Program-made: the position numbers and the translations under genes
Origin: Tepidisphaeraceae bacterium
GTDB lineage: Bacteria; Planctomycetota; Phycisphaerae; Tepidisphaerales; Tepidisphaeraceae
NCBI GenBank assembly: GCA_035998445.1
Contig: DASYHQ010000061.1
Span: 62,001-126,000, forward strand
Direction of reading: 5' to 3'
Length of the DNA stretch: 64,000 nucleotides
The notes under the pieces: generated by a model
The model's database searches: none
What the model saw: only the letters and a program-made list of their open reading frames with translations
Told to the model about the DNA's origin: nothing
Part shown: positions 1 through 64,000 of the stretch, piece after piece
How positions within the stretch are numbered: position 1 is the first letter of the stretch
Layout of the letters: each line of letters opens with the position of its first letter

Positions 1-672
1 CAGCGTCCACGCCATCCAGCGGGGCAACAGGCGATAGGCGCGGGTCGGGATCACGTAAGCCGTGCGCCGTTGGCGCACTTCCAAGCCCAGTCCTTCAATG
101 CCGCGGGACAACTCGGCGGGGTTGGCGAAATGCAGGCGCGTCGCGCCGTCCTTCTGCCGACCTGGGCTCGCCAGCGATGCCGCCCGGCGCAGCGAGAGCG
201 GGTTGAGCGTGTCGAACACGATGCGCCCGCCCGGCCGCAACAACGGCGCGATACCGCGGATGATTGTCAGCGGGTCGGCATAGTGGAACATCAACCGTGA
301 GATCAGCACCACGTCGAACGATTCATCCGGGAACGGCGGGTTGAAGATGTCGGCCCGCAGGACGCGGCCCGGGGCCTTGCGCACGGCCTCGTCCAGCATC
401 GTCGGGCTGTAGTCGGCCGAGACGACGTCGAAGTCCAGTTCCTTTTGCAACTCGGTGAACCGCCCGGACCCGCACGGGATGTCGAGCGACCGCCCCGGCC
501 CCTTGCCCAGCAGCGAGCGCACGATCTCCTCGTCGCGCTGCAGGGCATACCAGCCCATCTCCTGGATGTACGTGTTGATCTTGCCACGCGTCGCCCAGGC
601 GTGGCGCTTTCGCTGGGCAGCTTCGTCGTCATCGGTGGCGGCGGGGGCATTGGCGCCTGAATCGGTCGTCAC
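1..672 (-). CDS. Class I SAM-dependent methyltransferase (3' end cut by window)
   Basis: Reading the minus strand from a GTG at 672 gives an open frame of 224 codons to the window edge. It carries the SAM-binding motif I LDIPCGSGRF, the acidic loop SADYSP, and motif-IV/post-I text such as DVVLISRLMFHY and LLRPGGRIVFDTLNPLS, as expected for a class I (Rossmann-type) methyltransferase. The GTG overlaps the stop of the upstream glycosyltransferase by 4 bases (GTGA), indicating translational coupling and one operon. The partner genes suggest that it methylates a glycan or lipid-linked sugar, but the substrate is inference. The C-terminus lies outside the window. Confidence 0.85.
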   Translation of the reverse strand, partial: MTTDSGANAPAATDDDEAAQRKRHAWATRGKINTYIQEMGWYALQRDEEIVRSLLGKGPGRSLDIPCGSGRFTELQKELDFDVVSADYSPTMLDEAVRKAPGRVLRADIFNPPFPDESFDVVLISRLMFHYADPLTIIRGIAPLLRPGGRIVFDTLNPLSLRRAASLASPGRQKDGATRLHFANPAELSRGIEGLGLEVRQRRTAYVIPTRAYRLLPRWMAWTL

Positions 673-1874
673 TGCGCGGCTCCTTCCGTGGCAGTAGAGG
701 CGGGTGGCCTGACGCCCGGCGCCAGCATCGCCAGCACGCGGTCGCAGAAGACGTTGACCGCCAGTTCGCGCTCGAAAATGTCGCGGCAGACGCGGCCGCT
801 CTCGTGGCGTTTCGACCCATCTGCCAGCATCTGCCGGATCGCCACCGCCAACGCCGGCGCGTCGCCCGGTGGGGCGAGCAGGCCGGTGATGTTCGGGCGA
901 ATCAATTCGCCCATGCCGCCGACGTCGGTCGTCACCACCGGCGTGCTGGCGGCGAAGCTCTCGAGCATCACCTGGGGCAAATGATAAATACTCGGGCTGA
1001 CGTACGGAAGCACCGTCACGTCGCACGCGGCCAAGAAGACCAGCGGGTCAACCACGCCCAACTCGCGCGCCCGGCCACTGGCGATCAGCGCCTTGCGCTT
1101 CGCATCATGGTCAGCCGACAGTTTGCCCTTGCCGCTGTAGGCCAAACCGAGCACCGCGCCGGTATCAGCCAGATGATCGGCGGCATCCACCAGCACGCCC
1201 ACGCCCTTGGCGGGGCTATAGTGCCCCAAGTAACCGTAGACGGGCTTATCGTCCCACCCCAGTTCACGGCGGGCCTCCTCGCGGGTGGGCACTGCCCGAC
1301 TGGAGGTGAACCCCGCGCCCGGCAGCACGGTAATGTTCGACGCCCCCAGCGAGCGAATCTGCTTGGCCTGATACTCCGTGGCCGCGGCGAACCGCCGGTC
1401 GCGCCACGACTGCGGACGCGCCAGCAGCCGGCTCTTGCCGATGCCGTGCTTAATCGCCTGCCTGGTCAGCCCCGCACGCCGCAGATCCGCGGGCGTCGCC
1501 AGTGGCGTTAGAAAATACGTGAGCGTCGCCGCCGGTTTCGCAGACCAGCGGGCGGTGAAGCCCATCACCGGGTTGCTCTCGACCAGCAGCACCGCGTCGG
1601 CATCCTTTGATGCGGCCTTCAACGCCTTGCGATAGTTGAAGATGCCCTTCAGCCCGCTGTCGTAGAACAGGCTGACCACCGGCGAACCGACGAGCGGCTT
1701 GCCCGTGGGTGTCAGCACGTGAACGTCCCATCCGCGGCGCAGCATCTCGGCAGCGATGCCACGGATGAACGTCCCCACGCCCTCCAGCGTCACCGTGCGC
1801 GGGAAGAATGCAGCCACGAGCATGCGCGGCCGACCACCGGCGGTGGGGCGGGGTTCAACATCGGCTTGGCTCAC
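669..1874 (-). CDS. Glycosyltransferase family 4
   Basis: This 401-residue frame starts at a GTG that overlaps the stop of the preceding gene by 4 bases. It has the GT4 layout: an N-terminal acceptor domain (MLVAAFFPRTVTLEGVGTFI near residue 18) and a C-terminal donor domain with YLGHYSPAKGV and the EX7E-like segment MLESFAASTPVVTTDVGG. GT-B retaining enzymes of this family transfer sugars from nucleotide donors. With the GT2 gene upstream and the methyltransferase downstream it probably acts in cell-surface glycan or lipid glycosylation. A longer frame upstream is open but overlaps the GT2 gene, so the coupled GTG start is preferred. Confidence 0.88.
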   Translation of the reverse strand: MSQADVEPRPTAGGRPRMLVAAFFPRTVTLEGVGTFIRGIAAEMLRRGWDVHVLTPTGKPLVGSPVVSLFYDSGLKGIFNYRKALKAASKDADAVLLVESNPVMGFTARWSAKPAATLTYFLTPLATPADLRRAGLTRQAIKHGIGKSRLLARPQSWRDRRFAAATEYQAKQIRSLGASNITVLPGAGFTSSRAVPTREEARRELGWDDKPVYGYLGHYSPAKGVGVLVDAADHLADTGAVLGLAYSGKGKLSADHDAKRKALIASGRARELGVVDPLVFLAACDVTVLPYVSPSIYHLPQVMLESFAASTPVVTTDVGGMGELIRPNITGLLAPPGDAPALAVAIRQMLADGSKRHESGRVCRDIFERELAVNVFCDRVLAMLAPGVRPPASTATEGAAQ

Positions 1875-2959
1875 AGCGCGGGCTCCTTGGCGACAACGGC
1901 GACAGAAGAGGCGAGGGCGGGCGCCGCCATTTGAGGCGACGTCAGCACCGCGGGATCGGTCGGCCCGTCCGACAGCGCCGGCATCGCCGACTGCACCGGC
2001 GGCTTGCTGCCAGCGCTGCCGGCCCGCAGCTGGTACAGCATCTCTTCGAGATAAATGCGGTGCCGGTCGAGCATGTCGCCGATCAGCCCCATGTAAAACA
2101 TCATCAGCCCCAGCACCGCCAGCCCCGCACCCGTAAAGCCCGCCCACTTGTGCGGCGAGAACGCGCCCGTCGCCAAGTAGTGCCCGAAGAAGAAAATCTC
2201 CAGCACGATCGCCGGGATGATGAGCGCCGCAGCGATCTTCCCGAAGAACTTTAAGGGCCGATAGTCGCGATAGCACCGGAAGATAATGCCGCTGGTCTTC
2301 GTCGCGTACTGCCACAGGTTGCTCGCCACGCGGCTCTTGCCGAACTCGCGCTCGCCGCGCACCGGGATGGGCACCTCGGCGATCTTCAGCCCCTTAAACG
2401 CTAGGTTCAGGAAGACTTCCTGCGTGTACGTGAACTTGCCCAGCAAGTTCAAGCTCAGCATTGCCCGCCGGCTGTAGCATCGCATGCCGCATGACACGTC
2501 GTAATACGTGCCATCGGTCAGCCGCGACACCAGCCGGCTCATCATGCGGTTGCCCCAGAGCTTGATGCCCGGCATCACCGGGACGAGGGCCGGGTCCTTA
2601 AACCGCGACGCCGTCGCGAACTCCGCCTGCCCACTGACGACCGGCGCGATGAGCGTCGGAATGTCCGCCGGATTAAACTGTCCGTCGGAATCAATCGTCA
2701 CCAGTAGATCCGCCCCCTGGCTAATCGCCCACGCCAGCGACGTATGAAACGCCGCCCCCACCCCGCGCGGCGTCGCATGGCTGACCACCGTCGCCCCCGC
2801 CGCCACCGACAGCGCCGCCGTCGAATCGGTGCTGCCATCGTTCACGACCAGCACGCGAATCTCCCCGACGCCCGGAATGCTGCGCGGAATCCCCCCGATC
2901 ACCGTGGCGATCGTCTTCTCTTCGTTCAGGGCGGGCATGGAGACGACTAATTTCATCAT
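1871..2959 (-). CDS. Glycosyltransferase family 2, DPM1/GtrB-like with C-terminal membrane helices
   Basis: The protein starts MMKLVVSMPALNEEKTIATV, the classic GT2 nucleotide-sugar entry, followed by VVNDGSTDST and the metal-binding region TIDSDGQFNP. From about residue 240 there are two hydrophobic stretches (IAAALIIPAIVLEIFFFG and GAGLAVLGLMMFYMGLIG) followed by a charged tail. This is the layout of polyprenyl-phosphate glycosyltransferases such as DPM1, GtrB or ArnC, which load a sugar on an undecaprenyl carrier at the inner face of the membrane. It is the first gene of the GT2-GT4-methyltransferase operon in this window. The start is at the MM pair, since upstream residues look non-coding. 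Confidence 0.88.
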   Translation of the reverse strand: MMKLVVSMPALNEEKTIATVIGGIPRSIPGVGEIRVLVVNDGSTDSTAALSVAAGATVVSHATPRGVGAAFHTSLAWAISQGADLLVTIDSDGQFNPADIPTLIAPVVSGQAEFATASRFKDPALVPVMPGIKLWGNRMMSRLVSRLTDGTYYDVSCGMRCYSRRAMLSLNLLGKFTYTQEVFLNLAFKGLKIAEVPIPVRGEREFGKSRVASNLWQYATKTSGIIFRCYRDYRPLKFFGKIAAALIIPAIVLEIFFFGHYLATGAFSPHKWAGFTGAGLAVLGLMMFYMGLIGDMLDRHRIYLEEMLYQLRAGSAGSKPPVQSAMPALSDGPTDPAVLTSPQMAAPALASSVAVVAKEPAL

Positions 2960-3019
2960 GTTCGCATCGCTTCGCTTAAGCCCCCGAAGGTACCGGCGAC
3001 CCCGACGCGACACAATCCG

Positions 3020-3049
3020 TTGCCCCACCGATTGCACGATCGCTATAAT
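3020..3049 (+). promoter_or_regulatory. Probable sigma70-type promoter of the toxin-antitoxin pair
   Basis: TTGCCC at 3020-3025 and a perfect TATAAT at 3044-3049 are separated by 18 bases. A start about 7 bases after the -10 box would fall at 3056, on the second ATG of the antitoxin, so the message may be leaderless. Confidence 0.55.
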
Positions 3050-3052
3050 TCG

Positions 3053-3286
3053 ATGATGAGCACCGCCACCCTGCGCAAAGAGCTGAAGGCGATGGTCGAC
3101 GAGCTGTCGACGCCGCAGCTGCGCGTCGCCTCCGAGTTCCTGGCGTTCGTCCGCAGCCGCGACCTCGACCCCGCCACGCTCGAACTGCTCGCGATGGAGG
3201 GCTTCGAATCGTCCTACGCCCGCGGCGTCAAGGACATCAAGGCCGGCCGCACCACGCCCTGGCGCAAGGTCCGGTCCGATGTATAA
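3053..3286 (+). CDS. Putative antitoxin of a RelBE/ParDE-like pair
   Basis: This small acidic and helical protein (77 residues from MMSTATLRKELKAMVDELST) lies directly upstream of a RelE-fold toxin and overlaps its start by 8 bases (ATGTATAA), the usual antitoxin-first arrangement. It should neutralise the toxin and autoregulate the promoter at 3020-3049. The C-terminal RGVKDIKAGRTTPW segment resembles the toxin-wrapping tails of such antitoxins. No classical DNA-binding motif is obvious, so the antitoxin class is not assigned. Confidence 0.7.
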   Translation: MMSTATLRKELKAMVDELSTPQLRVASEFLAFVRSRDLDPATLELLAMEGFESSYARGVKDIKAGRTTPWRKVRSDV

Positions 3287-3539
3287 CGTCGAGCTGTCCC
3301 GCGAGGCCCAGCGGTTCTACGATCGCTGCGATCCGGCCACCGCCCGCAAGCTCGCCCGCTGCTTCCAATCGCTCGAGAAGAACCCGCGCCAGGGCAACAA
3401 CGTCAAGCCGCTTAAGGGCCCGCTCGCCGGCTCCCTCCGCTACCGCCTCGGCGACCTCCGCGTCGTCTACACGATCAACGACCGCACCGTCACCGTCTTC
3501 GTCATCACCATCGCCCGCCGCGGCGACGTGTATGAGTGA
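3279..3539 (+). CDS. RelE/ParE-fold toxin (mRNA interferase-like)
   Basis: This 86-residue basic protein begins MYNVELSREAQRFYDRCD and contains LEKNPRQGNNVKPLKGPLAG, YRLGDLRVVYTIND and VFVITIARRGDVYE. These are the hallmarks of the RelE/ParE superfamily: helical N-terminus, K-L-x-G...R-x-G-x-x-R-V-x-Y core and a C-terminal I-x-x-R-x-x-x-Y. RelE toxins cleave mRNA in the ribosomal A site. The R..Y..R residues of the core are present, so it could be active. ParE-type gyrase poisoning cannot be ruled out from sequence. Confidence 0.85.
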   Translation: MYNVELSREAQRFYDRCDPATARKLARCFQSLEKNPRQGNNVKPLKGPLAGSLRYRLGDLRVVYTINDRTVTVFVITIARRGDVYE

Positions 3540-3546
3540 TCGCTCG

Positions 3547-4242
3547 TTAGGTCGCACCGGTGAGAGGGCGGCGGAGTTGATCGGCGATCCGTTGCGCAAT
3601 TCGCTTGGGTAAATCAGGATCATCCGACGAGAAGCGAAATTGCAGGCGTCTGCCTTTCGATCGGTGAAGGTACAGGTCACCCGCCGTGCGCCACCACGCG
3701 ATATTCCGGGTGATCGGGCGGTACTCGACCTTGACGATGTCGTCTGCGGCAACGGCGCGCTCGCGCATACGCCACATCCCCAGATCCGATACGACGAGCT
3801 GTCGGTCCGACACCGTGATGATCCGTGGCACCCGGCCCCACCGGCGGTACCGCCACCAGTGAAACGCGGCAATCGACCACCAGAACAACATCGCCAAACC
3901 GAGAACGGCGGCCGTTTTTGCCAGTTGCCATCGGATTTCCCCCGGCAACTGAAACGGGGCGGGCCCCAACCACCATATGAACCGGGAAAGCGCAAAGATT
4001 GCCGCACCCTGGCCAAAACCCGCAATCGCTCCACCGACTATCGGAAACACGTACACCCAAGTCGGATCAACCGGAAAGATCACGCGCACGGCACCATCCG
4101 CCTCTTCCATCCGTAGCGTCCGGGGCGGTGGCGGTTGTGGCTCGGCGTAAGGAAGCGTTCGACGGTCGGGCACGCGGGTAGGATACTGGGCCGGTGGCAA
4201 GTGATGTAGGGTTGGCAACGCCCTCCGTCGGTCCCGCATCAT
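3547..4242 (-). CDS. Membrane protein of unknown function with PH-like C-terminal half
   Basis: A 231-residue protein with a proline-rich cytoplasmic N-terminus (about 45 residues), two membrane helices around residues 62-85 (VYVFPIVGGAIAGFGQGAAI) and 108-128 (LAKTAAVLGLAMLFWWSIAA), and a beta-rich tail ending in a helix (KRIAQRIADQLRR). The tail pattern (PRIITVSDRQLVVSD, DDIVKVEYRP, LQFRFSSDDPD) resembles bacterial PH or DUF304-like domains. It converges with the toxin gene (7-base gap) and is followed upstream by another small membrane protein on the same strand. The product at 46769-47314 has a similar two-part layout. No function is assigned. Confidence 0.6.
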   Translation of the reverse strand: MMRDRRRALPTLHHLPPAQYPTRVPDRRTLPYAEPQPPPPRTLRMEEADGAVRVIFPVDPTWVYVFPIVGGAIAGFGQGAAIFALSRFIWWLGPAPFQLPGEIRWQLAKTAAVLGLAMLFWWSIAAFHWWRYRRWGRVPRIITVSDRQLVVSDLGMWRMRERAVAADDIVKVEYRPITRNIAWWRTAGDLYLHRSKGRRLQFRFSSDDPDLPKRIAQRIADQLRRPLTGAT

Positions 4243-4296
4243 GGTTCTGGAACGCGGTGGGCTTCATCGGGTGATGAGGCCGCCCGTCGGCAGTCA

Positions 4297-4731
4297 TCAC
4301 TGACTCCTCTCCACTTCGAGTCGATCCACCCGGCCGTCCGGCGTGAAGTGCACGATCAGATTGTCGCGGCTACCTTCCGAACTCCACAACGGTGCGCTAC
4401 CGAGATCATACCGCAACCCCGGAGCATGTTGTCCGTACGCTTCGGCCGAGTCCCCGCCCAGGCGGTCGATCACGGTGGACCGATCCCACCGCTCAGCAAT
4501 CGCGACCTCTCGAAGGTCGGCGAGCATACGCTGGCGACGCGAATCCATCCCGCGGGACGCCTTCCACTCTTGAGAGTCGAAAGGAATCTCCCGCGGTGCG
4601 GTCCACTGGTACCACGCCACGATCAAGACGCAGGCTATGCCGAAACCGACGACCAGCCGGATCGACGTTCGTAGTCTGTGAGTAGATCGCAGTTCGTCAC
4701 GGTCATTGAATTGCGATCTCGTTCGTACCAT
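4297..4731 (-). CDS. Small anchored protein of unknown function
   Basis: This 144-residue product has one membrane helix at about residues 26-42 (LVVGFGIACVLIVAWYQW) after a basic N-terminus, then a soluble domain containing VIDRLGGDSAEAYGQHAPGL and ending NLIVHFTPDGRVDRLEVER. The alternation of a helix with a short beta hairpin resembles SmpA/BamE-like folds, but the match is too weak for a call. It probably belongs with the membrane gene at 3547-4242, 54 bases downstream. Confidence 0.55.
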   Translation of the reverse strand: MVRTRSQFNDRDELRSTHRLRTSIRLVVGFGIACVLIVAWYQWTAPREIPFDSQEWKASRGMDSRRQRMLADLREVAIAERWDRSTVIDRLGGDSAEAYGQHAPGLRYDLGSAPLWSSEGSRDNLIVHFTPDGRVDRLEVERSQ

Positions 4732-4778
4732 CGCTTCTCACTCGAAAGAGTTAACACACGCGGTGGGCGGTGCCGACC

Positions 4779-5279
4779 CTACGGCTCTGAACTCTGTGTG
4801 GTCGCCGGTGATGTGGTTAGTATTTGCCACTGATGGGTGCCGATCCACATTCGTGATCTTCCCGACTGCCCCTTCCACGTGATGACCTCGTCCGACTTAT
4901 ATCGATCTGGCCAAACGCTCAGTTGCCGGCCGTCATTGAAATGCCAGTTAATGATGCCAGTGCCTGACAACGGGTGCATCTGACCCGGCCCCAACTCTTC
5001 TACGATCGCACCTAATGTCACTCCGTCAGTAATGCGATCCAGTTTCGCCGCATCCAGAAGATGTGGCTGCGCGGCGGACCTTCGATAACTTCGAAACGCG
5101 GGCTTTGTCGATGGTTCCTCGGCCTGCGACATTGCCGCGGCAGCGTTGGCAGGTTGGGTGGCTGGTCGTGGCGCGGCAGACTGTGTTGTCGGCAACTCCG
5201 CGCCGCGGGCCTTGGTCAGACCGAAGATGCCGGTCAAGAGCAGTAGCGTGACGGTTGTGGAATGTAGAGTGGTGAACAT
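4779..5279 (-). CDS. Secreted protein of unknown function
   Basis: The start MFTTLHSTTVTLLLLTGIFG has an AGGAGA ribosome-binding site 6 bases upstream and encodes a signal peptide probably cut after ARG-AELP. The mature 140-residue protein has a Thr/Pro/Ala-rich linker and a compact C-terminal domain containing DGVTLGAIVEELGPGQM, GIINWHFNDGRQLSVWP and RMWIGTHQWQ. The DGVTLGAIVEELG segment recalls BamE/SmpA-type periplasmic repeats, as in the gene at 4297-4731. The two may be related, which is inference. A longer upstream frame is open but runs into repeats. Confidence 0.55.
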   Translation of the reverse strand: MFTTLHSTTVTLLLLTGIFGLTKARGAELPTTQSAAPRPATQPANAAAAMSQAEEPSTKPAFRSYRRSAAQPHLLDAAKLDRITDGVTLGAIVEELGPGQMHPLSGTGIINWHFNDGRQLSVWPDRYKSDEVITWKGQSGRSRMWIGTHQWQILTTSPATTQSSEP

Positions 5280-5419
5280 GTTGACGTCTCCTGCGACGAG
5301 ATTGGCAGGTGGCACGGGCCCGTCCGCCAACCCGTGTTTCACGTTCATCCCCGCGTGGTCGTTGGTCGGATTGTACGTGACGGCCGGCGGGGAGCCAACG
5401 ATGGGCGTGCGGCGCGGCG

Positions 5420-5490
5420 CGTACCACGGGCGGCTCGCCCGTGTCTTTTGAGTCGGGGCCGAAGACATGGGCGGGCCGCCCATGGTACGG
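5420..5490. repeat. Palindromic repeat, CACGGGCG family (F5)
   Basis: Left arm GTACCACGGGCGGCTCGCCC pairs with the right arm ending GGGCGGGCCGCCCATGGTAC. Each arm is itself a short palindrome. Related copies are at 5544-5620, 42513-42590 and 49685-49749. Confidence 0.75.
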
Positions 5491-5500
5491 GGCGGCTGGC

Positions 5501-5537
5501 TCCCTCTCCCGCATGCGACGGGGGAGGGTTGGGGAGG
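5501..5537. repeat. Degenerate CTCTCCCGG-family (F6) hairpin
   Basis: CTCCCTCTCCCGCATGCGAC followed by GGGGGAGGG is a short, worn copy of the hairpin found complete at 19170, 30198 and 51810. It lies between two F5 palindromes. Confidence 0.5.
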
Positions 5538-5543
5538 GGGCGG

Positions 5544-5620
5544 GTGGCACGGTTTGGTACGCCAAGCCGTGTCTTCGGTGGGCAGGGGAAGACACGGCAC
5601 GGGGTACCGTACCGTGGCAC
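5544..5620. repeat. Palindromic repeat, F5-like variant
   Basis: GTGGCACGGTTTGGTACGCC at the left pairs with GGTACCGTACCGTGGCAC at the right around a core with GCCGTGTCTTC and GAAGACACGGC. It lies immediately upstream of the first 21-bp array. Confidence 0.65.
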
Positions 5621-5627
5621 CCGACGA

Positions 5628-5858
5628 GTGGCAGGGTTGCGAAGTCATCGCGCAGATCAGCGAAGTCATCCTACACATCAGTCGGGTGGCCTTGCAGATG
5701 AGCCAGGCGACTTTGCAGATCAGTCGGGTCGCCTCGCAGGTCAGTCGGATGACCTTGCAGATGTGCGAAGTGACTTTGCAGATGTGCGAAGTGACTTTGC
5801 AGATGAGTTAAGTGATCTTGCAGATCAGTTGGGTGAGCGTGCAAATCTGTCGGATGGC
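5628..5858. repeat. Tandem array A: 11 units of exactly 21 bp
   Basis: Eleven consecutive 21-bp units fill this stretch without a phase slip. The best-preserved units start at 5691, 5712, 5733, 5754, 5775, 5796 and 5817. The constant half reads TTGCAGAT and the variable half alternates between CAGTCGGGT and GTGCGAAGTGAC. Units at 5754 and 5775 differ by one base. There are no spacers between units, so it is not a CRISPR array. Read as protein on the plus strand it gives heptads such as LQMCEVT, but the frame has no credible start and stops at 5811. It sits in an 849-bp gap between divergent genes. Confidence 0.9.
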
Positions 5859-6128
5859 CTTACTGCAGGTCGGCATGCCGTTTGGCATGCACGGCGGGGC
5901 GGGTTTTATCGGGTCGGGCGGGCGGCGCTGGTGGGTAGCGGGCGGGCGGGGCGGTGTTATCGGGTGGGGCGGATGGAAAGCAGAAGGGCGGTCGTGCGAG
6001 GATATTGATTGCAATCGTCGCAAACCGGTTAAGTGGAGGGCGCGTCTGGTCGAAACGAGTGATGCGGCTCACGGTCGGACGGCTTCGTCCGGGGTAGGGG
6101 CCGGGAGACGTCTTGCAGGACGAGGTGG

Positions 6129-6833
6129 ATGATGGGCATTCCGAGAAGCGACGTGTTGCTGGCGCCGTACGTGACGAACTGGCACGCGCGCATCGCGACG
6201 GGGTTCGCGACGTACGGGCTGCGCAGCGAGCAGGCGGCGGCGTTCGCGGCGGTGTACGCGCCTTGGGACGCGGCGTGGACGGCGATGGTCGCGTCGCGCA
6301 GCGCGGGCATTCGGTCGGAATCGGAGACGTCCAATAAGGACAGCGCGAAGGCGCAGATGCTCCCGGTCCTTAGGGAATTGTACGCGATCGTGCAGGCGTC
6401 GCGCACGGTGAGCGACGGCGACAAGCACCTGCTGGGCGTGACGGTGCGATCGTCGGGCCGCGCGCCGCTGGCGGCCCCGGGACCGCTGTCGAACTTCACG
6501 GCAGAGATCAACGGCGATGGCTCGCTGACGATCCGCTGGGCGGCATCTAATCCCGCGGGCGCGCACGGGACGATGTACCAGGTATGGCGTCGCGTGGGCG
6601 CGGTCGGTCCGCTGGTGTATTGCGGCGCGACCGGGTCGAAGTCCTATACGGACGCGGCGGTGCCGGCCGGCGCGGTGGGCGTGATGTACCAGGTGCAGGC
6701 GGTGCGGTCGACGGCGGTGGGGCCTTGGACGCAGTTCAACGTGAACTTCGCCGCGGGCGGCAGCGGGGCGGTGTCGACGGGGCTGACCGTGAGCGCAAGC
6801 GGGTCGGCGACGTCGCCGAAGATGGCGGCGTGA
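6129..6833 (+). CDS. Protein of unknown function with a fibronectin type III-like C-terminal domain
   Basis: A 234-residue protein. The N-terminal half (about 1-115) is helical, with ATYGLRSEQAAAFAAVYAPW and a SDGDKHLLGVTVRS segment. The C-terminal half (about 118-222) reads like an FnIII beta sandwich: GPLSNFTAEINGDGSLTIRW, then GTMYQVWRRVG, GSKSYTDAAVPAG and VMYQVQAVRSTAVGPW. FnIII-like modules mediate binding in surface or secreted proteins, but no signal peptide is visible here, so location is unknown. A tandem start (ATGATG) follows a weak GAGG. It stands alone, flanked by repeat-filled gaps. Confidence 0.6.
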   Translation: MMGIPRSDVLLAPYVTNWHARIATGFATYGLRSEQAAAFAAVYAPWDAAWTAMVASRSAGIRSESETSNKDSAKAQMLPVLRELYAIVQASRTVSDGDKHLLGVTVRSSGRAPLAAPGPLSNFTAEINGDGSLTIRWAASNPAGAHGTMYQVWRRVGAVGPLVYCGATGSKSYTDAAVPAGAVGVMYQVQAVRSTAVGPWTQFNVNFAAGGSGAVSTGLTVSASGSATSPKMAA

Positions 6834-6913
6834 GATGCGCAAGTCTGAAGGATGAAGTCTGAAGTGAAGATTGGGGCGCGGCCTGTGTGGCGCGCCCTTT
6901 CTTCGTTTCGGTT

Positions 6914-7011
6914 CGCGCCAAGATCGCCAAGACGCCGAGGACGCCAAGGGAAGGCGAAGCAAAGCAATTGTTTTCGCTCTTCTTTTCTTTCCTTGGCGTG
7001 CTTGGCGCTAA
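6914..7011. repeat. GCCAAG/CTTGGC inverted repeat (F7)
   Basis: Left arm built of GCGCCAAGATCGCCAAGACG-type 9-mers; right arm CCTTGGCGTGCTTGGCGC. Other copies: 34101-34222, 42782-42897, 44897-45023, 51739-51995 and 58509-58677. Confidence 0.8.
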
Positions 7012-7071
7012 GTCCGATCGTCAACGGGTCCGGACCGGTGGCGCCTGGCCGGGCGATTTCATCCCGTCTTA

Positions 7072-7180
7072 CGCGCTGCTCTGTGTCTGCCTCGGTGCTC
7101 TCTGTGTCCTCTGTGGTTCAAATTCTTCTTCGCGATGCCTTCGTGCCTTTGCGCCTTCGCGTCTCGTCCAGTTTGAGAAG
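7072..7180. repeat. Half copies of two repeat families
   Basis: TGCCTCGGTGCTCTCTGTG-type text (a CTCTGTG-rich half repeat) is followed by TTCGCGATGCCTTCGTGCC and CCTTCGCG, the right-hand side of the CGAAG/CTTCG repeat F2. No gene is visible here. Confidence 0.5.
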
Positions 7181-7188
7181 GAAGAATA

Positions 7189-7353
7189 GAGACAGACAGG
7201 AATGTCCGTCCCACCCAATGCAAAGACAGAAGAGACACAGGCAAGAATGCCTGTGCCACAGAAGAGAGGCAGACAGGGGGAGAGACAGACAAGAATGTCC
7301 GTCCCACAGAAGACAGGGGGGAGAGACAGGCAAGAATGCCTGTCCTACAGAAG
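7189..7353. repeat. CAGGCAGGAATGCCTG-family palindromes (F1), four units
   Basis: Four successive units share the pattern GAGACAnnCAnGAATGnCnG followed by a CACAGAAG-like end. Each contains a small palindrome such as CAGGCAAGAATGCCTG. The family recurs in this window, often as converging clusters around F2 or F7 cores. Confidence 0.85.
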
Positions 7354-7389
7354 AAGGTCCGTGAGCGGGATGAATGCCACCCTACAACA

Positions 7390-7581
7390 TTAAGGGTTGC
7401 GGTTGTAGCGAAGTAGAAGCGCGAAGTTCACCAAGCCGACAATGCAGGCGGCGGTGGAGAGGATTCGCCCTTGCAAAGTAGACGAGGGGCCCGGCGATAC
7501 CCATGACCATATGACCATCAGCGGGAATACGACCACGCAAAACAGGTACACGTAGACCATTGACTTACGGTACAGGCCCAT
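7390..7581 (-). CDS. Possible small two-helix membrane protein
   Basis: A 63-residue frame encodes two hydrophobic stretches (VYVYLFCVVVFPLMVIWSW and ILSTAACIVGLVNFALLLRY) with a short polar linker and a basic C-terminus. It ends 37 bases from the F1 repeat and starts 80 bases downstream of trpE on the same strand. A GGGGTAGGGGT stretch precedes the ATG. Composition fits a real small membrane protein, but nothing else supports it. Confidence 0.4.
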   Translation of the reverse strand: MGLYRKSMVYVYLFCVVVFPLMVIWSWVSPGPSSTLQGRILSTAACIVGLVNFALLLRYNRNP

Positions 7582-7661
7582 ACCCCTACCCCTTCTTCTT
7601 GTATCCCGGCTTGCTGCGGGGTGATGCGCTTCACGTCCTCATCACTGATTTAAAACATGCT

Positions 7662-9176
7662 TCAAAACCCTTGGCCAGCGATCTCGACGGCCTTCAGCAA
7701 CGCCTTGGCCTTGTTCATCGATTCTTCGTATTCACTCGCGGGGACGCTGTCGGCGACGACGCCGGCGCCGGCTTGGACGTCGTAGGTGCCGTTGCGCCAG
7801 ACGATGGTGCGCAGGGCGATGCAGGTGTCCATGTTGCCGGCGAAGTCGAGGTAGCCGACCGCGCCGCCGTAGGGGCCGCGGCGGTGGGGTTCGAGTTCGT
7901 CAATGATCTGCATGGCCCTGATCTTCGGCGCGCCGCTGACGGTGCCGACGGGCAGGCCGACGCGCAGGGCATCCAACGCGGTGTATTGGTCGTCGAGGAT
8001 GCCGGTGACGTTGGAGGTGATGTGCATGACGTGGCTGTACTTTTCCACGGTCATCACGTCGGAAATCTGCACGCTGCCGGTCTTGGCGACGCGGCCGATG
8101 TCGTTGCGGTGAAGGTCGACCAGCATGATGTGCTCGGCGCGTTCCTTGGGGTCGGCTAGGAGTTCCTTTTCGAGGGCGGCGTCTTCCTCGGGCGTGTCGC
8201 CGCGGCGGCGCGTGCCGGCGAGCGGGCGGCTGGTCATCACGCGGTCCTGCACGCGGCAGAGGATCTCGGGGGACGCGCCGATCAGCGTGCAGGCGGGCGT
8301 CTTCAAGTAGAACATGAACGGGGACGGGTTGATGATGCGCAGGGCGCGGTAGACGTCGAACGGGTCGGCGTCGCTGAGGACGCGCAGGCGTTGGCCGGGC
8401 ACGAACTGGAAGATGTCGCCGGCCTTGATGTACTCCTGGCCCTTGCGGACGGCGTTTTCGTATTCGGCGCGGGTGAGGTTGCTGTCGAACTTGATCGTGA
8501 GCGGGGCGGTGGGGTCGATCTCGCCGAGCTTGCTGCTGGGGGGTTGCTGGAGCCGCTGGACGATGTCGTCGATGCGCCGGCAGGCGTCGCGGTAGGCGTC
8601 TTCGAGGGATTGCGGGCTATCCGATGAGCCGCAGTCGGCGTTGGCGACGACTTTGATCGTCTTGTCGACGTGGTCGAAGATGACCAGCTCGTTGTACAGG
8701 CCGAAGTGCAGGTCGGGCAGCCGGCGGTCGTCCTTCGGCGGGTTGGGGAGCTTCTCGCCTTCGTAATAGCGAATGGTGTCGTACCCCGCGTACCCCACGA
8801 GGCCGCCGGTGAAGGCGGGGAGGTTCTTCGCGTGGTGGTACGTGCGGCTGGGGAGCAGCTTGGCGAGGTCGGCTAATGGGTCGGTCGTTTGGAACTCGTC
8901 GGTCTTGCCGTTCCGGCGCGCGATGGCGGCGTTGGGGCCGGCGGCGGTGTAGATGAGGGACGGGCTGGTGGCGATGAAGCTGTAGCGGGCGATCTTCTCG
9001 CCGCCCACGACGCTTTCGAGCAGGAAGGCGTGGGCGTCGCGGCCGAGCACTTCAAACGCGCTGACGGGCGTGTGCCGGTCGGCGAGCAGTTGCCGGTAAA
9101 CGGGGACGATCTGCGCGGTGGTGGCCGCCGTCTTGAAGTTGTCGAAGTCTGGGAAGTACCGCCGCATGGGGGGCAT
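7662..9176 (-). CDS. trpE: Anthranilate synthase component I
   Basis: A 504-residue protein from MPPMRRYFPDFDNFK, the normal TrpE length. It converts chorismate to anthranilate in tryptophan synthesis, using ammonia from a TrpG amidotransferase. Chorismate-binding motifs are intact: GDIFQFVPGQRL, PSPFMFYL, IGASPEILCRV, RPLAGTRRRG, ELLADPKERAEHIMLVDLHR, SGAPKIRAMQII and GAVGYLDFAGNMD. The N-terminal ARYSFIATSP resembles the Trp-feedback LLES...RYS element. No trpG, trpD or attenuator is adjacent, so its partner must be elsewhere. Longer readings of the start run into the F8 repeat and are rejected. A second ATG at 9167 is also possible. Confidence 0.93.
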   Translation of the reverse strand: MPPMRRYFPDFDNFKTAATTAQIVPVYRQLLADRHTPVSAFEVLGRDAHAFLLESVVGGEKIARYSFIATSPSLIYTAAGPNAAIARRNGKTDEFQTTDPLADLAKLLPSRTYHHAKNLPAFTGGLVGYAGYDTIRYYEGEKLPNPPKDDRRLPDLHFGLYNELVIFDHVDKTIKVVANADCGSSDSPQSLEDAYRDACRRIDDIVQRLQQPPSSKLGEIDPTAPLTIKFDSNLTRAEYENAVRKGQEYIKAGDIFQFVPGQRLRVLSDADPFDVYRALRIINPSPFMFYLKTPACTLIGASPEILCRVQDRVMTSRPLAGTRRRGDTPEEDAALEKELLADPKERAEHIMLVDLHRNDIGRVAKTGSVQISDVMTVEKYSHVMHITSNVTGILDDQYTALDALRVGLPVGTVSGAPKIRAMQIIDELEPHRRGPYGGAVGYLDFAGNMDTCIALRTIVWRNGTYDVQAGAGVVADSVPASEYEESMNKAKALLKAVEIAGQGF

Positions 9177-9250
9177 CTTAAAGAGGGGAAGGGCTAGGGG
9201 GTAGGGGTGAGGGGTTGGGAATTCGGGCGAGGCCAAGTGAGGGTGGCGTC

Positions 9251-9383
9251 CGAATGACCAATGAACAAATCCGAATGACCAATGAATGCCCAAGCTCCAA
9301 TGACCAATGAAGAAACCTGTCGTTGGTCATTGGCAATTGGTCATTGGGGCTTCATTGGTCATTCTGGTTTGGTCATTCAAGCA
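9251..9383. repeat. ATGACCAATGA inverted repeat (F8)
   Basis: Several direct copies of GAATGACCAATGA on the left pair with TTGGTCATTGG and TTCATTGGTCATTC copies on the right, giving a long imperfect hairpin between divergent trpE and the pterin gene. It covers the likely promoter region of both. Confidence 0.8.
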
Positions 9384-9465
9384 TTTTCCGCCGGTCGAAA
9401 TGCACCCTCACCTGGCCTCCCAGCCCCTTGCGACGACGCTTCCCCCCGGCGTACCCTGCTCGTTC

Positions 9466-9831
9466 ATGCCCTTCGAGATCACCACCACGCGCTTCTTCGC
9501 CGCCGCCCATGCGTTGCGGTTTCCAGATAAGTCGGTCGAGCCCATCCATGGGCACAATTGGCGGGTGAAGGTGACGGTGTCGGCGCCGCGGCTGGATGCA
9601 CTGGGGTGCGTCATGGATTTCCACGAGCTGGAACGGCAGGTGGATGCGATCATCGCGCCGCTGCACAACCGGCACCTGAATGAACTGCCGCCGTTCGATG
9701 GGGAATTGAATCCCAGCACGGAAAATGTCGCCTATCATGTGGCAGTGAAACTAGCGTTGGCCGAACCGGTGATGTTGGTGTCGGTCGAGGTTTGGGAGAC
9801 GGATACGAACTCTGCCGTTTACCGGCCGTAA
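9466..9831 (+). CDS. 6-pyruvoyl-tetrahydropterin synthase family enzyme, PTPS-III type
   Basis: This 121-residue protein has the zinc ligands H15 (FAAAHALRF), H28 and H30 (IHGHNW) of the PTPS/QueD family, plus the C-terminal NPSTENVAYHVA and VSVEVWET segments with the conserved Glu. The usual catalytic Cys upstream of HGH is absent. Instead the sequence reads EPIHGHNW, matching the E-x-x-H-G-H pattern described for PTPS-III, which makes 6-hydroxymethyl-dihydropterin and can replace FolB in folate synthesis. That role is inferred from the motif. The start is MPFEITTTRF; upstream text is repeat-derived. Confidence 0.85.
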   Translation: MPFEITTTRFFAAAHALRFPDKSVEPIHGHNWRVKVTVSAPRLDALGCVMDFHELERQVDAIIAPLHNRHLNELPPFDGELNPSTENVAYHVAVKLALAEPVMLVSVEVWETDTNSAVYRP

Positions 9832-9920
9832 GACGGGTTCCACGATTGACGTTCCCAACGCCGATAAATACGATTGGGCGAGGTACTTGTTCCCGTTCCC
9901 GCCCCTCACGCAAATCACCT

Positions 9921-10418
9921 ATGAAGTGCGATAACTGCAACAAGGCCGCCGCCACCGTTCACCTGACCGAGATCAAGGGCGGCAAGAAGCTTGAAAAGCA
10001 TTTGTGCGAGCAGTGCGCGGCCCAGAATGAAGGCCTGCCTGTCAAGACGCACACGCCGATCAATGAGTTGCTGACCAACTTCGTGCTGGCCCACTCCGGC
10101 CTGCAGAAGGAGACCGGCGTCGGTGGCTGCGAGCACTGCGGCATTACCTGGGCCGACTTCCGCCAGAGCGGCCTGCTCGGTTGCGAGCACGACTACGGCG
10201 TCTTCGAGAAAGATTTGACCCCACTGCTCCAGCGAGCCCACGAAGGGGCTACGCACCATGTGGGCAAGGTGCCGGCCCGCCGTGGTGAGGTGGGTGTGCC
10301 GATGAAGAAGTCGGTCGATCTGACGCGTCTGCGCAAGGACCTCAGCCGGGCGGTAGAGGCCGAGGATTACGAGAAGGCCGCGAAACTACGCGATCAGATT
10401 CGCCAGGCGGAAGAATAA
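9921..10418 (+). CDS. mcsA: McsA-like protein with UvrB/UvrC motif (arginine kinase activator)
   Basis: A 165-residue protein with paired cysteines C3/C6 (CDNC), C29/C32 (CEQC) and a CEHCGITW...LLGCEHDYG pair, then a C-terminal UVR motif (LRKDLSRAVEAEDYEKAAKLRDQIR). This is the McsA architecture: zinc-binding repeats that activate the protein-arginine kinase McsB, plus a UVR segment for ClpC contact. The mcsB gene follows 208 bases later on the same strand. The two are separated by an F9 repeat, unlike the tightly spaced ctsR-mcsA-mcsB-clpC operon of Firmicutes. No ctsR or clpC is present here. Confidence 0.88.
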   Translation: MKCDNCNKAAATVHLTEIKGGKKLEKHLCEQCAAQNEGLPVKTHTPINELLTNFVLAHSGLQKETGVGGCEHCGITWADFRQSGLLGCEHDYGVFEKDLTPLLQRAHEGATHHVGKVPARRGEVGVPMKKSVDLTRLRKDLSRAVEAEDYEKAAKLRDQIRQAEE

Positions 10419-10600
10419 ACGCGGAGGCGCTGAGGGCGGAACGCAGAGAAGAGATCCCACGAATGGGCACGAAGGAACACGAATGAAGAATAAGACCGAT
10501 TGCCTTGCCTTCATTCGTATCTTTTCGTGCTCATTCGTGGGCGAAAGTTTTCTCTCCACCTCTGCGACACTCCGCGTTCCCCACTCTGCGCCTCTGCGTT
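10419..10600. repeat. CACGAATGGGCACGAA inverted repeat (F9) between mcsA and mcsB
   Basis: The outer arms are AACGCGGAGGCGCTGAGGGC and CTCTGCGCCTCTGCGTT. The inner arms are CCCACGAATGGGCACGAAGG and TCGTGCTCATTCGTGGG. A partial copy lies at 18002-18066. It fills the whole gap and begins at the mcsA stop codon. Confidence 0.75.
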
Positions 10601-10626
10601 GAATTAGATAACGAGCGACACGAACC

Positions 10627-11682
10627 ATGAAGTTAAGCGACCTCACCAATCACGCCGGCGAATGGCTCCGTGGCAGCGGGCCGATGAGCGAGATCGTCAT
10701 CTCGTCGCGCATCCGGCTGGCCCGCAACGTCGCGGGGTTCCCGTTCCTGGCCAAGTCGTCGCGCGGGCAGCGGACGATGCTGGAAGGACGCATTCGCGAG
10801 ACGATTTTGTCGTCGCAGATTGCGCCGCAGACGCTTTACGTCGACCTCGAGCAGGCCACCGACATGGACCGGCAACTGCTGGTCGAGCGCCACCTCATCA
10901 GCAAGCCCCACGCCGCCGCCGAGGGCAGCCGCGGTGTGGCGATTGGCGAGAACGAGACGATCTCGATTATGGTCAACGAAGAGGACCATTTGCGCATCCA
11001 GGTCCTCCGCAGCGGCCTGCAGTTGGAAGAGGCGTGGGAGCAGATCAGCAAGATCGACGATTCGCTCGAACGCCGGCTCGACTTTGCCTTCCACAACCGC
11101 TTCGGCTACCTCACCGCTTGCCCGACCAACGTCGGCACCGGTATCCGCGTCAGCGTCATGCTGCATCTGCCCGCTTTGAAGCTGACCGGTGAGATCGAAA
11201 AGGTCTTCCGAGCCGCCAAGGACATGCGACTGGCCGTGCGCGGCCTGTACGGCGAGGGCACCGAGGCGACCGGCGACTTCTACCAGATCAGCAATCAGAC
11301 CACGCTGGGCAAGACGGAAGAAGAGATCATCAGCGACTTTAAGCACGTGGTGATCCCGAAGATTATCGATTACGAACACCACGCCCGCCGAACGCTGCTG
11401 AACGACCGCACGACGGCCCTCGACGACAAGGTCCACCGCGCCATGGGCCTGCTGAAGAGCGCCCGCCTGATCGCCAGCGAGGAAACGCTGTTCCTGCTGT
11501 CGCACCTTCGGATGGGTATCAACCTCGGCCGGGTGAAGGACATTGACGTGCGGACGGTCAACGAGCTGTTCCTGCTCACCCAACCCGCCCATTTGCAGCG
11601 CATCCAAGGCCGAAAACTGGAAGGCGACCTCCGCCGGGCCGTGCGGGCAGATTACATTCGCCAACGGTTGGGCGGGGTGTAG
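10627..11682 (+). CDS. mcsB: Protein-arginine kinase McsB
   Basis: A 351-residue guanido-kinase-fold enzyme that phosphorylates arginines on damaged or unfolded proteins to mark them for ClpCP. Catalytic-domain motifs are intact: SSRIRLARN (26-34), IMVNEEDHLRIQ with the conserved Glu, TACPTNVGTGIRVSVMLHL and the GLYGEGTEATGDFYQISNQ loop. The C-terminal LLFLLSHLRMGINLGR region carries the phospho-arginine sensing area. Length equals that of the Bacillus family. It pairs with mcsA upstream. Immediately downstream comes an 835-bp region made of nested repeats. Confidence 0.93.
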   Translation: MKLSDLTNHAGEWLRGSGPMSEIVISSRIRLARNVAGFPFLAKSSRGQRTMLEGRIRETILSSQIAPQTLYVDLEQATDMDRQLLVERHLISKPHAAAEGSRGVAIGENETISIMVNEEDHLRIQVLRSGLQLEEAWEQISKIDDSLERRLDFAFHNRFGYLTACPTNVGTGIRVSVMLHLPALKLTGEIEKVFRAAKDMRLAVRGLYGEGTEATGDFYQISNQTTLGKTEEEIISDFKHVVIPKIIDYEHHARRTLLNDRTTALDDKVHRAMGLLKSARLIASEETLFLLSHLRMGINLGRVKDIDVRTVNELFLLTQPAHLQRIQGRKLEGDLRRAVRADYIRQRLGGV

Positions 11683-11719
11683 CGGACCTCGCTTCGGCGT
11701 CGGTTCCTCTTGTCTTCGC

Positions 11720-11852
11720 CTTCTGTAGGACAGGCATTCCTGCCTGTCTCTCCCCCCATATTCTCTCTGCCCCTCTTCTGTGGCACAGGCATTCTTGCCT
11801 GTGTCTCTTCTGTCTTTAACTCTCTGTAGTAGGGCGGACATTCTTGTCTGCC
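11720..11852. repeat. F1 palindrome cluster (left end of composite)
   Basis: Three F1 units in the orientation CTTCTGTAGGACAGGCATTC, CTTCTGTGGCACAGGCATTC and TAGGGCGGACATTCTTGTC. They point toward the F2 core that follows; an opposing F1 cluster lies at 12354-12491. Confidence 0.85.
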
Positions 11853-11867
11853 AAGCCGCGGAGCCGC

Positions 11868-12189
11868 GATGGCGAAGAGGCAGAGACGCGAAGGCGCGAA
11901 GGACGCGAAGGCGGACGCGAAGAATTGCGGATGGTGTTGCGCCAACCCCGCGTCTTCCGCGCAGCGCGGGCGTAGAGATGGATAGCGTGCTCTTTGATAA
12001 CTGAATACGCGACGCGGTGAAGCTCGACAGTCGCCAACTCGACCACCCGATGGTGCAAAATGGTGCACAATGGTGCACGGATTCACGTTTTGCCTTGCCC
12101 AACCCGCCGCCGCGAACGGGCGTTGTCTTCTTCGCGGTTCTTCGCGTCTGCCCGTCGCGAGCTTCGCGTTCGCATTCTGAACGGTAGAG
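11868..12189. repeat. F2 repeat, about 300 bp, with boxA-like motif
   Basis: The left arm consists of GCGAAGGCGCGAAGGACG-like repeats and the right arm of TTCTTCGCGGTTCTTCGCG. Between them lies a conserved unique core with GCGCAGCGCGGGCGTAGAG, GTGCTCTTTGATAACTGAAT (11987-12006) and ACCCGATGGTGCAAAATGG. Two other copies are at 63222-63525 (same strand) and 25600-25905 (opposite strand). No conserved coding frame: a short MDS-x-LFDN reading stops early here. Confidence 0.85.
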
Positions 12190-12212
12190 GCGCAATAGAG
12201 ACAAACAAGAAC

Positions 12213-12353
12213 GGACCTATGCACTTGACGAGACCTCGTCATCCTGAGGTACTCCGAAGGATCTCTTCCTTCACGAAGTGAATACGGGGGGAGATCCTTC
12301 GGAGTACCTCAGGATGACGAACTGCGAGGCCCTTTCGTCAAGTGCATAGGTCC
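12213..12353. repeat. Long perfect-stem hairpin, GTCATCC family variant (F3b)
   Basis: An inner stem of 28 bp pairs 12238-12265 with 12291-12318 without mismatch around a 25-base loop. An outer stem of 19 bp pairs the GGACCTATGCACTTGACGA end with its complement at 12335-12353. The core GTCATCCTGAG...GGATCTC is the CTGAG-type relative of the F3 palindromes. Confidence 0.9.
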
Positions 12354-12491
12354 GGACAAGAATTTCCGTCCCGCTGGCAGAGAAGACTGAGAGACACAGG
12401 CAAGAATGCCTATGCCACAGAAGAGAAAAGAATACGGGGGGAGATGAAGACGGGGGGAGAGACAGGCAGGAATGCCTGTCCTACAGAAGAG
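12354..12491. repeat. F1 palindrome cluster (right end of composite)
   Basis: F1 units in the orientation GAGACACAGGCAAGAATGCC and GAGACAGGCAGGAATGCCTG, inverted relative to the cluster at 11720-11852. Together they bracket F2 and F3b. Confidence 0.85.
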
Positions 12492-12517
12492 GCGGCTCGT
12501 CTCGGCGACCGAGCCAG

Positions 12518-13063
12518 CTACTTTCCCCGCAGCGCCAGGATCAATTCGATCTCACCGCGCGGCCGGTGCAGGCCGTCGGCGATCTCGGCGGGGCTGCGGC
12601 CTTGGTCGGCCAGGCTGTAGATCTCCTCGTGGCGGGGGTCGGTCGAGCGATTGCGGTCGGCGGGCACCAGCACGGGGGCGGCGTCGTCGGGATCGCGGTC
12701 GATGCGGAACCGCTCCCTGGCACTCGGGCCGGCGGCGGCGGAGAGGGCGCGCAGCTGCTCGATCTTGGCGTCGGCCTCTTCGATCAATAGCTCCAGCTTG
12801 GTCGCCCGGGTGTCGATCTGGGCCGTCATCTTGCGCGACATCTCCGACAGTTCGACCAGCAGATGCTGCATCTCCCGTTCCACGTGCCGCTGCTGGGCCA
12901 GCGTCTTTAAGGCGCTTTCCTCCTCCATCGGGTCCTTGGTCTTCTTGCGGCCCATGGGGCGCAGGACGAAGATGTAGAGCACGCCGATCACCAGCGCCGC
13001 CAGGGGCAGCCATTGCATGGTGTCGGTCGGAGGCGAGGCTTGCAGCAGGGTGAAGTGCATCAC
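12518..13063 (-). CDS. Membrane-anchored coiled-coil protein with C-terminal helix-turn-helix-like domain
   Basis: This 181-residue product has one N-terminal helix (MQWLPLAALVIGVLYIFVL), a basic cytoplasmic linker, a coiled coil at about residues 50-110 (REMQHLLVELSEMSRKMTAQ onward) and a C-terminal segment DPRHEEIYSLADQGRSPAEI followed by ADGLHRPRGEIELIL. The tail resembles DUF2802/DUF6115-type HTH tails that follow a single membrane helix. Such proteins occur near flagellar or envelope genes in other bacteria; the role here is unknown. The neighbouring oxidoreductase is divergent. Confidence 0.65.
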   Translation of the reverse strand: MMHFTLLQASPPTDTMQWLPLAALVIGVLYIFVLRPMGRKKTKDPMEEESALKTLAQQRHVEREMQHLLVELSEMSRKMTAQIDTRATKLELLIEEADAKIEQLRALSAAAGPSARERFRIDRDPDDAAPVLVPADRNRSTDPRHEEIYSLADQGRSPAEIADGLHRPRGEIELILALRGK

Positions 13064-13181
13064 GCGTTAAATCAGAATGTCGCGATTGGCCGCGTTCGAT
13101 GCAAGTAAATCGTCGGTTCGATTTCCCGCATTGCTGCGTTATCATCCCGGCCCCTCACTAAGGGGCAAACGGAAGGAACCT

Positions 13182-14204
13182 ATGACCACGATCGCAGTTC
13201 TCGGCGTTAGTCACATCCACATCACCGGCTTTACGAAGATGCTGCAGGCGCGCAGCGACATCAAGGTGAAGAGCGTGTGGGACCCCAACCCCGTCCGCGC
13301 CAAGTTCTGGGCCGAGCAGCTGAACGCTACGGTCGTGGCGGACGAAAAGACCGTCTACAGCGACGCCGAGGTGCAGGCCGTCGTGATCTGCTCGGAAACG
13401 AACCGCCACGCCGAGCTGGTGGAGGGCGTCGCCGCGGCCAAGAAGCATTTGTTCGTCGAAAAGCCCCTCGGCATGGCCGCCGCCGACGCGTACCGCATGG
13501 CCGACGCGATCGAGAAGGCCGGCGTTATCTTCCAGACCGGCTACTTCCAGCGCGGCGCCGCCAATGTGCAGTTCCTGAAACAGCAGATCGACAAGGGGGC
13601 CTTCGGCAAGATCACCCGCGTGCGCGGCAGCAACTGCCACAGTGGCGCGCTCGGCGGGTGGTTCGACGCCAAGCCGGACGACGTCCCCCACGAATGGCTC
13701 TGGATGACCGACACCAAGCAGTCCGGCGTCGGCGCGTTCGGCGACCTGGGCACCCACTCGCTCGACATCCTCATCTGGCTGTTCGGCGAGATCGACACCG
13801 CCACCGCCCAGCTCGACAACGGCACCAATCGCTACGGCTGCGACGAGGCCGGCGAGGGGCTGATCCGCTTCAAGAGCGGCATCATCGGCACGCTTGCCGC
13901 CAGCTGGGTGGACACGACCGACCCGCTGAGCTACCAGATCACCGGCACCGAAGGCCACGCCGCCATCATCAAGGGGCAGTTGTTCTTCAGCACGAAGCAC
14001 GACGCCAAGTACGACGGCAAGCAGCCGGTCGACCCCGCCGACATGCCCAAGGGCCTGCCGCACGCGTTCGAGCTGTTCCTCGACGCCATCACCGGCAAGA
14101 AGGATCTGCCGCTCGTGAAGCCCCGCGACGCCGCATACCGCAGCGCGGTGATGGAGGCGATGTACGAAGGGGCGCGCACCAACGCGTGGGTGAAGCCGAA
14201 GTAG
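13182..14204 (+). CDS. Gfo/Idh/MocA family NAD(P)-dependent oxidoreductase
   Basis: A 340-residue protein from MTTIAVLGVSHIHITGF, with GGAAGGA upstream. It has an N-terminal Rossmann fold, AVVICSETNRHAELVEGVAA, the family signature EKPLG, and the C-terminal domain with DLGTHSLDILIWLFG containing the conserved His. Family members oxidise or epimerise sugars and inositols, and planctomycetes carry dozens. Substrate is not predictable. It is monocistronic: a divergent gene precedes it and a terminator-like hairpin follows. Confidence 0.88.
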   Translation: MTTIAVLGVSHIHITGFTKMLQARSDIKVKSVWDPNPVRAKFWAEQLNATVVADEKTVYSDAEVQAVVICSETNRHAELVEGVAAAKKHLFVEKPLGMAAADAYRMADAIEKAGVIFQTGYFQRGAANVQFLKQQIDKGAFGKITRVRGSNCHSGALGGWFDAKPDDVPHEWLWMTDTKQSGVGAFGDLGTHSLDILIWLFGEIDTATAQLDNGTNRYGCDEAGEGLIRFKSGIIGTLAASWVDTTDPLSYQITGTEGHAAIIKGQLFFSTKHDAKYDGKQPVDPADMPKGLPHAFELFLDAITGKKDLPLVKPRDAAYRSAVMEAMYEGARTNAWVKPK

Positions 14205-14210
14205 TTCGCC

Positions 14211-14246
14211 TCCTGCCCCTCTCCCGGCCTACCGGGAGAGAGGAAC
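14211..14246. repeat. Short F6 hairpin
   Basis: CCCCTCTCCCGGCCTACCGG followed by GAGAGAGG, a single-hairpin copy of the CTCTCCCGG family directly after the oxidoreductase stop. Confidence 0.55.
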
Positions 14247-14266
14247 GGACAACCGAAGCGACGACA

Positions 14267-14300
14267 CGAGCCGTGGGTGCAACCCCGCGGCTTTTTCGTG
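14267..14300 (+). terminator. Rho-independent-like terminator
   Basis: AGCCGTGGG...CCCGCGGCT hairpin followed by TTTTTCG, 63 bases after the oxidoreductase stop. Confidence 0.55.
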
Positions 14301-14407
14301 CGCGGTCGCGTCCGTCTGCCGGGTCGTTTCGCGGCTTTCCGGTTGGCCTTTACACACCCGGCACTCCCGTTGCTCTAGAGGGATGCACAAACTGGAAAAG
14401 GAACCGC

Positions 14408-14584
14408 ATGACCGTCCCATCGTCCGACAGCAACGCCGCCGTAACGTCGTCGTCCACGAAGCACGCCCGGGTGTACGAGCGCCCGTCGGCGTTCAAGCGG
14501 CTGTGGCCGCGCATCCTGCTGACCGTCGTGCTGATGATCGTCTCGCTGCTGCTGTCGTGGTGGTTGTGGACGAGCGTCTTTTGA
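14408..14584 (+). CDS. 58-residue single-helix membrane protein
   Basis: A short frame starting MTVPSSDSNAAVTSS has a basic segment (YERPSAFKRLWPR) and then one strong membrane helix (ILLTVVLMIVSLLLSWWLW). AAGGAACC precedes the ATG. It lies 15 bases upstream of the DUF2382 gene, so the two are probably cotranscribed in a stress operon. Its leader shares ACAAACTGGA plus GAACCG with the baeRF-like gene at 22658. Confidence 0.6.
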   Translation: MTVPSSDSNAAVTSSSTKHARVYERPSAFKRLWPRILLTVVLMIVSLLLSWWLWTSVF

Positions 14585-14599
14585 TCCCGGAGCAACCCC

Positions 14600-15226
14600 A
14601 TGAACGATCCCATCAAAGTCACTTATCAGGATGAGTCCGTCGGCTCGGTCGACGCGACGGCTTGGCACCGCGACGACGACCAGCCTGTCGTGGTGCAACT
14701 GCGCGACGGCACGGAAGTGGTCGCCGAGCGAACTTTTTTTCGCAACGCCGCCGACGGCTCGCTGACCCTGCAACCGAGCGCAGGCAATCGGGCGACCACC
14801 CACGGCCAATCGTCCGCTGATGACGCCGCCGCGATGCAAGCGAACCTGGGCGAGCGGCTGGTCATCCCGCTGCTGCGCGAGCAGCTTGAGGTATCGAAGC
14901 GATCGGTGGAGCGCGGCCGCGTGCGCATCATCAAGAGCGTGCGCGAGGAGACCGAGACGATCGACCACCCGCTAATGAAGGAACGCGTAAACGTCGACCG
15001 CGTCGAGGTGAACAAGTTCGTCGACGGGCCGGTGCCCGTGCGCTACGAGGGGGACGTGATGATCGTGCCGGTGCTGGAGGAAGTGCTGGTCATCGAGACG
15101 CGGCTGATGCTGAAGGAGGAACTGCGCATCACGAAGACCGCCCAGCAGGTCCACGAGCCGCGCGACGTCACGGTGCGCATCGAGGAGGCGCGCGTCGAAC
15201 GGGTGTCTAGCGAGGACAACAAATAA
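14600..15226 (+). CDS. YsnF/AvaK-type DUF2382 stress protein
   Basis: A 208-residue protein with an N-terminal PRC-like half (VTYQDESVGSVDATAWHRDD) and a C-terminal DUF2382 repeat region from about residue 90: LVIPLLREQLEVSKRSVERG, IDHPLMKERVNVDRVEVNKF, VPVLEEVLVIETRLMLKEEL and QQVHEPRDVTVRIEEARVER. DUF2382 proteins such as YsnF are general-stress proteins in Bacillus and others. Biochemical role unknown. It is followed by a second DUF2382 protein. Confidence 0.85.
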   Translation: MNDPIKVTYQDESVGSVDATAWHRDDDQPVVVQLRDGTEVVAERTFFRNAADGSLTLQPSAGNRATTHGQSSADDAAAMQANLGERLVIPLLREQLEVSKRSVERGRVRIIKSVREETETIDHPLMKERVNVDRVEVNKFVDGPVPVRYEGDVMIVPVLEEVLVIETRLMLKEELRITKTAQQVHEPRDVTVRIEEARVERVSSEDNK

Positions 15227-15331
15227 TTCGATTCGGCACGGCAAGGCACGTCACTTGCAACGTACCGGACCGAAGCGTCGCACGGCGGCGTACGTGAACG
15301 AATGAACATTAGGGAACAAAGGAGTAGCGTC

Positions 15332-16543
15332 ATGGCTAAGACAATCATTGGAATCTTCGACGAGATGGCGTCCGCCGAGCGCGCGGTTACCGCGCTGGAG
15401 CAGGCCGGGTTCAACCGCGATGACATCAGTGTCATTCGCAATCAAAACACCACTGGCAGCGGGACCACCGGCACCACCGGCACACACGATGAAGGCATGA
15501 CGACCGGCGAGGGCGCCGCCGTCGGCGCCGGCACGGGCGCGGCGCTGGGCGCTGGCGCGGGCCTGCTGGCCGGGTTGGCCGGTCTGTTCATCCCCGGCAT
15601 CGGCACGGTGTTGGGCGTCGGGCCGTTGGCGGCGACGATCATCGGTGGCGCGGGCATCGGCGCCGCGGCCGGTGGGCTCAGTGGCGCGTTGATGGCGTCG
15701 GGCGTCAGCGAGGAAGACGCGGCGATGTACACCGAGAGCGTCAAGCGAGGCAGCACGCTGGTCAGCATCCGCGCCGCCGACGACCGCGCCGATGAGGCCG
15801 CCGACCTGCTCGGCAGCTACGGCGCCGTCGACATCGACGAGCGCGCCGCCAGCTACCGCAACCAGCCCGTGCAGGACACCGCCGCCACCCGCACCACCGC
15901 CACCGGCGCCGCCCCGGCCGCGCTGGGCAGTGGCCGGCAGGACAACGCCGCCGCGATGCGCTCTGGCTCGCAGGAACTGCGCCAGGGCGAGGCCATCCCC
16001 GTGGTCGAAGAGCAGATCGCCGTCGGCAAGCGCCAGGTGAACAAGGGCGGCGTGCGCGTCTACTCGCACGTCACCGAACGCCCGGTCGAGGAACAGGTCA
16101 CGCTGCGCGACGAGCACATCAACGTCGAGCGCCGCCCGGTCAACCGCGCCGCCAGCGAGGCCGATCTGGCCGCGTTCAAGGAAGGCTCGATCGAGGTCAC
16201 CGAGACGGACGAGGAAGCCGTCGTCGCCAAGCGCGCGGTCGTGAAGGAAGAGATCGTGGTCGACAAGACGGTCGACCAGCACACCGAAACGGTCCGCGAC
16301 ACGGTCCGCTCGACCGACGTCGACGTGCAGCGGATCGAGGGCCAGCAGACGACCGGTTCCGCCGACTTCGACACCGACTTCGCCGAGTTCCGCAGCGACC
16401 GCCGATACGCTGAAGCGGGCTGGGACAAGGTGGAACCTGAGTACCGTCGTCGTTGGGAGACCCGCAACCCAGGCGGCACTTGGGAAGGCGTGAAAAACAA
16501 CGCCCGCCAGGCGTGGGAACGCACGAAGAACAGCGTTCGGTAG
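15332..16543 (+). CDS. General stress protein: YflT-like domain plus DUF2382
   Basis: A 403-residue protein. The start is MAKTIIGIFDEMASAERAVT with a strong AAAGGAG site. The N-terminal 120 residues match the general-stress YflT/GSP17M domain (EQAGFNRDDISVI), with a glycine-rich hydrophobic insert (LLAGLAGLFIPGIGTVLGVG) typical of these proteins. A DUF2382 region occupies about 200-330 (IPVVEEQIAVGKRQVNKGGV, VTLRDEHINVERRPV). The tail FRSDRRYAEAGWDKVEPEYR is a separate hydrophilic module. Role: general stress or desiccation response, inferred from family. An inverted-repeat hairpin follows at 16611. Confidence 0.85.
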   Translation: MAKTIIGIFDEMASAERAVTALEQAGFNRDDISVIRNQNTTGSGTTGTTGTHDEGMTTGEGAAVGAGTGAALGAGAGLLAGLAGLFIPGIGTVLGVGPLAATIIGGAGIGAAAGGLSGALMASGVSEEDAAMYTESVKRGSTLVSIRAADDRADEAADLLGSYGAVDIDERAASYRNQPVQDTAATRTTATGAAPAALGSGRQDNAAAMRSGSQELRQGEAIPVVEEQIAVGKRQVNKGGVRVYSHVTERPVEEQVTLRDEHINVERRPVNRAASEADLAAFKEGSIEVTETDEEAVVAKRAVVKEEIVVDKTVDQHTETVRDTVRSTDVDVQRIEGQQTTGSADFDTDFAEFRSDRRYAEAGWDKVEPEYRRRWETRNPGGTWEGVKNNARQAWERTKNSVR

Positions 16544-16610
16544 TCAAGTGACACCCGCGGTGCGGGCGGCCCGACGATGATGTCGGCCAGCACGCTCCGC
16601 ACGCAGCACC

Positions 16611-16658
16611 AACCGCTTGCGGTTTAGCTTTCCAAGATCGCTAAACCGCAAGCGGTTT
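16611..16658. terminator. Strong hairpin after the stress operon
   Basis: AACCGCTTGCGGTTTAGC pairs with GCTAAACCGCAAGCGGTT around a 12-base loop, followed by TCTT. It lies 68 bases after the stop and may be a terminator or another palindromic repeat. Confidence 0.55.
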
Positions 16659-16722
16659 CTTATGCGCAGTGCGGGCAATGTTTGTTGTTGAACGGCAGGC
16701 CTCAGGCGTGGTCGCGTCTTCA

Positions 16723-16861
16723 CCGTGGCATGGGCGTCTCGCCCATGCGTGTAGGTAGCACAGGCGATCTGATTGGTGGCAAACCGCTCCGGCCGCGCGG
16801 TGGCTAGCTAATAAAAGCTGTCGGCCTCATCACACGCATGGGCGAGACGCCCATGCCACGG
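16723..16861. repeat. CATGGGCG 140-bp inverted-repeat element (F4), copy 1
   Basis: The left end CCGTGGCATGGGCGTCTCGC and the right end GCGAGACGCCCATGCCACGG are inverted. Each arm is itself a palindrome (GCATGGGCG...CGCCCATGC). About 80 bases lie between the arms. Other copies: 19760, 22307, 38912 and 44743. Confidence 0.85.
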
Positions 16862-16920
16862 CAGGAGCGATCGCCCGCAAGCCGTGGGTCGCCATCTCGA
16901 TGCACTGTCTTCCCGCGTCC

Positions 16921-17595
16921 CTACGCCTTCTTCCGCCCGAAGCGATGCTCGGTGCCATCGCGTAGCCGCGCGATGTTCGTGCGGTGTTTGTAGATCACCA
17001 GCCCCGCGATCGTCGTGATGAACGCCAGCAGCGGCCACTGCGCGCCGAACACCGGCCAGCCCAGCCACAGGCCAATGCCCATGTACAGCAGCGGGGCAGA
17101 CGCGGCGGCGCAGATCGAGGCCAGGCTGACGTAGCGGGACAGCTTAAACACGATCGCGAACGTCGTTAGCGCCAGAATCCCCGGCACCGTGTAGTAGGGC
17201 CACAGCCCCAGCATCACGCCACAGCTCGTCGCCACGCCTTTGCCGCCTTTGAACTTCAGGAACAGACTAAACATGTGCCCGAGGATGGCCATCAGCCCGG
17301 CCCCCAGCCACAGCCAGTAGACCGCCGGCGTCTTCACCTCATCGTGCAGCAGCACCGCCGCGATCAGCATCGGCACGGCCCCCTTCAGGGCGTCCAGCAC
17401 GAAGATCAGAAAGAACCACCGCTTGCTGCCGAGCATGCGGGCGACGTTCGTCGCGCCGATGTTCCCGCTGCCGAACTTGCGGGCATCCTTACCCTTGGCC
17501 AGGCCGACCAGCAGGCCGAACGGGATGGAGCCGAACACGTAGGCCAGCGGCAGCAGGGTCGCAAGTTGCGTCAGGGGCGACATATGGGGCGGCAT
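16921..17595 (-). CDS. plsY: Acyl-phosphate:glycerol-3-phosphate acyltransferase PlsY
   Basis: A 224-residue integral membrane enzyme that transfers acyl groups from acyl-phosphate to glycerol 3-phosphate, the first step of phospholipid synthesis. Motifs seen: [24 protein letters not shown] (acyl-phosphate/phosphate loop), [19 protein letters not shown] and a third C-terminal loop before the basic tail HRFGRKKA. About six or seven membrane helices. Start at MPPHMSPL, with GGGGGTAA 3 bases before ATG; the open frame upstream translates the 21-bp array and is not part of the gene. Divergent from accD, another lipid gene. Confidence 0.9.
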
Positions 17596-17669
17596 GTTAC
17601 CCCCAGCGGCCCGATAATCCATCACGCCCGATCGCGCCGCGGCAGGGGCGAAAGCAGCGGGCCGCACGG

Positions 17670-17858
17670 AAGTAGCTGCCGGCGCGCCGGAAGCATCTGC
17701 CGCCGAGGCAAAAACATCTGCCGTCGTGACGAAAACATCTGCCGTCGTGACGAAAACATCTGCCGCCGGGGCAAAAACATCTGCCGCCAAGGCAAAAACA
17801 GCTGCCGCCGAGGTGAAAACATCTGCCGCCGCGGTGAAAGTTGCTTCCTGCGCGCCGC
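17670..17858. repeat. Tandem array B: 9 units of exactly 21 bp
   Basis: Nine abutting 21-bp units start at 17670, 17691, 17712, 17733, 17754, 17775, 17796, 17817 and 17838. The constant part is AAACATCTGCCG (CATCTG in most units) and the variable part is CCGAGGC, TCGTGAC, CCGGGGC or CCAAGGC. Units at 17712 and 17733 are identical. The array begins 75 bases upstream of the plsY start, in the divergent plsY-accD gap. There are no spacers between units. Confidence 0.9.
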
Positions 17859-17950
17859 ACGTTGCGACATCTGGGGTTACGGACGCGACCGGCCAATAAA
17901 AAGCCGTGGTTCGCGGGCTGCAGACGACCAGATGCGGGCCGCGGGCCGTC

Positions 17951-18143
17951 TGACCCCTCTCCCATGGACCCATAAGGAAGGCTGGCTGGGGGCGTTGCAG
18001 AACGGCGAACGACCCACGAATGGGCACGAAGGATCACGAATGGGAACCGGCGAACGGGCTTGCCTGATTCGTGCCCAACCGCGAGCGGTATGCCGTTCGA
18101 ATCACACCCACCTAACCTCCCCCGGCGTACTGGGAGAGGGACC
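17951..18143. repeat. F6 inverted repeat with an F9 repeat nested inside
   Basis: Left F6 arm CCCCTCTCCCATGGACCC and right arm CCCCCGGCGTACTGGGAGAG enclose an F9 fragment (18002-18066: CCACGAATGGGCACGAAGG ... ATTCGTGCCC). Nesting implies insertion of F9 into an existing F6 copy. It lies 100 bases upstream of accD. Confidence 0.65.
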
Positions 18144-18243
18144 GGAGCGGATCATCAGAACAGCTTTTATCGGAACGAGCCCAGCCGTGGGCTTTGTCTC
18201 CTGCTTCCCTTCCACGGCGTCTCTTGCGATAATGGGTCCCCTT

Positions 18244-19089
18244 ATGTCGCAAGTGCCCTCCAACGACGTCGCCGTCCCGCCGCTTCGCATGCAGAAGGAG
18301 GGCATTCCCGAGGGGCTGTGGATGCGCTGCAGCGAGTGCGAGGAGATGCTGTACCGCAAGGTGGTCGAGGAGCACTTCAACGTCTGCCCGAGCTGCCAAC
18401 ACCACTTCCGCGTGAGCGCCCGCACGCGCGTGGCGCAGCTGGTCGACCCCGGCAGCTTCGAGGAGATGTTCGACGACCTGGCCCCGGTGGACACGCTGAA
18501 GTTCGTCGACAAAAAGAGCTACAAGGACCGCATCAAGGCCGAGCAGGACAAGACCGGCAACAAGGACGCCGTGGTGTGCGGTAAGGGGTTCATCAAAGGC
18601 CGGCCGATCATGCTGGGCGTGATGGACCCGACGTTCATGATGGGCAGCATGGGGAGCGTGGTCGGCGAGAAGCTGACGCTGACGATCGAGGCCGCCGCCG
18701 AGGAAGGTTTGCCGCTGATCATCGTCTCGTGCAGCGGTGGGGCGCGCATGCAGGAGTCGACGCTGTCGCTTATGCAGATGGCCAAGACCAGCGCCGCGCT
18801 CGCCAAGCTGGACGATGCCGGCGGCCTGTTCATCAGCCTGCTGGCCGACCCCACGACCGGCGGCGTGACCGCGAGCTTCGCGATGCTCGGCGACTTCATC
18901 ATCGCCGAGCCCAAGGCCCTGATCGGCTTCGCCGGCCCGCGCACGATCTGGAACACGATTAAGGTCGAACTGCCCGAGGGCTTCCAGCGGTCGGAGTTCC
19001 TGGAAGAGCACGGCTTCGTCGACTTCGTCGTCCACCGCAAAGACCTGCGCAGCGAGATCGCGCGGCTGGTTGACTACTGCGGCAAGTAA
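18244..19089 (+). CDS. accD: Acetyl-CoA carboxylase carboxyltransferase subunit beta
   Basis: A 281-residue protein. The N-terminal zinc ribbon is complete (C29, C32, C48, C51: CSECEEML...CPSC), followed by the crotonase-fold carboxyltransferase domain with [24 protein letters not shown] and [18 protein letters not shown]. It transfers the carboxyl group from biotin to acetyl-CoA to give malonyl-CoA. accA is not adjacent. Extended -10-like TGCGATAAT lies at 18225-18233, placing the transcript start within a few bases of the ATG. An in-frame ATG at 18232 is possible but would overlap that box. Confidence 0.93.
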
Positions 19090-19169
19090 CGGCGCCGCGG
19101 AGCGGCGGTGGGACGGACGTTCGTGGACATTAACGTCATCAACGCCTGCGCCCGCAAGCACGCCCCTCC

Positions 19170-19297
19170 GGTCCCCTCTCTCGGTACGCCGGGGGAGGGC
19201 TAGGGTGGGGGCTCTGCCGAGCGCACGATTACGCCCAACGGTACATCACAAGACCCCCTCCCTAACCCTCCCCCGCGAGTACGCGGGAGAGGGGACC
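19170..19297. repeat. F6 inverted repeat after accD
   Basis: GGTCCCCTCTCTCGGTACGC at the left pairs with GAGTACGCGGGAGAGGGGAC at the right. The inner flanks CTAGGGTGGGGG and CCCCCTCCCTAACC also pair. About 70 bases of core. Confidence 0.8.
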
Positions 19298-19395
19298 AGA
19301 TTGTTCACCGCGCGCCCGCCCACTTTTCCCGTTGTCCCCTCACTGCGACAGCACATAGGCTCAAGCATGTGTGATGAGTTGTCTTAGGAGGCCGT

Positions 19396-19716
19396 ATGAT
19401 CCGCAGCACCTGTGCCGTCTTGATGTTGTGCCTGTTATCTACCGGTTGCGGCGGAACCAAGCCCGACCAGACGCTGTCGGTGAGCAACGCCGGCTACGCG
19501 CTCGATAAGCTCTTCACCGACCCCAACGGCTACAGCGTCTACCGCTTCTACGACCGCGGCGACTTCCGGTACTACGTCGTCGGCCCCAACGGCGCGCAAA
19601 TGGTCCCCAGCAGCACGACGAACCGCTCCGGGCCTGAAGTGGGCTTGGGTTTCGGTGGCAGCACGGGGACTGGTGTAGGCGTGGGCGTTGGCGCGGGCAT
19701 TCCGATCGGGCAGTGA
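19396..19716 (+). CDS. Small lipoprotein with glycine-rich tail
   Basis: A 106-residue protein with a lipoprotein signal MIRSTCAVLMLCLLSTGC (lipid attachment at C18) and an AGGAGG site. The mature region has a short beta-rich domain (YSVYRFYDRGDFRYYVVGPN) and a Gly/Val tail (GTGVGVGVGAGIPIG). The VYRFYDRGDFRYYV stretch recalls small outer-membrane lipoproteins of unknown function. Location probably periplasmic face of the outer membrane. Confidence 0.7.
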   Translation: MIRSTCAVLMLCLLSTGCGGTKPDQTLSVSNAGYALDKLFTDPNGYSVYRFYDRGDFRYYVVGPNGAQMVPSSTTNRSGPEVGLGFGGSTGTGVGVGVGAGIPIGQ

Positions 19717-19759
19717 AACGTCTTTCCGGGATAGACGACGTGACGGGCGGCGGCCTCTT

Positions 19760-19900
19760 CACGTAGCATGGGCGTCCCGCCCATGACTTCGGTTAGGGCC
19801 GGAGATTCTCTTTGTGGCTGCTGTTTGGTCGAAGCGGTCTGATTACTGCCGAGATTTCTATTTCAATCCACAGACATGGGCGGGACGCCCATGCTACGTG
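19760..19900. repeat. F4 element, copy 2
   Basis: Ends CACGTAGCATGGGCGTCCCG and CGGGACGCCCATGCTACGTG are inverted. The 80-base core carries TTTGTGGCTGCTG, comparable with the cores of other copies. Confidence 0.85.
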
Positions 19901-19943
19901 AAGCGCAGCGCGCGACGCCGATGGGCGCCCCTGGCCACGGACA

Positions 19944-20591
19944 TCACAGCGACGTGATCCCCTCGCGCACGGCGAACTTCGTTAAATCCGCGACGCTGTC
20001 GATCTTCAGCTTTTCCATCACGTTGCGGCGGTGCGTCTCGGCGGTCTTCACGCTGACGCTCAGGTGCATCGCGACCTCCTTGGTGCTCTTGCCCTCGGCG
20101 ATCAGCTGCAGCACCTCGCGCTCGCGGCCGGACAGGATGCTGTACGGCGAGGCGGGCTCGGCATCGTGGTTGCGCACGAGGTCGCCCACCACCAGACCGG
20201 CGACGGCGGGGCTGAGGTAGACCTTCCCCTTCATCACCACGCGGATCGCGTCGGACAGCTCCTCGAACGCCGCGTCCTTCAGCACGTAACCGACGGCACC
20301 GGCCCGCAGCATCTCGGTGGTCATCCGCTGATCGGTGTGCGACGACAGGCAGACGACCTTCACGTTCGGGTGGACGTTGAGGATCTGGCGGGTCGCCTCG
20401 ATGCCGTTGAGCTCGGGCATGCGCAGGTCCATCACCACCACGTCCGGCCGCAGCTCGCGCACGAACGATACGGCCTCCCGGCCGTCGCCGGCCTCGCCCA
20501 CGACCTTCATGTCGCTCTGAGCGCTCAACAGCGAGTTCAGCCCCTGCCGGATCATGCGGTGGTCATCAACGAGTACTAGTCGGATTTCCAT
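19944..20591 (-). CDS. NarL/FixJ-type response regulator
   Basis: A 215-residue two-domain regulator. Receiver domain at 1-120 with acidic pocket D9-D10, phosphoacceptor D55 (VVVMDLRMP) and the conserved Lys (VLKDAA). A LuxR-type HTH at about 150-210 reads LSGREREVLQLIAEGKSTKE, MHLSVSVKTAETHRRNVMEK and L. It should bind DNA as a phosphorylation-dependent dimer. No histidine kinase is adjacent (orphan). It has no close same-strand neighbour. Confidence 0.92.
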   Translation of the reverse strand: MEIRLVLVDDHRMIRQGLNSLLSAQSDMKVVGEAGDGREAVSFVRELRPDVVVMDLRMPELNGIEATRQILNVHPNVKVVCLSSHTDQRMTTEMLRAGAVGYVLKDAAFEELSDAIRVVMKGKVYLSPAVAGLVVGDLVRNHDAEPASPYSILSGREREVLQLIAEGKSTKEVAMHLSVSVKTAETHRRNVMEKLKIDSVADLTKFAVREGITSL

Positions 20592-21134
20592 GATTATGTC
20601 CTTCCCGTCCGCTCGGAGCATCAAAATAAGAACGGACGCTAACCAAACGACTTTACCGCAAAGCTAATCCTATTCGAAGGCACATTTTCCGCTATGCCCG
20701 ATATTCCGAAAGGGCTGCGAAAGCGATGCTGAACGAGCGGGTAGCGCAGCGGTCTCCGCCATTGTTTGACGTGACAGACCGCTGATGTGTCCGTCATCCG
20801 CGAAGGCGCTGGTGACGCGGTGGGATGGCGGGCGTGTCGAGATGTCAGTCGCGAAGGACACGGCTGTCGCGGCACGAACTTGCGGCCGATCGTGCTCGGT
20901 CGCAAGCAGTTGATCTTTGACGATCGGCCACCCGTCGTCACGCGGTGCTGAAGGCGGCGCTCAGGATTTTGGATGACGTGCTTCGCCCATCAGCGCGACG
21001 CCGTTCATCCATTTGGCGGCGCGGGTGGCCGGGCAGCAATGGGGCACCCCAATTGCGTTGATTGCCCTGTGTAAATGACACGATCCGCCGCGTGGAAGAA
21101 CGCCATGCATCGTGGGAACGAACGGAGTAGCGAG
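20592..21134. other. 543-bp gap without visible gene or repeat
   Basis: This stretch between the response regulator (minus) and the acidic protein (plus) contains no frame with credible start and composition and none of the repeat families found elsewhere. It presumably holds both promoters. Confidence 0.5.
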
Positions 21135-21692
21135 ATGCCGAGCCCTGACGAGATTCACGCCGACCCCGATGCGGTTAACCTGCCCGACGCCGCGGCACAG
21201 TCGCCCAACACGTCACCGGCCGCCGCCGAGCGCATGCCCGTGCAGGCTGACACGCTCAACCCGCGCCCGACGACCAACCGGAGCGCCGATTCGCGCGATC
21301 GCGCCCGCGGCGTTGCCGACGACCACGACAACAACCCCGACGCCTCGATCGACACCGCTGGTCACGGGCGCTTCGGCAGGCGACCCGGTGACGTTGTCGA
21401 TGCCCCTGATGCCACCGATGACGCAACCCGCACCCAGCCGGGCGACTCGGCCAACCAGCCGGGCGAGGGCGCGATTGACGCCACCGACGCGCTGGACACC
21501 GCCACCGTTTCGCTCGACACCGACGGCGACCGTGACCCGGCGGTTATGGGCGCGTCCGCGGGTGGCACGTCGTCCGGGCGCATCGAACGCGCCGGGGGCG
21601 AGCGACAGGCGACCGGCGCGCTCGACGAAGAGGACCTGCTGGCCGAGGACGGCTCGTCCGATCCCATCCCACAGAACGGGGACACCGACTAG
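21135..21692 (+). CDS. Acidic, intrinsically disordered protein
   Basis: A 185-residue protein from MPSPDEIHADPDAVNLPD with GGAGTAGCG upstream. It is dominated by Asp, Ala, Gly, Thr and Pro, with no hydrophobic core, no Cys and several D-A-T-D-type repeats (DAPDATDDATRTQPGDSAN, IDATDALDT). Such hydrophilin-like proteins are frequent in desiccation and osmotic stress sets. Its ribosome-binding context is nearly the same as that of the YflT-DUF2382 gene at 15332, hinting at shared control. Function unknown. Confidence 0.65.
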   Translation: MPSPDEIHADPDAVNLPDAAAQSPNTSPAAAERMPVQADTLNPRPTTNRSADSRDRARGVADDHDNNPDASIDTAGHGRFGRRPGDVVDAPDATDDATRTQPGDSANQPGEGAIDATDALDTATVSLDTDGDRDPAVMGASAGGTSSGRIERAGGERQATGALDEEDLLAEDGSSDPIPQNGDTD

Positions 21693-21823
21693 GTCCGTTC
21701 CCGATCACCAACGAATCACCTGCAACGACATTCTGCAGGCGGGGCAACCGCCACGTGCGATTTGCCCCGCTTGCCATAGGACACCGCTCGACGTCGGTCG
21801 AGCAAAACAAAGGACTGTACTCC

Positions 21824-22213
21824 ATGATCGCACTGCATGAGGAACCCGCCGCGTTGGAGAACGAACTGGCCCGCGTGACCCACGATTTGCTGGAGACGCC
21901 GGGCGCCCAGCGCGTGACCTTTGCCTGGGTCGACGCCATCACCGAACGGCTGTGCGTCAGCGAACTGCGCCCCGGCGATCGGGCCGAGGCATTCGACCCG
22001 CAGACCGATCGCAAGGCGATGTTCCTCGTGGGTCGCTTCCCGTTGGAAGGGGATGCCAGCAGTGGCGAGGTGACGGCCGCGATGAACGAACTGCGCAGCC
22101 GCGCCGGCCTGCCCCCGCTGCGCTGCACGATGTTCAGCCACCTGCACATGGGCGACAGCGGCCAGTGGGAAGGCGCGATCAAGATCAGCGCGGCCGTGGC
22201 GCTCGTGGCGTGA
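21824..22213 (+). CDS. Conserved-looking small protein of unknown function
   Basis: A 129-residue alpha/beta protein from MIALHEEPAALENELARVTH. Features: VTHDLLETPGAQRVTFAWVD, KAMFLVGRFPLEGDASSG and CTMFSHLHMGDSGQWEGAIK. No signal peptide, membrane helix or recognised motif. AAAGGA lies 12 bases upstream of the ATG. It follows the acidic protein on the same strand by 131 bases. Confidence 0.55.
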   Translation: MIALHEEPAALENELARVTHDLLETPGAQRVTFAWVDAITERLCVSELRPGDRAEAFDPQTDRKAMFLVGRFPLEGDASSGEVTAAMNELRSRAGLPPLRCTMFSHLHMGDSGQWEGAIKISAAVALVA

Positions 22214-22306
22214 CATGGAACACCTGGACTGACCGGGCGTCTGCTCTTCGTCACACATCGTCATCTTGAGAAGGCGCTAAAGAACACAGCAGCGTGGCTG
22301 CCTTGG

Positions 22307-22447
22307 CCGTGGCATGGACGCCAGAGCCCATGCATTGGGACTGGAATAAGATGCTTTATTTGTTGGCTGCTGCGCTGACCGAGCCGCTGCAACGAATGCT
22401 GTCTTCCTGCCCCAACACACGCATGGGCTCTGGCGCCCATGCCACGG
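22307..22447. repeat. F4 element, copy 3
   Basis: Ends CCGTGGCATGGACGCCAGAG and CTCTGGCGCCCATGCCACGG. The core TTTGTTGGCTGCTGCGCTGA followed by CCGAGCCGCTGCAACGAATG resembles copies at 38912 and 44743. Confidence 0.85.
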
Positions 22448-22657
22448 TCGGAGCGGACGCGGCATCGTTCTTTGACACCGTCTCAGGATGACGAACTCGA
22501 AGAGGGATTCTCGCTTGGCGGATATTCACCTTCCTACTTCCCAATATGGCCGTCGCTGGCACAGCAATTGAAACGGTACGGCGATTCGGACGGCACGCGA
22601 TTCTGGGCATGAGGCCTAAAAGATCGTGGCCGCACTACGACAAACTGGAGAGAACCG

Positions 22658-23800
22658 ATGCGCCAGCCCAACCTACCGTGGTTCAAGGAAGTCATTGACG
22701 TTCACCAAGCCCCGTGCGTCTCGATCTACATGCCGATGCTGCGAGCCGCGCCACCGGCCAACGAGAATCAGCGGCTCTTTAACGAGCTGATCGACAAAGT
22801 GGCGGCTGAACTGGCCAGTGGGTACCCGAAAGAGGTCGTGGAGCCGCTGGTCAATCGAATCACGGCTGAAGCGAGCGGCACGGACTTCTGGATTGGCCCG
22901 CGCGACGGCATCGCGGTCTTCGCGTCGTCGGACTACCTGCGCATCGTCGACTTGCCGAGCCGGCCGGACGCGCGAGTGGACGTGGCCGACACGTTCCACG
23001 TGCGCCCGCTGATCACCAGCATGCAGGCCGACCGACGCTATCACGTGCTGGCGCTAACGCTGCGGCAGGCAGTTCTGTACGAGGGCAACCAGTACGGCGT
23101 GCGCCGCCTGGCGACGCCCGGTGTGCCGCAGGACCCGCACACGGTCTCGAAGATGCGCATGAGCCAGGAGATCGACGCCGCCTCGGACATCAAGACTGCC
23201 ACGACCCAGTATCCGCAGGAGGGCACGATTCCCGCGGCCGTTAGCGAGGATCTGTTCCTGCGCGCGATCGACAAGGCGGTGTGGGAGCAGTTCTCGCGCG
23301 ACGCGAAGCTGCCGCTGGTCCTGATGGCCGACGAAAATCGCAGTTCAGCGTTCCGCGCCATCAGCAAGAACACCTATCTGCTCGAGCAGGGCTCGATGGT
23401 CGACCCGCACCACCTCGCGCCCGAGCGCATCCATCAGGAAACGTGGAAGCTGATCGAGCCGCGCTTCGGCGCCGAAGCGCAGGACCTCGTTGACCAGTTC
23501 CAGGCCGCCCGCGCCCGAAAGCTGGGATCGGATGAGCTGGCGCCCGTCGTCGAGGCGGCGGCGGTGGGGCGCGTCGACACGCTGCTGATCGACGCCAACC
23601 GCCAGATCCCCGGCCGCATTGAGGACAGCGGCGACGGCGCCACGTTCCAGTTCAAGCCCGCGCCCGCCGGCGACCCGCGCGCCGATGACGTGCTGGATGA
23701 CCTGGCGGAAATGGTCCTGAAGACCGACGGTGCCGTCATGATCCTGCCACCCGATCTGATGCCCAGCGACACCGGCGTCGCGGCGATTTATCGGTACTAG
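22658..23800 (+). CDS. baeRF-like protein (bacterial relative of archaeo-eukaryotic release factor eRF1)
   Basis: A 380-residue soluble protein. The N-terminal APCVSIYMPMLRAAPPANEN, the middle VLALTLRQAVLYEGNQYGVR and RAIDKAVWEQFSRD...LPLVLMADE, and the C-terminal VDTLLIDANRQIPG and terminal GVAAIYRY match the pattern I associate with the bacterial eRF1-like (baeRF) families, which resemble the peptidyl-tRNA hydrolysing and ribosome-binding parts of eRF1. No GGQ loop is visible. Proposed roles are ribosome hibernation or rescue under stress; that is a family-level hypothesis. It sits in a stress-type neighbourhood. Confidence 0.6.
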   Translation: MRQPNLPWFKEVIDVHQAPCVSIYMPMLRAAPPANENQRLFNELIDKVAAELASGYPKEVVEPLVNRITAEASGTDFWIGPRDGIAVFASSDYLRIVDLPSRPDARVDVADTFHVRPLITSMQADRRYHVLALTLRQAVLYEGNQYGVRRLATPGVPQDPHTVSKMRMSQEIDAASDIKTATTQYPQEGTIPAAVSEDLFLRAIDKAVWEQFSRDAKLPLVLMADENRSSAFRAISKNTYLLEQGSMVDPHHLAPERIHQETWKLIEPRFGAEAQDLVDQFQAARARKLGSDELAPVVEAAAVGRVDTLLIDANRQIPGRIEDSGDGATFQFKPAPAGDPRADDVLDDLAEMVLKTDGAVMILPPDLMPSDTGVAAIYRY

Positions 23801-23841
23801 GTTGGAAGACGGACGAACTCGATCTATACGTTCTTGCGTAG

Positions 23842-23872
23842 GGGCAGGCCGCCGGGCCTGCCCTTTTCTTTT
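23842..23872 (+). terminator. Rho-independent terminator
   Basis: GGGCAGGCCGCCGGGCCTGC followed by CC and TTTTCTTTT, 42 bases after the stop of the baeRF-like gene. Confidence 0.75.
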
Positions 23873-23995
23873 GGCTTGCCAAGCAACGAAGCGGATACCG
23901 CGCCTCTGGCACCGCCCGTGGTACGGCGAGAAATATCCGGCCGCTCCAAAAGTACCCCTCTCCGTTAGTCGAAGTAGGGAGAGTTAAGGAGCATT

Positions 23996-24418
23996 ATGCC
24001 ATCGACCGACATGCCGCCGTCCACGCTAGCGAACCCCCTGATCACCTGGCCGGAAGCGGCCCGGAACGTGCTGGCGGCGCTGGATAACCAGTTTCCCCCG
24101 CTGCAGGAACGCCGCAAGATCGCGCGGCATCGTTACAACGTCTCCGCCAAGCTGCAGTTCGGCGGCGCCGAAGGCAGCGAGATGTCGATCTACGTTCGCG
24201 ACGTGAACGCCTGGGCGGTCGGGTTCCTCGTCCCCAGCCAGGTCGCGAGCCACGCCAAGGCCACGCTGACGATCGAGACGCCCGACGGGTCGATCATGAA
24301 GGCCAAGTGCCTGATCCGGCGTGCGCGTGAAGTAGCGCCGGGCTGGTTCGACGCCGTGCTGGAGTTCAACGTCGTGCAGCACGCGTTTGCGCCCGAGGCG
24401 CTGCGCAAGGTCGCGTAG
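23996..24418 (+). CDS. PilZ-domain protein (predicted c-di-GMP receptor)
   Basis: A 140-residue single-domain protein. After a 38-residue leader, ERRKIARHRYNVSAKLQF gives the R-x-x-x-R type motif and VRDVNAWAVGFLVP the D-x-N/S-x-x-x-x-G motif of PilZ domains, with the expected six-strand barrel between. PilZ domains bind cyclic di-GMP and change activity of partners. The second motif is not canonical (DVNAWAVG rather than D-x-S-x-x-G), so ligand binding is uncertain. A clear AAGGAG site precedes the ATG and a terminator follows. Confidence 0.75.
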   Translation: MPSTDMPPSTLANPLITWPEAARNVLAALDNQFPPLQERRKIARHRYNVSAKLQFGGAEGSEMSIYVRDVNAWAVGFLVPSQVASHAKATLTIETPDGSIMKAKCLIRRAREVAPGWFDAVLEFNVVQHAFAPEALRKVA

Positions 24419-24453
24419 TCGTCGGTCTTCCTATTGCACTGAACAACAAACAC

Positions 24454-24486
24454 TGGCCTGGTCGCTTAAGCGACCAGGCCGGTTTT
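24454..24486 (+). terminator. Rho-independent terminator after PilZ gene
   Basis: GGCCTGGTCGCTTAAGCGAC followed by CAGGCCGGTTTTC: a near-perfect stem with a T-run. Confidence 0.8.
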
Positions 24487-24541
24487 CGTTCATGCGCGTC
24501 CTGCGTCGATGGGCTAGACTATGGTCTATCCGGAGGCGCGC

Positions 24542-25579
24542 GTGAAGCTGATTGGCCTGATCCTCGTACTGTTGTTCTGTTCACCAGTGGTCACGGCTCA
24601 ACCGAGCACCGCGCCCGCAAGCGACGAGCATCTGTTTGCCGACGACACGCTGCAGTTCACGGTGCCCGAGGGTTGGCGGCTATCGAAGATCAGCAACGAC
24701 TCCCTCTGGGCGGAGATGAAGCGTGACGACGGGGGCGGGACGCTCGTGCTCAACACGACGCTGCAGACCGCCAGCCTCACGCAGAACCCCGACACGCGCA
24801 TCAAGATCGGCGAGCAGATCGTCAAGCAGATGCACGACCAACTGGTCGCGCAAGGGCTGGAGATCGTCGATCGGCCGCGCATGAAACGGGACGACGCGTT
24901 CTTCCTGCGCGTCGAGGACCGCTACCGCGCCACCGCCACCGACGGCGGCAAGGTCGTCAGTCGGCTGCACGTTTACCGCGCGATGGGCATCCACTTCCTG
25001 ATGGTGGTCGCCACCAGCTTCGACGAATCCCCCAACACAATCGCGGCCATCCACAAGGCGGGCGAGCAACTGCTGTACAGCGTCAAGCCCAACAAGGTCA
25101 CCCGCAACCGCGGCGTGCCGACCGGCAACAAGCCGGCCCTGTTTCGTCAGGCAAAGGTGAAACTGTCGCCGGCCAAGGGATGGCTGGAGGACAAGAGCGA
25201 CACGGCCGTCGGGACGATCGCGACCTATCGGCAACCGATCGGAGGCGCGGTCGTCACCGTGCGGGTGGTCCCGATGGCCGACCAGACGGACGCCCGCGAC
25301 GTCGTCGCGGCCCGCATCGCTCGGGAAGACTTGGCCGCGATGATCGTCACTGACACTCAGGCGGGGCCGGTGGAGGCGGTGACCGACGACGCATTCATGA
25401 GTAAGTCCCGGCAAACCCACACCGGCGTCCGGCCCGCGGTGCGGGTGGAGAACCGCGTGCGGTCGGTGGGGAACGTGCTGTTGAGCGTCACGAGCTCGTC
25501 GGTCGAGGTGAAGGCCGACGCGGTGGGGACTTGGGCGGATGATCTTGCCAAATCGGCGGAAGTATTTGCGACGCGGTAG
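24542..25579 (+). CDS. Exported protein of unknown function
   Basis: The GTG at 24542 has a GGAGG site 5 bases upstream and gives a signal peptide (MKLIGLILVLLFCSPVVTAQ) cut near TAQ-PST. The mature protein (about 325 residues) contains two similar halves, each with an amphipathic beta segment beginning DTLQFTVPEGWRLSK or KVKLSPAKGWLEDK. This pattern resembles PsbP/DUF1795-like domains that begin with F-x-x-P-x-G-W. An ATG at 24521 is in frame but lacks a site. Function unknown. Confidence 0.65.
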   Translation: MKLIGLILVLLFCSPVVTAQPSTAPASDEHLFADDTLQFTVPEGWRLSKISNDSLWAEMKRDDGGGTLVLNTTLQTASLTQNPDTRIKIGEQIVKQMHDQLVAQGLEIVDRPRMKRDDAFFLRVEDRYRATATDGGKVVSRLHVYRAMGIHFLMVVATSFDESPNTIAAIHKAGEQLLYSVKPNKVTRNRGVPTGNKPALFRQAKVKLSPAKGWLEDKSDTAVGTIATYRQPIGGAVVTVRVVPMADQTDARDVVAARIAREDLAAMIVTDTQAGPVEAVTDDAFMSKSRQTHTGVRPAVRVENRVRSVGNVLLSVTSSSVEVKADAVGTWADDLAKSAEVFATR

Positions 25580-25599
25580 GTGCGGTTGGGTTTGCAGAG

Positions 25600-25905
25600 A
25601 AGCGAACACGAAGGGCGCGAAGGGCGGACGCGAAGGACCGCGAAGAAGAGGGTGAACCAGCGGGCGGCGGTCTGGGTAAGGCAAAACGCGATTTCGTGCA
25701 CCATTTTGCACCATTGTGCACCATCCGATGTTGGTGAACGGACGGAGGAGGTTCCGCGGGTTGGCTATTCGGTTGTCAAAGAGCGCACTGTCCATCTCTA
25801 CGGACGCGCTGCGCTATCGAGCACGAATGCGCGCAACAACCTTCGGATTTCTTCGTGTCCTCCTTCGCGTCTTCGCGCCTTCGTGGCTCTGCGCGTTTGA
25901 TCGTT
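25600..25905. repeat. F2 repeat with boxA-like motif (minus orientation)
   Basis: Arms of GCGAAGGGCGGACGCGAAGG and TCCTTCGCGTCTTCGCGCC flank a core holding, on the minus strand, GCGCTCTTTGACAACCGAAT (25767-25786) and GATGGTGCACAATGGTGCA. This is the third copy of the element seen at 11868 and 63222. Confidence 0.85.
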
Positions 25906-25924
25906 AGATCGCGGCTCCGCCGCG

Positions 25925-25958
25925 TGGCAGACAAGAAAGAATGTCCGTCCTGCCGAAA
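25925..25958. repeat. Single F1-like unit
   Basis: GGCAGACAAGAAAGAATGTC followed by CGTCCTGCC, a lone worn F1 unit between F2 and F3. Confidence 0.5.
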
Positions 25959-25995
25959 GGCTCGCGGAGAAAACTTTGTCGCATCGCGCGCACTT

Positions 25996-26153
25996 GTCAT
26001 CCCGAAGGCAGCTTAAAGGCGGGCGGACAAATGCCCCGCGCAATGCCTAACCTGTGAGACCGAGGAGAGCGGTAGCGACCCGAGCGATCTCCCATGGCCG
26101 GCACCGTCAGTCAGTCGAGTTCCCTCAGGTCGCTACCCTCCCTTCGGGATGAC
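25996..26153. repeat. F3 palindrome copies, two overlapping
   Basis: GTCATCCCGAAGG at 25996 starts one arm. A second, fuller left arm begins near 26060 (CGAGGAGAGCGGTAGCGACC) and both share the right arm ending CCCTTCGGGATGAC at 26153. The right arm has the CTCAGGTCGC and CCCTTCGGG variants seen in other short copies. Confidence 0.75.
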
Positions 26154-26200
26154 ATCCGGTTTTGTCCGCCAGCTTTTTAGGCAGAAGACAAAAGACAAAA

Positions 26201-26280
26201 AAGACACAGGCAAGAACGCCTGTGCCACAGAAGAAGGAATACGGGGGAAGAGACAGGCAGGAATGCCTGTCCTACAGAAG
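26201..26280. repeat. F1 palindrome cluster
   Basis: Two units: AGACACAGGCAAGAACGCCT and AGACAGGCAGGAATGCCTGT, each followed by an ACAGAAG end. Confidence 0.85.
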
Positions 26281-26495
26281 ACCGCGAGGGTGCCTCTGAT
26301 GGGCTGGGGTGACGGCACGGTGATTACCGGACCAGTTGCGGTAATACGGAGGCGTCACGTTCGTGAAAAGTCTCACAACCTATCTTGCAAAGGCTGGGGG
26401 CCACTCTTAGACTTCCGACCTTAGCGTCGGAGCACCGGCCGGTGGGGTCGCTCTTGGGAGCGATTCTGCGCGGGTCGGACCGAAGCGGAAATAAC

Positions 26496-27434
26496 ATGAT
26501 CGCCCGTCTTTTCAACGCTGCCGACCCGTTCGCCTTCCTTGCCCAGGCCGTCGCCCCGGCGGCCAACGTCGTCGGGCCCGTCGCCGAGACTCCCAGCCCC
26601 ATCGCGCCGATCATCGTGCTGGTGCTGTGCGCCGTCGCGGGCATCGGCACCGTGCTGCTGTTGCCCGGCAAGCGCGAGGCCTCAATCCGCAAGATCGGTG
26701 GCGTCGTGCTGGCGCTGGCGGCGCTGGTGTTCGCGGGCCTGCTGGCACGGGCCGCGGGGGGCATGGGGGCCTACTTCTGGATCTTCAGCGCGATCGCGAT
26801 CGTGGGGGCCGTTCGCGTGGTCACGCACCCGCGGCCGGTCTACTCGGCGTTGTACTTCGTGATGACCGTGCTGGCGTCGGCGGGGCTGTTTGTGCTGCTG
26901 TGGGCTGAATTTATGGCCGCGGCGCTCATTTTGATTTACGCCGGCGCGATCCTCATCACGTATGTCTTCGTGATCATGCTCGCCGCCAGCACGACCAGCG
27001 ACCGTGCCGCCGCCGCGGTGTCGGAGTACGACAACGTCAGCCGGGAACCGATCTTCGCGTCGGCCGTCGGGTTCGCGTTGATGGCGGTGCTGCTGTTCGT
27101 CATCTTCGACAAGAGCGTCCCGATTACTCCGCGTGGGGACGTGAGCACGCCCGCGGCGTATCGAGTGCAGGGAAACACGCAGCGTTTGGGTGCATATCTC
27201 TATCAAGATCAAGTGGTTAACCTCGAGATGGCCGGCCTGCTGCTGACGCTGGCGATGGTGGGCGCGATCGTGATCGCCCGCCGAAAGGTCTGGACGGGGC
27301 CGGCCAACGCCGGTCAGGCGCCCGGGGCCGCGCCCAACATCCACGATCGGAAGATTTTCGTCGACGACAACCCGCACTCGATCCCCGTGTACGGGACCGA
27401 CAACCCGCGGCAAAAGGCGTATCCGGAAACGTAA
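26496..27434 (+). CDS. nuoJ: NADH-quinone oxidoreductase subunit J
   Basis: A 312-residue membrane subunit of complex I. The family core lies at about 90-265: YFWIFSAIAIVGAVRVVTHP, NPVxSALY-type RPVYSALYFVMTVLASAGLF, EFMAAALILIYAGAILITYV and the late helix GLLLTLAMVGAIVIARRKV. It is longer than typical NuoJ (170-200 residues) because of an extra N-terminal region with two hydrophobic stretches (IIVLVLCAVAGIGTVLLLPG, IGGVVLALAALVFAGLLA) and a hydrophilic C-terminal tail. First gene of nuoJKLMN here; nuoA-I are not upstream. Confidence 0.9.
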   Translation: MIARLFNAADPFAFLAQAVAPAANVVGPVAETPSPIAPIIVLVLCAVAGIGTVLLLPGKREASIRKIGGVVLALAALVFAGLLARAAGGMGAYFWIFSAIAIVGAVRVVTHPRPVYSALYFVMTVLASAGLFVLLWAEFMAAALILIYAGAILITYVFVIMLAASTTSDRAAAAVSEYDNVSREPIFASAVGFALMAVLLFVIFDKSVPITPRGDVSTPAAYRVQGNTQRLGAYLYQDQVVNLEMAGLLLTLAMVGAIVIARRKVWTGPANAGQAPGAAPNIHDRKIFVDDNPHSIPVYGTDNPRQKAYPET

Positions 27435-27438
27435 TAGG

Positions 27439-27525
27439 ATTGCCAGATGCCGGTTGCCAAATGCCGAACGAAGACGAAGGGTTTGATGCCTTTCATTCGG
27501 CAATCTGCAATCGGCATTCGGCAAT
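27439..27525. repeat. Inverted repeat in the nuoJ-nuoK gap
   Basis: ATTGCCAGATGCCGGTTGCC then AAATGCCGAA at the left pairs with CATTCGGCAATCTGCAATCG then GCATTCGGCAAT at the right. It fills the whole gap; the right arm ends 6 bases before the nuoK start. Confidence 0.75.
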
Positions 27526-27531
27526 AACAAG

Positions 27532-27840
27532 ATGTCCCAACTGGCCCTACAACATTACCTCGCGGTCGGGGCGATCCTGTTTGCGATCGGGATGATCGGG
27601 TTCATGACCCGCAGAAACCTGATCGTGATGTTCCTGTGTACGGAACTGATGTTCCAGGGCGTGGCGATCAACCTGATCGCGTTCGGCCACTTTCACGGGA
27701 ACCTGAGCGGGCAGGCGTTCGTGATCTTCGTCCTGGTCATCGCGGCCGCCGAGGCCAGCCTGGCGCTGGGCCTGGTCGTGCTGCTGTTCCGCCAGCGCAA
27801 CACGCTCGACGCGAACGCGTGGCGGGAACTTAAAGGTTGA
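27532..27840 (+). CDS. nuoK: NADH-quinone oxidoreductase subunit K
   Basis: A 102-residue, three-helix complex I subunit of the usual length. The two conserved membrane glutamates of the proton channel are present in FLCTELMFQGVAINLIAF and VIAAAEASLALGLVVLLF, and the C-terminal loop keeps R...NTLDANAWRELKG. No Shine-Dalgarno sequence is visible before the ATG. Confidence 0.94.
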   Translation: MSQLALQHYLAVGAILFAIGMIGFMTRRNLIVMFLCTELMFQGVAINLIAFGHFHGNLSGQAFVIFVLVIAAAEASLALGLVVLLFRQRNTLDANAWRELKG

Positions 27841-27841
27841 T

Positions 27842-27917
27842 GTAGGGGCGGCACTTGTGTCGCCTGGTGTGCTCAGCGGGACCGAACGAAAACGGGCGAC
27901 ACAAGTGTCGCCCCTAC
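27842..27917. repeat. Hairpin repeat in the nuoK-nuoL gap
   Basis: GTAGGGGCGGCACTTGTGTC pairs with GCGACACAAGTGTCGCCCCT. The stem base ends 3 bases before the nuoL ATG, and no Shine-Dalgarno sequence is visible. Confidence 0.85.
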
Positions 27918-27920
27918 ACC

Positions 27921-30191
27921 ATGGAAAACTTCGCCATCCAATACGTCTGGCTGATCCCGCTGCTGCCCCTCATCGGGGCGGCCATCGCGGGATTCTTTGG
28001 CGCGCGGCACCTGCGCGGGGCGAGCCACTGGCCCATCTGGTTGACTGTCGGCGGTAGCGCCGTGCTGTCGATCATGCTGCTGGTCGCGCTGCTGGACCCG
28101 GCCAACACCGGGCGCGATGGGCTGGTCTACATCACAAAGACCGTCTTCACCTGGATTTCCGCCGGCGACCCGGCGACCGCAATGGTCGGTGGCGCAAGCG
28201 ATTACCTCAACGTGAAGGTCGGCTACCTGCTCGACCCGCTGTCGGCGGTCATGCTCTGCGTGGTCTGCGGCATCGGGTTCCTCATCACCGTCTTCGCGGC
28301 CGGCTACATGAAGGGGGAGAGCGGCTACTGGCGCTTCTTCGCCTACCTCGGGCTGTTCATCTTCATGATGACCAATCTCGTCATGGGCGAGAACCTGCTC
28401 ATGCTCTACCTGGGCTGGGAAGGCGTCGGCCTCTGCTCGTACCTGCTGATCGGGTACTACTACGAAAAGCCCAGCGCCCGCGATGCCGCGACGAAGGCGT
28501 TCATCGTTAACCGCATTGGTGACTTCGGGTTCGCGCTCGGCATTATGCTCTGCTTCGCGGCGTTCGGCACCGTTAGCTATCTGGGTGATGGCGTCGCGAC
28601 GAACACGGGTTTGCTCGAGATGTTCGTCACGCCGTTCGACCAACTGAACAGCACGCAGCAGATGGCGGTGCAGTGGGTGCCGTTCCTGTTGATGATCGGG
28701 GCGTTCGGTAAGTCGGCCCAGTTTCCGCTGTACGTGTGGTTGCCGGATGCGATGGAAGGCCCGACGCCCGTGTCGGCGCTCATCCACGCCGCAACCATGG
28801 TGACGGCCGGCGTTTACATGATCGCCCGGTGCGGGACGATGTTCTTCCACAACATGCCCGGCGGCGCGTTCGACGCGCCGTTGTGGACGATCGCGATCGT
28901 CGGCGCCTTCACCGCGCTGCTGGCCGCCACGATCGCCATGCGGCAGTTCGATTTGAAGAAGGTCTTTGCTTACAGCACGGTCAGCCAGCTCGGTTACATG
29001 TTCGTCGCCGTCGCGGTGCTGGCGCCGGTGGCAGCCGTCTTCCACTTGGTCACCCACGCGTTTTTCAAGGCGTTGCTGTTCCTGGGCAGTGGCGTCGTGA
29101 TGCACGCGATGGACGGCGAACTGGACATGCGGAAGATGTCCGGCCTCAAGAGCGTGCTGCCCAAGACGCGCTGGCTGATGCTGGCCGGTTGTGCGGCCTT
29201 GGCGGGGTTTCCGATCGTCACGAGCGGTTTCTACTCGAAGGACGAGATCGTAGCCGCCGCCTGGCACCACAACGCCATCCTCGCCGGCGTGCTGCTATTA
29301 ACCTCGTTTTTGACCGCTTATTACACGTTTAGACTCTATTTCCGTGTATTTCACGGCCCCGTGGTCCTGCCGTCGCATCCGGCGGTCGACACCATCCCCA
29401 GCGAGGCCGAGGCGGGTGATGCGCCGGGTCACTTGGCCGAAGGACACAGCGGATCGGTCGCGGACAACCAGCATGGTCCGCATGGTGGACAGGCCGGACA
29501 ACCGCATGGTCATGGTCATCACAACCACGAGCCTTGGCTGATGATCGCGCCGCTGGTCATCCTGGCGATTGGGTCGCTGATCGTCGGGCCGTTGCTCTAC
29601 TTCGTGAAGTCCAACGAGGCGGGCGTTCCGAAGGAAAATCAGCAGAGCATTCTGTCGAACTTTTTGGGTAAGAGCCCGTCGTTCAACATCGCGTACACCG
29701 AGGCGAACCTAGCGTTCCCCAACGCCAGCAACGTCGCGTTCGGCGTCGTTCGGGATCGCGGGGGTTTGTTGGTGGAACGTGACGCCAGCGAGGTTGCCGA
29801 CGAGAACCAGATGCACCTGTACATGATGATCGGCAGCGGCGTCCTGGCGCTGGCGGGCATCGGCATCGCGTACCTGCTGCACAAGAAGGACCGCCGACAG
29901 GCCGACGCGCTGGCCGACAAGTTCCGTGGCATCGCAACGGTGTTGGACCGCAAGTATTGGGTCGACGAGATCTACGACGCTGCCATCGTGCGGCCGCTAT
30001 GGGCGGTCGGGCAGTGGTACGAGAAGTTTGACCGCTGGGTGATCGACGGGCTCGTCTGGGCCGTCAGCTTCGCCCCCCAGGTCGCTGGCTTCAGCCTGAA
30101 GCTCACGCTGCAACGTGGTTACCTACAGGGGTACGCCGCGGGCATGGTGTTCGGCGTTGTGGTGATTTTGGTGGCGATTTTTGTGCTGTGA
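27921..30191 (+). CDS. nuoL: NADH-quinone oxidoreductase subunit L
   Basis: A 756-residue antiporter-like subunit with many helices and a long C-terminal amphipathic helix. Family features: LLMLYLGWEGVGLCSYLLIG (conserved Glu), FIVNRIGDFGFALGI, PLYVWLPDAMEGPTPVSALI and HAATMVTAGVY, DLKKVFAYSTVSQLGYMF (conserved Lys), THAFFKALLFLGSG. It pumps protons in complex I. Odd: a His/Gly-rich insert at about residues 514-537 (QPHGHGHHNHEPW and neighbours) between helices. The ATG is 3 bases after a strong hairpin. Confidence 0.94.
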   Translation: MENFAIQYVWLIPLLPLIGAAIAGFFGARHLRGASHWPIWLTVGGSAVLSIMLLVALLDPANTGRDGLVYITKTVFTWISAGDPATAMVGGASDYLNVKVGYLLDPLSAVMLCVVCGIGFLITVFAAGYMKGESGYWRFFAYLGLFIFMMTNLVMGENLLMLYLGWEGVGLCSYLLIGYYYEKPSARDAATKAFIVNRIGDFGFALGIMLCFAAFGTVSYLGDGVATNTGLLEMFVTPFDQLNSTQQMAVQWVPFLLMIGAFGKSAQFPLYVWLPDAMEGPTPVSALIHAATMVTAGVYMIARCGTMFFHNMPGGAFDAPLWTIAIVGAFTALLAATIAMRQFDLKKVFAYSTVSQLGYMFVAVAVLAPVAAVFHLVTHAFFKALLFLGSGVVMHAMDGELDMRKMSGLKSVLPKTRWLMLAGCAALAGFPIVTSGFYSKDEIVAAAWHHNAILAGVLLLTSFLTAYYTFRLYFRVFHGPVVLPSHPAVDTIPSEAEAGDAPGHLAEGHSGSVADNQHGPHGGQAGQPHGHGHHNHEPWLMIAPLVILAIGSLIVGPLLYFVKSNEAGVPKENQQSILSNFLGKSPSFNIAYTEANLAFPNASNVAFGVVRDRGGLLVERDASEVADENQMHLYMMIGSGVLALAGIGIAYLLHKKDRRQADALADKFRGIATVLDRKYWVDEIYDAAIVRPLWAVGQWYEKFDRWVIDGLVWAVSFAPQVAGFSLKLTLQRGYLQGYAAGMVFGVVVILVAIFVL

Positions 30192-30197
30192 TTTATC

Positions 30198-30338
30198 CCT
30201 CCTCCCCCGGTACACCGGGAGAGGCTAGGTGAGGGTGATTTCAAGTAACGAGCGATTCGGGGCTGCAAAGGCAGGCGCATCCGCAGGTCGAAATCACCCT
30301 CACCCTAACCCTCTCCCGGAGTACCGGGAGAGGGGACC
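30198..30338. repeat. F6 inverted repeat in the nuoL-nuoM gap
   Basis: CCTCCCCCGGTACACCGGGA at the left and TCCCGGAGTACCGGGAGAGG at the right. The arms extend through GGCTAGGTGAGGGTGATTTC and GAAATCACCCTCACCCTAAC. Confidence 0.85.
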
Positions 30339-30441
30339 GGATCGTGTCCGTTGTGAAATGCGAAGATGTCAGTAGCCATTGTGCGTGCGGCTGCCAAGCG
30401 ATGGCGCCCGACCACGGACAAGGGGTCACTGACCAACCATC

Positions 30442-32010
30442 ATGCAATACCTCCTCCCCATCCTCCTCATCATCCCGCTGATCGGCGCGATCGGCGGGTC
30501 GTTGTTGCCGCACACGTTTACGGGCAAGTGGTGGGGCATCGTCGTCTCGATCGCCACGGCGATCGTCGGTGGCATCATCGCGTTCAACTACGACTGGGCG
30601 GCCGGTGGCGTGCAGTTCGCCTACGAGGGGGCGGTGTTCGAGCGGTTGAACTCGGGCATTCGGCTCGGTGTCGACTCCATCAGCATCTGGCTGGTTTTAA
30701 TGACCTGCGTGCTGCACCCGCTGGCCACCACGGCCAGCTTCCGCAGCATTCGCAAGCGCACGAAGGAACACTACGCCTGGTTCAACCTGATCTTGTTCGC
30801 CATGATCGGGGCGTTCATCGCCCGCGACGGGCTGCTGTTCTACGCGTTCTTCGAGTTCTCGCTCGTGCCGCTGTTCTTCATCGTCGGCATCTGGGGCGGG
30901 CCCGATCGCAAGCAGGCGGCCGCCAAGCTGTTCATCTACACCTTCGCCGGCGGCGTCTTCACGCTGATGGCGATTTTGTACACCGGCCTGCAGGCTCACA
31001 GCTTCGACATGACGGCGATGATCACCCACGCCCAGACCGCCATGACCAGCACCGAGCGCTTCTGGGTGCTGCTGGGCCTGCTGGCGGGCTTTGGCGTGAA
31101 GACGCCGATCTTCCCGCTGCACACGTGGCTGCCCCTGGCCCACACCGAAGCGCCCACCGCCGGCAGCGTCGATTTGGCGGCGCTGGTGCTGAAACTCGGC
31201 ACCTACGGCCTGGTGCGGCTGGCGCTGCCGATCGGCCTCGTCGGGCCCAACGGCACCGTGCTGTTCCCCGTCGTGCTGAACGTGCTGGCGACCCTCTGCG
31301 TCATCGGCGTCATCTATGGCGCATTGGTGGCTTGGGCACAAACCGACATCAAGCGCCTCATCGCCTACTCGTCCGTCTCGCACTTAGGCTTCTGCGTGCT
31401 GGGCATGCTGGCCTTAAATCAGGTCGGCGTGCAGGCGAGCGTCTTCTACATGGTGAACCACGGCATCAACACTGGCGCCTTGTTCCTCATCATCGGCATG
31501 ATCTACAACCGCTACCACACGCGCGACGTGCGCGAGCTGAGCGGGCTCGGCAAGGCCATGCCGAAGATGGCGTTCTTCATGGTCCTGTTCATCATGGCCA
31601 GCGTCGGCCTGCCGGGCACCAACGGGTTCATCGGCGAATTTCTAACGCTGCTGGGTGCCTTCACCAGTGACCACCTGCACCGCGGTTATGCCATCGTCGC
31701 GACGATCGGTGTGGTGCTGGGGGCCGTCTACCTGCTGAAGCTGTCGGGCAGCATCCTGTTCGGCCCGCTGAACTATCCCCCGCTGCCCGAGAACGCGGAA
31801 GACGGTCACCGCACCGTTCACCCAAAGTACGTCACCGGCGGCGACATCACCGGCCGCGAGGTGCTGGTACTGACGCCACTGGCGATTTTGTCGATCGGCC
31901 TTGGCGTGATGCCGAGCTTTATGCTGCAGTCGATGGTCAACCCGGTGCGGGAGATCCTGGCCGGGCAACCGACGACCACGCAGAACGTGGCGATGGTGGT
32001 GGAGAAGTAG
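30442..32010 (+). CDS. nuoM: NADH-quinone oxidoreductase subunit M
   Basis: A 522-residue antiporter-like complex I subunit. Motifs: LLFYAFFEFSLVPLFFIVGI with the conserved Glu, KLFIYTFAGGVFTLMAI, GVKTPIFPLHTWLPLAHTEA and PTAGSVDLAALVLKLGTYGL, DIKRLIAYSSVSHLGFCVLG with the conserved Lys, and GLPGTNGFIGEFL. Normal length. The gap upstream is a repeat; no clear Shine-Dalgarno sequence. Confidence 0.94.
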   Translation: MQYLLPILLIIPLIGAIGGSLLPHTFTGKWWGIVVSIATAIVGGIIAFNYDWAAGGVQFAYEGAVFERLNSGIRLGVDSISIWLVLMTCVLHPLATTASFRSIRKRTKEHYAWFNLILFAMIGAFIARDGLLFYAFFEFSLVPLFFIVGIWGGPDRKQAAAKLFIYTFAGGVFTLMAILYTGLQAHSFDMTAMITHAQTAMTSTERFWVLLGLLAGFGVKTPIFPLHTWLPLAHTEAPTAGSVDLAALVLKLGTYGLVRLALPIGLVGPNGTVLFPVVLNVLATLCVIGVIYGALVAWAQTDIKRLIAYSSVSHLGFCVLGMLALNQVGVQASVFYMVNHGINTGALFLIIGMIYNRYHTRDVRELSGLGKAMPKMAFFMVLFIMASVGLPGTNGFIGEFLTLLGAFTSDHLHRGYAIVATIGVVLGAVYLLKLSGSILFGPLNYPPLPENAEDGHRTVHPKYVTGGDITGREVLVLTPLAILSIGLGVMPSFMLQSMVNPVREILAGQPTTTQNVAMVVEK

Positions 32011-32047
32011 TTCGGCGTTCTTTGGACGCCGTGTCATGCGAATGGTT

Positions 32048-32151
32048 GTCATCCCGAGGGGAGCCGTAGCGACCCGAGGGATCTAGGACCGCAGACGACG
32101 TCAGCAGTGAGTCGCGATCCCTCAGGTCGCTACCGCTCCCTTCGGGATGAC
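32048..32151. repeat. F3 palindrome in the nuoM-nuoN gap
   Basis: The left arm GTCATCCCGAGGGGAGCCGT and so on to 32083 pairs with the right arm ending CGCTCCCTTCGGGATGAC at 32151, with a 30-base loop. It ends 38 bases before nuoN. Confidence 0.9.
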
Positions 32152-32189
32152 AGTAAAGCGCCACAGGGCGGAATGAATCCGAGTAAACG

Positions 32190-33920
32190 ATGGATCAGAT
32201 CATCCAAATGTTCTTCGCGCTGCTGCCCGAGTTCGTGCTCGCGGGGGCGGCGTGCCTGTTGTTCCTGATCGGCACGGCCAACTCGGCGCAGTACCGCCGT
32301 GGGGCGGCCATCCTGGCGCTGATCACCGTTTCGCTGGTCTTTCTGCAGCAGTTGATCGGGCACGGTTTCCTTCAACTCTTCAACGACGCCGGCGCCGGCA
32401 ACGTCATCACCGACCCGTGGAACAGCGTACGGGTGACGGAATTCTCGAGCTTCGTGAAGCTGATCGCCTCGGGCATGGTCATCCTGCTCATCCTGCTCGC
32501 CTGGCCGACCAACAGCGAGGCAACCGGCGGCAACGCGTTCGAAGTGGGCCACGAGCTGGCCGAGTTTTACGGGCTGATGCTGCTGTCGCTGTGCGGCGTG
32601 TTCATCGTGGCCAGCGCCAACGACATCATCCTGCTGTTCCTGGGCCTGGAACTGGCCAGCATCCCGACCTACATCATGGTCAGCATCAGCCGGCCGATCC
32701 CGGTGGCGCAGGAAGCGGGCGTGAAGTACTTCTTCCTGGGCGCGATGAGCGCCGCGGTGATGCTTTTCGGCTTCAGCTACCTGTACGGCACGACGGGGCT
32801 GCTGAAGCTCGACGCGATTGCTGAGCAGTTCCAGTTGGCCTACCAGGCGTCGGGCGGCGCGTTGGCCGCCATGGGGTCGCTCACGACGTGGCAGGTGCTG
32901 GCGGTGCTGATGCTGCTGGCGGGCTTTGCGTTCAAGATCGCCGCGGTGCCGTTGCACAGCTATGCGGGTGACGTCTACACCGGCGCCGCGACCCCGGTGA
33001 CGGCGTTCCTGGCGTTCGTGCCCAAGACGAGCGGCTTCATCGCGATCATCAAGCTGCTGTACGTCGTCGGCGGGGCGGATTGGGCGGTACCGGACGTGCT
33101 CGTGAAGCTGCTCTGGATCGTCGCGGTGCTGACCATGACGTTCGGCAACGTGCTGGCGCTGCTGGCGAGCAACGTGAAGCGCGTGCTGGCGTACTCGTCG
33201 GTCGCGCACAGCGGGTACATGCTGGTCGGCCTGACGGCGCTGGTATCGGCCCGCGGGAACCCCGAAGTGCAAAGCCTGGCGCTGCAGGGCGTGCTGTTCT
33301 ACCTGGTGGCGTACGGCGTGATGAACATCGGCGCGTTCGGCGTGCTGTCGCTGATCCCCGCCCGCTTCCACTACACGTCGACCGCCGACACCGCCGCCAA
33401 CCATCCCCCGGCCACCACGGCTGAAACGTACGAAGACTTGGCGGGCCAGGGTCGTCGGCACATCGGTCTGGGTTTGGCGCTGGCGCTCTGCTGCTTCTCG
33501 CTGACGGGCCTACCGCTCACGGTCGGTTTCTTCGGCAAGCTGTACCTCGTGCAGCCCGCGCTGGACCTTGGCGGCCCCGCGATGAACTGGCTGGTGGTGA
33601 TCGTGATGATCAACGCCGCCATTAGCGCCGGTTACTACCTGAAGATCATCGGCACGATGTTCCTGCGTCCCGACCCGCACGGCCCGACCGTGCACGGCCA
33701 CGCCACCGCGCTGCCGCAGATGCCACTGGACGCCCGCGCAACGCCCGTCATGGTCGCCGTCGCTTTGGCCGCCGTTGGCGTGATGCTCGCCGGTGCCGTA
33801 CCGCGGGCCCACAATGCCCTCGGCGACCGGGTGAAGCGCGCCATCGCGATCGACCCCGTTCCGCCCGTGCCCGTCGCCGAAGCCGCCGCGGTATCGCTGC
33901 AAAGTCCCGCGGGGCGATAG
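32190..33920 (+). CDS. nuoN: NADH-quinone oxidoreductase subunit N
   Basis: A 576-residue antiporter-like subunit, last gene of the nuo run. Motifs: DIILLFLGLELASIPTYIMV with conserved Glu, VKYFFLGAMSAAVMLFGFSY, AAVPLHSYAGDVYTGAATPV, FLAFVPKTSGFIAII, NVKRVLAYSSVAHSGYMLVG and FSLTGLPLTVGFFGKLYL. Somewhat longer than E. coli NuoN because of a loop around AANHPPATTAETYEDLAGQG and a hydrophilic tail. Confidence 0.94.
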   Translation: MDQIIQMFFALLPEFVLAGAACLLFLIGTANSAQYRRGAAILALITVSLVFLQQLIGHGFLQLFNDAGAGNVITDPWNSVRVTEFSSFVKLIASGMVILLILLAWPTNSEATGGNAFEVGHELAEFYGLMLLSLCGVFIVASANDIILLFLGLELASIPTYIMVSISRPIPVAQEAGVKYFFLGAMSAAVMLFGFSYLYGTTGLLKLDAIAEQFQLAYQASGGALAAMGSLTTWQVLAVLMLLAGFAFKIAAVPLHSYAGDVYTGAATPVTAFLAFVPKTSGFIAIIKLLYVVGGADWAVPDVLVKLLWIVAVLTMTFGNVLALLASNVKRVLAYSSVAHSGYMLVGLTALVSARGNPEVQSLALQGVLFYLVAYGVMNIGAFGVLSLIPARFHYTSTADTAANHPPATTAETYEDLAGQGRRHIGLGLALALCCFSLTGLPLTVGFFGKLYLVQPALDLGGPAMNWLVVIVMINAAISAGYYLKIIGTMFLRPDPHGPTVHGHATALPQMPLDARATPVMVAVALAAVGVMLAGAVPRAHNALGDRVKRAIAIDPVPPVPVAEAAAVSLQSPAGR

Positions 33921-33928
33921 TCTGTCGT

Positions 33929-33960
33929 CAGAGGCGCCGCAGCGCATGGTGGCGCCTCTG
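33929..33960 (+). terminator. Hairpin after nuoN
   Basis: CAGAGGCGCC and GGCGCCTCTG pair around a 12-base loop, 9 bases after the nuoN stop. No strong T-run follows (AATCTTCTG), so it may act as a terminator with the F1 cluster or as an mRNA-end stabiliser. Confidence 0.55.
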
Positions 33961-33963
33961 AAT

Positions 33964-34083
33964 CTTCTGTAGGACAGGCATTCCTGCCTGTCTCTCCCCC
34001 CGTATGCTCTCTTCTGTGGCACAGATTCCTGCCTATGTCTCTTCCTATTTTCCCCCTTTGGTGGGAGGGACATTCTTGTCTAT
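33964..34083. repeat. F1 cluster, left end of composite around F7
   Basis: CTTCTGTAGGACAGGCATTC, CTTCTGTGGCACAG (truncated) and GGAGGGACATTCTTGTC units. They face the F1 cluster at 34257-34350 with F7 between. Confidence 0.85.
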
Positions 34084-34100
34084 CTATCTTTGCTGCCTGT

Positions 34101-34222
34101 GCGCGCCAAGAACGCCAAGGCGCCAAGCACGCCAAGATTGAAGAGACGAGGAATAGGGCTGAAGACAATCCTCTTTTCTCTCTTACCTTGGCGACCTTGG
34201 CCTCTTGGCGTCCTTGGCGCGA
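34101..34222. repeat. F7 GCCAAG/CTTGGC inverted repeat
   Basis: GCGCGCCAAGAACGCCAAGG at the left and CTTGGCGTCCTTGGCGCG at the right with an A/G-rich centre; nearly the same layout as 42782-42897. Confidence 0.85.
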
Positions 34223-34256
34223 TGCGTCGCGCCGCAGAGGGGCATGAAGGTGAAGA

Positions 34257-34350
34257 GAGAAGAGACACAGGCAAGAATGCCTGTGCCACAGAAGAGAGGC
34301 AGAAAGCAATACGGGGGGAGAGACAGGCAGGAATGCCTGTCCTACAGAAG
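34257..34350. repeat. F1 cluster, right end of composite around F7
   Basis: GAGACACAGGCAAGAATGCC and GAGACAGGCAGGAATGCCTG, inverted relative to 33964-34083. Confidence 0.85.
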
Positions 34351-34653
34351 AGAAGCAACGGCGGCTCGCTTTCTGCCACCGCACCGAACCCGCATGCGCG
34401 CCGGACCGTACCACGCTTGCAAATCTTCCCGGTCAGCGTACTTTGGGAAGACGGACCCTCGGTCGCGGCGTTCGACAGGACGGCGCGACGGTGAGGCCGG
34501 GCTGAATCACGGGTGAGACAGCTTTCATTAAGAATCGGCCAATGGACTGGCCGATAGTCCGAATACCCGCCAGAACGGTCTTTGGCGGGCAAAGTTCGGG
34601 CCGCGAGCGTGGCGCAACGCCATCCGCGAGCCCCCAAGGATGGGATGTAATCA

Positions 34654-35961
34654 ATGGACTCGTTCCTTATTCGCGGCGGGAACCGTCTCAAAGGCAAAAT
34701 TGAAATCAGCGGTAGCAAGAACTCGGCGTTGCCGATTCTCGCCGCCACGCTGATGGCCGACGGCAAGACCACGCTTAAGGGCGTGCCGCGCCTCAGCGAC
34801 ATCGACTCGATGATCAAGCTCGTCGGCGAGCTGGGCTGCCACATCTACCGTCACGACAGCGACAGCGAAGCCGTCGGCGGTGGGCCGCAGCTCAACGGGC
34901 CGCTGGACATCGAGGTCACCGACGAATCGAAGGTTGAGGCCCGCTACGACATCGTGAAAACGATGCGCGCCAGCATCTGCGTCCTTGGGCCGCTGCTGGC
35001 CAAGCGCAAGAAGGCAATCGTCTCCATTCCCGGCGGTTGCGCGATCGGTGATCGGCCGGTCGATCTGCACGTGCGCGGGCTTCAGAAGCTGGGCGCCACC
35101 TTCCACACCGAGGGGGGCAACATCGTCGGTGAGGTGCGCGGACGCCTGAAGGGTTGCCGCATGTACCTCGGCGGCGCGCAGGGGCCGACCGTGCTGGGCA
35201 CCATCAACGTGCTGTGCGCCGCAGCGCTGGCCGAGGGCGAGACCGTCCTCGTCGGCGCCGCCTGCGAGCCGGAAGTGTGGGATTGCGCGGAAATGCTCAA
35301 CAAGATGGGCGCCAAGATCAAGGGTCACGGCACGCCGGAGATCCGCATCGAAGGCGTCGAGAAATTGACCGGCTGCGAGCACCGCATCATCCCCGACCGC
35401 ATTGAGTGCGGCACCTTCATGATGGCGGCCGCCATCACCAATGGTGAGCTGGAACTGAAGAACTGCAATCTGGATCACCTGATCGCGGTCGTCGATCGGT
35501 TGGACGAGATCGGCGTGAAGACCGAGCGTCAGAACGGCACGATCTTCGTGTCGTCGTCCCGCCGGTTGAACCCCGTGGAAATGACGACCCAGCCCTTCCC
35601 CGGCTTCCCGACCGACCTTCAGGCGCAGCTGATGGCGCTGCTGTGCCTGGCTGACGGCATGAGCGTCGTCACCGAGCGCATCTTCCCCGACCGCTTTTTG
35701 CACGTCGGCGAGCTGAACCGCATGGGTGGCCGCATTCGCAAGGAAGGCCCGACCGCGATCGTGCAGGGCGTCAAAGAACTGGCCGGCGCCCCCGTGATGG
35801 CGAGCGACCTCCGCGCCAGCGCCGCTCTGGTGATGGCCGGCCTGGTCGCCAAGGGCGAGACCCGCATCGACCGCGTCTACCACATCGACCGCGGGTATGA
35901 AAAGATCGAACAGAAACTGCGGGCGGTGGGGGCGGATATCGAGCGCGTGAGCGATCGATAA
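34654..35961 (+). CDS. murA: UDP-N-acetylglucosamine 1-carboxyvinyltransferase MurA
   Basis: A 435-residue EPSP-synthase-fold enzyme, first committed step of peptidoglycan synthesis (PEP to UDP-GlcNAc). N-terminal IRGGNRLKGKIEISGSKNSA, the catalytic loop SIPGGCAIGDRPVDLH with the fosfomycin-reactive Cys at residue 129, and C-terminal MTTQPFPGFPTDLQAQLMAL and ASDLRASAALVMAGLVAKGE are all intact. Its presence indicates a peptidoglycan wall, as now known for planctomycetes. It is monocistronic, with a terminator-like hairpin 36 bases after the stop. Confidence 0.95.
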   Translation: MDSFLIRGGNRLKGKIEISGSKNSALPILAATLMADGKTTLKGVPRLSDIDSMIKLVGELGCHIYRHDSDSEAVGGGPQLNGPLDIEVTDESKVEARYDIVKTMRASICVLGPLLAKRKKAIVSIPGGCAIGDRPVDLHVRGLQKLGATFHTEGGNIVGEVRGRLKGCRMYLGGAQGPTVLGTINVLCAAALAEGETVLVGAACEPEVWDCAEMLNKMGAKIKGHGTPEIRIEGVEKLTGCEHRIIPDRIECGTFMMAAAITNGELELKNCNLDHLIAVVDRLDEIGVKTERQNGTIFVSSSRRLNPVEMTTQPFPGFPTDLQAQLMALLCLADGMSVVTERIFPDRFLHVGELNRMGGRIRKEGPTAIVQGVKELAGAPVMASDLRASAALVMAGLVAKGETRIDRVYHIDRGYEKIEQKLRAVGADIERVSDR

Positions 35962-35996
35962 TCGCTTACCGACGATTGCAAAACGACTTCCGTGAA

Positions 35997-36029
35997 GCGC
36001 CGACCGATGAGGTCGGCGTCTCTCTGTTT
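35997..36029 (+). terminator. Terminator after murA
   Basis: GCGCCGACCGATGAGGTCGG followed by CGTCTCTCTGTTT, 36 bases after the stop. Confidence 0.65.
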
Positions 36030-36095
36030 AGGTTATGGATGCGCGACAATAGAAAGTTCAGCGACGAGCCCGTGGTAACGCCATTCCAAGTTCCA

Positions 36096-36122
36096 TGTCA
36101 TCCCGAAGAGAGCGGTGGCAAT
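36096..36122. repeat. Half arm of an F3 palindrome
   Basis: TGTCATCCCGAAGAGAGCGG followed by TGGCAAT resembles an F3 left arm without partner; a decayed copy. Confidence 0.5.
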
Positions 36123-36332
36123 TTGGGGGATTCGTTCGTCCCCGAACCGGGGGCCAACGAAGTACCTGCCTTGACCCCGCGCTGGCGTCGATTGTCAATT
36201 GTTTCTCATATTGCGTAAGCTCCGCGATTTCCTAGGAGATATCGCAGCTGGCGAGGGTGACCTGCGCCCCGATCTGCCGAGAATAATCGGACTGAAATTT
36301 GCGATCGGCCAAACTGGGTATATATTTCGGAG

Positions 36333-37208
36333 ATGGTAACTCAACTGTTGCGTAAGTGTCTATTCTCGGCGGTGGCCGGTGCGTTTGTGATGTCTGCTTC
36401 AAGCGCCCGGGCGGCGGTGCTTTACAACGAGTCGTTTGACACCGATGGCAGCATCGCCGACTACACCGGGATGGGCGAGCTTTTTCAGGGTTACGTGCAA
36501 TCTAACGATGGAGGCCAGTCCGTTACGCGCAATGGGCTGAACCTGAACATCCTCCCGAACAACGATACGACCTCGGAGGATGGCAGCATGTATGCCGTCA
36601 TCGGGTTGGGGGGTGTCAGATCACTTCTGTCGGTACAGATGGATTTCACTGGCATCACTTACAGCAGCGCTAGTTCGGCGTTCTCACTGTATGCCGGGAC
36701 ATTTGATCAGATCAGCGAGTTCAACCCGGGTGTCAATGGAAATGGCACCGGCCGAAACTGGGCGCGCATCAACGTCGCTGGCAATAATCCATATACCGTC
36801 CAGATGCGCGGTAATGAGTCGACGGGGCCCACAATGCAGGGTAGCACCGGCACGACCTACACATGGCGTGTGTACTTTAACGACTCGGGTGCCACGCAGA
36901 CGTACGATGCACCGGACGGTACCGTTCATACGCTGAACGACAATTCGTTCACCATGTTTATCGGTGACGCGCTTGTAGGTGAGAACGTCGTCAAGGGTAG
37001 CACTGCTGGATACGCATCTGGTGCATTGGAGGGTTTGGCTCTCGTGGCCGGGCGTAATTTTGGTGGGGCGTCGTCCTCGACCACTCTCGACAACATCATC
37101 ATCCGCGACGACCTCGCGTTGATCCAGACGGCCGTTCCGGAGCCCGCATCGATGGCGGTGTTTGGTGTAACGGGCTTGATGCTGATGGCACGCCGTCGCC
37201 GCGTATAA
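36333..37208 (+). CDS. PEP-CTERM anchored exported protein
   Basis: A 291-residue protein with a signal peptide (LLRKCLFSAVAGAFVMSASS, cut near ARA-AVLY), a beta-sandwich-like mature domain rich in Ser/Thr/Gly/Asn (DFTGITYSSASSAFSLYAG), and a C-terminal sorting signal: VPEPAS, a hydrophobic helix and ARRRRV. The signal is recognised by the EpsH/XrtA exosortase family. Composition is lower in GC and more even than its neighbours, typical of a secreted accessory protein. The exosortase gene is not in the window. Function of the domain unknown. Confidence 0.88.
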   Translation: MVTQLLRKCLFSAVAGAFVMSASSARAAVLYNESFDTDGSIADYTGMGELFQGYVQSNDGGQSVTRNGLNLNILPNNDTTSEDGSMYAVIGLGGVRSLLSVQMDFTGITYSSASSAFSLYAGTFDQISEFNPGVNGNGTGRNWARINVAGNNPYTVQMRGNESTGPTMQGSTGTTYTWRVYFNDSGATQTYDAPDGTVHTLNDNSFTMFIGDALVGENVVKGSTAGYASGALEGLALVAGRNFGGASSSTTLDNIIIRDDLALIQTAVPEPASMAVFGVTGLMLMARRRRV

Positions 37209-37239
37209 CGAGCGGTCGATTCCGAGCCGAAACCAAATG

Positions 37240-37270
37240 ACAACGCCGGTCCCGCTTTGGGACCGGCGTT
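37240..37270. terminator. Bidirectional terminator between convergent genes
   Basis: CAACGCCGGTCCC and GGGACCGGCGTTG form a perfect 13-bp stem with a 5-base loop between the PEP-CTERM gene and hldE. Confidence 0.75.
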
Positions 37271-37310
37271 GTCGCGTTCTAAGGGGGCTGCGGGGACGAA
37301 ATACCGCGTT

Positions 37311-38792
37311 CTACGTGTACGCCGCCAGAATCCGCTGGATGACCGCCGAAGTGCTCTTGCCGTCGATGAGGGGGGCAAGCGAGACGCAGCCGCCGTAGGC
37401 TTCGACGAACTCCCAGCCGACGACCTGTTCCTTGGCGTAGTCGGCGCCTTTTACCAGCACGTCGGGGCGGATCGATTCGATGAGTTGCCGTGGCGTGTCC
37501 TCGTCGAAGCGGACGAGGTAGTCGATGCTTTCCAGTTCCTCCAGCACGCTGACGCGGTCGCCTTCGTTGATGATGGGGCGTTTGGGGCCCTTTAGCCGGC
37601 TGATGCTGGAATCGGTGTTCACGCCGACCACGAGCAGGTCGCCCTGGGCCTTGGCGTACTGGAAGTACTTCACGTGGCCAAGGTGAATGAGGTCGAAGCA
37701 GCCGTTGGTGAAGACGATGCGCCGGCCGGCGGCCCGGTGGCGGGCGAGCTCGGGGAGCAGGGTCTCCAGCGAGCGCTGTTTGCCAGCGTGCTCGTGATGC
37801 TCGGCCAGCAAGTCGGCGACGACCTCGTCCTTCGACACCGGCACGCAACCGAGCTTTTCGACTTCCAACCCACCGACCACATTGGATAACGCCGCGGCGT
37901 CGTGCCAATCGGCGCCGGCGGCGCGGGCGAGGGCGATCGCGACCAAGACCATGTCACCAGCGCCGGTGCCGTCGGCCACCTGGCGGGGGCGCGAGGCGAG
38001 CAGGGTACGCTCGCCGTCTGCGGTCGCGAGGTAGCAGCCTTTCTCGTTCAAAGTCATTACAACCGCGTCCAACTTCAGCGTGCTCAGCAGTTGCTCGGCG
38101 GCCGCCTTCAGGCCCTCGGGCGTGCGGGCGGATTGACCGGTGGATCGTTCGGTTTCCGGCCGATTGGGCTTTAGCAGCGTCGCCCCGGCGTACTTGCGAT
38201 AGTCGGCCAGGCGGGCAGGATCGACGAAGACCGGCACGCCCTGCGCCTTAGCCGCCGCGATCAGCCGCTGGCAGACGTCGGCCGTCAGCACGCCCTTGTT
38301 GTAGTCTTCCAAGCAGAGCAATTTCGCCCCCGCAAGGGCCGCGGTCGCTTTGGCGACGATCTCATCCGCCACGCTCGCCGACACGGGTCCGGCGTCCTCG
38401 ATATCCAAGCGGATCATCTGGTGGGGCGTGCGGTCTTCACTGGAGCCCAGAAAACGCGTTTTGGCGACGGTGGGGCGGTCTTTTACAGTGATAAGGCCCG
38501 CGGCGTCGGCGCCAAGCGCGTCCACGCGATGCCGCAGTTCCCGGCCGGCGGCGTCGTCACCCACCACGCCGATTGTTCGCACGTGCGAACCCAGTTCCGC
38601 CAATCCCGCCAGCACGAAACCGGCCCCACCCAGCCGGGCCTCTTCGCGCGCGTACTTCAGCACGGGAATAGGGGCCTCGGGGCTGATGCGCTCGGTGCTG
38701 CCGAAGATGTACCGATCGAGCATAAAGTCGCCGACCAAGACGACGGTGTGCCCGCTGAAGCGTTCGACGATTTCGATAAGCCGCGTTGGCAT
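37311..38792 (-). CDS. hldE: Bifunctional heptose-7-phosphate kinase / heptose-1-phosphate adenylyltransferase HldE
   Basis: A 493-residue two-domain enzyme. Residues 1-325 form a ribokinase-family kinase (VVLVGDFMLDRYIFG, ISPEAPIPVLKY, the anion hole DGTGAGDMV). Residues about 350-493 form a nucleotidyltransferase with FTNGCFDLIHLGHV and VGVNTDSSI. It makes ADP-heptose for lipopolysaccharide core, so this organism probably builds a heptose-containing outer membrane glycolipid. The start at 38792 (MPTRLIEIVERFSG) is chosen because the open frame upstream is only the complement of the Gln-rich gene. It converges with the PEP-CTERM gene. Confidence 0.93.
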   Translation of the reverse strand: MPTRLIEIVERFSGHTVVLVGDFMLDRYIFGSTERISPEAPIPVLKYAREEARLGGAGFVLAGLAELGSHVRTIGVVGDDAAGRELRHRVDALGADAAGLITVKDRPTVAKTRFLGSSEDRTPHQMIRLDIEDAGPVSASVADEIVAKATAALAGAKLLCLEDYNKGVLTADVCQRLIAAAKAQGVPVFVDPARLADYRKYAGATLLKPNRPETERSTGQSARTPEGLKAAAEQLLSTLKLDAVVMTLNEKGCYLATADGERTLLASRPRQVADGTGAGDMVLVAIALARAAGADWHDAAALSNVVGGLEVEKLGCVPVSKDEVVADLLAEHHEHAGKQRSLETLLPELARHRAAGRRIVFTNGCFDLIHLGHVKYFQYAKAQGDLLVVGVNTDSSISRLKGPKRPIINEGDRVSVLEELESIDYLVRFDEDTPRQLIESIRPDVLVKGADYAKEQVVGWEFVEAYGGCVSLAPLIDGKSTSAVIQRILAAYT

Positions 38793-38911
38793 GGGCCGGC
38801 CAGTATAGCGGAAGGTGGGGAGGGAGCCACGGCGGCGCGAAGGCGGATCGGGAGCCTCGAATGCGCGAAGGCACGAAGGAGGACACAAAGGTGCGAGCGG
38901 CGGGGCATTGG

Positions 38912-39050
38912 CCGTGGCATGGGCGTCTCGCCCATGCTTGTGTCGAATGCGGTAATCATTATTTGTTGCAGACTGCGCGGACAAAGCTGGTTGCCACCAA
39001 TCGAGCCCTACTGACCTTCCACACGCATGGGCGAGACGCCCATGCCATGG
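38912..39050. repeat. F4 element, copy 4
   Basis: Ends CCGTGGCATGGGCGTCTCGC and GCGAGACGCCCATGCCATGG. The core TTATTTGTTGCAGACTGCGC aligns with TTATTTGTTGGCTGCTGCGC of the copy at 22307. Confidence 0.88.
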
Positions 39051-39209
39051 CTGGATCCGATCCTTCGTGTTCTTCTTCCTGCCTTCGCGTCCTCGTGGCT
39101 CCCCGCCATAATTCAGCAACTTCCCGCCGCGGACAGCGTCTATTTGGATGGCATTCGCCTGCAGGTCGCGCATAGAATGAAGACAGCTGTCCTTAGGGAG
39201 GATTCGACC

Positions 39210-41195
39210 ATGACCCAGATCGATCGCCATGTCGCCGCCGTTCAGAACAAGCTGGCGTTTGCGCAGTTTCTGAAAGCGCTGGGATGGGCGCTGCTGATTT
39301 ACGCCGGCATCGTCTGGATCAACATCCTGGTCGATCGGCTGTTCTCCGTGCGGCTGCCGTACTGGGGCATGCTGTTCTGGATCGGCTTGGGCGTCTCGGT
39401 GGCCGCGGCGATCGCGTACGCGGTCTGGCGCCGGCCCGACCCGCGCACGGCCGCGGTGGCGATCGACGAACGGCTGGGGCTGAAGGAGAAGTTCAGCACC
39501 GCGCTGTACGCCCGCAATCTGAAAGATCCCTTCGCCGCCGCCGCCGTTCGCGATGCAGAGGCGTCGGCTGCGGGGGTCGAGCTGCGCGGCAAGTTCAAGC
39601 TGGCGTTCCCGCGCGTCGGCTACGCGGCCTTGGGCGCGTTCGCCGTCGTGCTGCTCACGCATTCGTTCCTCGATCGGCAGAATTTGTTCGCGTCCCCCAC
39701 GACGGTGACGAAGAAGAACGCCGAACAGGTCGAGCAGACCAAGCAGGCCAAAGAGGTCGTGAAGCGCGCCCTCAGCACGGTCGAGCAGGCGGCCAAGGTG
39801 GCGCCGGAGGACGAGAAGATCGCACTGGCCAAGAAGGACCTCGAGCAGGCGCTGAACCGTGCCGAGAAGGACCCCGTCGCCGCCAAGCGCACCGCGCTGA
39901 AGGCGCAGCAGGAAATGGAAGACGCGATCAAGCAGAAGATCAAGGACAACCAGAAGTTCGCCGAAGCGCAGAACAACGAGCGGATGATCAAGGGCGTCCA
40001 ACCCCCGCCGACCGCGGAGAAGGGCCCCGTCGCCGACGCGCACCGCTCGATCGCCAAGGGCGAGTTCTCCAGCGCGGTCGAGGACATCTCCAAGGCCGTC
40101 GAGAATTTCGACAAGATGGACAAGGAGAACCAGGAGAAGGCCGCCAAGCAGATGGACGACCTCGCCAAGCAACTGCAGAAGATGGCCAACGACCCGAAGG
40201 TGCAGCAACAGATGCAGCAGCAGCTTCAGCAGATGGGCGCCAACCAGCAGCAGGCCCAAGACATCGCCAAGAAGATGCAGCAGGCCGCCAACGGCGACAA
40301 ACAGGCCCAGCAACAACTGCAGCAGATGCAGCAGCAACTCACGCAGCAGATGAACAACGGCCAAGGCCCCACCCCCCAGCAACAGCAGCAGATCCAGCAG
40401 ATGATGAAGCAGATGCAGGCCCAGGCCAACACGCAGCAGGGCGCCCAAGCCATGGCCCAGGCCGCCCAGCAGATGGCCCAGGCCATGCAGCAACAGGCCG
40501 GCCAGCAGCAGCAACAGCAGAACCCGAATCAACAGGGGCAGCAGCAGGCGGGCCAGCAGCAGGGCCAACAGGGCCAGCAGCAACAGGCGCAGCAAGGCCA
40601 GCAACAGGGTCAACAGCCCGGCCAGCAGCCGGGTGGTCAACAGCAGCAACAGCAGGCAATGGGCCAGGGCCAGCAGCAGATGCAGCAGCAGCTACAGCAG
40701 ATGCAGGCGATGCAGCAGGACATGCAGCAGATGGCCGCCGCCCAACAGGCCGCCCAACAAGGCGCGCAGCAAGCGCAGAACGCCATGAACGGCCAAGGCG
40801 GCCAGCAGGGCCAGGGTGGCCAGGATGGTGAGGGCGAAGGTGGCCAGGGCCAAGGTCAGGCCGACGGTGGTCAGGATCAGCAAGGCCCCCCCGGCAACCA
40901 GAATGGCATGGCCGGCGGTGGCATCGGGGCGGGCGATCGCTCGGCCAAGCAGGCGGCACCGTTCACCGTGAAGCAGGAGATCAGCCAAAGCCAGGAGGAC
41001 GACAAGGGCAAGATCCTCGCCAGTCGCTGGGTGAAGGCCGGCTCGATCAAGGGCGAAAGCAAGGCCGAACTCGCCGACGTCGCCGCCTCGGCGGAACAAG
41101 CCCAGACCGACGAGGTTGAACAGGAACGCATCACCGGCCAGGCCCGCGAGGCGCAGAAGCGGTACTTCAACTCGCTATCGCAGGATGCGGAGTAG
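39210..41195 (+). CDS. Gln-rich membrane protein with two N-terminal helices
   Basis: A 661-residue protein from MTQIDRHVAAVQNKLAFAQF with AGGGAGG upstream. Two membrane helices (LLIYAGIVWINILV and MLFWIGLGVSVAAAIAYAVW), a third near residue 140 (VGYAALGAFAVVLLTH), then a long cytoplasmic or periplasmic coiled coil (residues 165-330, Lys/Glu/Ala) and about 270 residues of Gln-, Met- and Gly-rich low complexity (40200-40900) before a folded tail (KQEISQSQEDDKGKILAS). The helix layout recalls DUF4175-type proteins found near MoxR/VWA clusters in planctomycetes. Function unknown. The complement of this gene reads as a long Leu-rich frame, which is an artefact. Confidence 0.75.
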   Translation: MTQIDRHVAAVQNKLAFAQFLKALGWALLIYAGIVWINILVDRLFSVRLPYWGMLFWIGLGVSVAAAIAYAVWRRPDPRTAAVAIDERLGLKEKFSTALYARNLKDPFAAAAVRDAEASAAGVELRGKFKLAFPRVGYAALGAFAVVLLTHSFLDRQNLFASPTTVTKKNAEQVEQTKQAKEVVKRALSTVEQAAKVAPEDEKIALAKKDLEQALNRAEKDPVAAKRTALKAQQEMEDAIKQKIKDNQKFAEAQNNERMIKGVQPPPTAEKGPVADAHRSIAKGEFSSAVEDISKAVENFDKMDKENQEKAAKQMDDLAKQLQKMANDPKVQQQMQQQLQQMGANQQQAQDIAKKMQQAANGDKQAQQQLQQMQQQLTQQMNNGQGPTPQQQQQIQQMMKQMQAQANTQQGAQAMAQAAQQMAQAMQQQAGQQQQQQNPNQQGQQQAGQQQGQQGQQQQAQQGQQQGQQPGQQPGGQQQQQQAMGQGQQQMQQQLQQMQAMQQDMQQMAAAQQAAQQGAQQAQNAMNGQGGQQGQGGQDGEGEGGQGQGQADGGQDQQGPPGNQNGMAGGGIGAGDRSAKQAAPFTVKQEISQSQEDDKGKILASRWVKAGSIKGESKAELADVAASAEQAQTDEVEQERITGQAREAQKRYFNSLSQDAE

Positions 41196-41210
41196 TCGCA
41201 GCCATAACCT

Positions 41211-41311
41211 GTCATCCCGAGGGGAGCGGTAGCGACCCGAGGGATCTCGACCGACTGACGGTGCGGGCCATCGGAGATCCCTCAGGTCGCTACCGCTCCC
41301 TTCGGGATGAC
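41211..41311. repeat. F3 palindrome
   Basis: The left arm starts GTCATCCCGAGGGGAGCGGT and the right arm ends CGCTCCCTTCGGGATGAC, with a 27-base loop. It begins 16 bases after the Gln-rich gene. Confidence 0.9.
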
Positions 41312-41382
41312 AACTTGCCATTGACGTGCGATGCGATAAACCGTGATTCATCTGCATTTGAAACGAACAAAAGGAATCGAGA

Positions 41383-42489
41383 ATGGAGTCTCGGGAATCG
41401 AACGACCCCGCCGAACAGCGCAGGCGAAATCGGAAGCGGCACATCTCGCTGCTGTTGTTGCTGCTACCCCTGACGTTGCTGGCAGCGTTCATCCCCGGCA
41501 GTTGCTCGCGCGACAGCGATAGCGCTGCCCCCGCACCGGCGGCCAATGCGCTGGTGGTGTACACGAGCGTCGACGAACCGATCGCCACGCCGATCCTGAA
41601 GGCCTTCGAACAGAAAACCGGCATCCGCGTCGACGTGCGCACCGATACCGAGGCGACGAAGTCGGTTGGTCTCGTCGAACGCCTGATCGCCGAGAAGGCC
41701 AACCCGCGGGCCGACGTTTTCTGGGGCAATGAGGTCTTCCTGACCATGCGGCTGGCGGAAGAGGGCGTGCTGGCGCCGTACGAATCCCCCGCGGCCACCG
41801 ACGTGCCACAGCAGTTTCGCGACCCGCAACATCGCTGGACGGGCAGCGCGTTGCGCGCCCGCGTCATCGTGGTGCAAGGCGCCAAGATCGTCTTCCCCAG
41901 CGGCGCGAGCTACCCACCGACGAAGCTCGCCGATCTGCTCGACCCATCGCTGAAGAATCAGATCGCGATCGCGCGGCCGACCGCCGGCACCACCGGTTCG
42001 CACGTGGCGGCGCTGTACGCGAAGCTGGGCGAAGAGCCGGCGGATCTGTTCTTCCGCGGGTTGCGCGCCAACGGCGTGAAAATGCTCGGCGGCAACTCGG
42101 TCGTCGCACGCGAGGTGTCGCAGGGCAACCTGCTGGCGGGCTTAACCGACAACGACGACGTCGCCGCCGTCAATGCCAGCGGTGGCAGCGCGCAGGCGAT
42201 CCTGCCCGACCAGCAGCCCGCCGACGGCGACACCGCCGCCTTCGGCACGCTCGTGCTGCCCTGCACGGTCGGCGTCGTGAACGGCACGAAGCGCGACGCC
42301 GCCGCCAGACAACTGGTCGATTACCTGCTGTCGCCGGAGGTCGAGCAGCAGTTGATTGCCGCCAAGTTCGCGGCGTACTCCGTGCGCGACCCCGCATCGA
42401 TCAAGACCATGGCCGTCGACTACCGCGAGGTCGCGCGGCTCATGCCCTTGGTCGTACCCCGAGCCATGGCGATCCTTGATGGCCGGTAG
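41383..42489 (+). CDS. Iron(III)-type ABC transporter substrate-binding lipoprotein
   Basis: A 368-residue protein with a basic leader (RRRNRKRH), hydrophobic stretch LLLLLLPLTLLAAFIPGSC and lipid site at C41. The mature part has the FbpA/AfuA fold: ALVVYTSVDEPIATPILKAF, FEQKTGIRVDVRTDTEA, RADVFWGNEVFLTMRLAEEG, IAIARPTAGTTGSHVAALYA and GLTDNDDVAAVNASGGSAQA. Members bind Fe3+, thiamine, phosphonate or similar. The permease follows 608 bases downstream, beyond a repeat block. An ATPase gene is not adjacent. Confidence 0.85.
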   Translation: MESRESNDPAEQRRRNRKRHISLLLLLLPLTLLAAFIPGSCSRDSDSAAPAPAANALVVYTSVDEPIATPILKAFEQKTGIRVDVRTDTEATKSVGLVERLIAEKANPRADVFWGNEVFLTMRLAEEGVLAPYESPAATDVPQQFRDPQHRWTGSALRARVIVVQGAKIVFPSGASYPPTKLADLLDPSLKNQIAIARPTAGTTGSHVAALYAKLGEEPADLFFRGLRANGVKMLGGNSVVAREVSQGNLLAGLTDNDDVAAVNASGGSAQAILPDQQPADGDTAAFGTLVLPCTVGVVNGTKRDAAARQLVDYLLSPEVEQQLIAAKFAAYSVRDPASIKTMAVDYREVARLMPLVVPRAMAILDGR

Positions 42490-42512
42490 GGCGGATTCTG
42501 TGCAAAACCAAT

Positions 42513-42590
42513 GTGCCACTGGCAGCTTGCCTGCCCGTGTCTTGCTTTGCTGATGGACAAAGACACAGGCGGGCAAGCCGCCGGTGGCAC
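42513..42590. repeat. F5 palindrome
   Basis: GTGCCACTGGCAGCTTGCCT then GCCCGTGTC pairs with GACACAGGCGGGCAAGCCGC then CGGTGGCAC. Confidence 0.75.
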
Positions 42591-42642
42591 ACCGCGGGAC
42601 GTCCCCTAACCCGCCCCGCCGTCGTTCGCGTCGGTTTCTTCT

Positions 42643-42740
42643 CTTCTGTAGGACAGGCATTCCTGCCTGTCTCTTACCCCGCTCTCCCCCTGTATTCTCT
42701 CTTCTGTGGCACAGGCATTCCTGCCTGTGTCTCTTCTCTT
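42643..42740. repeat. F1 cluster, left end of composite around F7
   Basis: CTTCTGTAGGACAGGCATTC and CTTCTGTGGCACAGGCATTC units facing right. Confidence 0.85.
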
Positions 42741-42781
42741 TGGTCTTTCCTCCTGGTGGACTCTCTCTCTTCGCTGCTTCT

Positions 42782-42897
42782 GCGCGCCAAGGCCGCCAAG
42801 TCCCCAAGGCCGCCAAGGTCGAACAGGCGAGCGGCGAAAACAGTCCTTCTCTGCTTCTTACCTTGGCGGCCTTGGCCTCTTGGCGTCCTTGGCGCGA
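42782..42897. repeat. F7 GCCAAG/CTTGGC inverted repeat
   Basis: GCGCGCCAAGGCCGCCAAGT at the left, CTTGGCGTCCTTGGCGCG at the right, similar to 34101-34222 including the adjacent GATGCG. Confidence 0.85.
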
Positions 42898-42915
42898 TGC
42901 GCCGAGCAGTAGAGT

Positions 42916-43019
42916 GACAGACAGGAAGAATGTCCGTCCCAACAGAAAGACAGAAGACGGAATACGGGGAGAGAAATGCCGGGGGGCGAGACAGGCAGGA
43001 ATGCCTGTCCTACAGAAGA
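42916..43019. repeat. F1 cluster, right end of composite around F7
   Basis: GACAGACAGGAAGAATGTCC and GAGACAGGCAGGAATGCCTG units in opposite orientation to 42643-42740. Confidence 0.85.
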
Positions 43020-43097
43020 ATGTTGAACACGACCGCCGCTCGCCGCCGCGGCGTCCGTGTCCTTCCCGCCTGCGGGCGGTAAGCTTTCGGCCGTCGC

Positions 43098-44732
43098 ATG
43101 ATCGCTCGTCTGCCCCGCATCATCGTCGCCGTCCTCGTCGCGCTCTGCTGCGGCCTACCGACGGCGTGGGTGCTCTGGCAGATCGCGACGCACCCGGCGG
43201 CGCTGGGCGAAATCGTCGGCGATCAGTTCCGCCTGCTGCTGCTTGCCCGCACCGTCGGCTACAACGCGATCGCGGCAATCGTCGCGGTCCTGCTGGCGAC
43301 GCCAGTCGCGATCGTGCTCGGACGGCGGCGAGGGCCATTGGTCGCGCTCATGTGGGCGGTGCTGCCGGGGTCGCTGCTGATTCCGTCGATAGTGTACTCG
43401 TACGGCTGGTCGCAGTTCCTATGGATCGTCAACTCCTATGGCTGGTCGCGGTTCTTCGGGCTAAGCGACGTCAAGCTCAACCCGGGATCGACCGCCGACA
43501 TCGCCCGTTGCATCTGGTCGCTGGCGGCGTGGCTGTGGCCGATCCCCGCGGGATTGATGGGCCTCGCACTGCGCCGGCTTGACGGCAACCTGCAACAACA
43601 GGCGGTGATGGACGGCGTGCTCGGTCGCGTCACGCTGCGCCTGCTTTGGCCGACGATCGCCAGCGCCCTGGCCATCGTGCTCGTGCTGGCGATGCAGGAG
43701 TTCGCGGTCTACGAGCAGACCGGCATCAGCGTGATCGCCACCGAGGTGCGCACCGTCTTCGACACCGGCGGCGTGATGGCGCTGCTCGGGGCCGACGCCT
43801 GGCAGCCCGGCGGCGTGCAGTCGGCCGGCTTCAGCGGGGCGGACCAAGCCTCGCGCGCAGCGGCCGCCATCGTCACCGGCGCGCCGCTCGTGCTGGCGGT
43901 GGCATTCCTCAGCGGCATCGCGCTGTGGGGACTGTCGCGATTTTCGAACGATACCGAAGTCGACGTTGGCCCGCTGCCGGCGGTGTTGCGCGCAAGCTGG
44001 CGGTGGATCGTACCGGCGGTCGCCGTGCTGCTGATCGTGATCGCGGTGCCGGTGGGGGCCCTGGTGCTCTCGCACTCGGCGGCGCGATCGGTGGCGTTCA
44101 TCTGGAACGAATTTCAACCGCAGGTCACCGGCACGCTGCTCATCGCGGGCCTCGCAGCCCTCTTCGCCAGCGCCGCGGCGCTTTTAGCGTGCAGCGGCAG
44201 GCAACGCATCGTCCTCATCCTCGCGATTGCCGCGTTCCTGATCGGCGGGCAGTTCATCGCGATCGCGCTCATCCGCATTTACAACCGCCCGTGGCTGCAA
44301 TGGGCCTACGATGGGGTGCCGATCATGATCATCGCCTACCTCGCCCGCTTCGTCTGGATCGCGCTGCTGGCCGCCCGCGGCACCACCGGGCCTGCTTACC
44401 AACCCCTGCGTGACATGGCCGCGGTGGACGGCGCCACGCCCTGGCAGGCGACGGTCGCGATCATCTGGCCCATCGCCTGGCCCACGCTGCTGGCCGCCGG
44501 CGTGCTGGTCGGCGTGCTGGCGATGGGCGAGGTGCCCGCCACCACGTTGCTCTCACCCTTGCGCCCGCCGATGCTGGTGCCGAGCCTGATGACGTGGGTC
44601 CACACGGTGCGCTTCGACCCGATGATCGAGGCCAGCCTGCTGCTGGCCGGCCTTGCGATCGGCGTCGGGGCGGTCGTGGCGATGCTGGTGTGGCTGGGGC
44701 AACGAAACCGCGCGTGGCGCGTGAGGAAGTAG
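43098..44732 (+). CDS. ABC transporter permease, FbpB/ThiP-like double-domain
   Basis: A 544-residue, roughly 12-helix protein with two binding-protein-dependent permease domains. Each has an EAA-type loop for the ATPase: QQAVMDGVLGRVTLRLLWPT (about 175) and RDMAAVDGATPWQATVAIIW (about 440). The first domain begins VGYNAIAAIVAVLLATPVAI. This tandem layout is typical of iron(III) and thiamine importers. The cognate binding protein is upstream; the ATP-binding subunit must be encoded elsewhere. Transported substrate not determined. Confidence 0.85.
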   Translation: MIARLPRIIVAVLVALCCGLPTAWVLWQIATHPAALGEIVGDQFRLLLLARTVGYNAIAAIVAVLLATPVAIVLGRRRGPLVALMWAVLPGSLLIPSIVYSYGWSQFLWIVNSYGWSRFFGLSDVKLNPGSTADIARCIWSLAAWLWPIPAGLMGLALRRLDGNLQQQAVMDGVLGRVTLRLLWPTIASALAIVLVLAMQEFAVYEQTGISVIATEVRTVFDTGGVMALLGADAWQPGGVQSAGFSGADQASRAAAAIVTGAPLVLAVAFLSGIALWGLSRFSNDTEVDVGPLPAVLRASWRWIVPAVAVLLIVIAVPVGALVLSHSAARSVAFIWNEFQPQVTGTLLIAGLAALFASAAALLACSGRQRIVLILAIAAFLIGGQFIAIALIRIYNRPWLQWAYDGVPIMIIAYLARFVWIALLAARGTTGPAYQPLRDMAAVDGATPWQATVAIIWPIAWPTLLAAGVLVGVLAMGEVPATTLLSPLRPPMLVPSLMTWVHTVRFDPMIEASLLLAGLAIGVGAVVAMLVWLGQRNRAWRVRK

Positions 44733-44742
44733 TGGCCGTTTA

Positions 44743-44881
44743 CCGTGGCATGGGCGTCTCGCCCATGCCTGTGGACTGAAACGGGAAATACGATTGGTTA
44801 GGTGCCGCGCTGATCAAGCCGCTGAAACAAATCAAATTTTCCGACTTCACTACACGCATGGGCGAGACGCCCATGCAACGG
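44743..44881. repeat. F4 element, copy 5
   Basis: Ends CCGTGGCATGGGCGTCTCGC and GCGAGACGCCCATGCAACGG. Core GCGCTGATCAAGCCGCTGAA followed by ACAAATC aligns with the copy at 22307. Confidence 0.88.
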
Positions 44882-44896
44882 TCGGAAAAGATTGTT

Positions 44897-45023
44897 GAAC
44901 GCCAAGACGCCGAGAACGCCAAGAGAGGAAACGCCAAGTGCGGAGCGGTGAAGCAAAGAACAACTCCAACCACCCCCTCGCCTCTTGGCGCTCTTGGGTT
45001 GGCGTCCTCGGCGTCTTGGCGTT
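44897..45023. repeat. F7 repeat overlapping the start of the NHL lipoprotein gene
   Basis: Left arm GAACGCCAAGACGCCGAGAA, right arm CGTCCTCGGCGTCTTGGCGT. The right arm encodes the hydrophobic signal segment of the downstream gene. Confidence 0.8.
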
Positions 45024-45885
45024 CACCCTCCTCGGCTGCGACCGCGGCAGCGCCCCCGACGCCGTCTGGCTCGAAACCGGCGTCGGCCCATCGCAGGTGA
45101 TTTATCCTCGCGCCATCGCCTACGCGCCCGCCGACGACTCCTTCTTCGTCGTCGACCGCCGCGCCCGCGTGCAGCACATCGACTCGAACGGCGCTTTTCT
45201 GAACGACTGGATCATGCCCGAGCAGCGCTTCGGCAAGCCCACCGGCATCTCGGTCGGACCCGACGGCAACGTCTACGTCGCCGACACGCACTACAACCGC
45301 ATCGTCGTCTACTCGCCCGATGGCCGCGAGCTGATGACCTGGGGCCACGAGGGCACCGGCGACGCCCAGTTCATCTGGCCCACCGACATCGCCTTCGACG
45401 ACAAGGGCCGCATCTTCGTCAGCGAATACGGCGACAACGACCGCATCCAGGTCTTCGATGCCAAGGGCAACTTCCTCTTCAAGATCGGCTCCTTCGGCCA
45501 GGCCGACGGCCAGTTCAGCCGCCCGCAGTCGATCATCATCGACGACGGCACGCTCTACGTCGCCGACACCTGCAACCACCGCATCGCCGTCTTCACCACC
45601 GACGGCCAGTTCCTCCGCAACCTCGGCAGCGTCGGCGACGCCCCGGGCCAGTTCCGCTTCCCCTACGGCCTGGTGATGAACCCCGCCGGCCACCTCGTCG
45701 TCACCGAGTTCGGCAACAACCGCGTCCAATGGATCGACAAAACCACCGGCCAAAGCCTCAAACTCTGGGGCTCCCCCGGCCGCGACCTCGGCCAACTCGC
45801 CTACCCCTGGGCCACCGCCATCGACAAGCACGGCCGCACGGTGATCGTCGACGCGGGGAACAATCGGTTGCAGGTGTTGCGATAA
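44938..45885 (+). CDS. NHL-repeat beta-propeller lipoprotein
   Basis: A 315-residue protein with GTG start. The signal region SWVGVLGVLAFTLLGC places the lipid-modified Cys at residue 34. The mature part is a six-bladed NHL propeller with repeats such as PTGISVGPDGNVYVADTHYN, RIFVSEYGDNDRIQVFDAKG, GTLYVADTCNHRIAVFTTDG and HLVVTEFGNNRVQWIDKTTG. NHL propellers bind proteins, glycans or other ligands. It follows the permease by 205 bases and could belong to that uptake system. The signal peptide is translated from an F7 repeat arm, an unusual origin. Confidence 0.85.
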   Translation: MRSGEAKNNSNHPLASWRSWVGVLGVLAFTLLGCDRGSAPDAVWLETGVGPSQVIYPRAIAYAPADDSFFVVDRRARVQHIDSNGAFLNDWIMPEQRFGKPTGISVGPDGNVYVADTHYNRIVVYSPDGRELMTWGHEGTGDAQFIWPTDIAFDDKGRIFVSEYGDNDRIQVFDAKGNFLFKIGSFGQADGQFSRPQSIIIDDGTLYVADTCNHRIAVFTTDGQFLRNLGSVGDAPGQFRFPYGLVMNPAGHLVVTEFGNNRVQWIDKTTGQSLKLWGSPGRDLGQLAYPWATAIDKHGRTVIVDAGNNRLQVLR

Positions 45886-45889
45886 CGGA

Positions 45890-46717
45890 TCAGCTATATA
45901 CGACGGCGGGATGGCTACCACCCGTGACCGTTCCGCACTCGGGGCAGCGCCCGGTCGTGGCGCGAAGGTCATAGCCGCACGAAAGGCAGCATCCTCGACG
46001 TGATCGGCTGCGCCGTCGTAGAGCGACAACGGCCGCCGTCGCGCCAAACAGAATTGGATACACGGCACCGATTGTGATCAACGAAATCAGCAACCTTGTC
46101 GACGGCGTGCGGTACTGCTGGCTCGTGCTAAGCCACACGCCGCCCGAGCCTGGCGAACGGTATTCGGTCCCTCCAAGGACGGTCGTCGTCTTGGCCCATG
46201 CGCCGTACCACGACTCCCCGAAAGCGGTGCTGATGACTCGATAGGGCGCGGGTGATGGCGAAGGCAGCGTCGTCGGAACGCTCGCGTGCCTCGTGGCCAC
46301 AAGCTGATCCTGCCATGGACTGATCTGCCAATCGCCAACTCGGAGATGGACTGAGCCAAATGGACCGAGGCCGAACCAGAGAACTCCAATCAAAATCGCC
46401 AGCGCAAAGCAAACGATCGTAAGCAAGAAAGGGAGCCGAGTGACGATCTGCCGCGAACGTCGCGTTGAGCCGCGCTCCGAGCACCATAGTACGAACAGTG
46501 CCAACCCGCCGCATACCAATACCAAGGCGAACGCTTGGACGAAGCGACCGCCGGGTATGTACCTCAGGTACTCGGTGTACGGAACGAGCAGCAACGCTTC
46601 GCCCGAGACAAGCAGGCCGATCGCCGCCACAAGCCGCCTAGGACCGGGAACGCCAAGAATGTCCACGAGACGGTGCCGGCGAGCCGTTGCCGCAGGTGGG
46701 GACGGATGGCGTGACAT
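45890..46717 (-). CDS. Planctomycete-type membrane protein with C-terminal zinc ribbon
   Basis: A 275-residue protein with membrane helices near residues 30-50 ([19 protein letters not shown]), 58-80 ([19 protein letters not shown]), 92-115 ([20 protein letters not shown]) and 210-235 ([20 protein letters not shown]). After a basic stretch (RRRSRSRRG) it ends with [19 protein letters not shown], a four-Cys ribbon that is recurrent at the ends of planctomycete membrane proteins. Function unknown. It converges with the NHL gene, 4 bases apart. Confidence 0.75.
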
Positions 46718-46732
46718 GCGGCCTCCAGCTTC

Positions 46733-46813
46733 GTAGCGTCCGCTGGTACGCCTGCGGACCATCTTCGCTCATCGTAAACCGAAACGGTCCGCAGGCGTAC
46801 CAGCGGACCCTAC
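46733..46813. repeat. Hairpin repeat with 28-base arms
   Basis: GTAGCGTCCGCTGGTACGCC then TGCGGACC pairs with GGTCCGCAGGCGTACCAGCG then GACCCTAC. The right arm encodes the C-terminal residues of the next gene. Confidence 0.85.
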
Positions 46814-47314
46814 AAGTCTGGCGATACGTGCGACCACTTCAGAATAGAATTGCTCTAGCTGGGCACGGGTCGGCTCGTCATGATACGGGCAGGACATTCG
46901 GAACTCACCGCCTTGGGCTCTAAGCACCACGACCTGTCTCGTTTTCCGCCCGGTCCGACGCCCGCCGCGTACCTGTTTGACCAATATGTGTACGGATTCG
47001 ATCTCGCTATCCTTGAGCGAGACCGTCTTCCAGCAGTACCGCAATTCGATCCTATCGGGGTACACAGCAATCACATCCACCCCTGAAGAGCGAGGGATAG
47101 AAAACAGCAGAAATGTGACGACGCCGCCGACTGCCGCAAGTCCCACGGCCGCGATGGCATCGTCGCGTCGTTTCAAATTTACCTCACGTCGAAGGTGACG
47201 GATCGTCATGCGAAACGCCCCTGCGTAGAAGCCAAGCGCAAGCAGCCCGAAGAACACGAAGAAGAGAAGTGTTATGGCGGGCGAGTGCAGGACAATGAGG
47301 TTTGACGGTTCCAT
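46769..47314 (-). CDS. Membrane protein of unknown function with PH-like domain
   Basis: A 181-residue protein from MEPSNLIVLHSPAI (an ATG 7 codons further upstream is also possible). Two membrane helices (ITLLFFVFFGLLALGFYAGA and IAAVGLAAVGGVVTFLLFSI) are followed by a beta-rich domain (VIAVYPDRIELRYCWKTVSL, SEIESVHILV, QVVVLRAQGGEFRMSC) and a C-terminal helix (AQLEQFYSEVVARIARLV). This is the same layout as the product at 3547-4242. The last roughly 15 codons lie within a repeat hairpin. It is followed by the zinc-ribbon gene. Confidence 0.6.
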   Translation of the reverse strand: MEPSNLIVLHSPAITLLFFVFFGLLALGFYAGAFRMTIRHLRREVNLKRRDDAIAAVGLAAVGGVVTFLLFSIPRSSGVDVIAVYPDRIELRYCWKTVSLKDSEIESVHILVKQVRGGRRTGRKTRQVVVLRAQGGEFRMSCPYHDEPTRAQLEQFYSEVVARIARLVGSAGTPADRFGLR

Positions 47315-47432
47315 TGGGTCTCGTAGGGTTGGCACGGCCCACCGCGTGTGATGACGGCCAAGGAGAAACTACATTACTTCCTTCGTCAGCGTTTTGGCCA
47401 CAAACGCAACCGCCGCGTCTGAACTGTCGGGC

Positions 47433-47540
47433 GAGGAAAAGGGGACATCCAGAATATCCACACAGGATCGTTGACGGGCCAACACCGCGAACGGATATTT
47501 TGGATGTCCCCTTTTCTGGTCCGTCCCCTTTTCTGGTCCC
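47433..47540. repeat. Inverted repeat AAAAGGGGACATCC
   Basis: GGAAAAGGGGACATCCAGAA and TATCC pair with GGATATTTTGGATGTCCCCT and TTTC; a second CCCCTTTTCTGG copy follows. A related AAAACGGGACATCCACC fragment lies at 47968-47984. The rest of the 47315-47617 gap shows nothing else. Confidence 0.7.
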
Positions 47541-47617
47541 CGGACCGGCCGGGCGGTACGGTCCTTGTGTTTCCAACGCGGCTCGGCGCCCGGCCGGCCG
47601 TTGAATGCTGGTCCGTT

Positions 47618-47953
47618 ATGCAGCAGCAGGCCCCCGACAGCACGTCGAACGATCTGATCGACTACCTGATGCAGCACTTCGGGCAGTTTGTCTCAGTCGA
47701 TGAGAATCATGCGTTCTACCGTTACGTGATGTACGGGCCGCGCGATCCCGGTCCGCCGAACCCGGATGACCCAGAAGAACCCGGCCGTGCTGTCAGACAA
47801 CTCCTCGCGGACGGCCCCGTCGAGTTCAAGCGGCGCATCGCCGAGCGCATTCTGCGAGAGCACGGGGAAGCCGTCTTCTTGAATCTCTGCCCGGGTTGCG
47901 GGGGATTGTGCCGGACCCCGAAGGCTCTGCAGTGCTTCCGCTGCGAGCGATAA
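47618..47953 (+). CDS. Small protein with C-terminal four-Cys zinc-ribbon-like motif
   Basis: A 111-residue protein starting MQQQAPDSTSNDLIDYLMQH. Middle part helical (VEFKRRIAERILREHGEAVF). The tail LNLCPGCGGLCRTPKALQCF and RCER has the pattern L-C-P-x-C-G-x-L-x-R-T-P-x-A-x-Q-C-x-x-C that I recognise from a small uncharacterised family frequent in planctomycetes and Bacteroidetes. No function known to me. Confidence 0.6.
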   Translation: MQQQAPDSTSNDLIDYLMQHFGQFVSVDENHAFYRYVMYGPRDPGPPNPDDPEEPGRAVRQLLADGPVEFKRRIAERILREHGEAVFLNLCPGCGGLCRTPKALQCFRCER

Positions 47954-48132
47954 AGGGGTCGCGGGGACGGAAAACGGGACATCCACCTTTGTTTTGCTCC
48001 TCGCAACCTGTGTTGTGCCGTACGGCCCGGTATCGTCGCCGATGCTTGATTGGATCGTCAAGCAGATCGATGCCACAGGTTGGGAGTACCCAACCCGTGC
48101 GACCCGCCGGCTCGGTCCACTGCATCGGCTGG

Positions 48133-48585
48133 TCATGTCCCCGTGCTCTCGATCCGAAGGATGACGTCTTCCCGTCGGTTTTCGTGCGTCAAGACAACCG
48201 GACGATCAACGACCTGCCCCAGCCACCTCATAAAGTCGATGAGCATGCAGACCGCGTCGTCGCTCTGCAAGTCGTTCGGCACGACGTCCAACTCGATTTC
48301 TTCCGCGGAGAAGAAGTGGCAGGCGAGGACGAGGTCTGGTGCCAGTGTGACGCGTAGAAGGGCATGATTCGTCTCGCGAAACTGCAAATCTCGGAAGCGG
48401 CTTAGCGGCTTGGCGGCCGACCGCTCCCCGTGCGTCAGTTGCCACCGGTACGGCGACCGGGGCAGTGCAGCTAGGAAACGGTCCCAATGCTGTTCGTCTG
48501 CTTTAAGGACATAAACATCGCGGAGCGCGCCATCGGGCTGCAGTCCCTCGCGAAGTCGTTGCCAGTCGATTGCGGAAGGGGACAT
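48133..48585 (-). CDS. Protein of unknown function
   Basis: A 150-residue soluble protein from MSPSAIDWQRLREGLQPDGA. The order of secondary structure is alpha, beta, alpha with DVYVLKADEQHWDRFLAALP, VTLAPDLVLACHFFSAEEIE and SDDAVCMLIDFMRWLGQVVD near the end. It looks like a compact alpha/beta fold of the size of immunity or YjbR-like proteins, but I do not recognise it. A short hairpin lies upstream at 48706. Confidence 0.5.
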   Translation of the reverse strand: MSPSAIDWQRLREGLQPDGALRDVYVLKADEQHWDRFLAALPRSPYRWQLTHGERSAAKPLSRFRDLQFRETNHALLRVTLAPDLVLACHFFSAEEIELDVVPNDLQSDDAVCMLIDFMRWLGQVVDRPVVLTHENRREDVILRIESTGT

Positions 48586-48705
48586 AATGCAAATCCGTTC
48601 AGTGGCCGGGCCGGCGAGGGTCGTCCCACTGGCCTAGGGGTCGGTAAAGGGGTCGGAGGTCGTAAAGGGGTCGGGAGTCATTGTTCCCCTGGAGAAGGAT
48701 AATAA

Positions 48706-48745
48706 CGGGACAGGTCCAATTACTCATTTACCTGGACCTGTCCCG
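48706..48745. repeat. Hairpin CGGGACAGGTCCA
   Basis: CGGGACAGGTCCA and TGGACCTGTCCCG pair around a 14-base loop, followed by CTTTCTGTTTCC. It may be a terminator or a stand-alone palindrome. Confidence 0.6.
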
Positions 48746-48927
48746 CTTTCTGTTTCCGTTTCTGTTTTCCCGCGGGCACGCCAGTTCCGCCTCCGGTAAG
48801 ACGAAGGTGATGCACATCGAATCCGACTAATCGATCTGCGTCACCTTTTCCGTCTCCGACGATCTCCCGAGCGCGTGGCCATGCTACCGGCCTGAGGTGG
48901 GGAATCGTTGTTGGAGACCGCGTTTCG

Positions 48928-49053
48928 TTCGAGCGAACGTGAGTTTCCTTCGAGCAAAAGGGATTTTCCTTCGAACAAAAATGACTTTTGCTCGAACAAA
49001 AAAGACTTTTGCTCGAAGGAAAAAGACTTTTGCTCGAAGGAAACTACGTTTTG
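48928..49053. repeat. Tandem array C: 6 units of exactly 21 bp
   Basis: Units start at 48928, 48949, 48970, 48991, 49012 and 49033; a weak seventh may start at 48907. The constant part is TCGAACAAAAA or TCGAAGGAAAA, ending in GACTTTTG or GGATTTTCC. The unit contains a partial palindrome because TTCGAGCAAAAG and CTTTTGCTCGAA are inverses. The array is A/T-rich compared with its surroundings. Confidence 0.9.
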
Positions 49054-49130
49054 CGCGGGCGGTGGGTGGGGTTCAACGGGCGAGGCGGGGGATATCAGTA
49101 CTGAAAACGCGGCTTGCGGGATCCGCGGTC

Positions 49131-49258
49131 GGGCGGGCGGCACAGGTTGGGTACTCGCAACCGGTGTTGTCGATCAGGCCGCAACGGCGAGGCGGTGGGG
49201 GCGCACTGAAGGTCCGTCTCGGTCGCACCCGTTGGGCGTACCCAACCTGTGCCACCCG
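49131..49258. repeat. Imperfect inverted repeat between arrays C and D
   Basis: GGCGGCACAGGTTGGGTACT at 49136 faces CGTACCCAACCTGTGCCACC at 49237. It separates the two 21-bp arrays; GGCACAGGTTGGGT text also occurs at 50695. Confidence 0.6.
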
Positions 49259-49310
49259 GCACTGGTAAGGATGGTTTGTCGTCCACCACAGAGATTGCGT
49301 GGTCCACCAC

Positions 49311-49520
49311 GGAAGTTCCGTGCACTTGCCCGGAAGTTCCGTGCACTTGCCCGCGAGTTCCGTGCACTTGCCCGGAAGTTCCGTGCACTTGCCCGGAAGT
49401 TCCGTGCACTTGCCCGGAAGTTCCGTGCACTTGCCCGGGAGTTCCGTGCACTTGCCCGGAAGTTCCGTGCACTTGTCCGGGAGTTCCGTGCACTTGCCCG
49501 GAAGTTCCGGGCACGTGCAC
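49311..49520. repeat. Tandem array D: 10 units of exactly 21 bp, nearly identical
   Basis: Units start at 49311 and every 21 bases to 49500. The unit is GGAAGTTCCGTGCACTTGCC plus one C. Copies 49311, 49332, 49374, 49395 and 49416 are identical; others differ at one or two bases. The unit contains GGAAGTTCC, a perfect 8-bp palindrome around a central base, and GTGCAC. Two decayed units may precede (49269, 49290). No spacers, so not CRISPR. The high identity points to recent expansion. Confidence 0.93.
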
Positions 49521-49684
49521 GGAAGATTAACACCCCAGCACGGCGGCGGGAAAAACGGGATGTTATGGGGCGGCCGATCGGCGGCGGGCCAGGGCGGTTC
49601 TTATCGGGCGGGTCGGGCGGGGGGCAGGGTTTGTAATCAAACCTTGGCTCTCGACCTTTTATACGGATCAGGTTTGATCGCTGC

Positions 49685-49749
49685 GCGTACCACGGGCGGC
49701 CCGCCCGTGTCTTGCTTTAAGAAACACGGGCGAGCGCCCGTGGCACGTG
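49685..49749. repeat. F5 palindrome
   Basis: GCGTACCACGGGCGGCCCGC then CCGTGTCTTG pairs with ACACGGGCGAGCGCCCGTGG then CACGTG. Confidence 0.8.
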
Positions 49750-49819
49750 AAGACGCCGCGCACGTATCGAGCCCGATCCGTATTGCCTCTCCTTCGGATC
49801 GAGGTCAGCCTTGGTCGGA

Positions 49820-50623
49820 TTATCTCGCCGGTTGCGTCTGCCGCGACAGTAGGGCGGCCCAGGCCAGGTCGGCCCATTGGCGGTGCATCGGGTCGGCGTA
49901 ATGCAGGCCGTCGGGCGCCAGCAGCGAGCCGGCATCGTCGGTGACCGAGCGGGACAGTGAGGTCACGTCCACGAACGAGACGTGGGCCGCGTCGGCGACA
50001 TTGCGGCAGACGGCGTTGAACCGGTCGATGTCGGCCGACACGCTCGTGCCGCCCGCCGCGCCACCTCCGGTGTCGGCCGCGCCGCTCATGCTGCGGCCCA
50101 TTCGGGTCGCGGACCAGTCGGGGATCGACATCACCACCACCCGCCGTTCGTCGCCACCGGCGCACGCGATCGCGCGCCGTACGAGGGTCGTGAGCTGCTC
50201 GCGGTAGGCGTCGATCGAGCGGCGCTGGAACTGGTCGTTCACGCCGACCATCACGCTGACGTAGTCGACCGCCCCCAGGGGTTCGGCCGCGTCGATGGCC
50301 GCCAGCAGGTCGCCGCTGGTCCAGCCGGTGGCGGCGATGATCCACGGTTCCTCGACGGTGCGGCCCTGCTCCCTCACGCGCGCCGCCAGGTGCACCGGCC
50401 ACCGCGCCGCCGGCTCGACGCCTTCGCCGATGGTGTATGAATCCCCCAGTGCCAGGTACCGCACCACGCCCACCGGCCGCGTGGCTGGTGGGCGCGGCGC
50501 GGGCGCCGGCACGGCCGGGTACGCCCCGGACGGGCCGGTCTCCCGTGCCCGCTCGCCACGGTCGCAGCCGAGCAACAGCACGGCCCCAATCCAGAACGTC
50601 ACGATCGCGCCAATGCATCGCAT
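49820..50623 (-). CDS. SGNH/GDSL-family hydrolase, lipoprotein
   Basis: A 267-residue protein with lipoprotein signal WIGAVLLLGC (lipid site C20) and a Pro/Ala linker. Blocks of the SGNH fold: LALGDSYTIGEGVEP with the nucleophile Ser at about 62, ATGWTSGDL (Gly block), VMVGVNDQF (Asn block) and LAPDGLHYADPMH (catalytic Asp and His). Family members are esterases or deacetylases of lipids and cell-wall sugars. It should face the periplasm. Divergent from the EamA gene. Confidence 0.88.
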   Translation of the reverse strand: MRCIGAIVTFWIGAVLLLGCDRGERARETGPSGAYPAVPAPAPRPPATRPVGVVRYLALGDSYTIGEGVEPAARWPVHLAARVREQGRTVEEPWIIAATGWTSGDLLAAIDAAEPLGAVDYVSVMVGVNDQFQRRSIDAYREQLTTLVRRAIACAGGDERRVVVMSIPDWSATRMGRSMSGAADTGGGAAGGTSVSADIDRFNAVCRNVADAAHVSFVDVTSLSRSVTDDAGSLLAPDGLHYADPMHRQWADLAWAALLSRQTQPAR

Positions 50624-50750
50624 TGCGAACCTTACGCACGCCCGGGTCGAACGGATTTATAAGGCCCGCGGCCCGGGGAAAAACAAAGGCGGGTGGCACA
50701 GGTTGGGTCTGCCCAACCGCAACCCGGGGCGAGCGGGTACAGTCGCGGCG

Positions 50751-51719
50751 ATGGATCACGGGCAATCACCTGGAACGATCGGCACGGGCGCGCCGGCAGC
50801 GCGGGCGGCGGCGGGGTGGCTGTTGCTGGCGTGCTTGTTCTGGGGGCTGAGCTTTACGTGGGCCAAGACGGTGGGGGAGACGGTGAACGGGGCGGTCGGG
50901 GCGGGGCCGGGGGCGACGCTGGGGCCGCTGTGGGGGTTGGCGGTGCGGTTTGGGATCGCGGCCCTTTTGTGGATCGCGATCGTGCCGGCGGCGCGAACGG
51001 GGTGGACGATCGGGGCGGTGCGGCACGGGGTGTGGTTGGGGCTGCTGATGTCGGCGGCGATCATCGTGCAGCATCTGGGGCTGGAGCATTCCGGGGCGGC
51101 CATCACGGCGTTTTTGACGAGTTTGACCGTGGTCTTTGTGCCGCTGCTGTCGTGGGCGGTGACGCGAAGGCGGCCGAGCAACGTCATCTGGATGGGCGTG
51201 GTTCTGGCGACCGTGGGCGTCTGGCTGATGACCGGGGCGACGGCGGAGGGGTTTGGCATCGGGGAACTGCTGGGGCTGATCTGCTCGATCTGCTGGGCGG
51301 TCTACATCTTCGTCATCGCCCATTCGGGCCTGCGCGAGCACCCGGCCCGCATGGTGGCGGCGCAGTTTATCGTGGCGGCGGTGCTGAGCGGTGGGTTGAG
51401 TCTGATGCTGGCGGGCGAGCGGTTGCCGGCGATGGTGGCCGCGACGATCGACCCGCGCGTGTGGCAGAACGTGCTGCTGCTGGCGCTCTTCGCGACGGTG
51501 GCGGCGTTTGGGATCTTGACGTACCAACAGCCGAAGATTGATGCGGTGCGGGCGTCGTTGATCTACCTGGCCGAGCCGATCTTCGCGGCGGCCTTCGCGT
51601 GGGCGTGGGCGGGGCATGGGATGACGGCGACGCAGATAGGGGGGGCGGTGCTGATTTTGGTGGCGAACGTGGCGGTGGAAGTGATCGCTGGGCGGGAATC
51701 GGTGGTGGTGCCGGATTGA
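50751..51719 (+). CDS. EamA/DMT-family transporter
   Basis: A 322-residue, ten-helix protein with two EamA repeats: LLLACLFWGLSFTWAKTVGE, LWGLAVRFGIAALLWIA and ITAFLTSLTVVFVPLLSWAV in the first, LLGLICSICWAVYIFVIAHS and ASLIYLAEPIFAAAFAWAWA in the second. DMT proteins export metabolites such as amino acids; substrate unknown. Start at ATG 50751; the longer upstream frame is the complement of the SGNH gene. Directly upstream lies GCACAGGTTGGGTCTGCCCA, a repeat also seen near 49140. Confidence 0.88.
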   Translation: MDHGQSPGTIGTGAPAARAAAGWLLLACLFWGLSFTWAKTVGETVNGAVGAGPGATLGPLWGLAVRFGIAALLWIAIVPAARTGWTIGAVRHGVWLGLLMSAAIIVQHLGLEHSGAAITAFLTSLTVVFVPLLSWAVTRRRPSNVIWMGVVLATVGVWLMTGATAEGFGIGELLGLICSICWAVYIFVIAHSGLREHPARMVAAQFIVAAVLSGGLSLMLAGERLPAMVAATIDPRVWQNVLLLALFATVAAFGILTYQQPKIDAVRASLIYLAEPIFAAAFAWAWAGHGMTATQIGGAVLILVANVAVEVIAGRESVVVPD

Positions 51720-51738
51720 GCGCTTTGGTTGGGGGATT

Positions 51739-51995
51739 TAGCGCCAAGAACGCCAAGACGCCAAGAGCGCCAAGGGGAGGAAAGGGTAAGAGGAGAGGGT
51801 GTTTTGTCCGGTCCCTCTCCCATGTACTTATGGGAGAGGCTAGGTGAGGGTGATTTCGAACTGCTGACGGTTCTCGACTGGTCGAAATCACCCTCACCTA
51901 GCCTCTCCCGGCGTACCGGGAGAGGGACCGGAGGGATTGGCTCGCGCTCTCTGTCTTCCTTGGCGAACTTGGCGTCTTGGCGTGCTTGGCGCTAA
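51739..51995. repeat. F7 repeat containing a nested F6 repeat
   Basis: F7 arms GCGCCAAGAACGCCAAGACG (51741) and CTTGGCGTCTTGGCGTGCTT (51970) enclose a full F6 element at 51810-51929 (GGTCCCTCTCCC ... GGGAGAGGGACC). The F6 copy appears inserted in the F7 loop. The remaining 150 bases to the next gene show no other feature. Confidence 0.85.
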
Positions 51996-52148
51996 ACAAC
52001 GAACAGCGACCGCCCCCCAGATCTTCCATTAAGCCATCGCGAATCGCCCAACCACAGACTATGATCGTTCACGCACGGCGTAGGCTGGCGGACGGTTCAG
52101 CATCGGGCGGGCACCATCGAGCACCTTTCAGCGACAATCTCACCGCAG

Positions 52149-55100
52149 TTGGCCGTCGCGTGGCTCACGCTCGAGTATTACTCGTGGGGCACGGCTGCGC
52201 TGGCGTTCGCGGCGTTGGCGATCCCGGTCGTTCTGCTGGGCATCCGCTCGCTGAACGGGCTGGGGCCGGTGCGCAAGTGGGTGGCGATCGGCACGCGGCT
52301 GCTGGTCATCGCGATGATCGTGCTGATCCTGGGGGGCGTGCGCTGGCAACGGCAGCACAAAGATCTGGAGGTGATGTTCCTGCGCGACGTCAGCCAGAGC
52401 GCCGAACAGGTGCAGGACGCGCCGGGCAAGACCGTGCAGGAAGGCGTGGTGGCCTACCTGAACGACATCAGCCGGCGCACCGACAAGCCGCGCGGCGACC
52501 GGATGGGCGTCATCAGCTTTGACAACAACGCGGCCATCGACGCGCTGCCCAACACGTCGCTGGCGCTCAACACGAGCGCGATCCGCGAGTCCGGCAGCGG
52601 CACGAACGTCGCCAGCGCGATTCAGTTGGCATTGGCCACGATGAACCGCGACGCGATGCACCGCATGGTGCTGCTGTGGGACGGCAACGCGACCGCAGGT
52701 GACGTGAACACCGCCATCGCGCAGGCGGCGGCGCAGAACGTGCCGATCGACGTGGTGCCGCTGAGCTATCAGGTGCAGCGCGAGATCACGATGGACAACC
52801 TCGTCGCCCCCACCTGGCGGCGCGAGAACGAGCCGTTCTCGGTTGATGTCTTCCTACGCAATACCAACGACGGCCCGGTGACGGGCACGCTCACCGTTCG
52901 CCACCAGGGCGAGGCGATGGACCTCGACCCGTACACGGCCGGTGCGCAGACGACGCGCCAGGTGACGCTGAACCCCGGCACCAACAAGCAAAGCGTCGCG
53001 GTGCCGCCGTTGCGCAGTGGGGGCGTGCATAAGTTCCGGGCGACGTTTGATCCGGACCCGATCGCCGGACCGGGCGGCGAGCCGATCGTGGCGGATACGC
53101 TGGCGCAGAACAACGCCAGCGAGGCCTTCACGTTCGTGCGTGGCAAGGGGAAGGTGCTGTACGTCGACAACACCGGCGGCTCGGGCAGCATGCTGCGCGA
53201 TGCGCTGGCGCGGGAAGACGTGCTGATCGAGAACACCGACCACATCACGCCCGATGGCTTCCCGACCGACCTCGTGCGCCTGCAGGACTACGACGCCGTT
53301 ATCCTGGCCAACGTGTCGCGCGGGGCGGGGGGGCTAAGCGATGAGCAACAGCGCCTGCTCGCCAGCTACGTGCACGACATGGGCGGCGGGCTGGTGATGA
53401 TCGGCGGGCCCGACACCTTCGGCGCTGGCGGTTGGCAGGGCAGCCGGCTCGAAGAGGTGCTGCCGGTCGAGATGGACATTCCCGCCCAACGGCAGGTGGG
53501 CAAGGGGGCGCTGGTCGTCATCGTCCACTCGTGCGAGTTTCCCAACGGCAACTACTGGGGCGAACAGTGCGCGATTAAGGCGGCCGAGACGCTGAGCGCC
53601 AAGGATGACATCGGCGTCGTCACCTACAACTGGGGCACTGGCACCAGCCAGTGGGACTACCCACTGAGCGAGAAGGGGGATGGCAGCCAGGTGATGGCGG
53701 CCATTAAAGGCATGCAGGTCGGGGACATGCCCAGCTTCGACAACGCGATGGACGTCGCGCTGAACGGCGGCAAGCCGGGCGTGACGGGGTTAAAGGACTC
53801 CAACGCGCGGCAGAAGCACGTCATCATCATCTCCGACGGCGACCCGCAGGTGCCCAACCCACAGCTGGTGGCCCAGTATCAAGCGGCCAAGGTGAGCGTG
53901 AGCACGGTCAGCGTCTACCCGCATACGCAGAACCCCGGGCAGATGCCGCCGAACATGAAGTACATCGCCGACAACCTGAAGGGGAAGGCCTACGGCCCGG
54001 TGAACGACAACTTCAACACGCTGCCGCAGATCTTCATCAAGGAAGCGACGATCGTGCGGCGTAGTTTGATCCTGGAAGACTCCGCGGGCATCCCACTCAA
54101 GCTAACGCCCAGCAACAGCGACGTGATTAAAGGGCTGGACTTCGGCGCGCCCGTCTTTGGAATGGTGCTGACGAGCAAGAAGCAGAGCCCGCAGGTCGAG
54201 ATGCCCCTGGTGGCCGGCAAGAACAACGACCCCGTGCTGGCCCACTGGCAGAGCGGCCTCGGCCGGGCGGCCGTCTTCACGCCCGATGCGCACAACAAGT
54301 GGAGCGCGGGGTACGTGGGGTCGGACCAGTTCGGCAAGTTCTGGGCGCAGGTCGTCCGCACCGTCGCCCGCCCACCCATGAGCGGCGACTTCGACGTGCA
54401 GACCACGCAGGATGGCGAGAAGGGGCGCATCACCGTGGAAGCGCTGAACCGCGACAACGCGTTCCTGAACTTCCTGAACATCAAGGGCAACGTGCTGGGG
54501 CCCAACGGCGAGCCGATCGACGTGCGCATGGTGCAGACCGCCCCGGGCGTCTACACCGGCGAGTTCGACGCGCCGCAGCAGGGCACGTACGCCGTCGGGC
54601 TAACCTACAGCGGCACCAACACCGGTGGCACGCTGCGCAGCGGCCTGGTGGTGAATGATTCGCCCGAGTTGCGCGCCCTGCGCAGCAACGAGACGATTTT
54701 GCAGCAGATCGCAGACCGCACGGGCGGCCGGGTGCTGCCGGCGTTCGACGCGAGCGCCGCCGACGTCTTCACCCGCCTCGGCGTAAAGCAGACGGCCAGC
54801 CCGTTGCCGGTGTGGGACTTGCTGCTGCCGTTCCTGCTGGCGCTGTTGATTCTGGACGTCGCCATCCGTCGAATTGCCTGGGACTGGGCCAGCACGAAGC
54901 GGCTGGCGACCGCCGGCGCGAACGTCATTCGCGGCTTCACGGTAACGACGCGCAAGGTGGAGACGCCGAACCTGTTCGAGACCTTGAAGCAGACTCGCGA
55001 GGGCGCCGCCGAGCAAACCCAGCAGGCCGCCGCGACGGTAACCCCCGCGGCCCGGCCTGACCCCTCGCGCAAGTTCGAGGCCAAGCCCGGCGCCGCGGCC

Positions 55101-55277
55101 GCCGCCGATGGGGACATCGCCGACGTGATCGGCGGCGCAACGAACAAGCCGATCCCGTCGGCTCCGAAAGCCACCACCCCCAAGGGCCTGCAGCCCGACG
55201 CCGGCGGCATGGGCAGCCTGTTGGAAGCCAAACGCCGTGCGCGCGAAAAGATGAACCGACAGGACGAGGAGAAATGA
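52149..55277 (+). CDS. VWA-domain membrane protein with glutamine-amidotransferase-like insert (BatB/YfbK-like family)
   Basis: A 1042-residue protein from a TTG start. Two N-terminal helices (AALAFAALAIPVVLLGIRSL, LLVIAMIVLILGGVRW), then a first VWA-like domain (about 70-215: MFLRDVSQSAE, GVISFDNNAAID), a beta-rich CARDB-like region, a GATase1-like domain (about 335-440: VLYVDNTGGSGSMLRDALAR, YVHDMGGGLVMIGG), a second VWA-like domain (about 450-620: HVIIISDGDPQVPNP), and a late helix (LPVWDLLLPFLLALLILDVA) with a soluble tail. Such proteins accompany MoxR ATPases and DUF58 proteins in envelope or chaperone-like clusters. Mechanism unknown. Confidence 0.82.
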   Translation: MAVAWLTLEYYSWGTAALAFAALAIPVVLLGIRSLNGLGPVRKWVAIGTRLLVIAMIVLILGGVRWQRQHKDLEVMFLRDVSQSAEQVQDAPGKTVQEGVVAYLNDISRRTDKPRGDRMGVISFDNNAAIDALPNTSLALNTSAIRESGSGTNVASAIQLALATMNRDAMHRMVLLWDGNATAGDVNTAIAQAAAQNVPIDVVPLSYQVQREITMDNLVAPTWRRENEPFSVDVFLRNTNDGPVTGTLTVRHQGEAMDLDPYTAGAQTTRQVTLNPGTNKQSVAVPPLRSGGVHKFRATFDPDPIAGPGGEPIVADTLAQNNASEAFTFVRGKGKVLYVDNTGGSGSMLRDALAREDVLIENTDHITPDGFPTDLVRLQDYDAVILANVSRGAGGLSDEQQRLLASYVHDMGGGLVMIGGPDTFGAGGWQGSRLEEVLPVEMDIPAQRQVGKGALVVIVHSCEFPNGNYWGEQCAIKAAETLSAKDDIGVVTYNWGTGTSQWDYPLSEKGDGSQVMAAIKGMQVGDMPSFDNAMDVALNGGKPGVTGLKDSNARQKHVIIISDGDPQVPNPQLVAQYQAAKVSVSTVSVYPHTQNPGQMPPNMKYIADNLKGKAYGPVNDNFNTLPQIFIKEATIVRRSLILEDSAGIPLKLTPSNSDVIKGLDFGAPVFGMVLTSKKQSPQVEMPLVAGKNNDPVLAHWQSGLGRAAVFTPDAHNKWSAGYVGSDQFGKFWAQVVRTVARPPMSGDFDVQTTQDGEKGRITVEALNRDNAFLNFLNIKGNVLGPNGEPIDVRMVQTAPGVYTGEFDAPQQGTYAVGLTYSGTNTGGTLRSGLVVNDSPELRALRSNETILQQIADRTGGRVLPAFDASAADVFTRLGVKQTASPLPVWDLLLPFLLALLILDVAIRRIAWDWASTKRLATAGANVIRGFTVTTRKVETPNLFETLKQTREGAAEQTQQAAATVTPAARPDPSRKFEAKPGAAAAADGDIADVIGGATNKPIPSAPKATTPKGLQPDAGGMGSLLEAKRRAREKMNRQDEEK

Positions 55278-55349
55278 TGAACCTCGCTACCGACACGCTA
55301 AACGTCGATCACGGAATCGATCGATCTCATCAAGATTAAAGGGAGATTC

Positions 55350-56645
55350 ATGTTCAAACGCATCGCCGTTGCCACCGTCGCGTCGCTGGTGTTCGCCGTG
55401 CAGGCATTCGCGCAAGACCTTGATGCCATCAAGCCGTTCCTCAGCGACAAGACGATCGTCGTCGTCGATGTGGACTTGGCGAAGTTCGACCTGAAAGCCT
55501 TTGAAGCTAAAGCCATCAAAGCGATGGAGGACGCCAAGGTCGGCGAAGCCCAGATGAAGCAGGCTCGCGAGGAGATGACGGCCAACATGGCGCGCGGGCA
55601 GAAGTGGCTCGACGCGCTGAAGGACGCCAAGGCCCAGCGGGCGTTCGTGGTCGTGTCGATGCCGCAGGCCGGGCCCGGCGGGCCGCCGATGTTCACCGTC
55701 GTGCCTACTGCCGACGATGCCGCTGCCACCGCGGTGGGCAAGACGATCGATGAAGCGATGGCCAGCGGTGAAGGTGAGGGCGGGCCTCCGCCGACCGCCA
55801 CGCACGAGCGCATCGGCAACGCCGTGGTGATCGGCGAGGCTCCGACGCTGGCGGCGCTGAAGACGATCAAGCCGGTCGACCGCGCCGACCTGGCCACCGC
55901 CCACGCCACCGCCACCAAGGCCGGCGACGGCGCGATCCGCGTCGCGTTCGCGCCCACGGGTCCGATGCGCGGCATGCTGATGATGGCGGCCGACCCGGTC
56001 GTCGCCAACGTGGTGAACGCCGGCGTGCAGCATGCCGGCCTGAGCGTGGGCCTGCCGCCGAACGAGTCGCTGAACCTCACGATTCAATCGAAGGACGCCA
56101 AGTCGGCCGAGGCGCTGGCGAAGCTCATCAACGGCTTCATGCAGGACCTGCCGCCCGGCGCGCCACCGGAGATGGCGATGCTGCAGCCCAATGCCGCGGG
56201 CGATACCGTAAAGCTGTCGCTCGATCAGGCCGCGATGACGAAGCTCATCGACGGCGTTTTGCCGTCCATGATTCGGGCTCGCAATACCGCGTTCGCCGTG
56301 AAGTCGGCGTCGAACATCCGCACACTGCTAATGATGACCATCATGTACGCCCAGACCCGCGACGGGCAGTACCCCGACACGCTCGCCGACCTGCGCGAGG
56401 GCCAGCAAATGCCGCAGCAGGCCTTCGACGAGTTGATGACCAACCCCGCCCAGCCCACCATGAAGCCCGGCTACATCTACATCAAGCCGAAAGACGCCGC
56501 GGCGGCCCCCGGGGGTTTGGTCATCCATGAGGCGTTCGAAGGACCCTTCCCCACTGACGGCGTGAACGTCGGTTTCGGTGACGGCAGCGTGCGGAAGATT
56601 GGAGACGAGGCGCAGTTCAACGAGTTGTTGAAGGCAGCGAAGTAG
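55350..56645 (+). CDS. Exported protein of unknown function
   Basis: A 431-residue protein with AAAGGGAG upstream and a signal peptide (RIAVATVASLVFAVQAFAQD, cut near AFA-QDL). The mature part is Ala/Lys-rich, helical at 45-90, and ends GPFPTDGVNVGFGDGSVRKI, reminiscent of the D-G-x-x-N-V-x-F-x-D-G-x-V signature at the ends of planctomycete pseudopilin-like (DUF1559) proteins. It lies between the VWA gene and moxR, so it may be a client or partner of that system. Confidence 0.65.
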   Translation: MFKRIAVATVASLVFAVQAFAQDLDAIKPFLSDKTIVVVDVDLAKFDLKAFEAKAIKAMEDAKVGEAQMKQAREEMTANMARGQKWLDALKDAKAQRAFVVVSMPQAGPGGPPMFTVVPTADDAAATAVGKTIDEAMASGEGEGGPPPTATHERIGNAVVIGEAPTLAALKTIKPVDRADLATAHATATKAGDGAIRVAFAPTGPMRGMLMMAADPVVANVVNAGVQHAGLSVGLPPNESLNLTIQSKDAKSAEALAKLINGFMQDLPPGAPPEMAMLQPNAAGDTVKLSLDQAAMTKLIDGVLPSMIRARNTAFAVKSASNIRTLLMMTIMYAQTRDGQYPDTLADLREGQQMPQQAFDELMTNPAQPTMKPGYIYIKPKDAAAAPGGLVIHEAFEGPFPTDGVNVGFGDGSVRKIGDEAQFNELLKAAK

Positions 56646-56656
56646 TCCGCGCGTCG

Positions 56657-56709
56657 CACGGTTTTCAACCCGTGTGTCCGACCGAAATCACGGGTTGAAA
56701 CCCCGTGCC
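56657..56709. repeat. Hairpin upstream of moxR
   Basis: GCACGGTTTTCAACCCGTG pairs with CACGGGTTGAAACCCCGTGC around a 15-base loop, in the gap between the exported protein and moxR, 22 bases before its start. Confidence 0.75.
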
Positions 56710-56730
56710 GAGATCAAAGGAATAGAATCC

Positions 56731-57786
56731 ATGTCCCGCACCAACACTCCCCCCCAGATCGACCCCGCCATCGAGCAGGCCACCGCCGACTTCCGTCGCG
56801 ATTATGCGACGGTGAAGGCCGAGATCGGCAAGGCGATCGTCGGGCACGACGACATCATCGACGGCGTCCTCACCTGCCTGTTCGTCGGCGGCCACGCGCT
56901 GCTGGAAGGCGTGCCGGGGCTGGGCAAGACGGCCCTTATCCGCGCGCTGTCGCAGGCGTTGCACCTGAAGTTCGGGCGCATTCAATTCACGCCCGACCTC
57001 ATGCCCGCCGACGTCATCGGCACGAACATCATCCAGGAGGACGAGCACGGCCGGCGGCAGTTCAAGTTCATGGAAGGGCCGCTGTTCGCGCAGATCATCC
57101 TCGCTGACGAAATCAACCGCGCCACGCCCAAGACGCAGTCGGCGATGCTGGAAGCTATGCAGGAACGCCAGGTGACGGCCGGCGGTGACATCCGCAAGCT
57201 CGAGCGCCCGTTCTTCGTGATGGCGACGCAAAACCCGCTGGAACAGGAAGGCACCTACCCGCTGCCCGAAGCGCAGCTCGACCGGTTCTTCTTCAAGCTG
57301 ATCGTGCAGTACAGCGGCCGGCAGGAACTGCACGAGATCCTGAACCGCACGACCGCCGGCGCGCAGCCCGACCTCACGCCCGTGTTGGATGCAAAGCGCA
57401 TCATCGCTTACCAGGAACTCGTCCGGCGGGTCGTCATCGCGCCGCACGTGCAGGACTACGCGATCAGGGTCACGCTCGCCACCCACCCCGGCGGCATGTA
57501 CGCGATCCCCATGACCGGCCAGTTCCTGCGCGTGGGGGCCAGCCCCCGCGCCGCCCAGGCGATCACCCTGGCCAGCAAGGTAAAAGCCCTGCTCGACGGC
57601 CGTTTCCACGTCAGCTTTGCCGACATCAAGGCCGTCGCCATCCCCGCGATGCGCCACCGCGTCATTCTGAACTTCGAAGGCGAGGCCGAGGGCATGACGA
57701 CGGACATGGTGCTGGAACGGATTCTCGCGGATACGCCCACGAGCGTGGAAGAAGGGGCCACCGTGGCAGCGGCGGGGCGGCGGTGA
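56731..57786 (+). CDS. MoxR-family AAA+ ATPase
   Basis: A 351-residue MoxR ATPase with Walker A GVPGLGKT (60-67), Walker B ILADEINR, the MoxR signature RATPKTQSAMLEAMQERQVT and sensor FVMATQNPLEQEGTYPLPEA followed by QLDRFFFK. MoxR proteins act with VWA-domain partners in protein maturation or metal insertion. Its genomic partners here are the DUF58 protein, the BatA-like protein and the large VWA protein. RBS AAAGGA upstream. Confidence 0.92.
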   Translation: MSRTNTPPQIDPAIEQATADFRRDYATVKAEIGKAIVGHDDIIDGVLTCLFVGGHALLEGVPGLGKTALIRALSQALHLKFGRIQFTPDLMPADVIGTNIIQEDEHGRRQFKFMEGPLFAQIILADEINRATPKTQSAMLEAMQERQVTAGGDIRKLERPFFVMATQNPLEQEGTYPLPEAQLDRFFFKLIVQYSGRQELHEILNRTTAGAQPDLTPVLDAKRIIAYQELVRRVVIAPHVQDYAIRVTLATHPGGMYAIPMTGQFLRVGASPRAAQAITLASKVKALLDGRFHVSFADIKAVAIPAMRHRVILNFEGEAEGMTTDMVLERILADTPTSVEEGATVAAAGRR

Positions 57787-57800
57787 AGAACAGCTTCCGG

Positions 57801-57863
57801 CGTGCCCCCGGCAGTGACTCCCGTGCCCCCGGGAACGACCGCCGTGCCTCCGGGAATGCCTCC
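57801..57863. repeat. Tandem array E: 3 units of exactly 21 bp
   Basis: Units at 57801, 57822 and 57843 begin CGTGCCCCCGG or CGTGCCTCCGG and vary in the second half. The array fills the short gap between the converging moxR and LEA14-like genes, starting 14 bases after the moxR stop. Confidence 0.8.
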
Positions 57864-57872
57864 CTTGATCGG

Positions 57873-58442
57873 TTAGCGGCCGAGCGTCCCGCCGAGTGCG
57901 TTCCCAATCACCTTCTGCGCAAGCGCCCGGGCCGCCGGGCTTTGCAGGAGGATCTTCGGATCATTTAACACGTCGCGCAGCGGCAGGGTGCCGCTGTAGG
58001 AGAGGGGGACGCGGACGGATTGGCCCAATAGCGCGGTGCCGCGGCCGGCGCTCAGGCCGGCGTCCAAGGAAAAGGGGATGTTGCCGCCGGTCTTTACCAG
58101 GGCTTGCTCGGCGGCCAGCAGGTTCTCGAACGTGACGGCGACGGGCAGCACGAGCGACCGCGTGCCCTTGGCGGGCAGCTCGCCGCCGGGCTCGGCCTTT
58201 CCGTCGAGCACCTTCGTGCCGCTGATCGACAGCCCGTAGTCGGCCGCGGTTAAGGGGACGGCGAAGGCGTTGGGGTTGGTCACGTCGACGTCGAAGTTCA
58301 TCGTTAGCCCGGTCGCGTTGATCGCCCCCAGCGACATGCCCTTCACGGCGGCCGTCGGCTTCTCCAGTCCCGCGCCGGCACAGGCCAGGGATAAGAGGCA
58401 GAACGGGACGAGCACGAGCATGCGGAGGGTGGAGGTGATCAT
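57873..58442 (-). CDS. LEA14-like (LEA type 2) lipoprotein
   Basis: A 189-residue protein with lipoprotein signal [14 protein letters not shown] (lipid site C21). The mature domain has the LEA_2/WHy pattern: [20 protein letters not shown] then [20 protein letters not shown], a G-x-V/L-L-D-G-K edge strand and a second amphipathic strand set ([17 protein letters not shown]). WHy-domain proteins are linked with desiccation or envelope stress. Its strand opposes moxR, so it is a separate transcription unit. Confidence 0.8.
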
Positions 58443-58508
58443 GTTCCGCAGCGTACCGTTCGGCGGCGCGTTTCGGCAAATTGTTTTGGGCTTGGGCCTG
58501 TTTGGGTT

Positions 58509-58677
58509 CGCGCCAAGAGCGCCAAGACGCCAAGGTCGCCAAGAAGAGAGAAGACGAGATAGAAAAAATGGAGAGGGGCAGAGGGCGCACCCCTGCGCGC
58601 ATGCGCTTAGCCGCGTTTCCGTCTGCGACTCTCTATCCTCGCTTCCTCTTCTTGGCGTCTTGGCGTGCTTGGCGCGA
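58509..58677. repeat. F7 GCCAAG/CTTGGC inverted repeat
   Basis: CGCGCCAAGAGCGCCAAGAC on the left and CTTGGCGTCTTGGCGTGCTT then GGCGCG on the right, with a 90-base centre. It lies between the LEA14 and macro genes. Confidence 0.85.
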
Positions 58678-58758
58678 ATCCCCTCTTACGGCATCGCCAC
58701 GTCCCTCGACAACAGAACCAGCGCTCCGCATCGCATCATTCCGCATTACGATGTGAAG

Positions 58759-59286
58759 ATGGAAGGCCTGCCCCTGGAAGTCATGCGCGGCGACATCACG
58801 ACGCTAAAGGTCGATGCGATCGTGAACGCCGCAAACGAATCACTGTTGGGCGGCAGCGGGGTCGATGGCGCCATTCACCGCGCCGCGGGGCCGCAGTTGC
58901 TGGAAGAGTGCCGCACGATCGGCGGCTGCCCGACGGGTGAGGCCCGGCTGACCAAGGGGTACAACCTACCGGCCAAGTATGTCATCCACACCGTCGGCCC
59001 CGTGTGGCGCGGCGGTCAGGAGGATGAAGACCAAGCCTTGGCGGCCTGCTATCGCCACAGTTTGTCACTTGCGATGCGCACGCACATTCGCACGATCGCG
59101 TTCCCGGCCATCAGCACCGGCGCCTATGGCTTCCCGATTGCCCGCGCCGCGCAGATTGCCACCGACGAGACGGAGCGGTTCCTCGTGACCTATCCGCAGT
59201 ACTTCGACCGCGTGATATTCGTCTGCTTCGACGACGCGAGCTACGCCGCCTACCGGCACGCCGTGGACGTGCTGGACGAGCGGTGA
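58759..59286 (+). CDS. Macro-domain protein (O-acetyl-ADP-ribose deacetylase type)
   Basis: A 175-residue single macro domain: [20 protein letters not shown] then IHRAAG (ADP-ribose loop 1), [27 protein letters not shown] and [20 protein letters not shown] (loop 2). The family removes acetyl or ADP-ribose adducts. The start at 58759 gives the canonical N-terminus; a GTG two codons earlier is possible. It shares the strand with the downstream small gene and DUF58 gene. Confidence 0.93.
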
Positions 59287-59374
59287 ACGCAGCTTCGGTT
59301 TGCCCGGCGGTCGGGGTTGGACATAAGATAGACAACGCGGGGGCGGTTCCCCTTTTTTCACGAAGTCGCGTCTT

Positions 59375-59584
59375 ATGCCGAAGATCATCGTTCCTCCCAA
59401 TACCGGGTCCGTCCGCGTCGCCATGGGGTTGGGTGGCAAGTTCACCGTGTGGAACGGCAAGCAGGGCCAGCACGAGTTCAGCGTCGCGTGCCGCAACCGC
59501 GCCGCCGCCGTGAAGCTGGCCGCCGAGATCAACGCGCGCCGCAAAGAGGGGACGATCGAGGTGGAGTTCGACCCGGCGAAATAG
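59375..59584 (+). CDS. Small protein of unknown function upstream of the DUF58 gene
   Basis: A 69-residue basic protein: MPKIIVPPNTGSVRVAMGLG, GKFTVWNGKQGQHEFSVACR, NRAAAVKLAAEINARRKEGT and a short acidic end. Predicted beta hairpin plus one helix, with a coding-like pattern and 3 bases to the next start, which suggests coupling. I do not recognise the family. Confidence 0.6.
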   Translation: MPKIIVPPNTGSVRVAMGLGGKFTVWNGKQGQHEFSVACRNRAAAVKLAAEINARRKEGTIEVEFDPAK

Positions 59585-59587
59585 CTT

Positions 59588-60481
59588 ATGCCTGCCACCG
59601 ACACCGACAAACTTCTCTCCACCGAGTTCATGGCCCGCCTGGACCAGTTGGACCTCGTGTCGCGCAAGATGCTGGCGGGCAAGCTGAAGGGCGAGCGGCG
59701 CAGCAAACGGCGAGGGCAGTCGGTGGAGTTCGCTGACTTCCGCAACTACGTGATCGGCGACGATCTTCGCTTCATCGACTGGAACATCTACGGCCGGCTC
59801 GATCGGCTGTTCCTCAAGCTGTTTTTGGAAGAGGAAGACCTCTCGCTGTACATCCTGGTCGATGTCAGCAAGAGCAGCGACTACGGCACGCCGAACAAGG
59901 CCGCTTACATGAAGCAGGTGGCTGCGGCGCTGGGGTACGTGGGGCTGGTCAACTACAACCGCGTGAACATCGTGGCGCTGTCGGACAAGGTGGTCGCCGA
60001 GACCGGCCCGCTGCGTGGTCGCCAAAAAGTGCGGCAGATGATCGACTTCGTCGGCAAACTGGAACCGCAGGGCAGCAGCCACCTCGCCGAGGCCGCCAAG
60101 CGGTTTGCCTTGGCCAACCGCGGTAAGGGCGTCTGCGTCGTGCTGTCCGACTTCTTCGACAAGGCCGGCTACGAGAACGGCCTGCGCTACGTCGCCACCG
60201 GCACGTACGATCTGTTCGCAGTGCAGATCCTGAGCCCGCAGGAGATCGACCCTGATTTACAAGGCGACCTGAAGCTGCGCGACCTGGAAGATGACGACCT
60301 GGCCGAGGTCAGCATCACGGCGCCGCTGATCAAGCAGTACAAGACGAACCTGAACGCCTATTGCATGAGCGTGAAGGACTACGTCACCAAGCGCGGCGGC
60401 AGTTACCTGTTCAGCAGCACGGCGGTGCCGTTCGATACGCTGGTGCTGAATTACCTGAGGGATCGGGGGTTGCTGGGGTAG
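59588..60481 (+). CDS. DUF58 domain protein (MoxR partner)
   Basis: A 297-residue protein with the DUF58 signature: LDLVSRKMLAGKLKGERRSK, RRGQSVEFADFRNYVIGDDL, RFIDWNIYGRLDRLFLKLFL and EEEDLSLYILVDVSKSSDYG (VWA-like MIDAS D-x-S-x-S) and ECVVLSDFFD-type GVCVVLSDFFDKAGYENGL. These proteins occur with MoxR. Originally followed by the BatA-like gene; the GIY-YIG element now lies between them. Confidence 0.9.
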   Translation: MPATDTDKLLSTEFMARLDQLDLVSRKMLAGKLKGERRSKRRGQSVEFADFRNYVIGDDLRFIDWNIYGRLDRLFLKLFLEEEDLSLYILVDVSKSSDYGTPNKAAYMKQVAAALGYVGLVNYNRVNIVALSDKVVAETGPLRGRQKVRQMIDFVGKLEPQGSSHLAEAAKRFALANRGKGVCVVLSDFFDKAGYENGLRYVATGTYDLFAVQILSPQEIDPDLQGDLKLRDLEDDDLAEVSITAPLIKQYKTNLNAYCMSVKDYVTKRGGSYLFSSTAVPFDTLVLNYLRDRGLLG

Positions 60482-60519
60482 CGGTGCCGTAATGCACCTT
60501 GTGTAGCCGTTGTATAGAT

Positions 60520-60925
60520 TGTCATCCCGAGGGGAGCGGTAGCGACCCGAGGGATCGCGCACAGGGAAACCATCATGAAGCGGTACGATGTCTACATCCT
60601 CGCAAGCCCCTCGCGCGTCTTGTACGTCGGCGTGACGAGCGACTTGGCCGGACGCATGCACCAGCACCGCAACAGGCTCGTACCCGGGTTCACTGCGAGA
60701 TACGGCGTCACGCGACTCGTCTTTCGCGAGACGTTCGGCGACGTGACGCAGGCCATCGATTGGGAGAAGAAGATAAAAGGCTGGCGGCGAGAAAAGAAAG
60801 TAAAGCTGATCGAATCCGTCAACCCGGAGTGGCGAGACCTCTACGATGATTCGACGGAAGGTGGACCGGGGCCATCGCTGACTGTGGCGATCCCTCGGGT
60901 CGCTACCGCTCCCCTCGGGATGACA
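60520..60925 (+). mobile_element. F3 palindrome carrying a GIY-YIG nuclease gene
   Basis: The left arm is 60521-60558 and the right arm 60887-60924. They are perfect reverse complements over 38 bases (GTCATCCCGAGGGGAGCGGT at the left outer end). The 328-base interior holds most of a GIY-YIG nuclease gene whose frame runs through the right arm. The outer flanks T and A extend the terminus to TGTCATCC...GGATGACA, as in the short copies at 32048 and 41211. It is inserted between the DUF58 and BatA-like genes. Target duplication is not visible. Calling it mobile is inference. Confidence 0.75.
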
Positions 60926-61009
60926 ACCGGAGCGGGTGGCGACGTACTTGATGGGCCACCGATGACCCTTCGCGACCCGCTGCATCCGATCCGCCGTATA
61001 CTTGGGTGA
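60575..61009 (+). CDS. GIY-YIG endonuclease-fold protein
   Basis: A 144-residue protein. Residues 1-90 are a complete small GIY-YIG domain: YDVYILA and LYVGVT (the GIY and YIG strands), R27 in GRMHQH, FTARYGVTRLVFRETF, the helix IDWEKKIKGWRREKKVKLIE and the family-typical end NPEWRDLY. From residue 91 the sequence is unusual: residues about 105-117 (AIPRVATAPLGMT) are translated from the right arm of the palindrome and the rest from downstream DNA. Such single-domain nucleases cut DNA; many are of unknown role. It ends 3 bases before the BatA-like gene. Confidence 0.85.
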   Translation: MKRYDVYILASPSRVLYVGVTSDLAGRMHQHRNRLVPGFTARYGVTRLVFRETFGDVTQAIDWEKKIKGWRREKKVKLIESVNPEWRDLYDDSTEGGPGPSLTVAIPRVATAPLGMTTGAGGDVLDGPPMTLRDPLHPIRRILG

Positions 61010-61012
61010 TAC

Positions 61013-63040
61013 ATGTCCTGGTTCCCCACCTTCCTCAACCCCCTCACCGCCCTCATCGCGGCGGCGATCGCGATTCCGTCGCTGCTGTTGCTGTACTTCT
61101 TAAAGCTCCGGCGGCGCGAGGTGGCGGTGTCGTCCACCATTCTTTGGCGCAAGGCGATTCAGGACCTTCAGGTCAACTCGCCGTTCCAGAAGCTGCGGAA
61201 GAACCTCCTGCTGTTGCTACAGATGCTGCTGCTGATCGCGCTGCTGCTGGCGCTGTCGCGGCCCATGGCGAAGCTGGCGGCGACGGCGGGGAAGACGAGC
61301 GTTATTTTGATCGACCGCTCCGCCAGCATGAGCGCGCCCGACGTGGATGGCGGCACCCGGCTGGATGAGGCCAAGCGGCGGGCCCGCGACCTCGTGAACA
61401 CCATGGGGCGCGGCAGCAGCGCGATGGTGATCGCGTTCGACGACGTGCCGCAGACCATGCAGCCGTTCACCAGCGATGCGCAGGCGCTGCGCAACGCGAT
61501 CGATTCCATCCAGCCCACCGACCGCAAGAGCCGACTGCAGCAGGCGTATCAGTTGGCGGATGCGCAGGTGCAGTTCCTGCCCGAGCAGAACCGCACGAAC
61601 AAGGAACCGCCGGACGTGTGGTTGTATTCCGACGGCCGCATTGCCGATCCGGAAAACCTGCGGCTGACGGGTAACCTGAAGTACGAAAAGCTGGGTTCCG
61701 ACGACACCTCGAACATCGCCGTGGTGGCGGTGTCGGCGCGGCGGAACTACGAGCGGCCGACGGAAGTGCAGGTGTTTGCGCGGCTGGCGAGCTTCGGGCC
61801 GCAACCCGTTGAAGCGCCCGTGCAGCTGTCGGTCGCGGCGATCGATCCGGCCGATCCGACGAACCTGAATTTTCAGGTCAACCGCGTTGCCGGCACGAGC
61901 CTGGTGCCGGACCGGTGGGGGACGGACAAGCGCGAGCAGGAGGTGAAGGCGCGAAATTTGTCGCCGCGCGAAGGCGTGGAGTTCACGCTGGAACTCGACA
62001 CGGGTGCGGTGCTGAAGATCGAGCAGACGAACACCGATGGCGACGGCTTGGCCGCCGACGACGTGGCATACGTGGTGGTGCCTCCGCCACGAAATTTGGC
62101 GGTGTTGTACGTCGATGGGGGCGATGGCAACCCGTTCATCGAGCGGGCGCTGGACAGCCTGGACCTGAAGGACATGAAGCGGCTGACGCCGCAGCAGTAC
62201 GAGGCCCAGATCCCGACCGAATTCGATGTCATCGTCTTCGATCGCTACTCGCCCACCGCGCTGCCCCCGGCCGGCAACTTCGTATATCTGGGTGGCGTGC
62301 CACCGAACACGAAGCTGACGGCCGAGACGAAGGAGGGCAAGCGCGTGGTGGCGGAGGGGGGCGAGGTGCTCGACTGGAAGCGCGACCACCCGATCCTGCG
62401 GCACCTGGTGCTGTCGAAACTCTACGCCGCCGAGATGCTGAGCCTGCAACCGCCGCTGGATGCCGAAGTGCTGATCGAGGGCGTGAACGGGCCCATGCTG
62501 GTCCTGTATCGCGAGGGGCGCGGCACGCACCTGGTGGTGTCGTTCGACACGCTGCAGAGCAACTGGCCCACCCGGCCGAGCTTTCCGGTGTTCGTCTACA
62601 ACGCGATGCAGTTCCTGGCGCTCGGCACCGACATGAACGTGCGCCAGGCGTATGACCCCGGCGCGTCGCCGGTCATTCCCGCTCAGAACCTGCAGCGGGC
62701 GGGTGAAAGCGTTCGCCGGGTGCGGTTGAACGGCCCGGGTGGCTCGCGTGAGATCGACGTGCCACCGACCGGCGAGTTCGCGCTGCCGCCGTTGAACCAG
62801 GCCGGCATTTACACGCTGACGCCCGCCGTGCCACAGTTCGAGCAGATCGCGGTGAACCTGGTCGACCCGAGCGAGAGCAACCTGCTCCCCGTCGACACCG
62901 CGCCCGGCGGCGTCGGTGAGGCCGTCGCCACCACCAGTGGCCCGGCCCGCACGGAACTGTGGTGGTGGATCATCGCCTGCGTCGGCGTGCCGTTGCTGAT
63001 GATCGAATGGTGGGTGTATACGCGGCGCGTGCACCTGTAG
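61013..63040 (+). CDS. BatA-like VWA-domain membrane protein
   Basis: A 675-residue protein with two N-terminal helices (LTALIAAAIAIPSLLLLYFL, LLLLLQMLLLIALLLALS) and the N-terminal BatA pattern P...L..PSLLLLYFLKLRRREV. The VWA domain follows with a complete MIDAS: IDRSASM (101-105 DRSAS), and DVWLYSDG. The remainder is beta-rich (FARLASFGPQPVEAPVQLSV), with a GATase-like middle (VIVFDRYSPTALPPAGNFVY) and a final helix (LWWWIIACVGVPLLMIEWWV). It should work with MoxR and DUF58. Confidence 0.88.
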   Translation: MSWFPTFLNPLTALIAAAIAIPSLLLLYFLKLRRREVAVSSTILWRKAIQDLQVNSPFQKLRKNLLLLLQMLLLIALLLALSRPMAKLAATAGKTSVILIDRSASMSAPDVDGGTRLDEAKRRARDLVNTMGRGSSAMVIAFDDVPQTMQPFTSDAQALRNAIDSIQPTDRKSRLQQAYQLADAQVQFLPEQNRTNKEPPDVWLYSDGRIADPENLRLTGNLKYEKLGSDDTSNIAVVAVSARRNYERPTEVQVFARLASFGPQPVEAPVQLSVAAIDPADPTNLNFQVNRVAGTSLVPDRWGTDKREQEVKARNLSPREGVEFTLELDTGAVLKIEQTNTDGDGLAADDVAYVVVPPPRNLAVLYVDGGDGNPFIERALDSLDLKDMKRLTPQQYEAQIPTEFDVIVFDRYSPTALPPAGNFVYLGGVPPNTKLTAETKEGKRVVAEGGEVLDWKRDHPILRHLVLSKLYAAEMLSLQPPLDAEVLIEGVNGPMLVLYREGRGTHLVVSFDTLQSNWPTRPSFPVFVYNAMQFLALGTDMNVRQAYDPGASPVIPAQNLQRAGESVRRVRLNGPGGSREIDVPPTGEFALPPLNQAGIYTLTPAVPQFEQIAVNLVDPSESNLLPVDTAPGGVGEAVATTSGPARTELWWWIIACVGVPLLMIEWWVYTRRVHL

Positions 63041-63060
63041 ACCGCGTCTTCCACGTCATT

Positions 63061-63212
63061 CTTCTGTAGGACAGGCATTCCTGCCTGTCTCTCCCCCCGT
63101 ATTTCTTTCTGCTTCCCTTTTGTGGCACAGGCATTCCTGTCTGTGTCTCTTCTCTGTCTTTCCGCCTTTCCGCTGCCGGTGGGGCGGTCCATTCTTGTCT
63201 GTCTCTCTTTCG
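63061..63212. repeat. F1 cluster, left end of composite around F2
   Basis: CTTCTGTAGGACAGGCATTC, TTTGTGGCACAGGCATTCCT and GGCGGTCCATTCTTGTCTGT units facing right. Confidence 0.85.
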
Positions 63213-63221
63213 CTTGTCAGG

Positions 63222-63525
63222 AAGGAAGAGACGCGAAGACGCGAAGGCGCGAAGGAGGGGGCGAAGGAAAACGAAGGGCGTTGCGCTAATACGACGTCTA
63301 CCGCGCAGCGCGGGCGTAGAGATGGATAGCCTGTTCTTTGACAACCGAATACGCGATGCGGTGGACCGCACCGGCCACCGGATCGACCACCCGATGTTGC
63401 ACAATGGTGCAAAATGGTGCACGGAATCGCAGTTTGTCTTACCCAAACCGCCGTCGCGAGTGGCTTTGTCCTCTTCGCGGTTCTTCGCGTCTGCCCTTTG
63501 CGACCTTCGCGTTCTATTCTGGTGC
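63222..63525. repeat. F2 repeat with boxA-like motif
   Basis: GAAGACGCGAAGGCGCGAAG at the left, TCTTCGCGGTTCTTCGCGTC at the right, and a core with CTGTTCTTTGACAACCGAAT at 63331-63350 and CACAATGGTGCAAAATGGTG. Confidence 0.85.
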
Positions 63526-63527
63526 GC

Positions 63528-63667
63528 AAGAGAGACAGACAAGAATGTCCGTCCCGCCAAGAGAAGGAAGACAGTAGAGACACAGGCACGAATGCCTGTG
63601 CCACAGAAGAGAGAATACGGGGGGAGAGCGGGGGGAGAGACAGGCAGGAATGCCTGTCCTACAGAAG
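63528..63667. repeat. F1 cluster, right end of composite around F2
   Basis: GAGACAGACAAGAATGTCCG, GAGACACAGGCACGAATGCC and GAGACAGGCAGGAATGCCTG, opposite in orientation to 63061-63212. It ends 33 bases before the valS stop. Confidence 0.85.
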
Positions 63668-63700
63668 AGCATCCTGCCGGTCTCTCCGCCGCCGATGGTA

Positions 63701-64000
63701 TCAACCCAGCTTGGCCAGTTCCGCCTCGGCGTCGGCCAGTTGTTGCTGCGTTTGCTGCACCAAATGCGGCGGGGCCTTGGCGGTGTAGGCGGTGTTGCTG
63801 AGGCGGCCCTTCAGCGCGGCGATCTGCTTCGCCAAATCGTCCCGCTGTTTGGCGATGCGGGCCTTCTCGGCGTTCTCGTCGACCAGACCCTCGATGTACA
63901 CCTCGCACGCGCCGGCGGTGGCGCGCACGCTGTTAGCGGGGGGCGCCAGCAGTTCGTTGACGATGGCCGTCACCTTGCAGGTCGCCAGCGTCTCCACCAG
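63701..64000 (-). CDS. valS: Valyl-tRNA synthetase, C-terminal part (5' end outside window)
   Basis: The minus-strand frame runs off the right edge. The visible 99 residues include the end of the anticodon region and the Val-RS tRNA-binding coiled coil: YIEGLVDENAEKARIAKQRD, LAKQIAALKGRLSNTAYTAK and APPHLVQQTQQQLADAEAEL. G-L-V/I-D-x-x-A-E-x-A-R and G-K/R-L-S-N-x-x-Y/F-x-x-K-A-P are diagnostic of ValS. Only this fragment can be judged. Confidence 0.9.
   Translation of the reverse strand: MVETLATCKVTAIVNELLAPPANSVRATAGACEVYIEGLVDENAEKARIAKQRDDLAKQIAALKGRLSNTAYTAKAPPHLVQQTQQQLADAEAELAKLG

Follow-up and report, generated by a model that had tools for sequence, protein, structure and literature searches.

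The window, the whole 64,000-nucleotide stretch analysed here from a contig of a Tepidisphaeraceae bacterium, contains a small nuclease gene enclosed by two inverted copies of a short tagged repeat (Table 1). The initial annotation had described these arms as perfect reverse complements over 38 nucleotides; they are indeed perfect, but over 40 of 40 positions. Each arm begins with TGTC, continues into an imperfect hairpin that opens with AT and closes with AT-C, and ends in ATC followed by TC or G, without a CCA tail. Folded alone, the left arm forms a hairpin that leaves the TGTC tag unpaired, and the stem, which starts with AT, is imperfect (5+3+2 bp). The gene frame of 145 codons reads through the right arm, and its GIY-YIG domain comprises the first 92 residues. 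A PF01541 match at residues 6-75 (E=1.7e-10) bears out the earlier placement of this domain inside the arms. The unit has terminal inverted repeats, which in an insertion sequence or a MITE go with a target-site duplication.

Table 1. Tagged repeats and the nuclease gene in the window (position 1 is its first nucleotide)
Feature	Position	Strand	Remarks
Left TGTC-tagged REP arm, TTGTCATCCCGAGGGGAGCGGTAGCGACCCGAGGGATCGC	60519..60558	+	Tag outward; 40/40 complementary to right arm
Right TGTC-tagged REP arm	60887..60926	-	Tag outward
GIY-YIG nuclease gene	60575..61009	+	ATG at 60575; conserved domain to ~60850; stop at 61009, past right arm
Gene-less REP pair, window family	41210..41312		Arms facing; spacer ~29; DNA fold -50.4 kcal/mol, z -11.5
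Gene-less REP pair, window family	32047..32152		Spacer ~32; fold z -8.2
CTGAG sub-type TGTC REP pair, GTCATCCTGAGGTACTCCGAAGGATC	12238..12318		Within longer palindrome, ~12213-12353
Worn REP pair	25996..26153		Sequence read
Solitary worn REP arm	36096..36130	+	Sequence read

The same arms recur without the gene. Six arms with at most 3 mismatches are present in the window, as compared with none in dinucleotide shuffles, and a strict arm pattern finds 196 across the 64 contigs (5.84 Mb) of the genome, as compared with none for the reversed control. They typically form pairs with outward tags and a spacer of 29-31 bases. The empty pairs with loops of about 30 bases and the worn forms that the initial annotation had listed are all present; its CTGAG relative is also there, as a pair at 12238-12318 inside a longer palindrome at about 12213-12353. 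This palindrome (CTATGCACTTGACGA...TCGTCAAGTGCATAG) resembles the H. neapolitanus CGTC-1 pairs of PMC3733652. A PF01541 profile search of the genome found a single small GIY-YIG gene, the one between the arms; the other match, a 581-aa frame, is probably UvrC. There is thus one gene per ~200 or more REPs, and since gene-less copies outnumber the gene to this extent, most are not simple deletions of the gene-bearing unit. The earlier proposal of a gene-bearing element with gene-less derivatives, comparable to REPs and their RAYTs but with another nuclease fold, is supported, with corrections.

The window arms match the CGTC-tagged REP superfamily, described in 2013 by Di Nocera, De Gregorio and Rocco (PMC3733652), in their TGTC tag, AT-starting stem, inverted pairs and high interspersed copy number. 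Members of that superfamily, which includes the Neisseria CGTC-1 elements, carry a CGTC, TGTC or CCTC tag and an AT-starting stem and form inverted dimers; a CGTC REP is defined by a stem of 8-9 bp, a loop of 4-5 and an unpaired tail fitting CCA (PMC3733652). In common with them, the window family has an unpaired (C/T)GTC 5' foot, an AT-stem hairpin and an intergenic location in inverted pairs, with hundreds of copies and several families per genome; it differs in its longer, imperfect stem and its lack of the CCA tail. Proteobacterial members of our set have an 8-bp stem and a 4-5 base loop, and CCA or CCAG tails occur among them. Across lineages the hairpin bodies vary widely while GTC-AT is kept. 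The 2013 survey describes a superfamily that "apparently lack[s] a dedicated transposase", reports no transposase gene with such elements on its flanks, and suggests that these REPs might be dying out (PMC3733652). We found the nuclease gene in species which that survey names: A. lipoferum, N. aromaticivorans, S. meliloti, Bradyrhizobium and Neisseria.

A second REP system operates on a parallel plan in the window's genome, which has 8 Y1_Tnp (RAYT-type) matches, several of them flanked by outward GTAG/GTGG REPs; Y1_Tnp is thus paired with GTAG/GTGG REPs and GIY-YIG with TGTC REPs. The window itself holds at least 15 GTAG/GTGG-tagged REPs (GTAGGACAGGCATTCCTGCCTGTC), at 7236-7348, 11725-11803, 12461-12484, 26252-26275, 33969-34345, 42648-43013 and 63066-63662. 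A CGCCAAGG-type unit occurs in inverted runs at 34102-34221, 42783-42896 and 51737-51996, two of them between GTAG REPs, and the region 48922-49524 is densely packed with short units in inverted and tandem order (TTTTGCTCGAAGGAAA and TTCCGTGCACTTGCCCGG), its long arms being self-complementary.

To examine the pairing of gene and repeat, relatives were drawn from a one-genome-per-species collection, from relatives of the window's genome and from plasmid records. When the upstream flank was locally aligned with the reverse-complemented downstream flank, inverted repeats were found around about half of 106 loci, as compared with 1 of 355 shifted controls. With a REP defined as (G/C)TC plus an AT-hairpin within 300 bp on each side, GTCAT-hairpins lay on both sides of the subfamily gene at 61 of 99 loci and at none of 429 pseudo-gene positions in the same loci, and both-sided REPs were absent from all 13 loci of other GIY-YIG subfamilies. 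Real neighbour genes provide a further control: both sides were occupied for 58 of 95 subfamily genes versus 6 of 229 neighbours (Fisher p=1e-31), and 106 of the 229 neighbours had a REP on one side. In a further Planctomycetota set, 19 of 27 loci had REPs on both sides and 24 of 27 on at least one, with 0 of 63 in the control. Homologs thus do lie inside such arms, and the link between GIY-YIG genes and palindromes suggested by the initial annotation holds in many phyla. The window has its gene in the loop of one arm pair; elsewhere, a complete REP pair on each side of the gene is a frequent arrangement.

The pairing recurs in at least 12 bacterial phyla, both-sided cases being found in Chloroflexota, Acidobacteriota, Bacteroidota, Pseudomonadota, Bacillota, Cyanobacteriota, Nitrospirota, Ignavibacteriota, Omnitrophota, Patescibacteria, Planctomycetota and others. 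The viral contigs searched contained no relatives of the nuclease. When every perfect hairpin in the flanks was scanned without a preset motif, GTC was the top-ranked 5' tag, with 37-fold enrichment, and TGG, the complement of the CCA tail, came second. Tags beside the gene are not uniformly oriented; at 27 of 61 loci they point outward on both sides. In sphingomonad members (L145, N. aromaticivorans pNL2; L147, Sphingobium), GTCGCCCC... and GTCACCCC... arms replace GTCAT, so the strict REP test undercounts this group.

The pairing is specific to the subfamily. A Pfam search of eight REP-rich Planctomycetota genomes that lacked a strong hit yielded 17 small GIY-YIG genes of other kinds and 8 UvrC-like genes, none of which adjoins a REP. 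Two REP-rich Planctomycetota genomes carry UPF0213/URI-like small GIY-YIG genes, many in G119 and five in G226, none of them REP-flanked. Proteins of higher identity have more similar REP cores (Mantel r=0.21; 0 of 5000 permutations; computed without pairs above 75% identity); host relatedness accounts for part of this co-variation. The two paralogs of S. meliloti Ak57 share 54% identity and are accompanied by different REP families (CTCATYCCTGTG... and GTCATCCTCGGGCTTGACC...), and the closest homologs in Rhizobium and Shinella have the matching REP type. A protein tree was not used for any claim, its columns being too few to resolve deep forks.

We also compared gene presence with the genome-wide density of REPs, counted with the pattern GTCATYCYN{6,30}RGRATC. 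Among 61 class relatives the density was 25 per Mb with the gene and ~3 without (p=4e-4), and among 294 Planctomycetota, where distribution of the subfamily gene is patchy (29 genomes), it was 11.6 versus 2.8 per Mb (p=5e-14; odds ratio ~23); these p-values overstate independence because the genomes are related, although gene-positive genomes span many families. At least one gene-positive genome with a low count (G144) carries a REP type that the pattern does not cover. No subfamily member was found in the assemblies of some REP-rich genomes (G180, G119, G233, G162, G099 and G226); REPs can therefore persist after the gene is lost, or spread by another route.

Comparison of empty and filled loci between related strains, which the initial annotation had proposed, revealed several states of one site. 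The Sphingobium fnrL site is empty of REPs in strains TYG72 and TYG65. In TYG64 and TYG74 it contains a single palindromic REP, GTCAC...GTGAC, and in MM7A and TYG73 it is filled by REP-gene-REP with the same outer REP sequence; the gene copy of TYG73 is frameshifted. In A. lipoferum, a REP pair-gene-REP pair insert splits sufB from sufC and is absent from A. ramasamyi, A. oryzae, B510, A. thermophilum and TSH58; no other REPs were found in 50 kb around it, and the corresponding 50 kb in two relatives contain none either. Directly upstream of a full unit in S. meliloti Ak57 is a REP-flanked unit that has lost most of the gene (L155, 1719-1875 and 2002-2371). The pSymB strains of this species have too few REPs to read insertion polymorphism. 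No clear target-site duplication was seen at the empty and filled sites compared (sufB-sufC and fnrL), whose flanks have diverged. A mobile unit that gives rise to internally deleted derivatives would be expected to leave just these states: empty, REP-only, filled and internally deleted.

Tyr17, Gly19, Arg27, His31, Glu64 and Asn83 of the nuclease are invariant in 53 relatives, and Tyr7 is nearly so. The catalytic residues Y17, R27, E64 and N83 are among these positions, and their constancy points to selection for catalytic function. The protein thus has the Tyr, Tyr, Arg and Glu that are conserved in the GIY-YIG nuclease superfamily (Y7, Y17, R27 and E64). The window protein matches PF01541 only, with no second domain, and is not a PF01797 HUH-Y1 protein. 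Its AlphaFold model has a mean pLDDT of 94.7, and the solved folds nearest to it are UPF0213 proteins and Slx1. Among solved structures, UPF0213/YhbQ-like proteins (PDB 1zg2, 1ywl) are the closest in both sequence and fold, and they are about equal in size; unlike the window subfamily, the UPF0213-like genes tested are never REP-flanked. Slx1 (PDB 6seh, 7cq4), whose GIY-YIG fold matches the predicted structure, acts on branched DNA, but it requires Slx4 and a RING domain and is not mobile. GIY-YIG homing endonucleases of the I-TevI type (PMC1564403) share the catalytic fold and probably the selfish behaviour; such enzymes cut the uninterrupted cognate allele, have a DNA-binding tail and reside in introns or inteins or stand free in phage. 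The window protein, at 92 residues, differs from them in having no C-terminal DNA-binding domain and no intron or intein host, and nucleases of its type are tied to tagged hairpin repeats.

A close parallel to the whole unit is the RAYT/TnpA-REP REPtron (PMC2817692, PMC3116915, PMC6006769), with which it shares one gene per REP type, inverted flanking REP pairs, a REP family proper to each enzyme, a patchy distribution and an excess of gene-less pairs; the RAYT is an HUH-Y1 transposase with a GTAG tag, whereas here the enzyme is a GIY-YIG nuclease and the tag (C/T)GTC. The REPs on either side of the GIY-YIG gene are of its own type and form inverted pairs, as in a REPtron. The coupling of gene and REP is well supported by these observations. 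We consider it likely that the gene and its arms form a REPtron-like unit, with the single-domain GIY-YIG nuclease as candidate dedicated enzyme of TGTC/CGTC REPs, as RAYT is for GTAG REPs.

Cleavage and mobilisation of the REPs by the predicted nuclease are what we infer from this coupling. The protein would recognise the unpaired GTC tag at the hairpin foot, single-stranded during replication or extruded, and might nick beside the tag, in the way that Slx1, close to it in structure, works on branched DNA. Host repair or replication could then copy a REP, a REP pair or a REP-gene-REP unit into new intergenic sites. In a RAYT-type REPtron the enzyme both cleaves and rejoins its REP. Cleavage by GIY-YIG enzymes is hydrolytic and, unlike that by RAYTs, passes through no covalent intermediate. 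Because a hydrolytic cut leaves no covalent DNA link, the joining step must come from the host.

The main rival to a dedicated enzyme is a homing-type gene that merely lands in REPs: the nuclease would cut REP hairpins and the gene would be copied into the break, while the REPs owe their spread to another agent. Homing endonucleases with a GIY-YIG fold are known (PMC1564403), as are IS elements that target REPs (PMC1525189), and some Sphingobium strains have only one palindromic REP where sister strains have REP-gene-REP; a nuclease that only inserted at REPs would account for some of what is observed. However, the A. lipoferum gene arrived with REP pairs in a region otherwise without REPs, gene-positive genomes have the higher REP density, each paralog retains its own REP type across genera, and well-covered Planctomycetota loci include almost no REP-free member (24 of 27 have at least one REP). 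We therefore regard a homing parasite as unlikely.

Less probable still is that the protein serves the host as a housekeeping structure-specific nuclease, trimming REP hairpins or cruciforms so that REPs are tolerated and not mobilising them. Strictly conserved catalytic residues and a predicted fold nearest to UPF0213 and the branched-DNA nuclease Slx1 would suit such a role. On the other hand, a housekeeping gene would not need to be REP-flanked itself, nor would one expect its presence in just 29 of 294 genomes, and the internally deleted REP-flanked copies, the frameshifted copy and the presence or absence at a site are typical of mobile units. Finally, REPs gather in intergenic DNA, as the one-sided REPs at 106 of 229 neighbour genes illustrate, and the gene might simply sit in REP-rich stretches. 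This can hardly be the explanation: it is refuted by the controls (both sides occupied at 58 of 95 genes versus 6 of 229 neighbours), by the lack of REPs at other GIY-YIG subfamilies in REP-rich genomes, and by the 40/40 identity of the window arms.

With a dedicated enzyme as the preferred reading, we give roughly even chances to a broader proposal, that of a bacterium-wide mobile-repeat system in which a lone 90-residue GIY-YIG nuclease cuts hairpins hydrolytically, host repair completes the move, and the enzyme is the one behind CGTC REPs including the Neisseria repeats. If true, short repeats would transpose without the chemistry of DDE enzymes, HUH enzymes, serine or tyrosine recombinases, or reverse transcriptases. 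Our search of an open-access library turned up no paper linking GIY-YIG to REPs.

The coupling to REPs would give a function to a common family annotated merely as "GIY-YIG nuclease family protein". Partnership between a REP and a dedicated nuclease seems to have evolved with two unrelated folds, in some cases within one genome. REPs of the CGTC type are found in Neisseria, rhizobia, Rickettsia, Bacteroidota, Planctomycetota and more, where they shape intergenic DNA, and the enzyme that spreads them has long been missing; the GIY-YIG nuclease is the best candidate for this role. A partner that is specific to one subfamily and co-varies with the repeats in sequence makes the missing-enzyme question of CGTC REPs directly testable.
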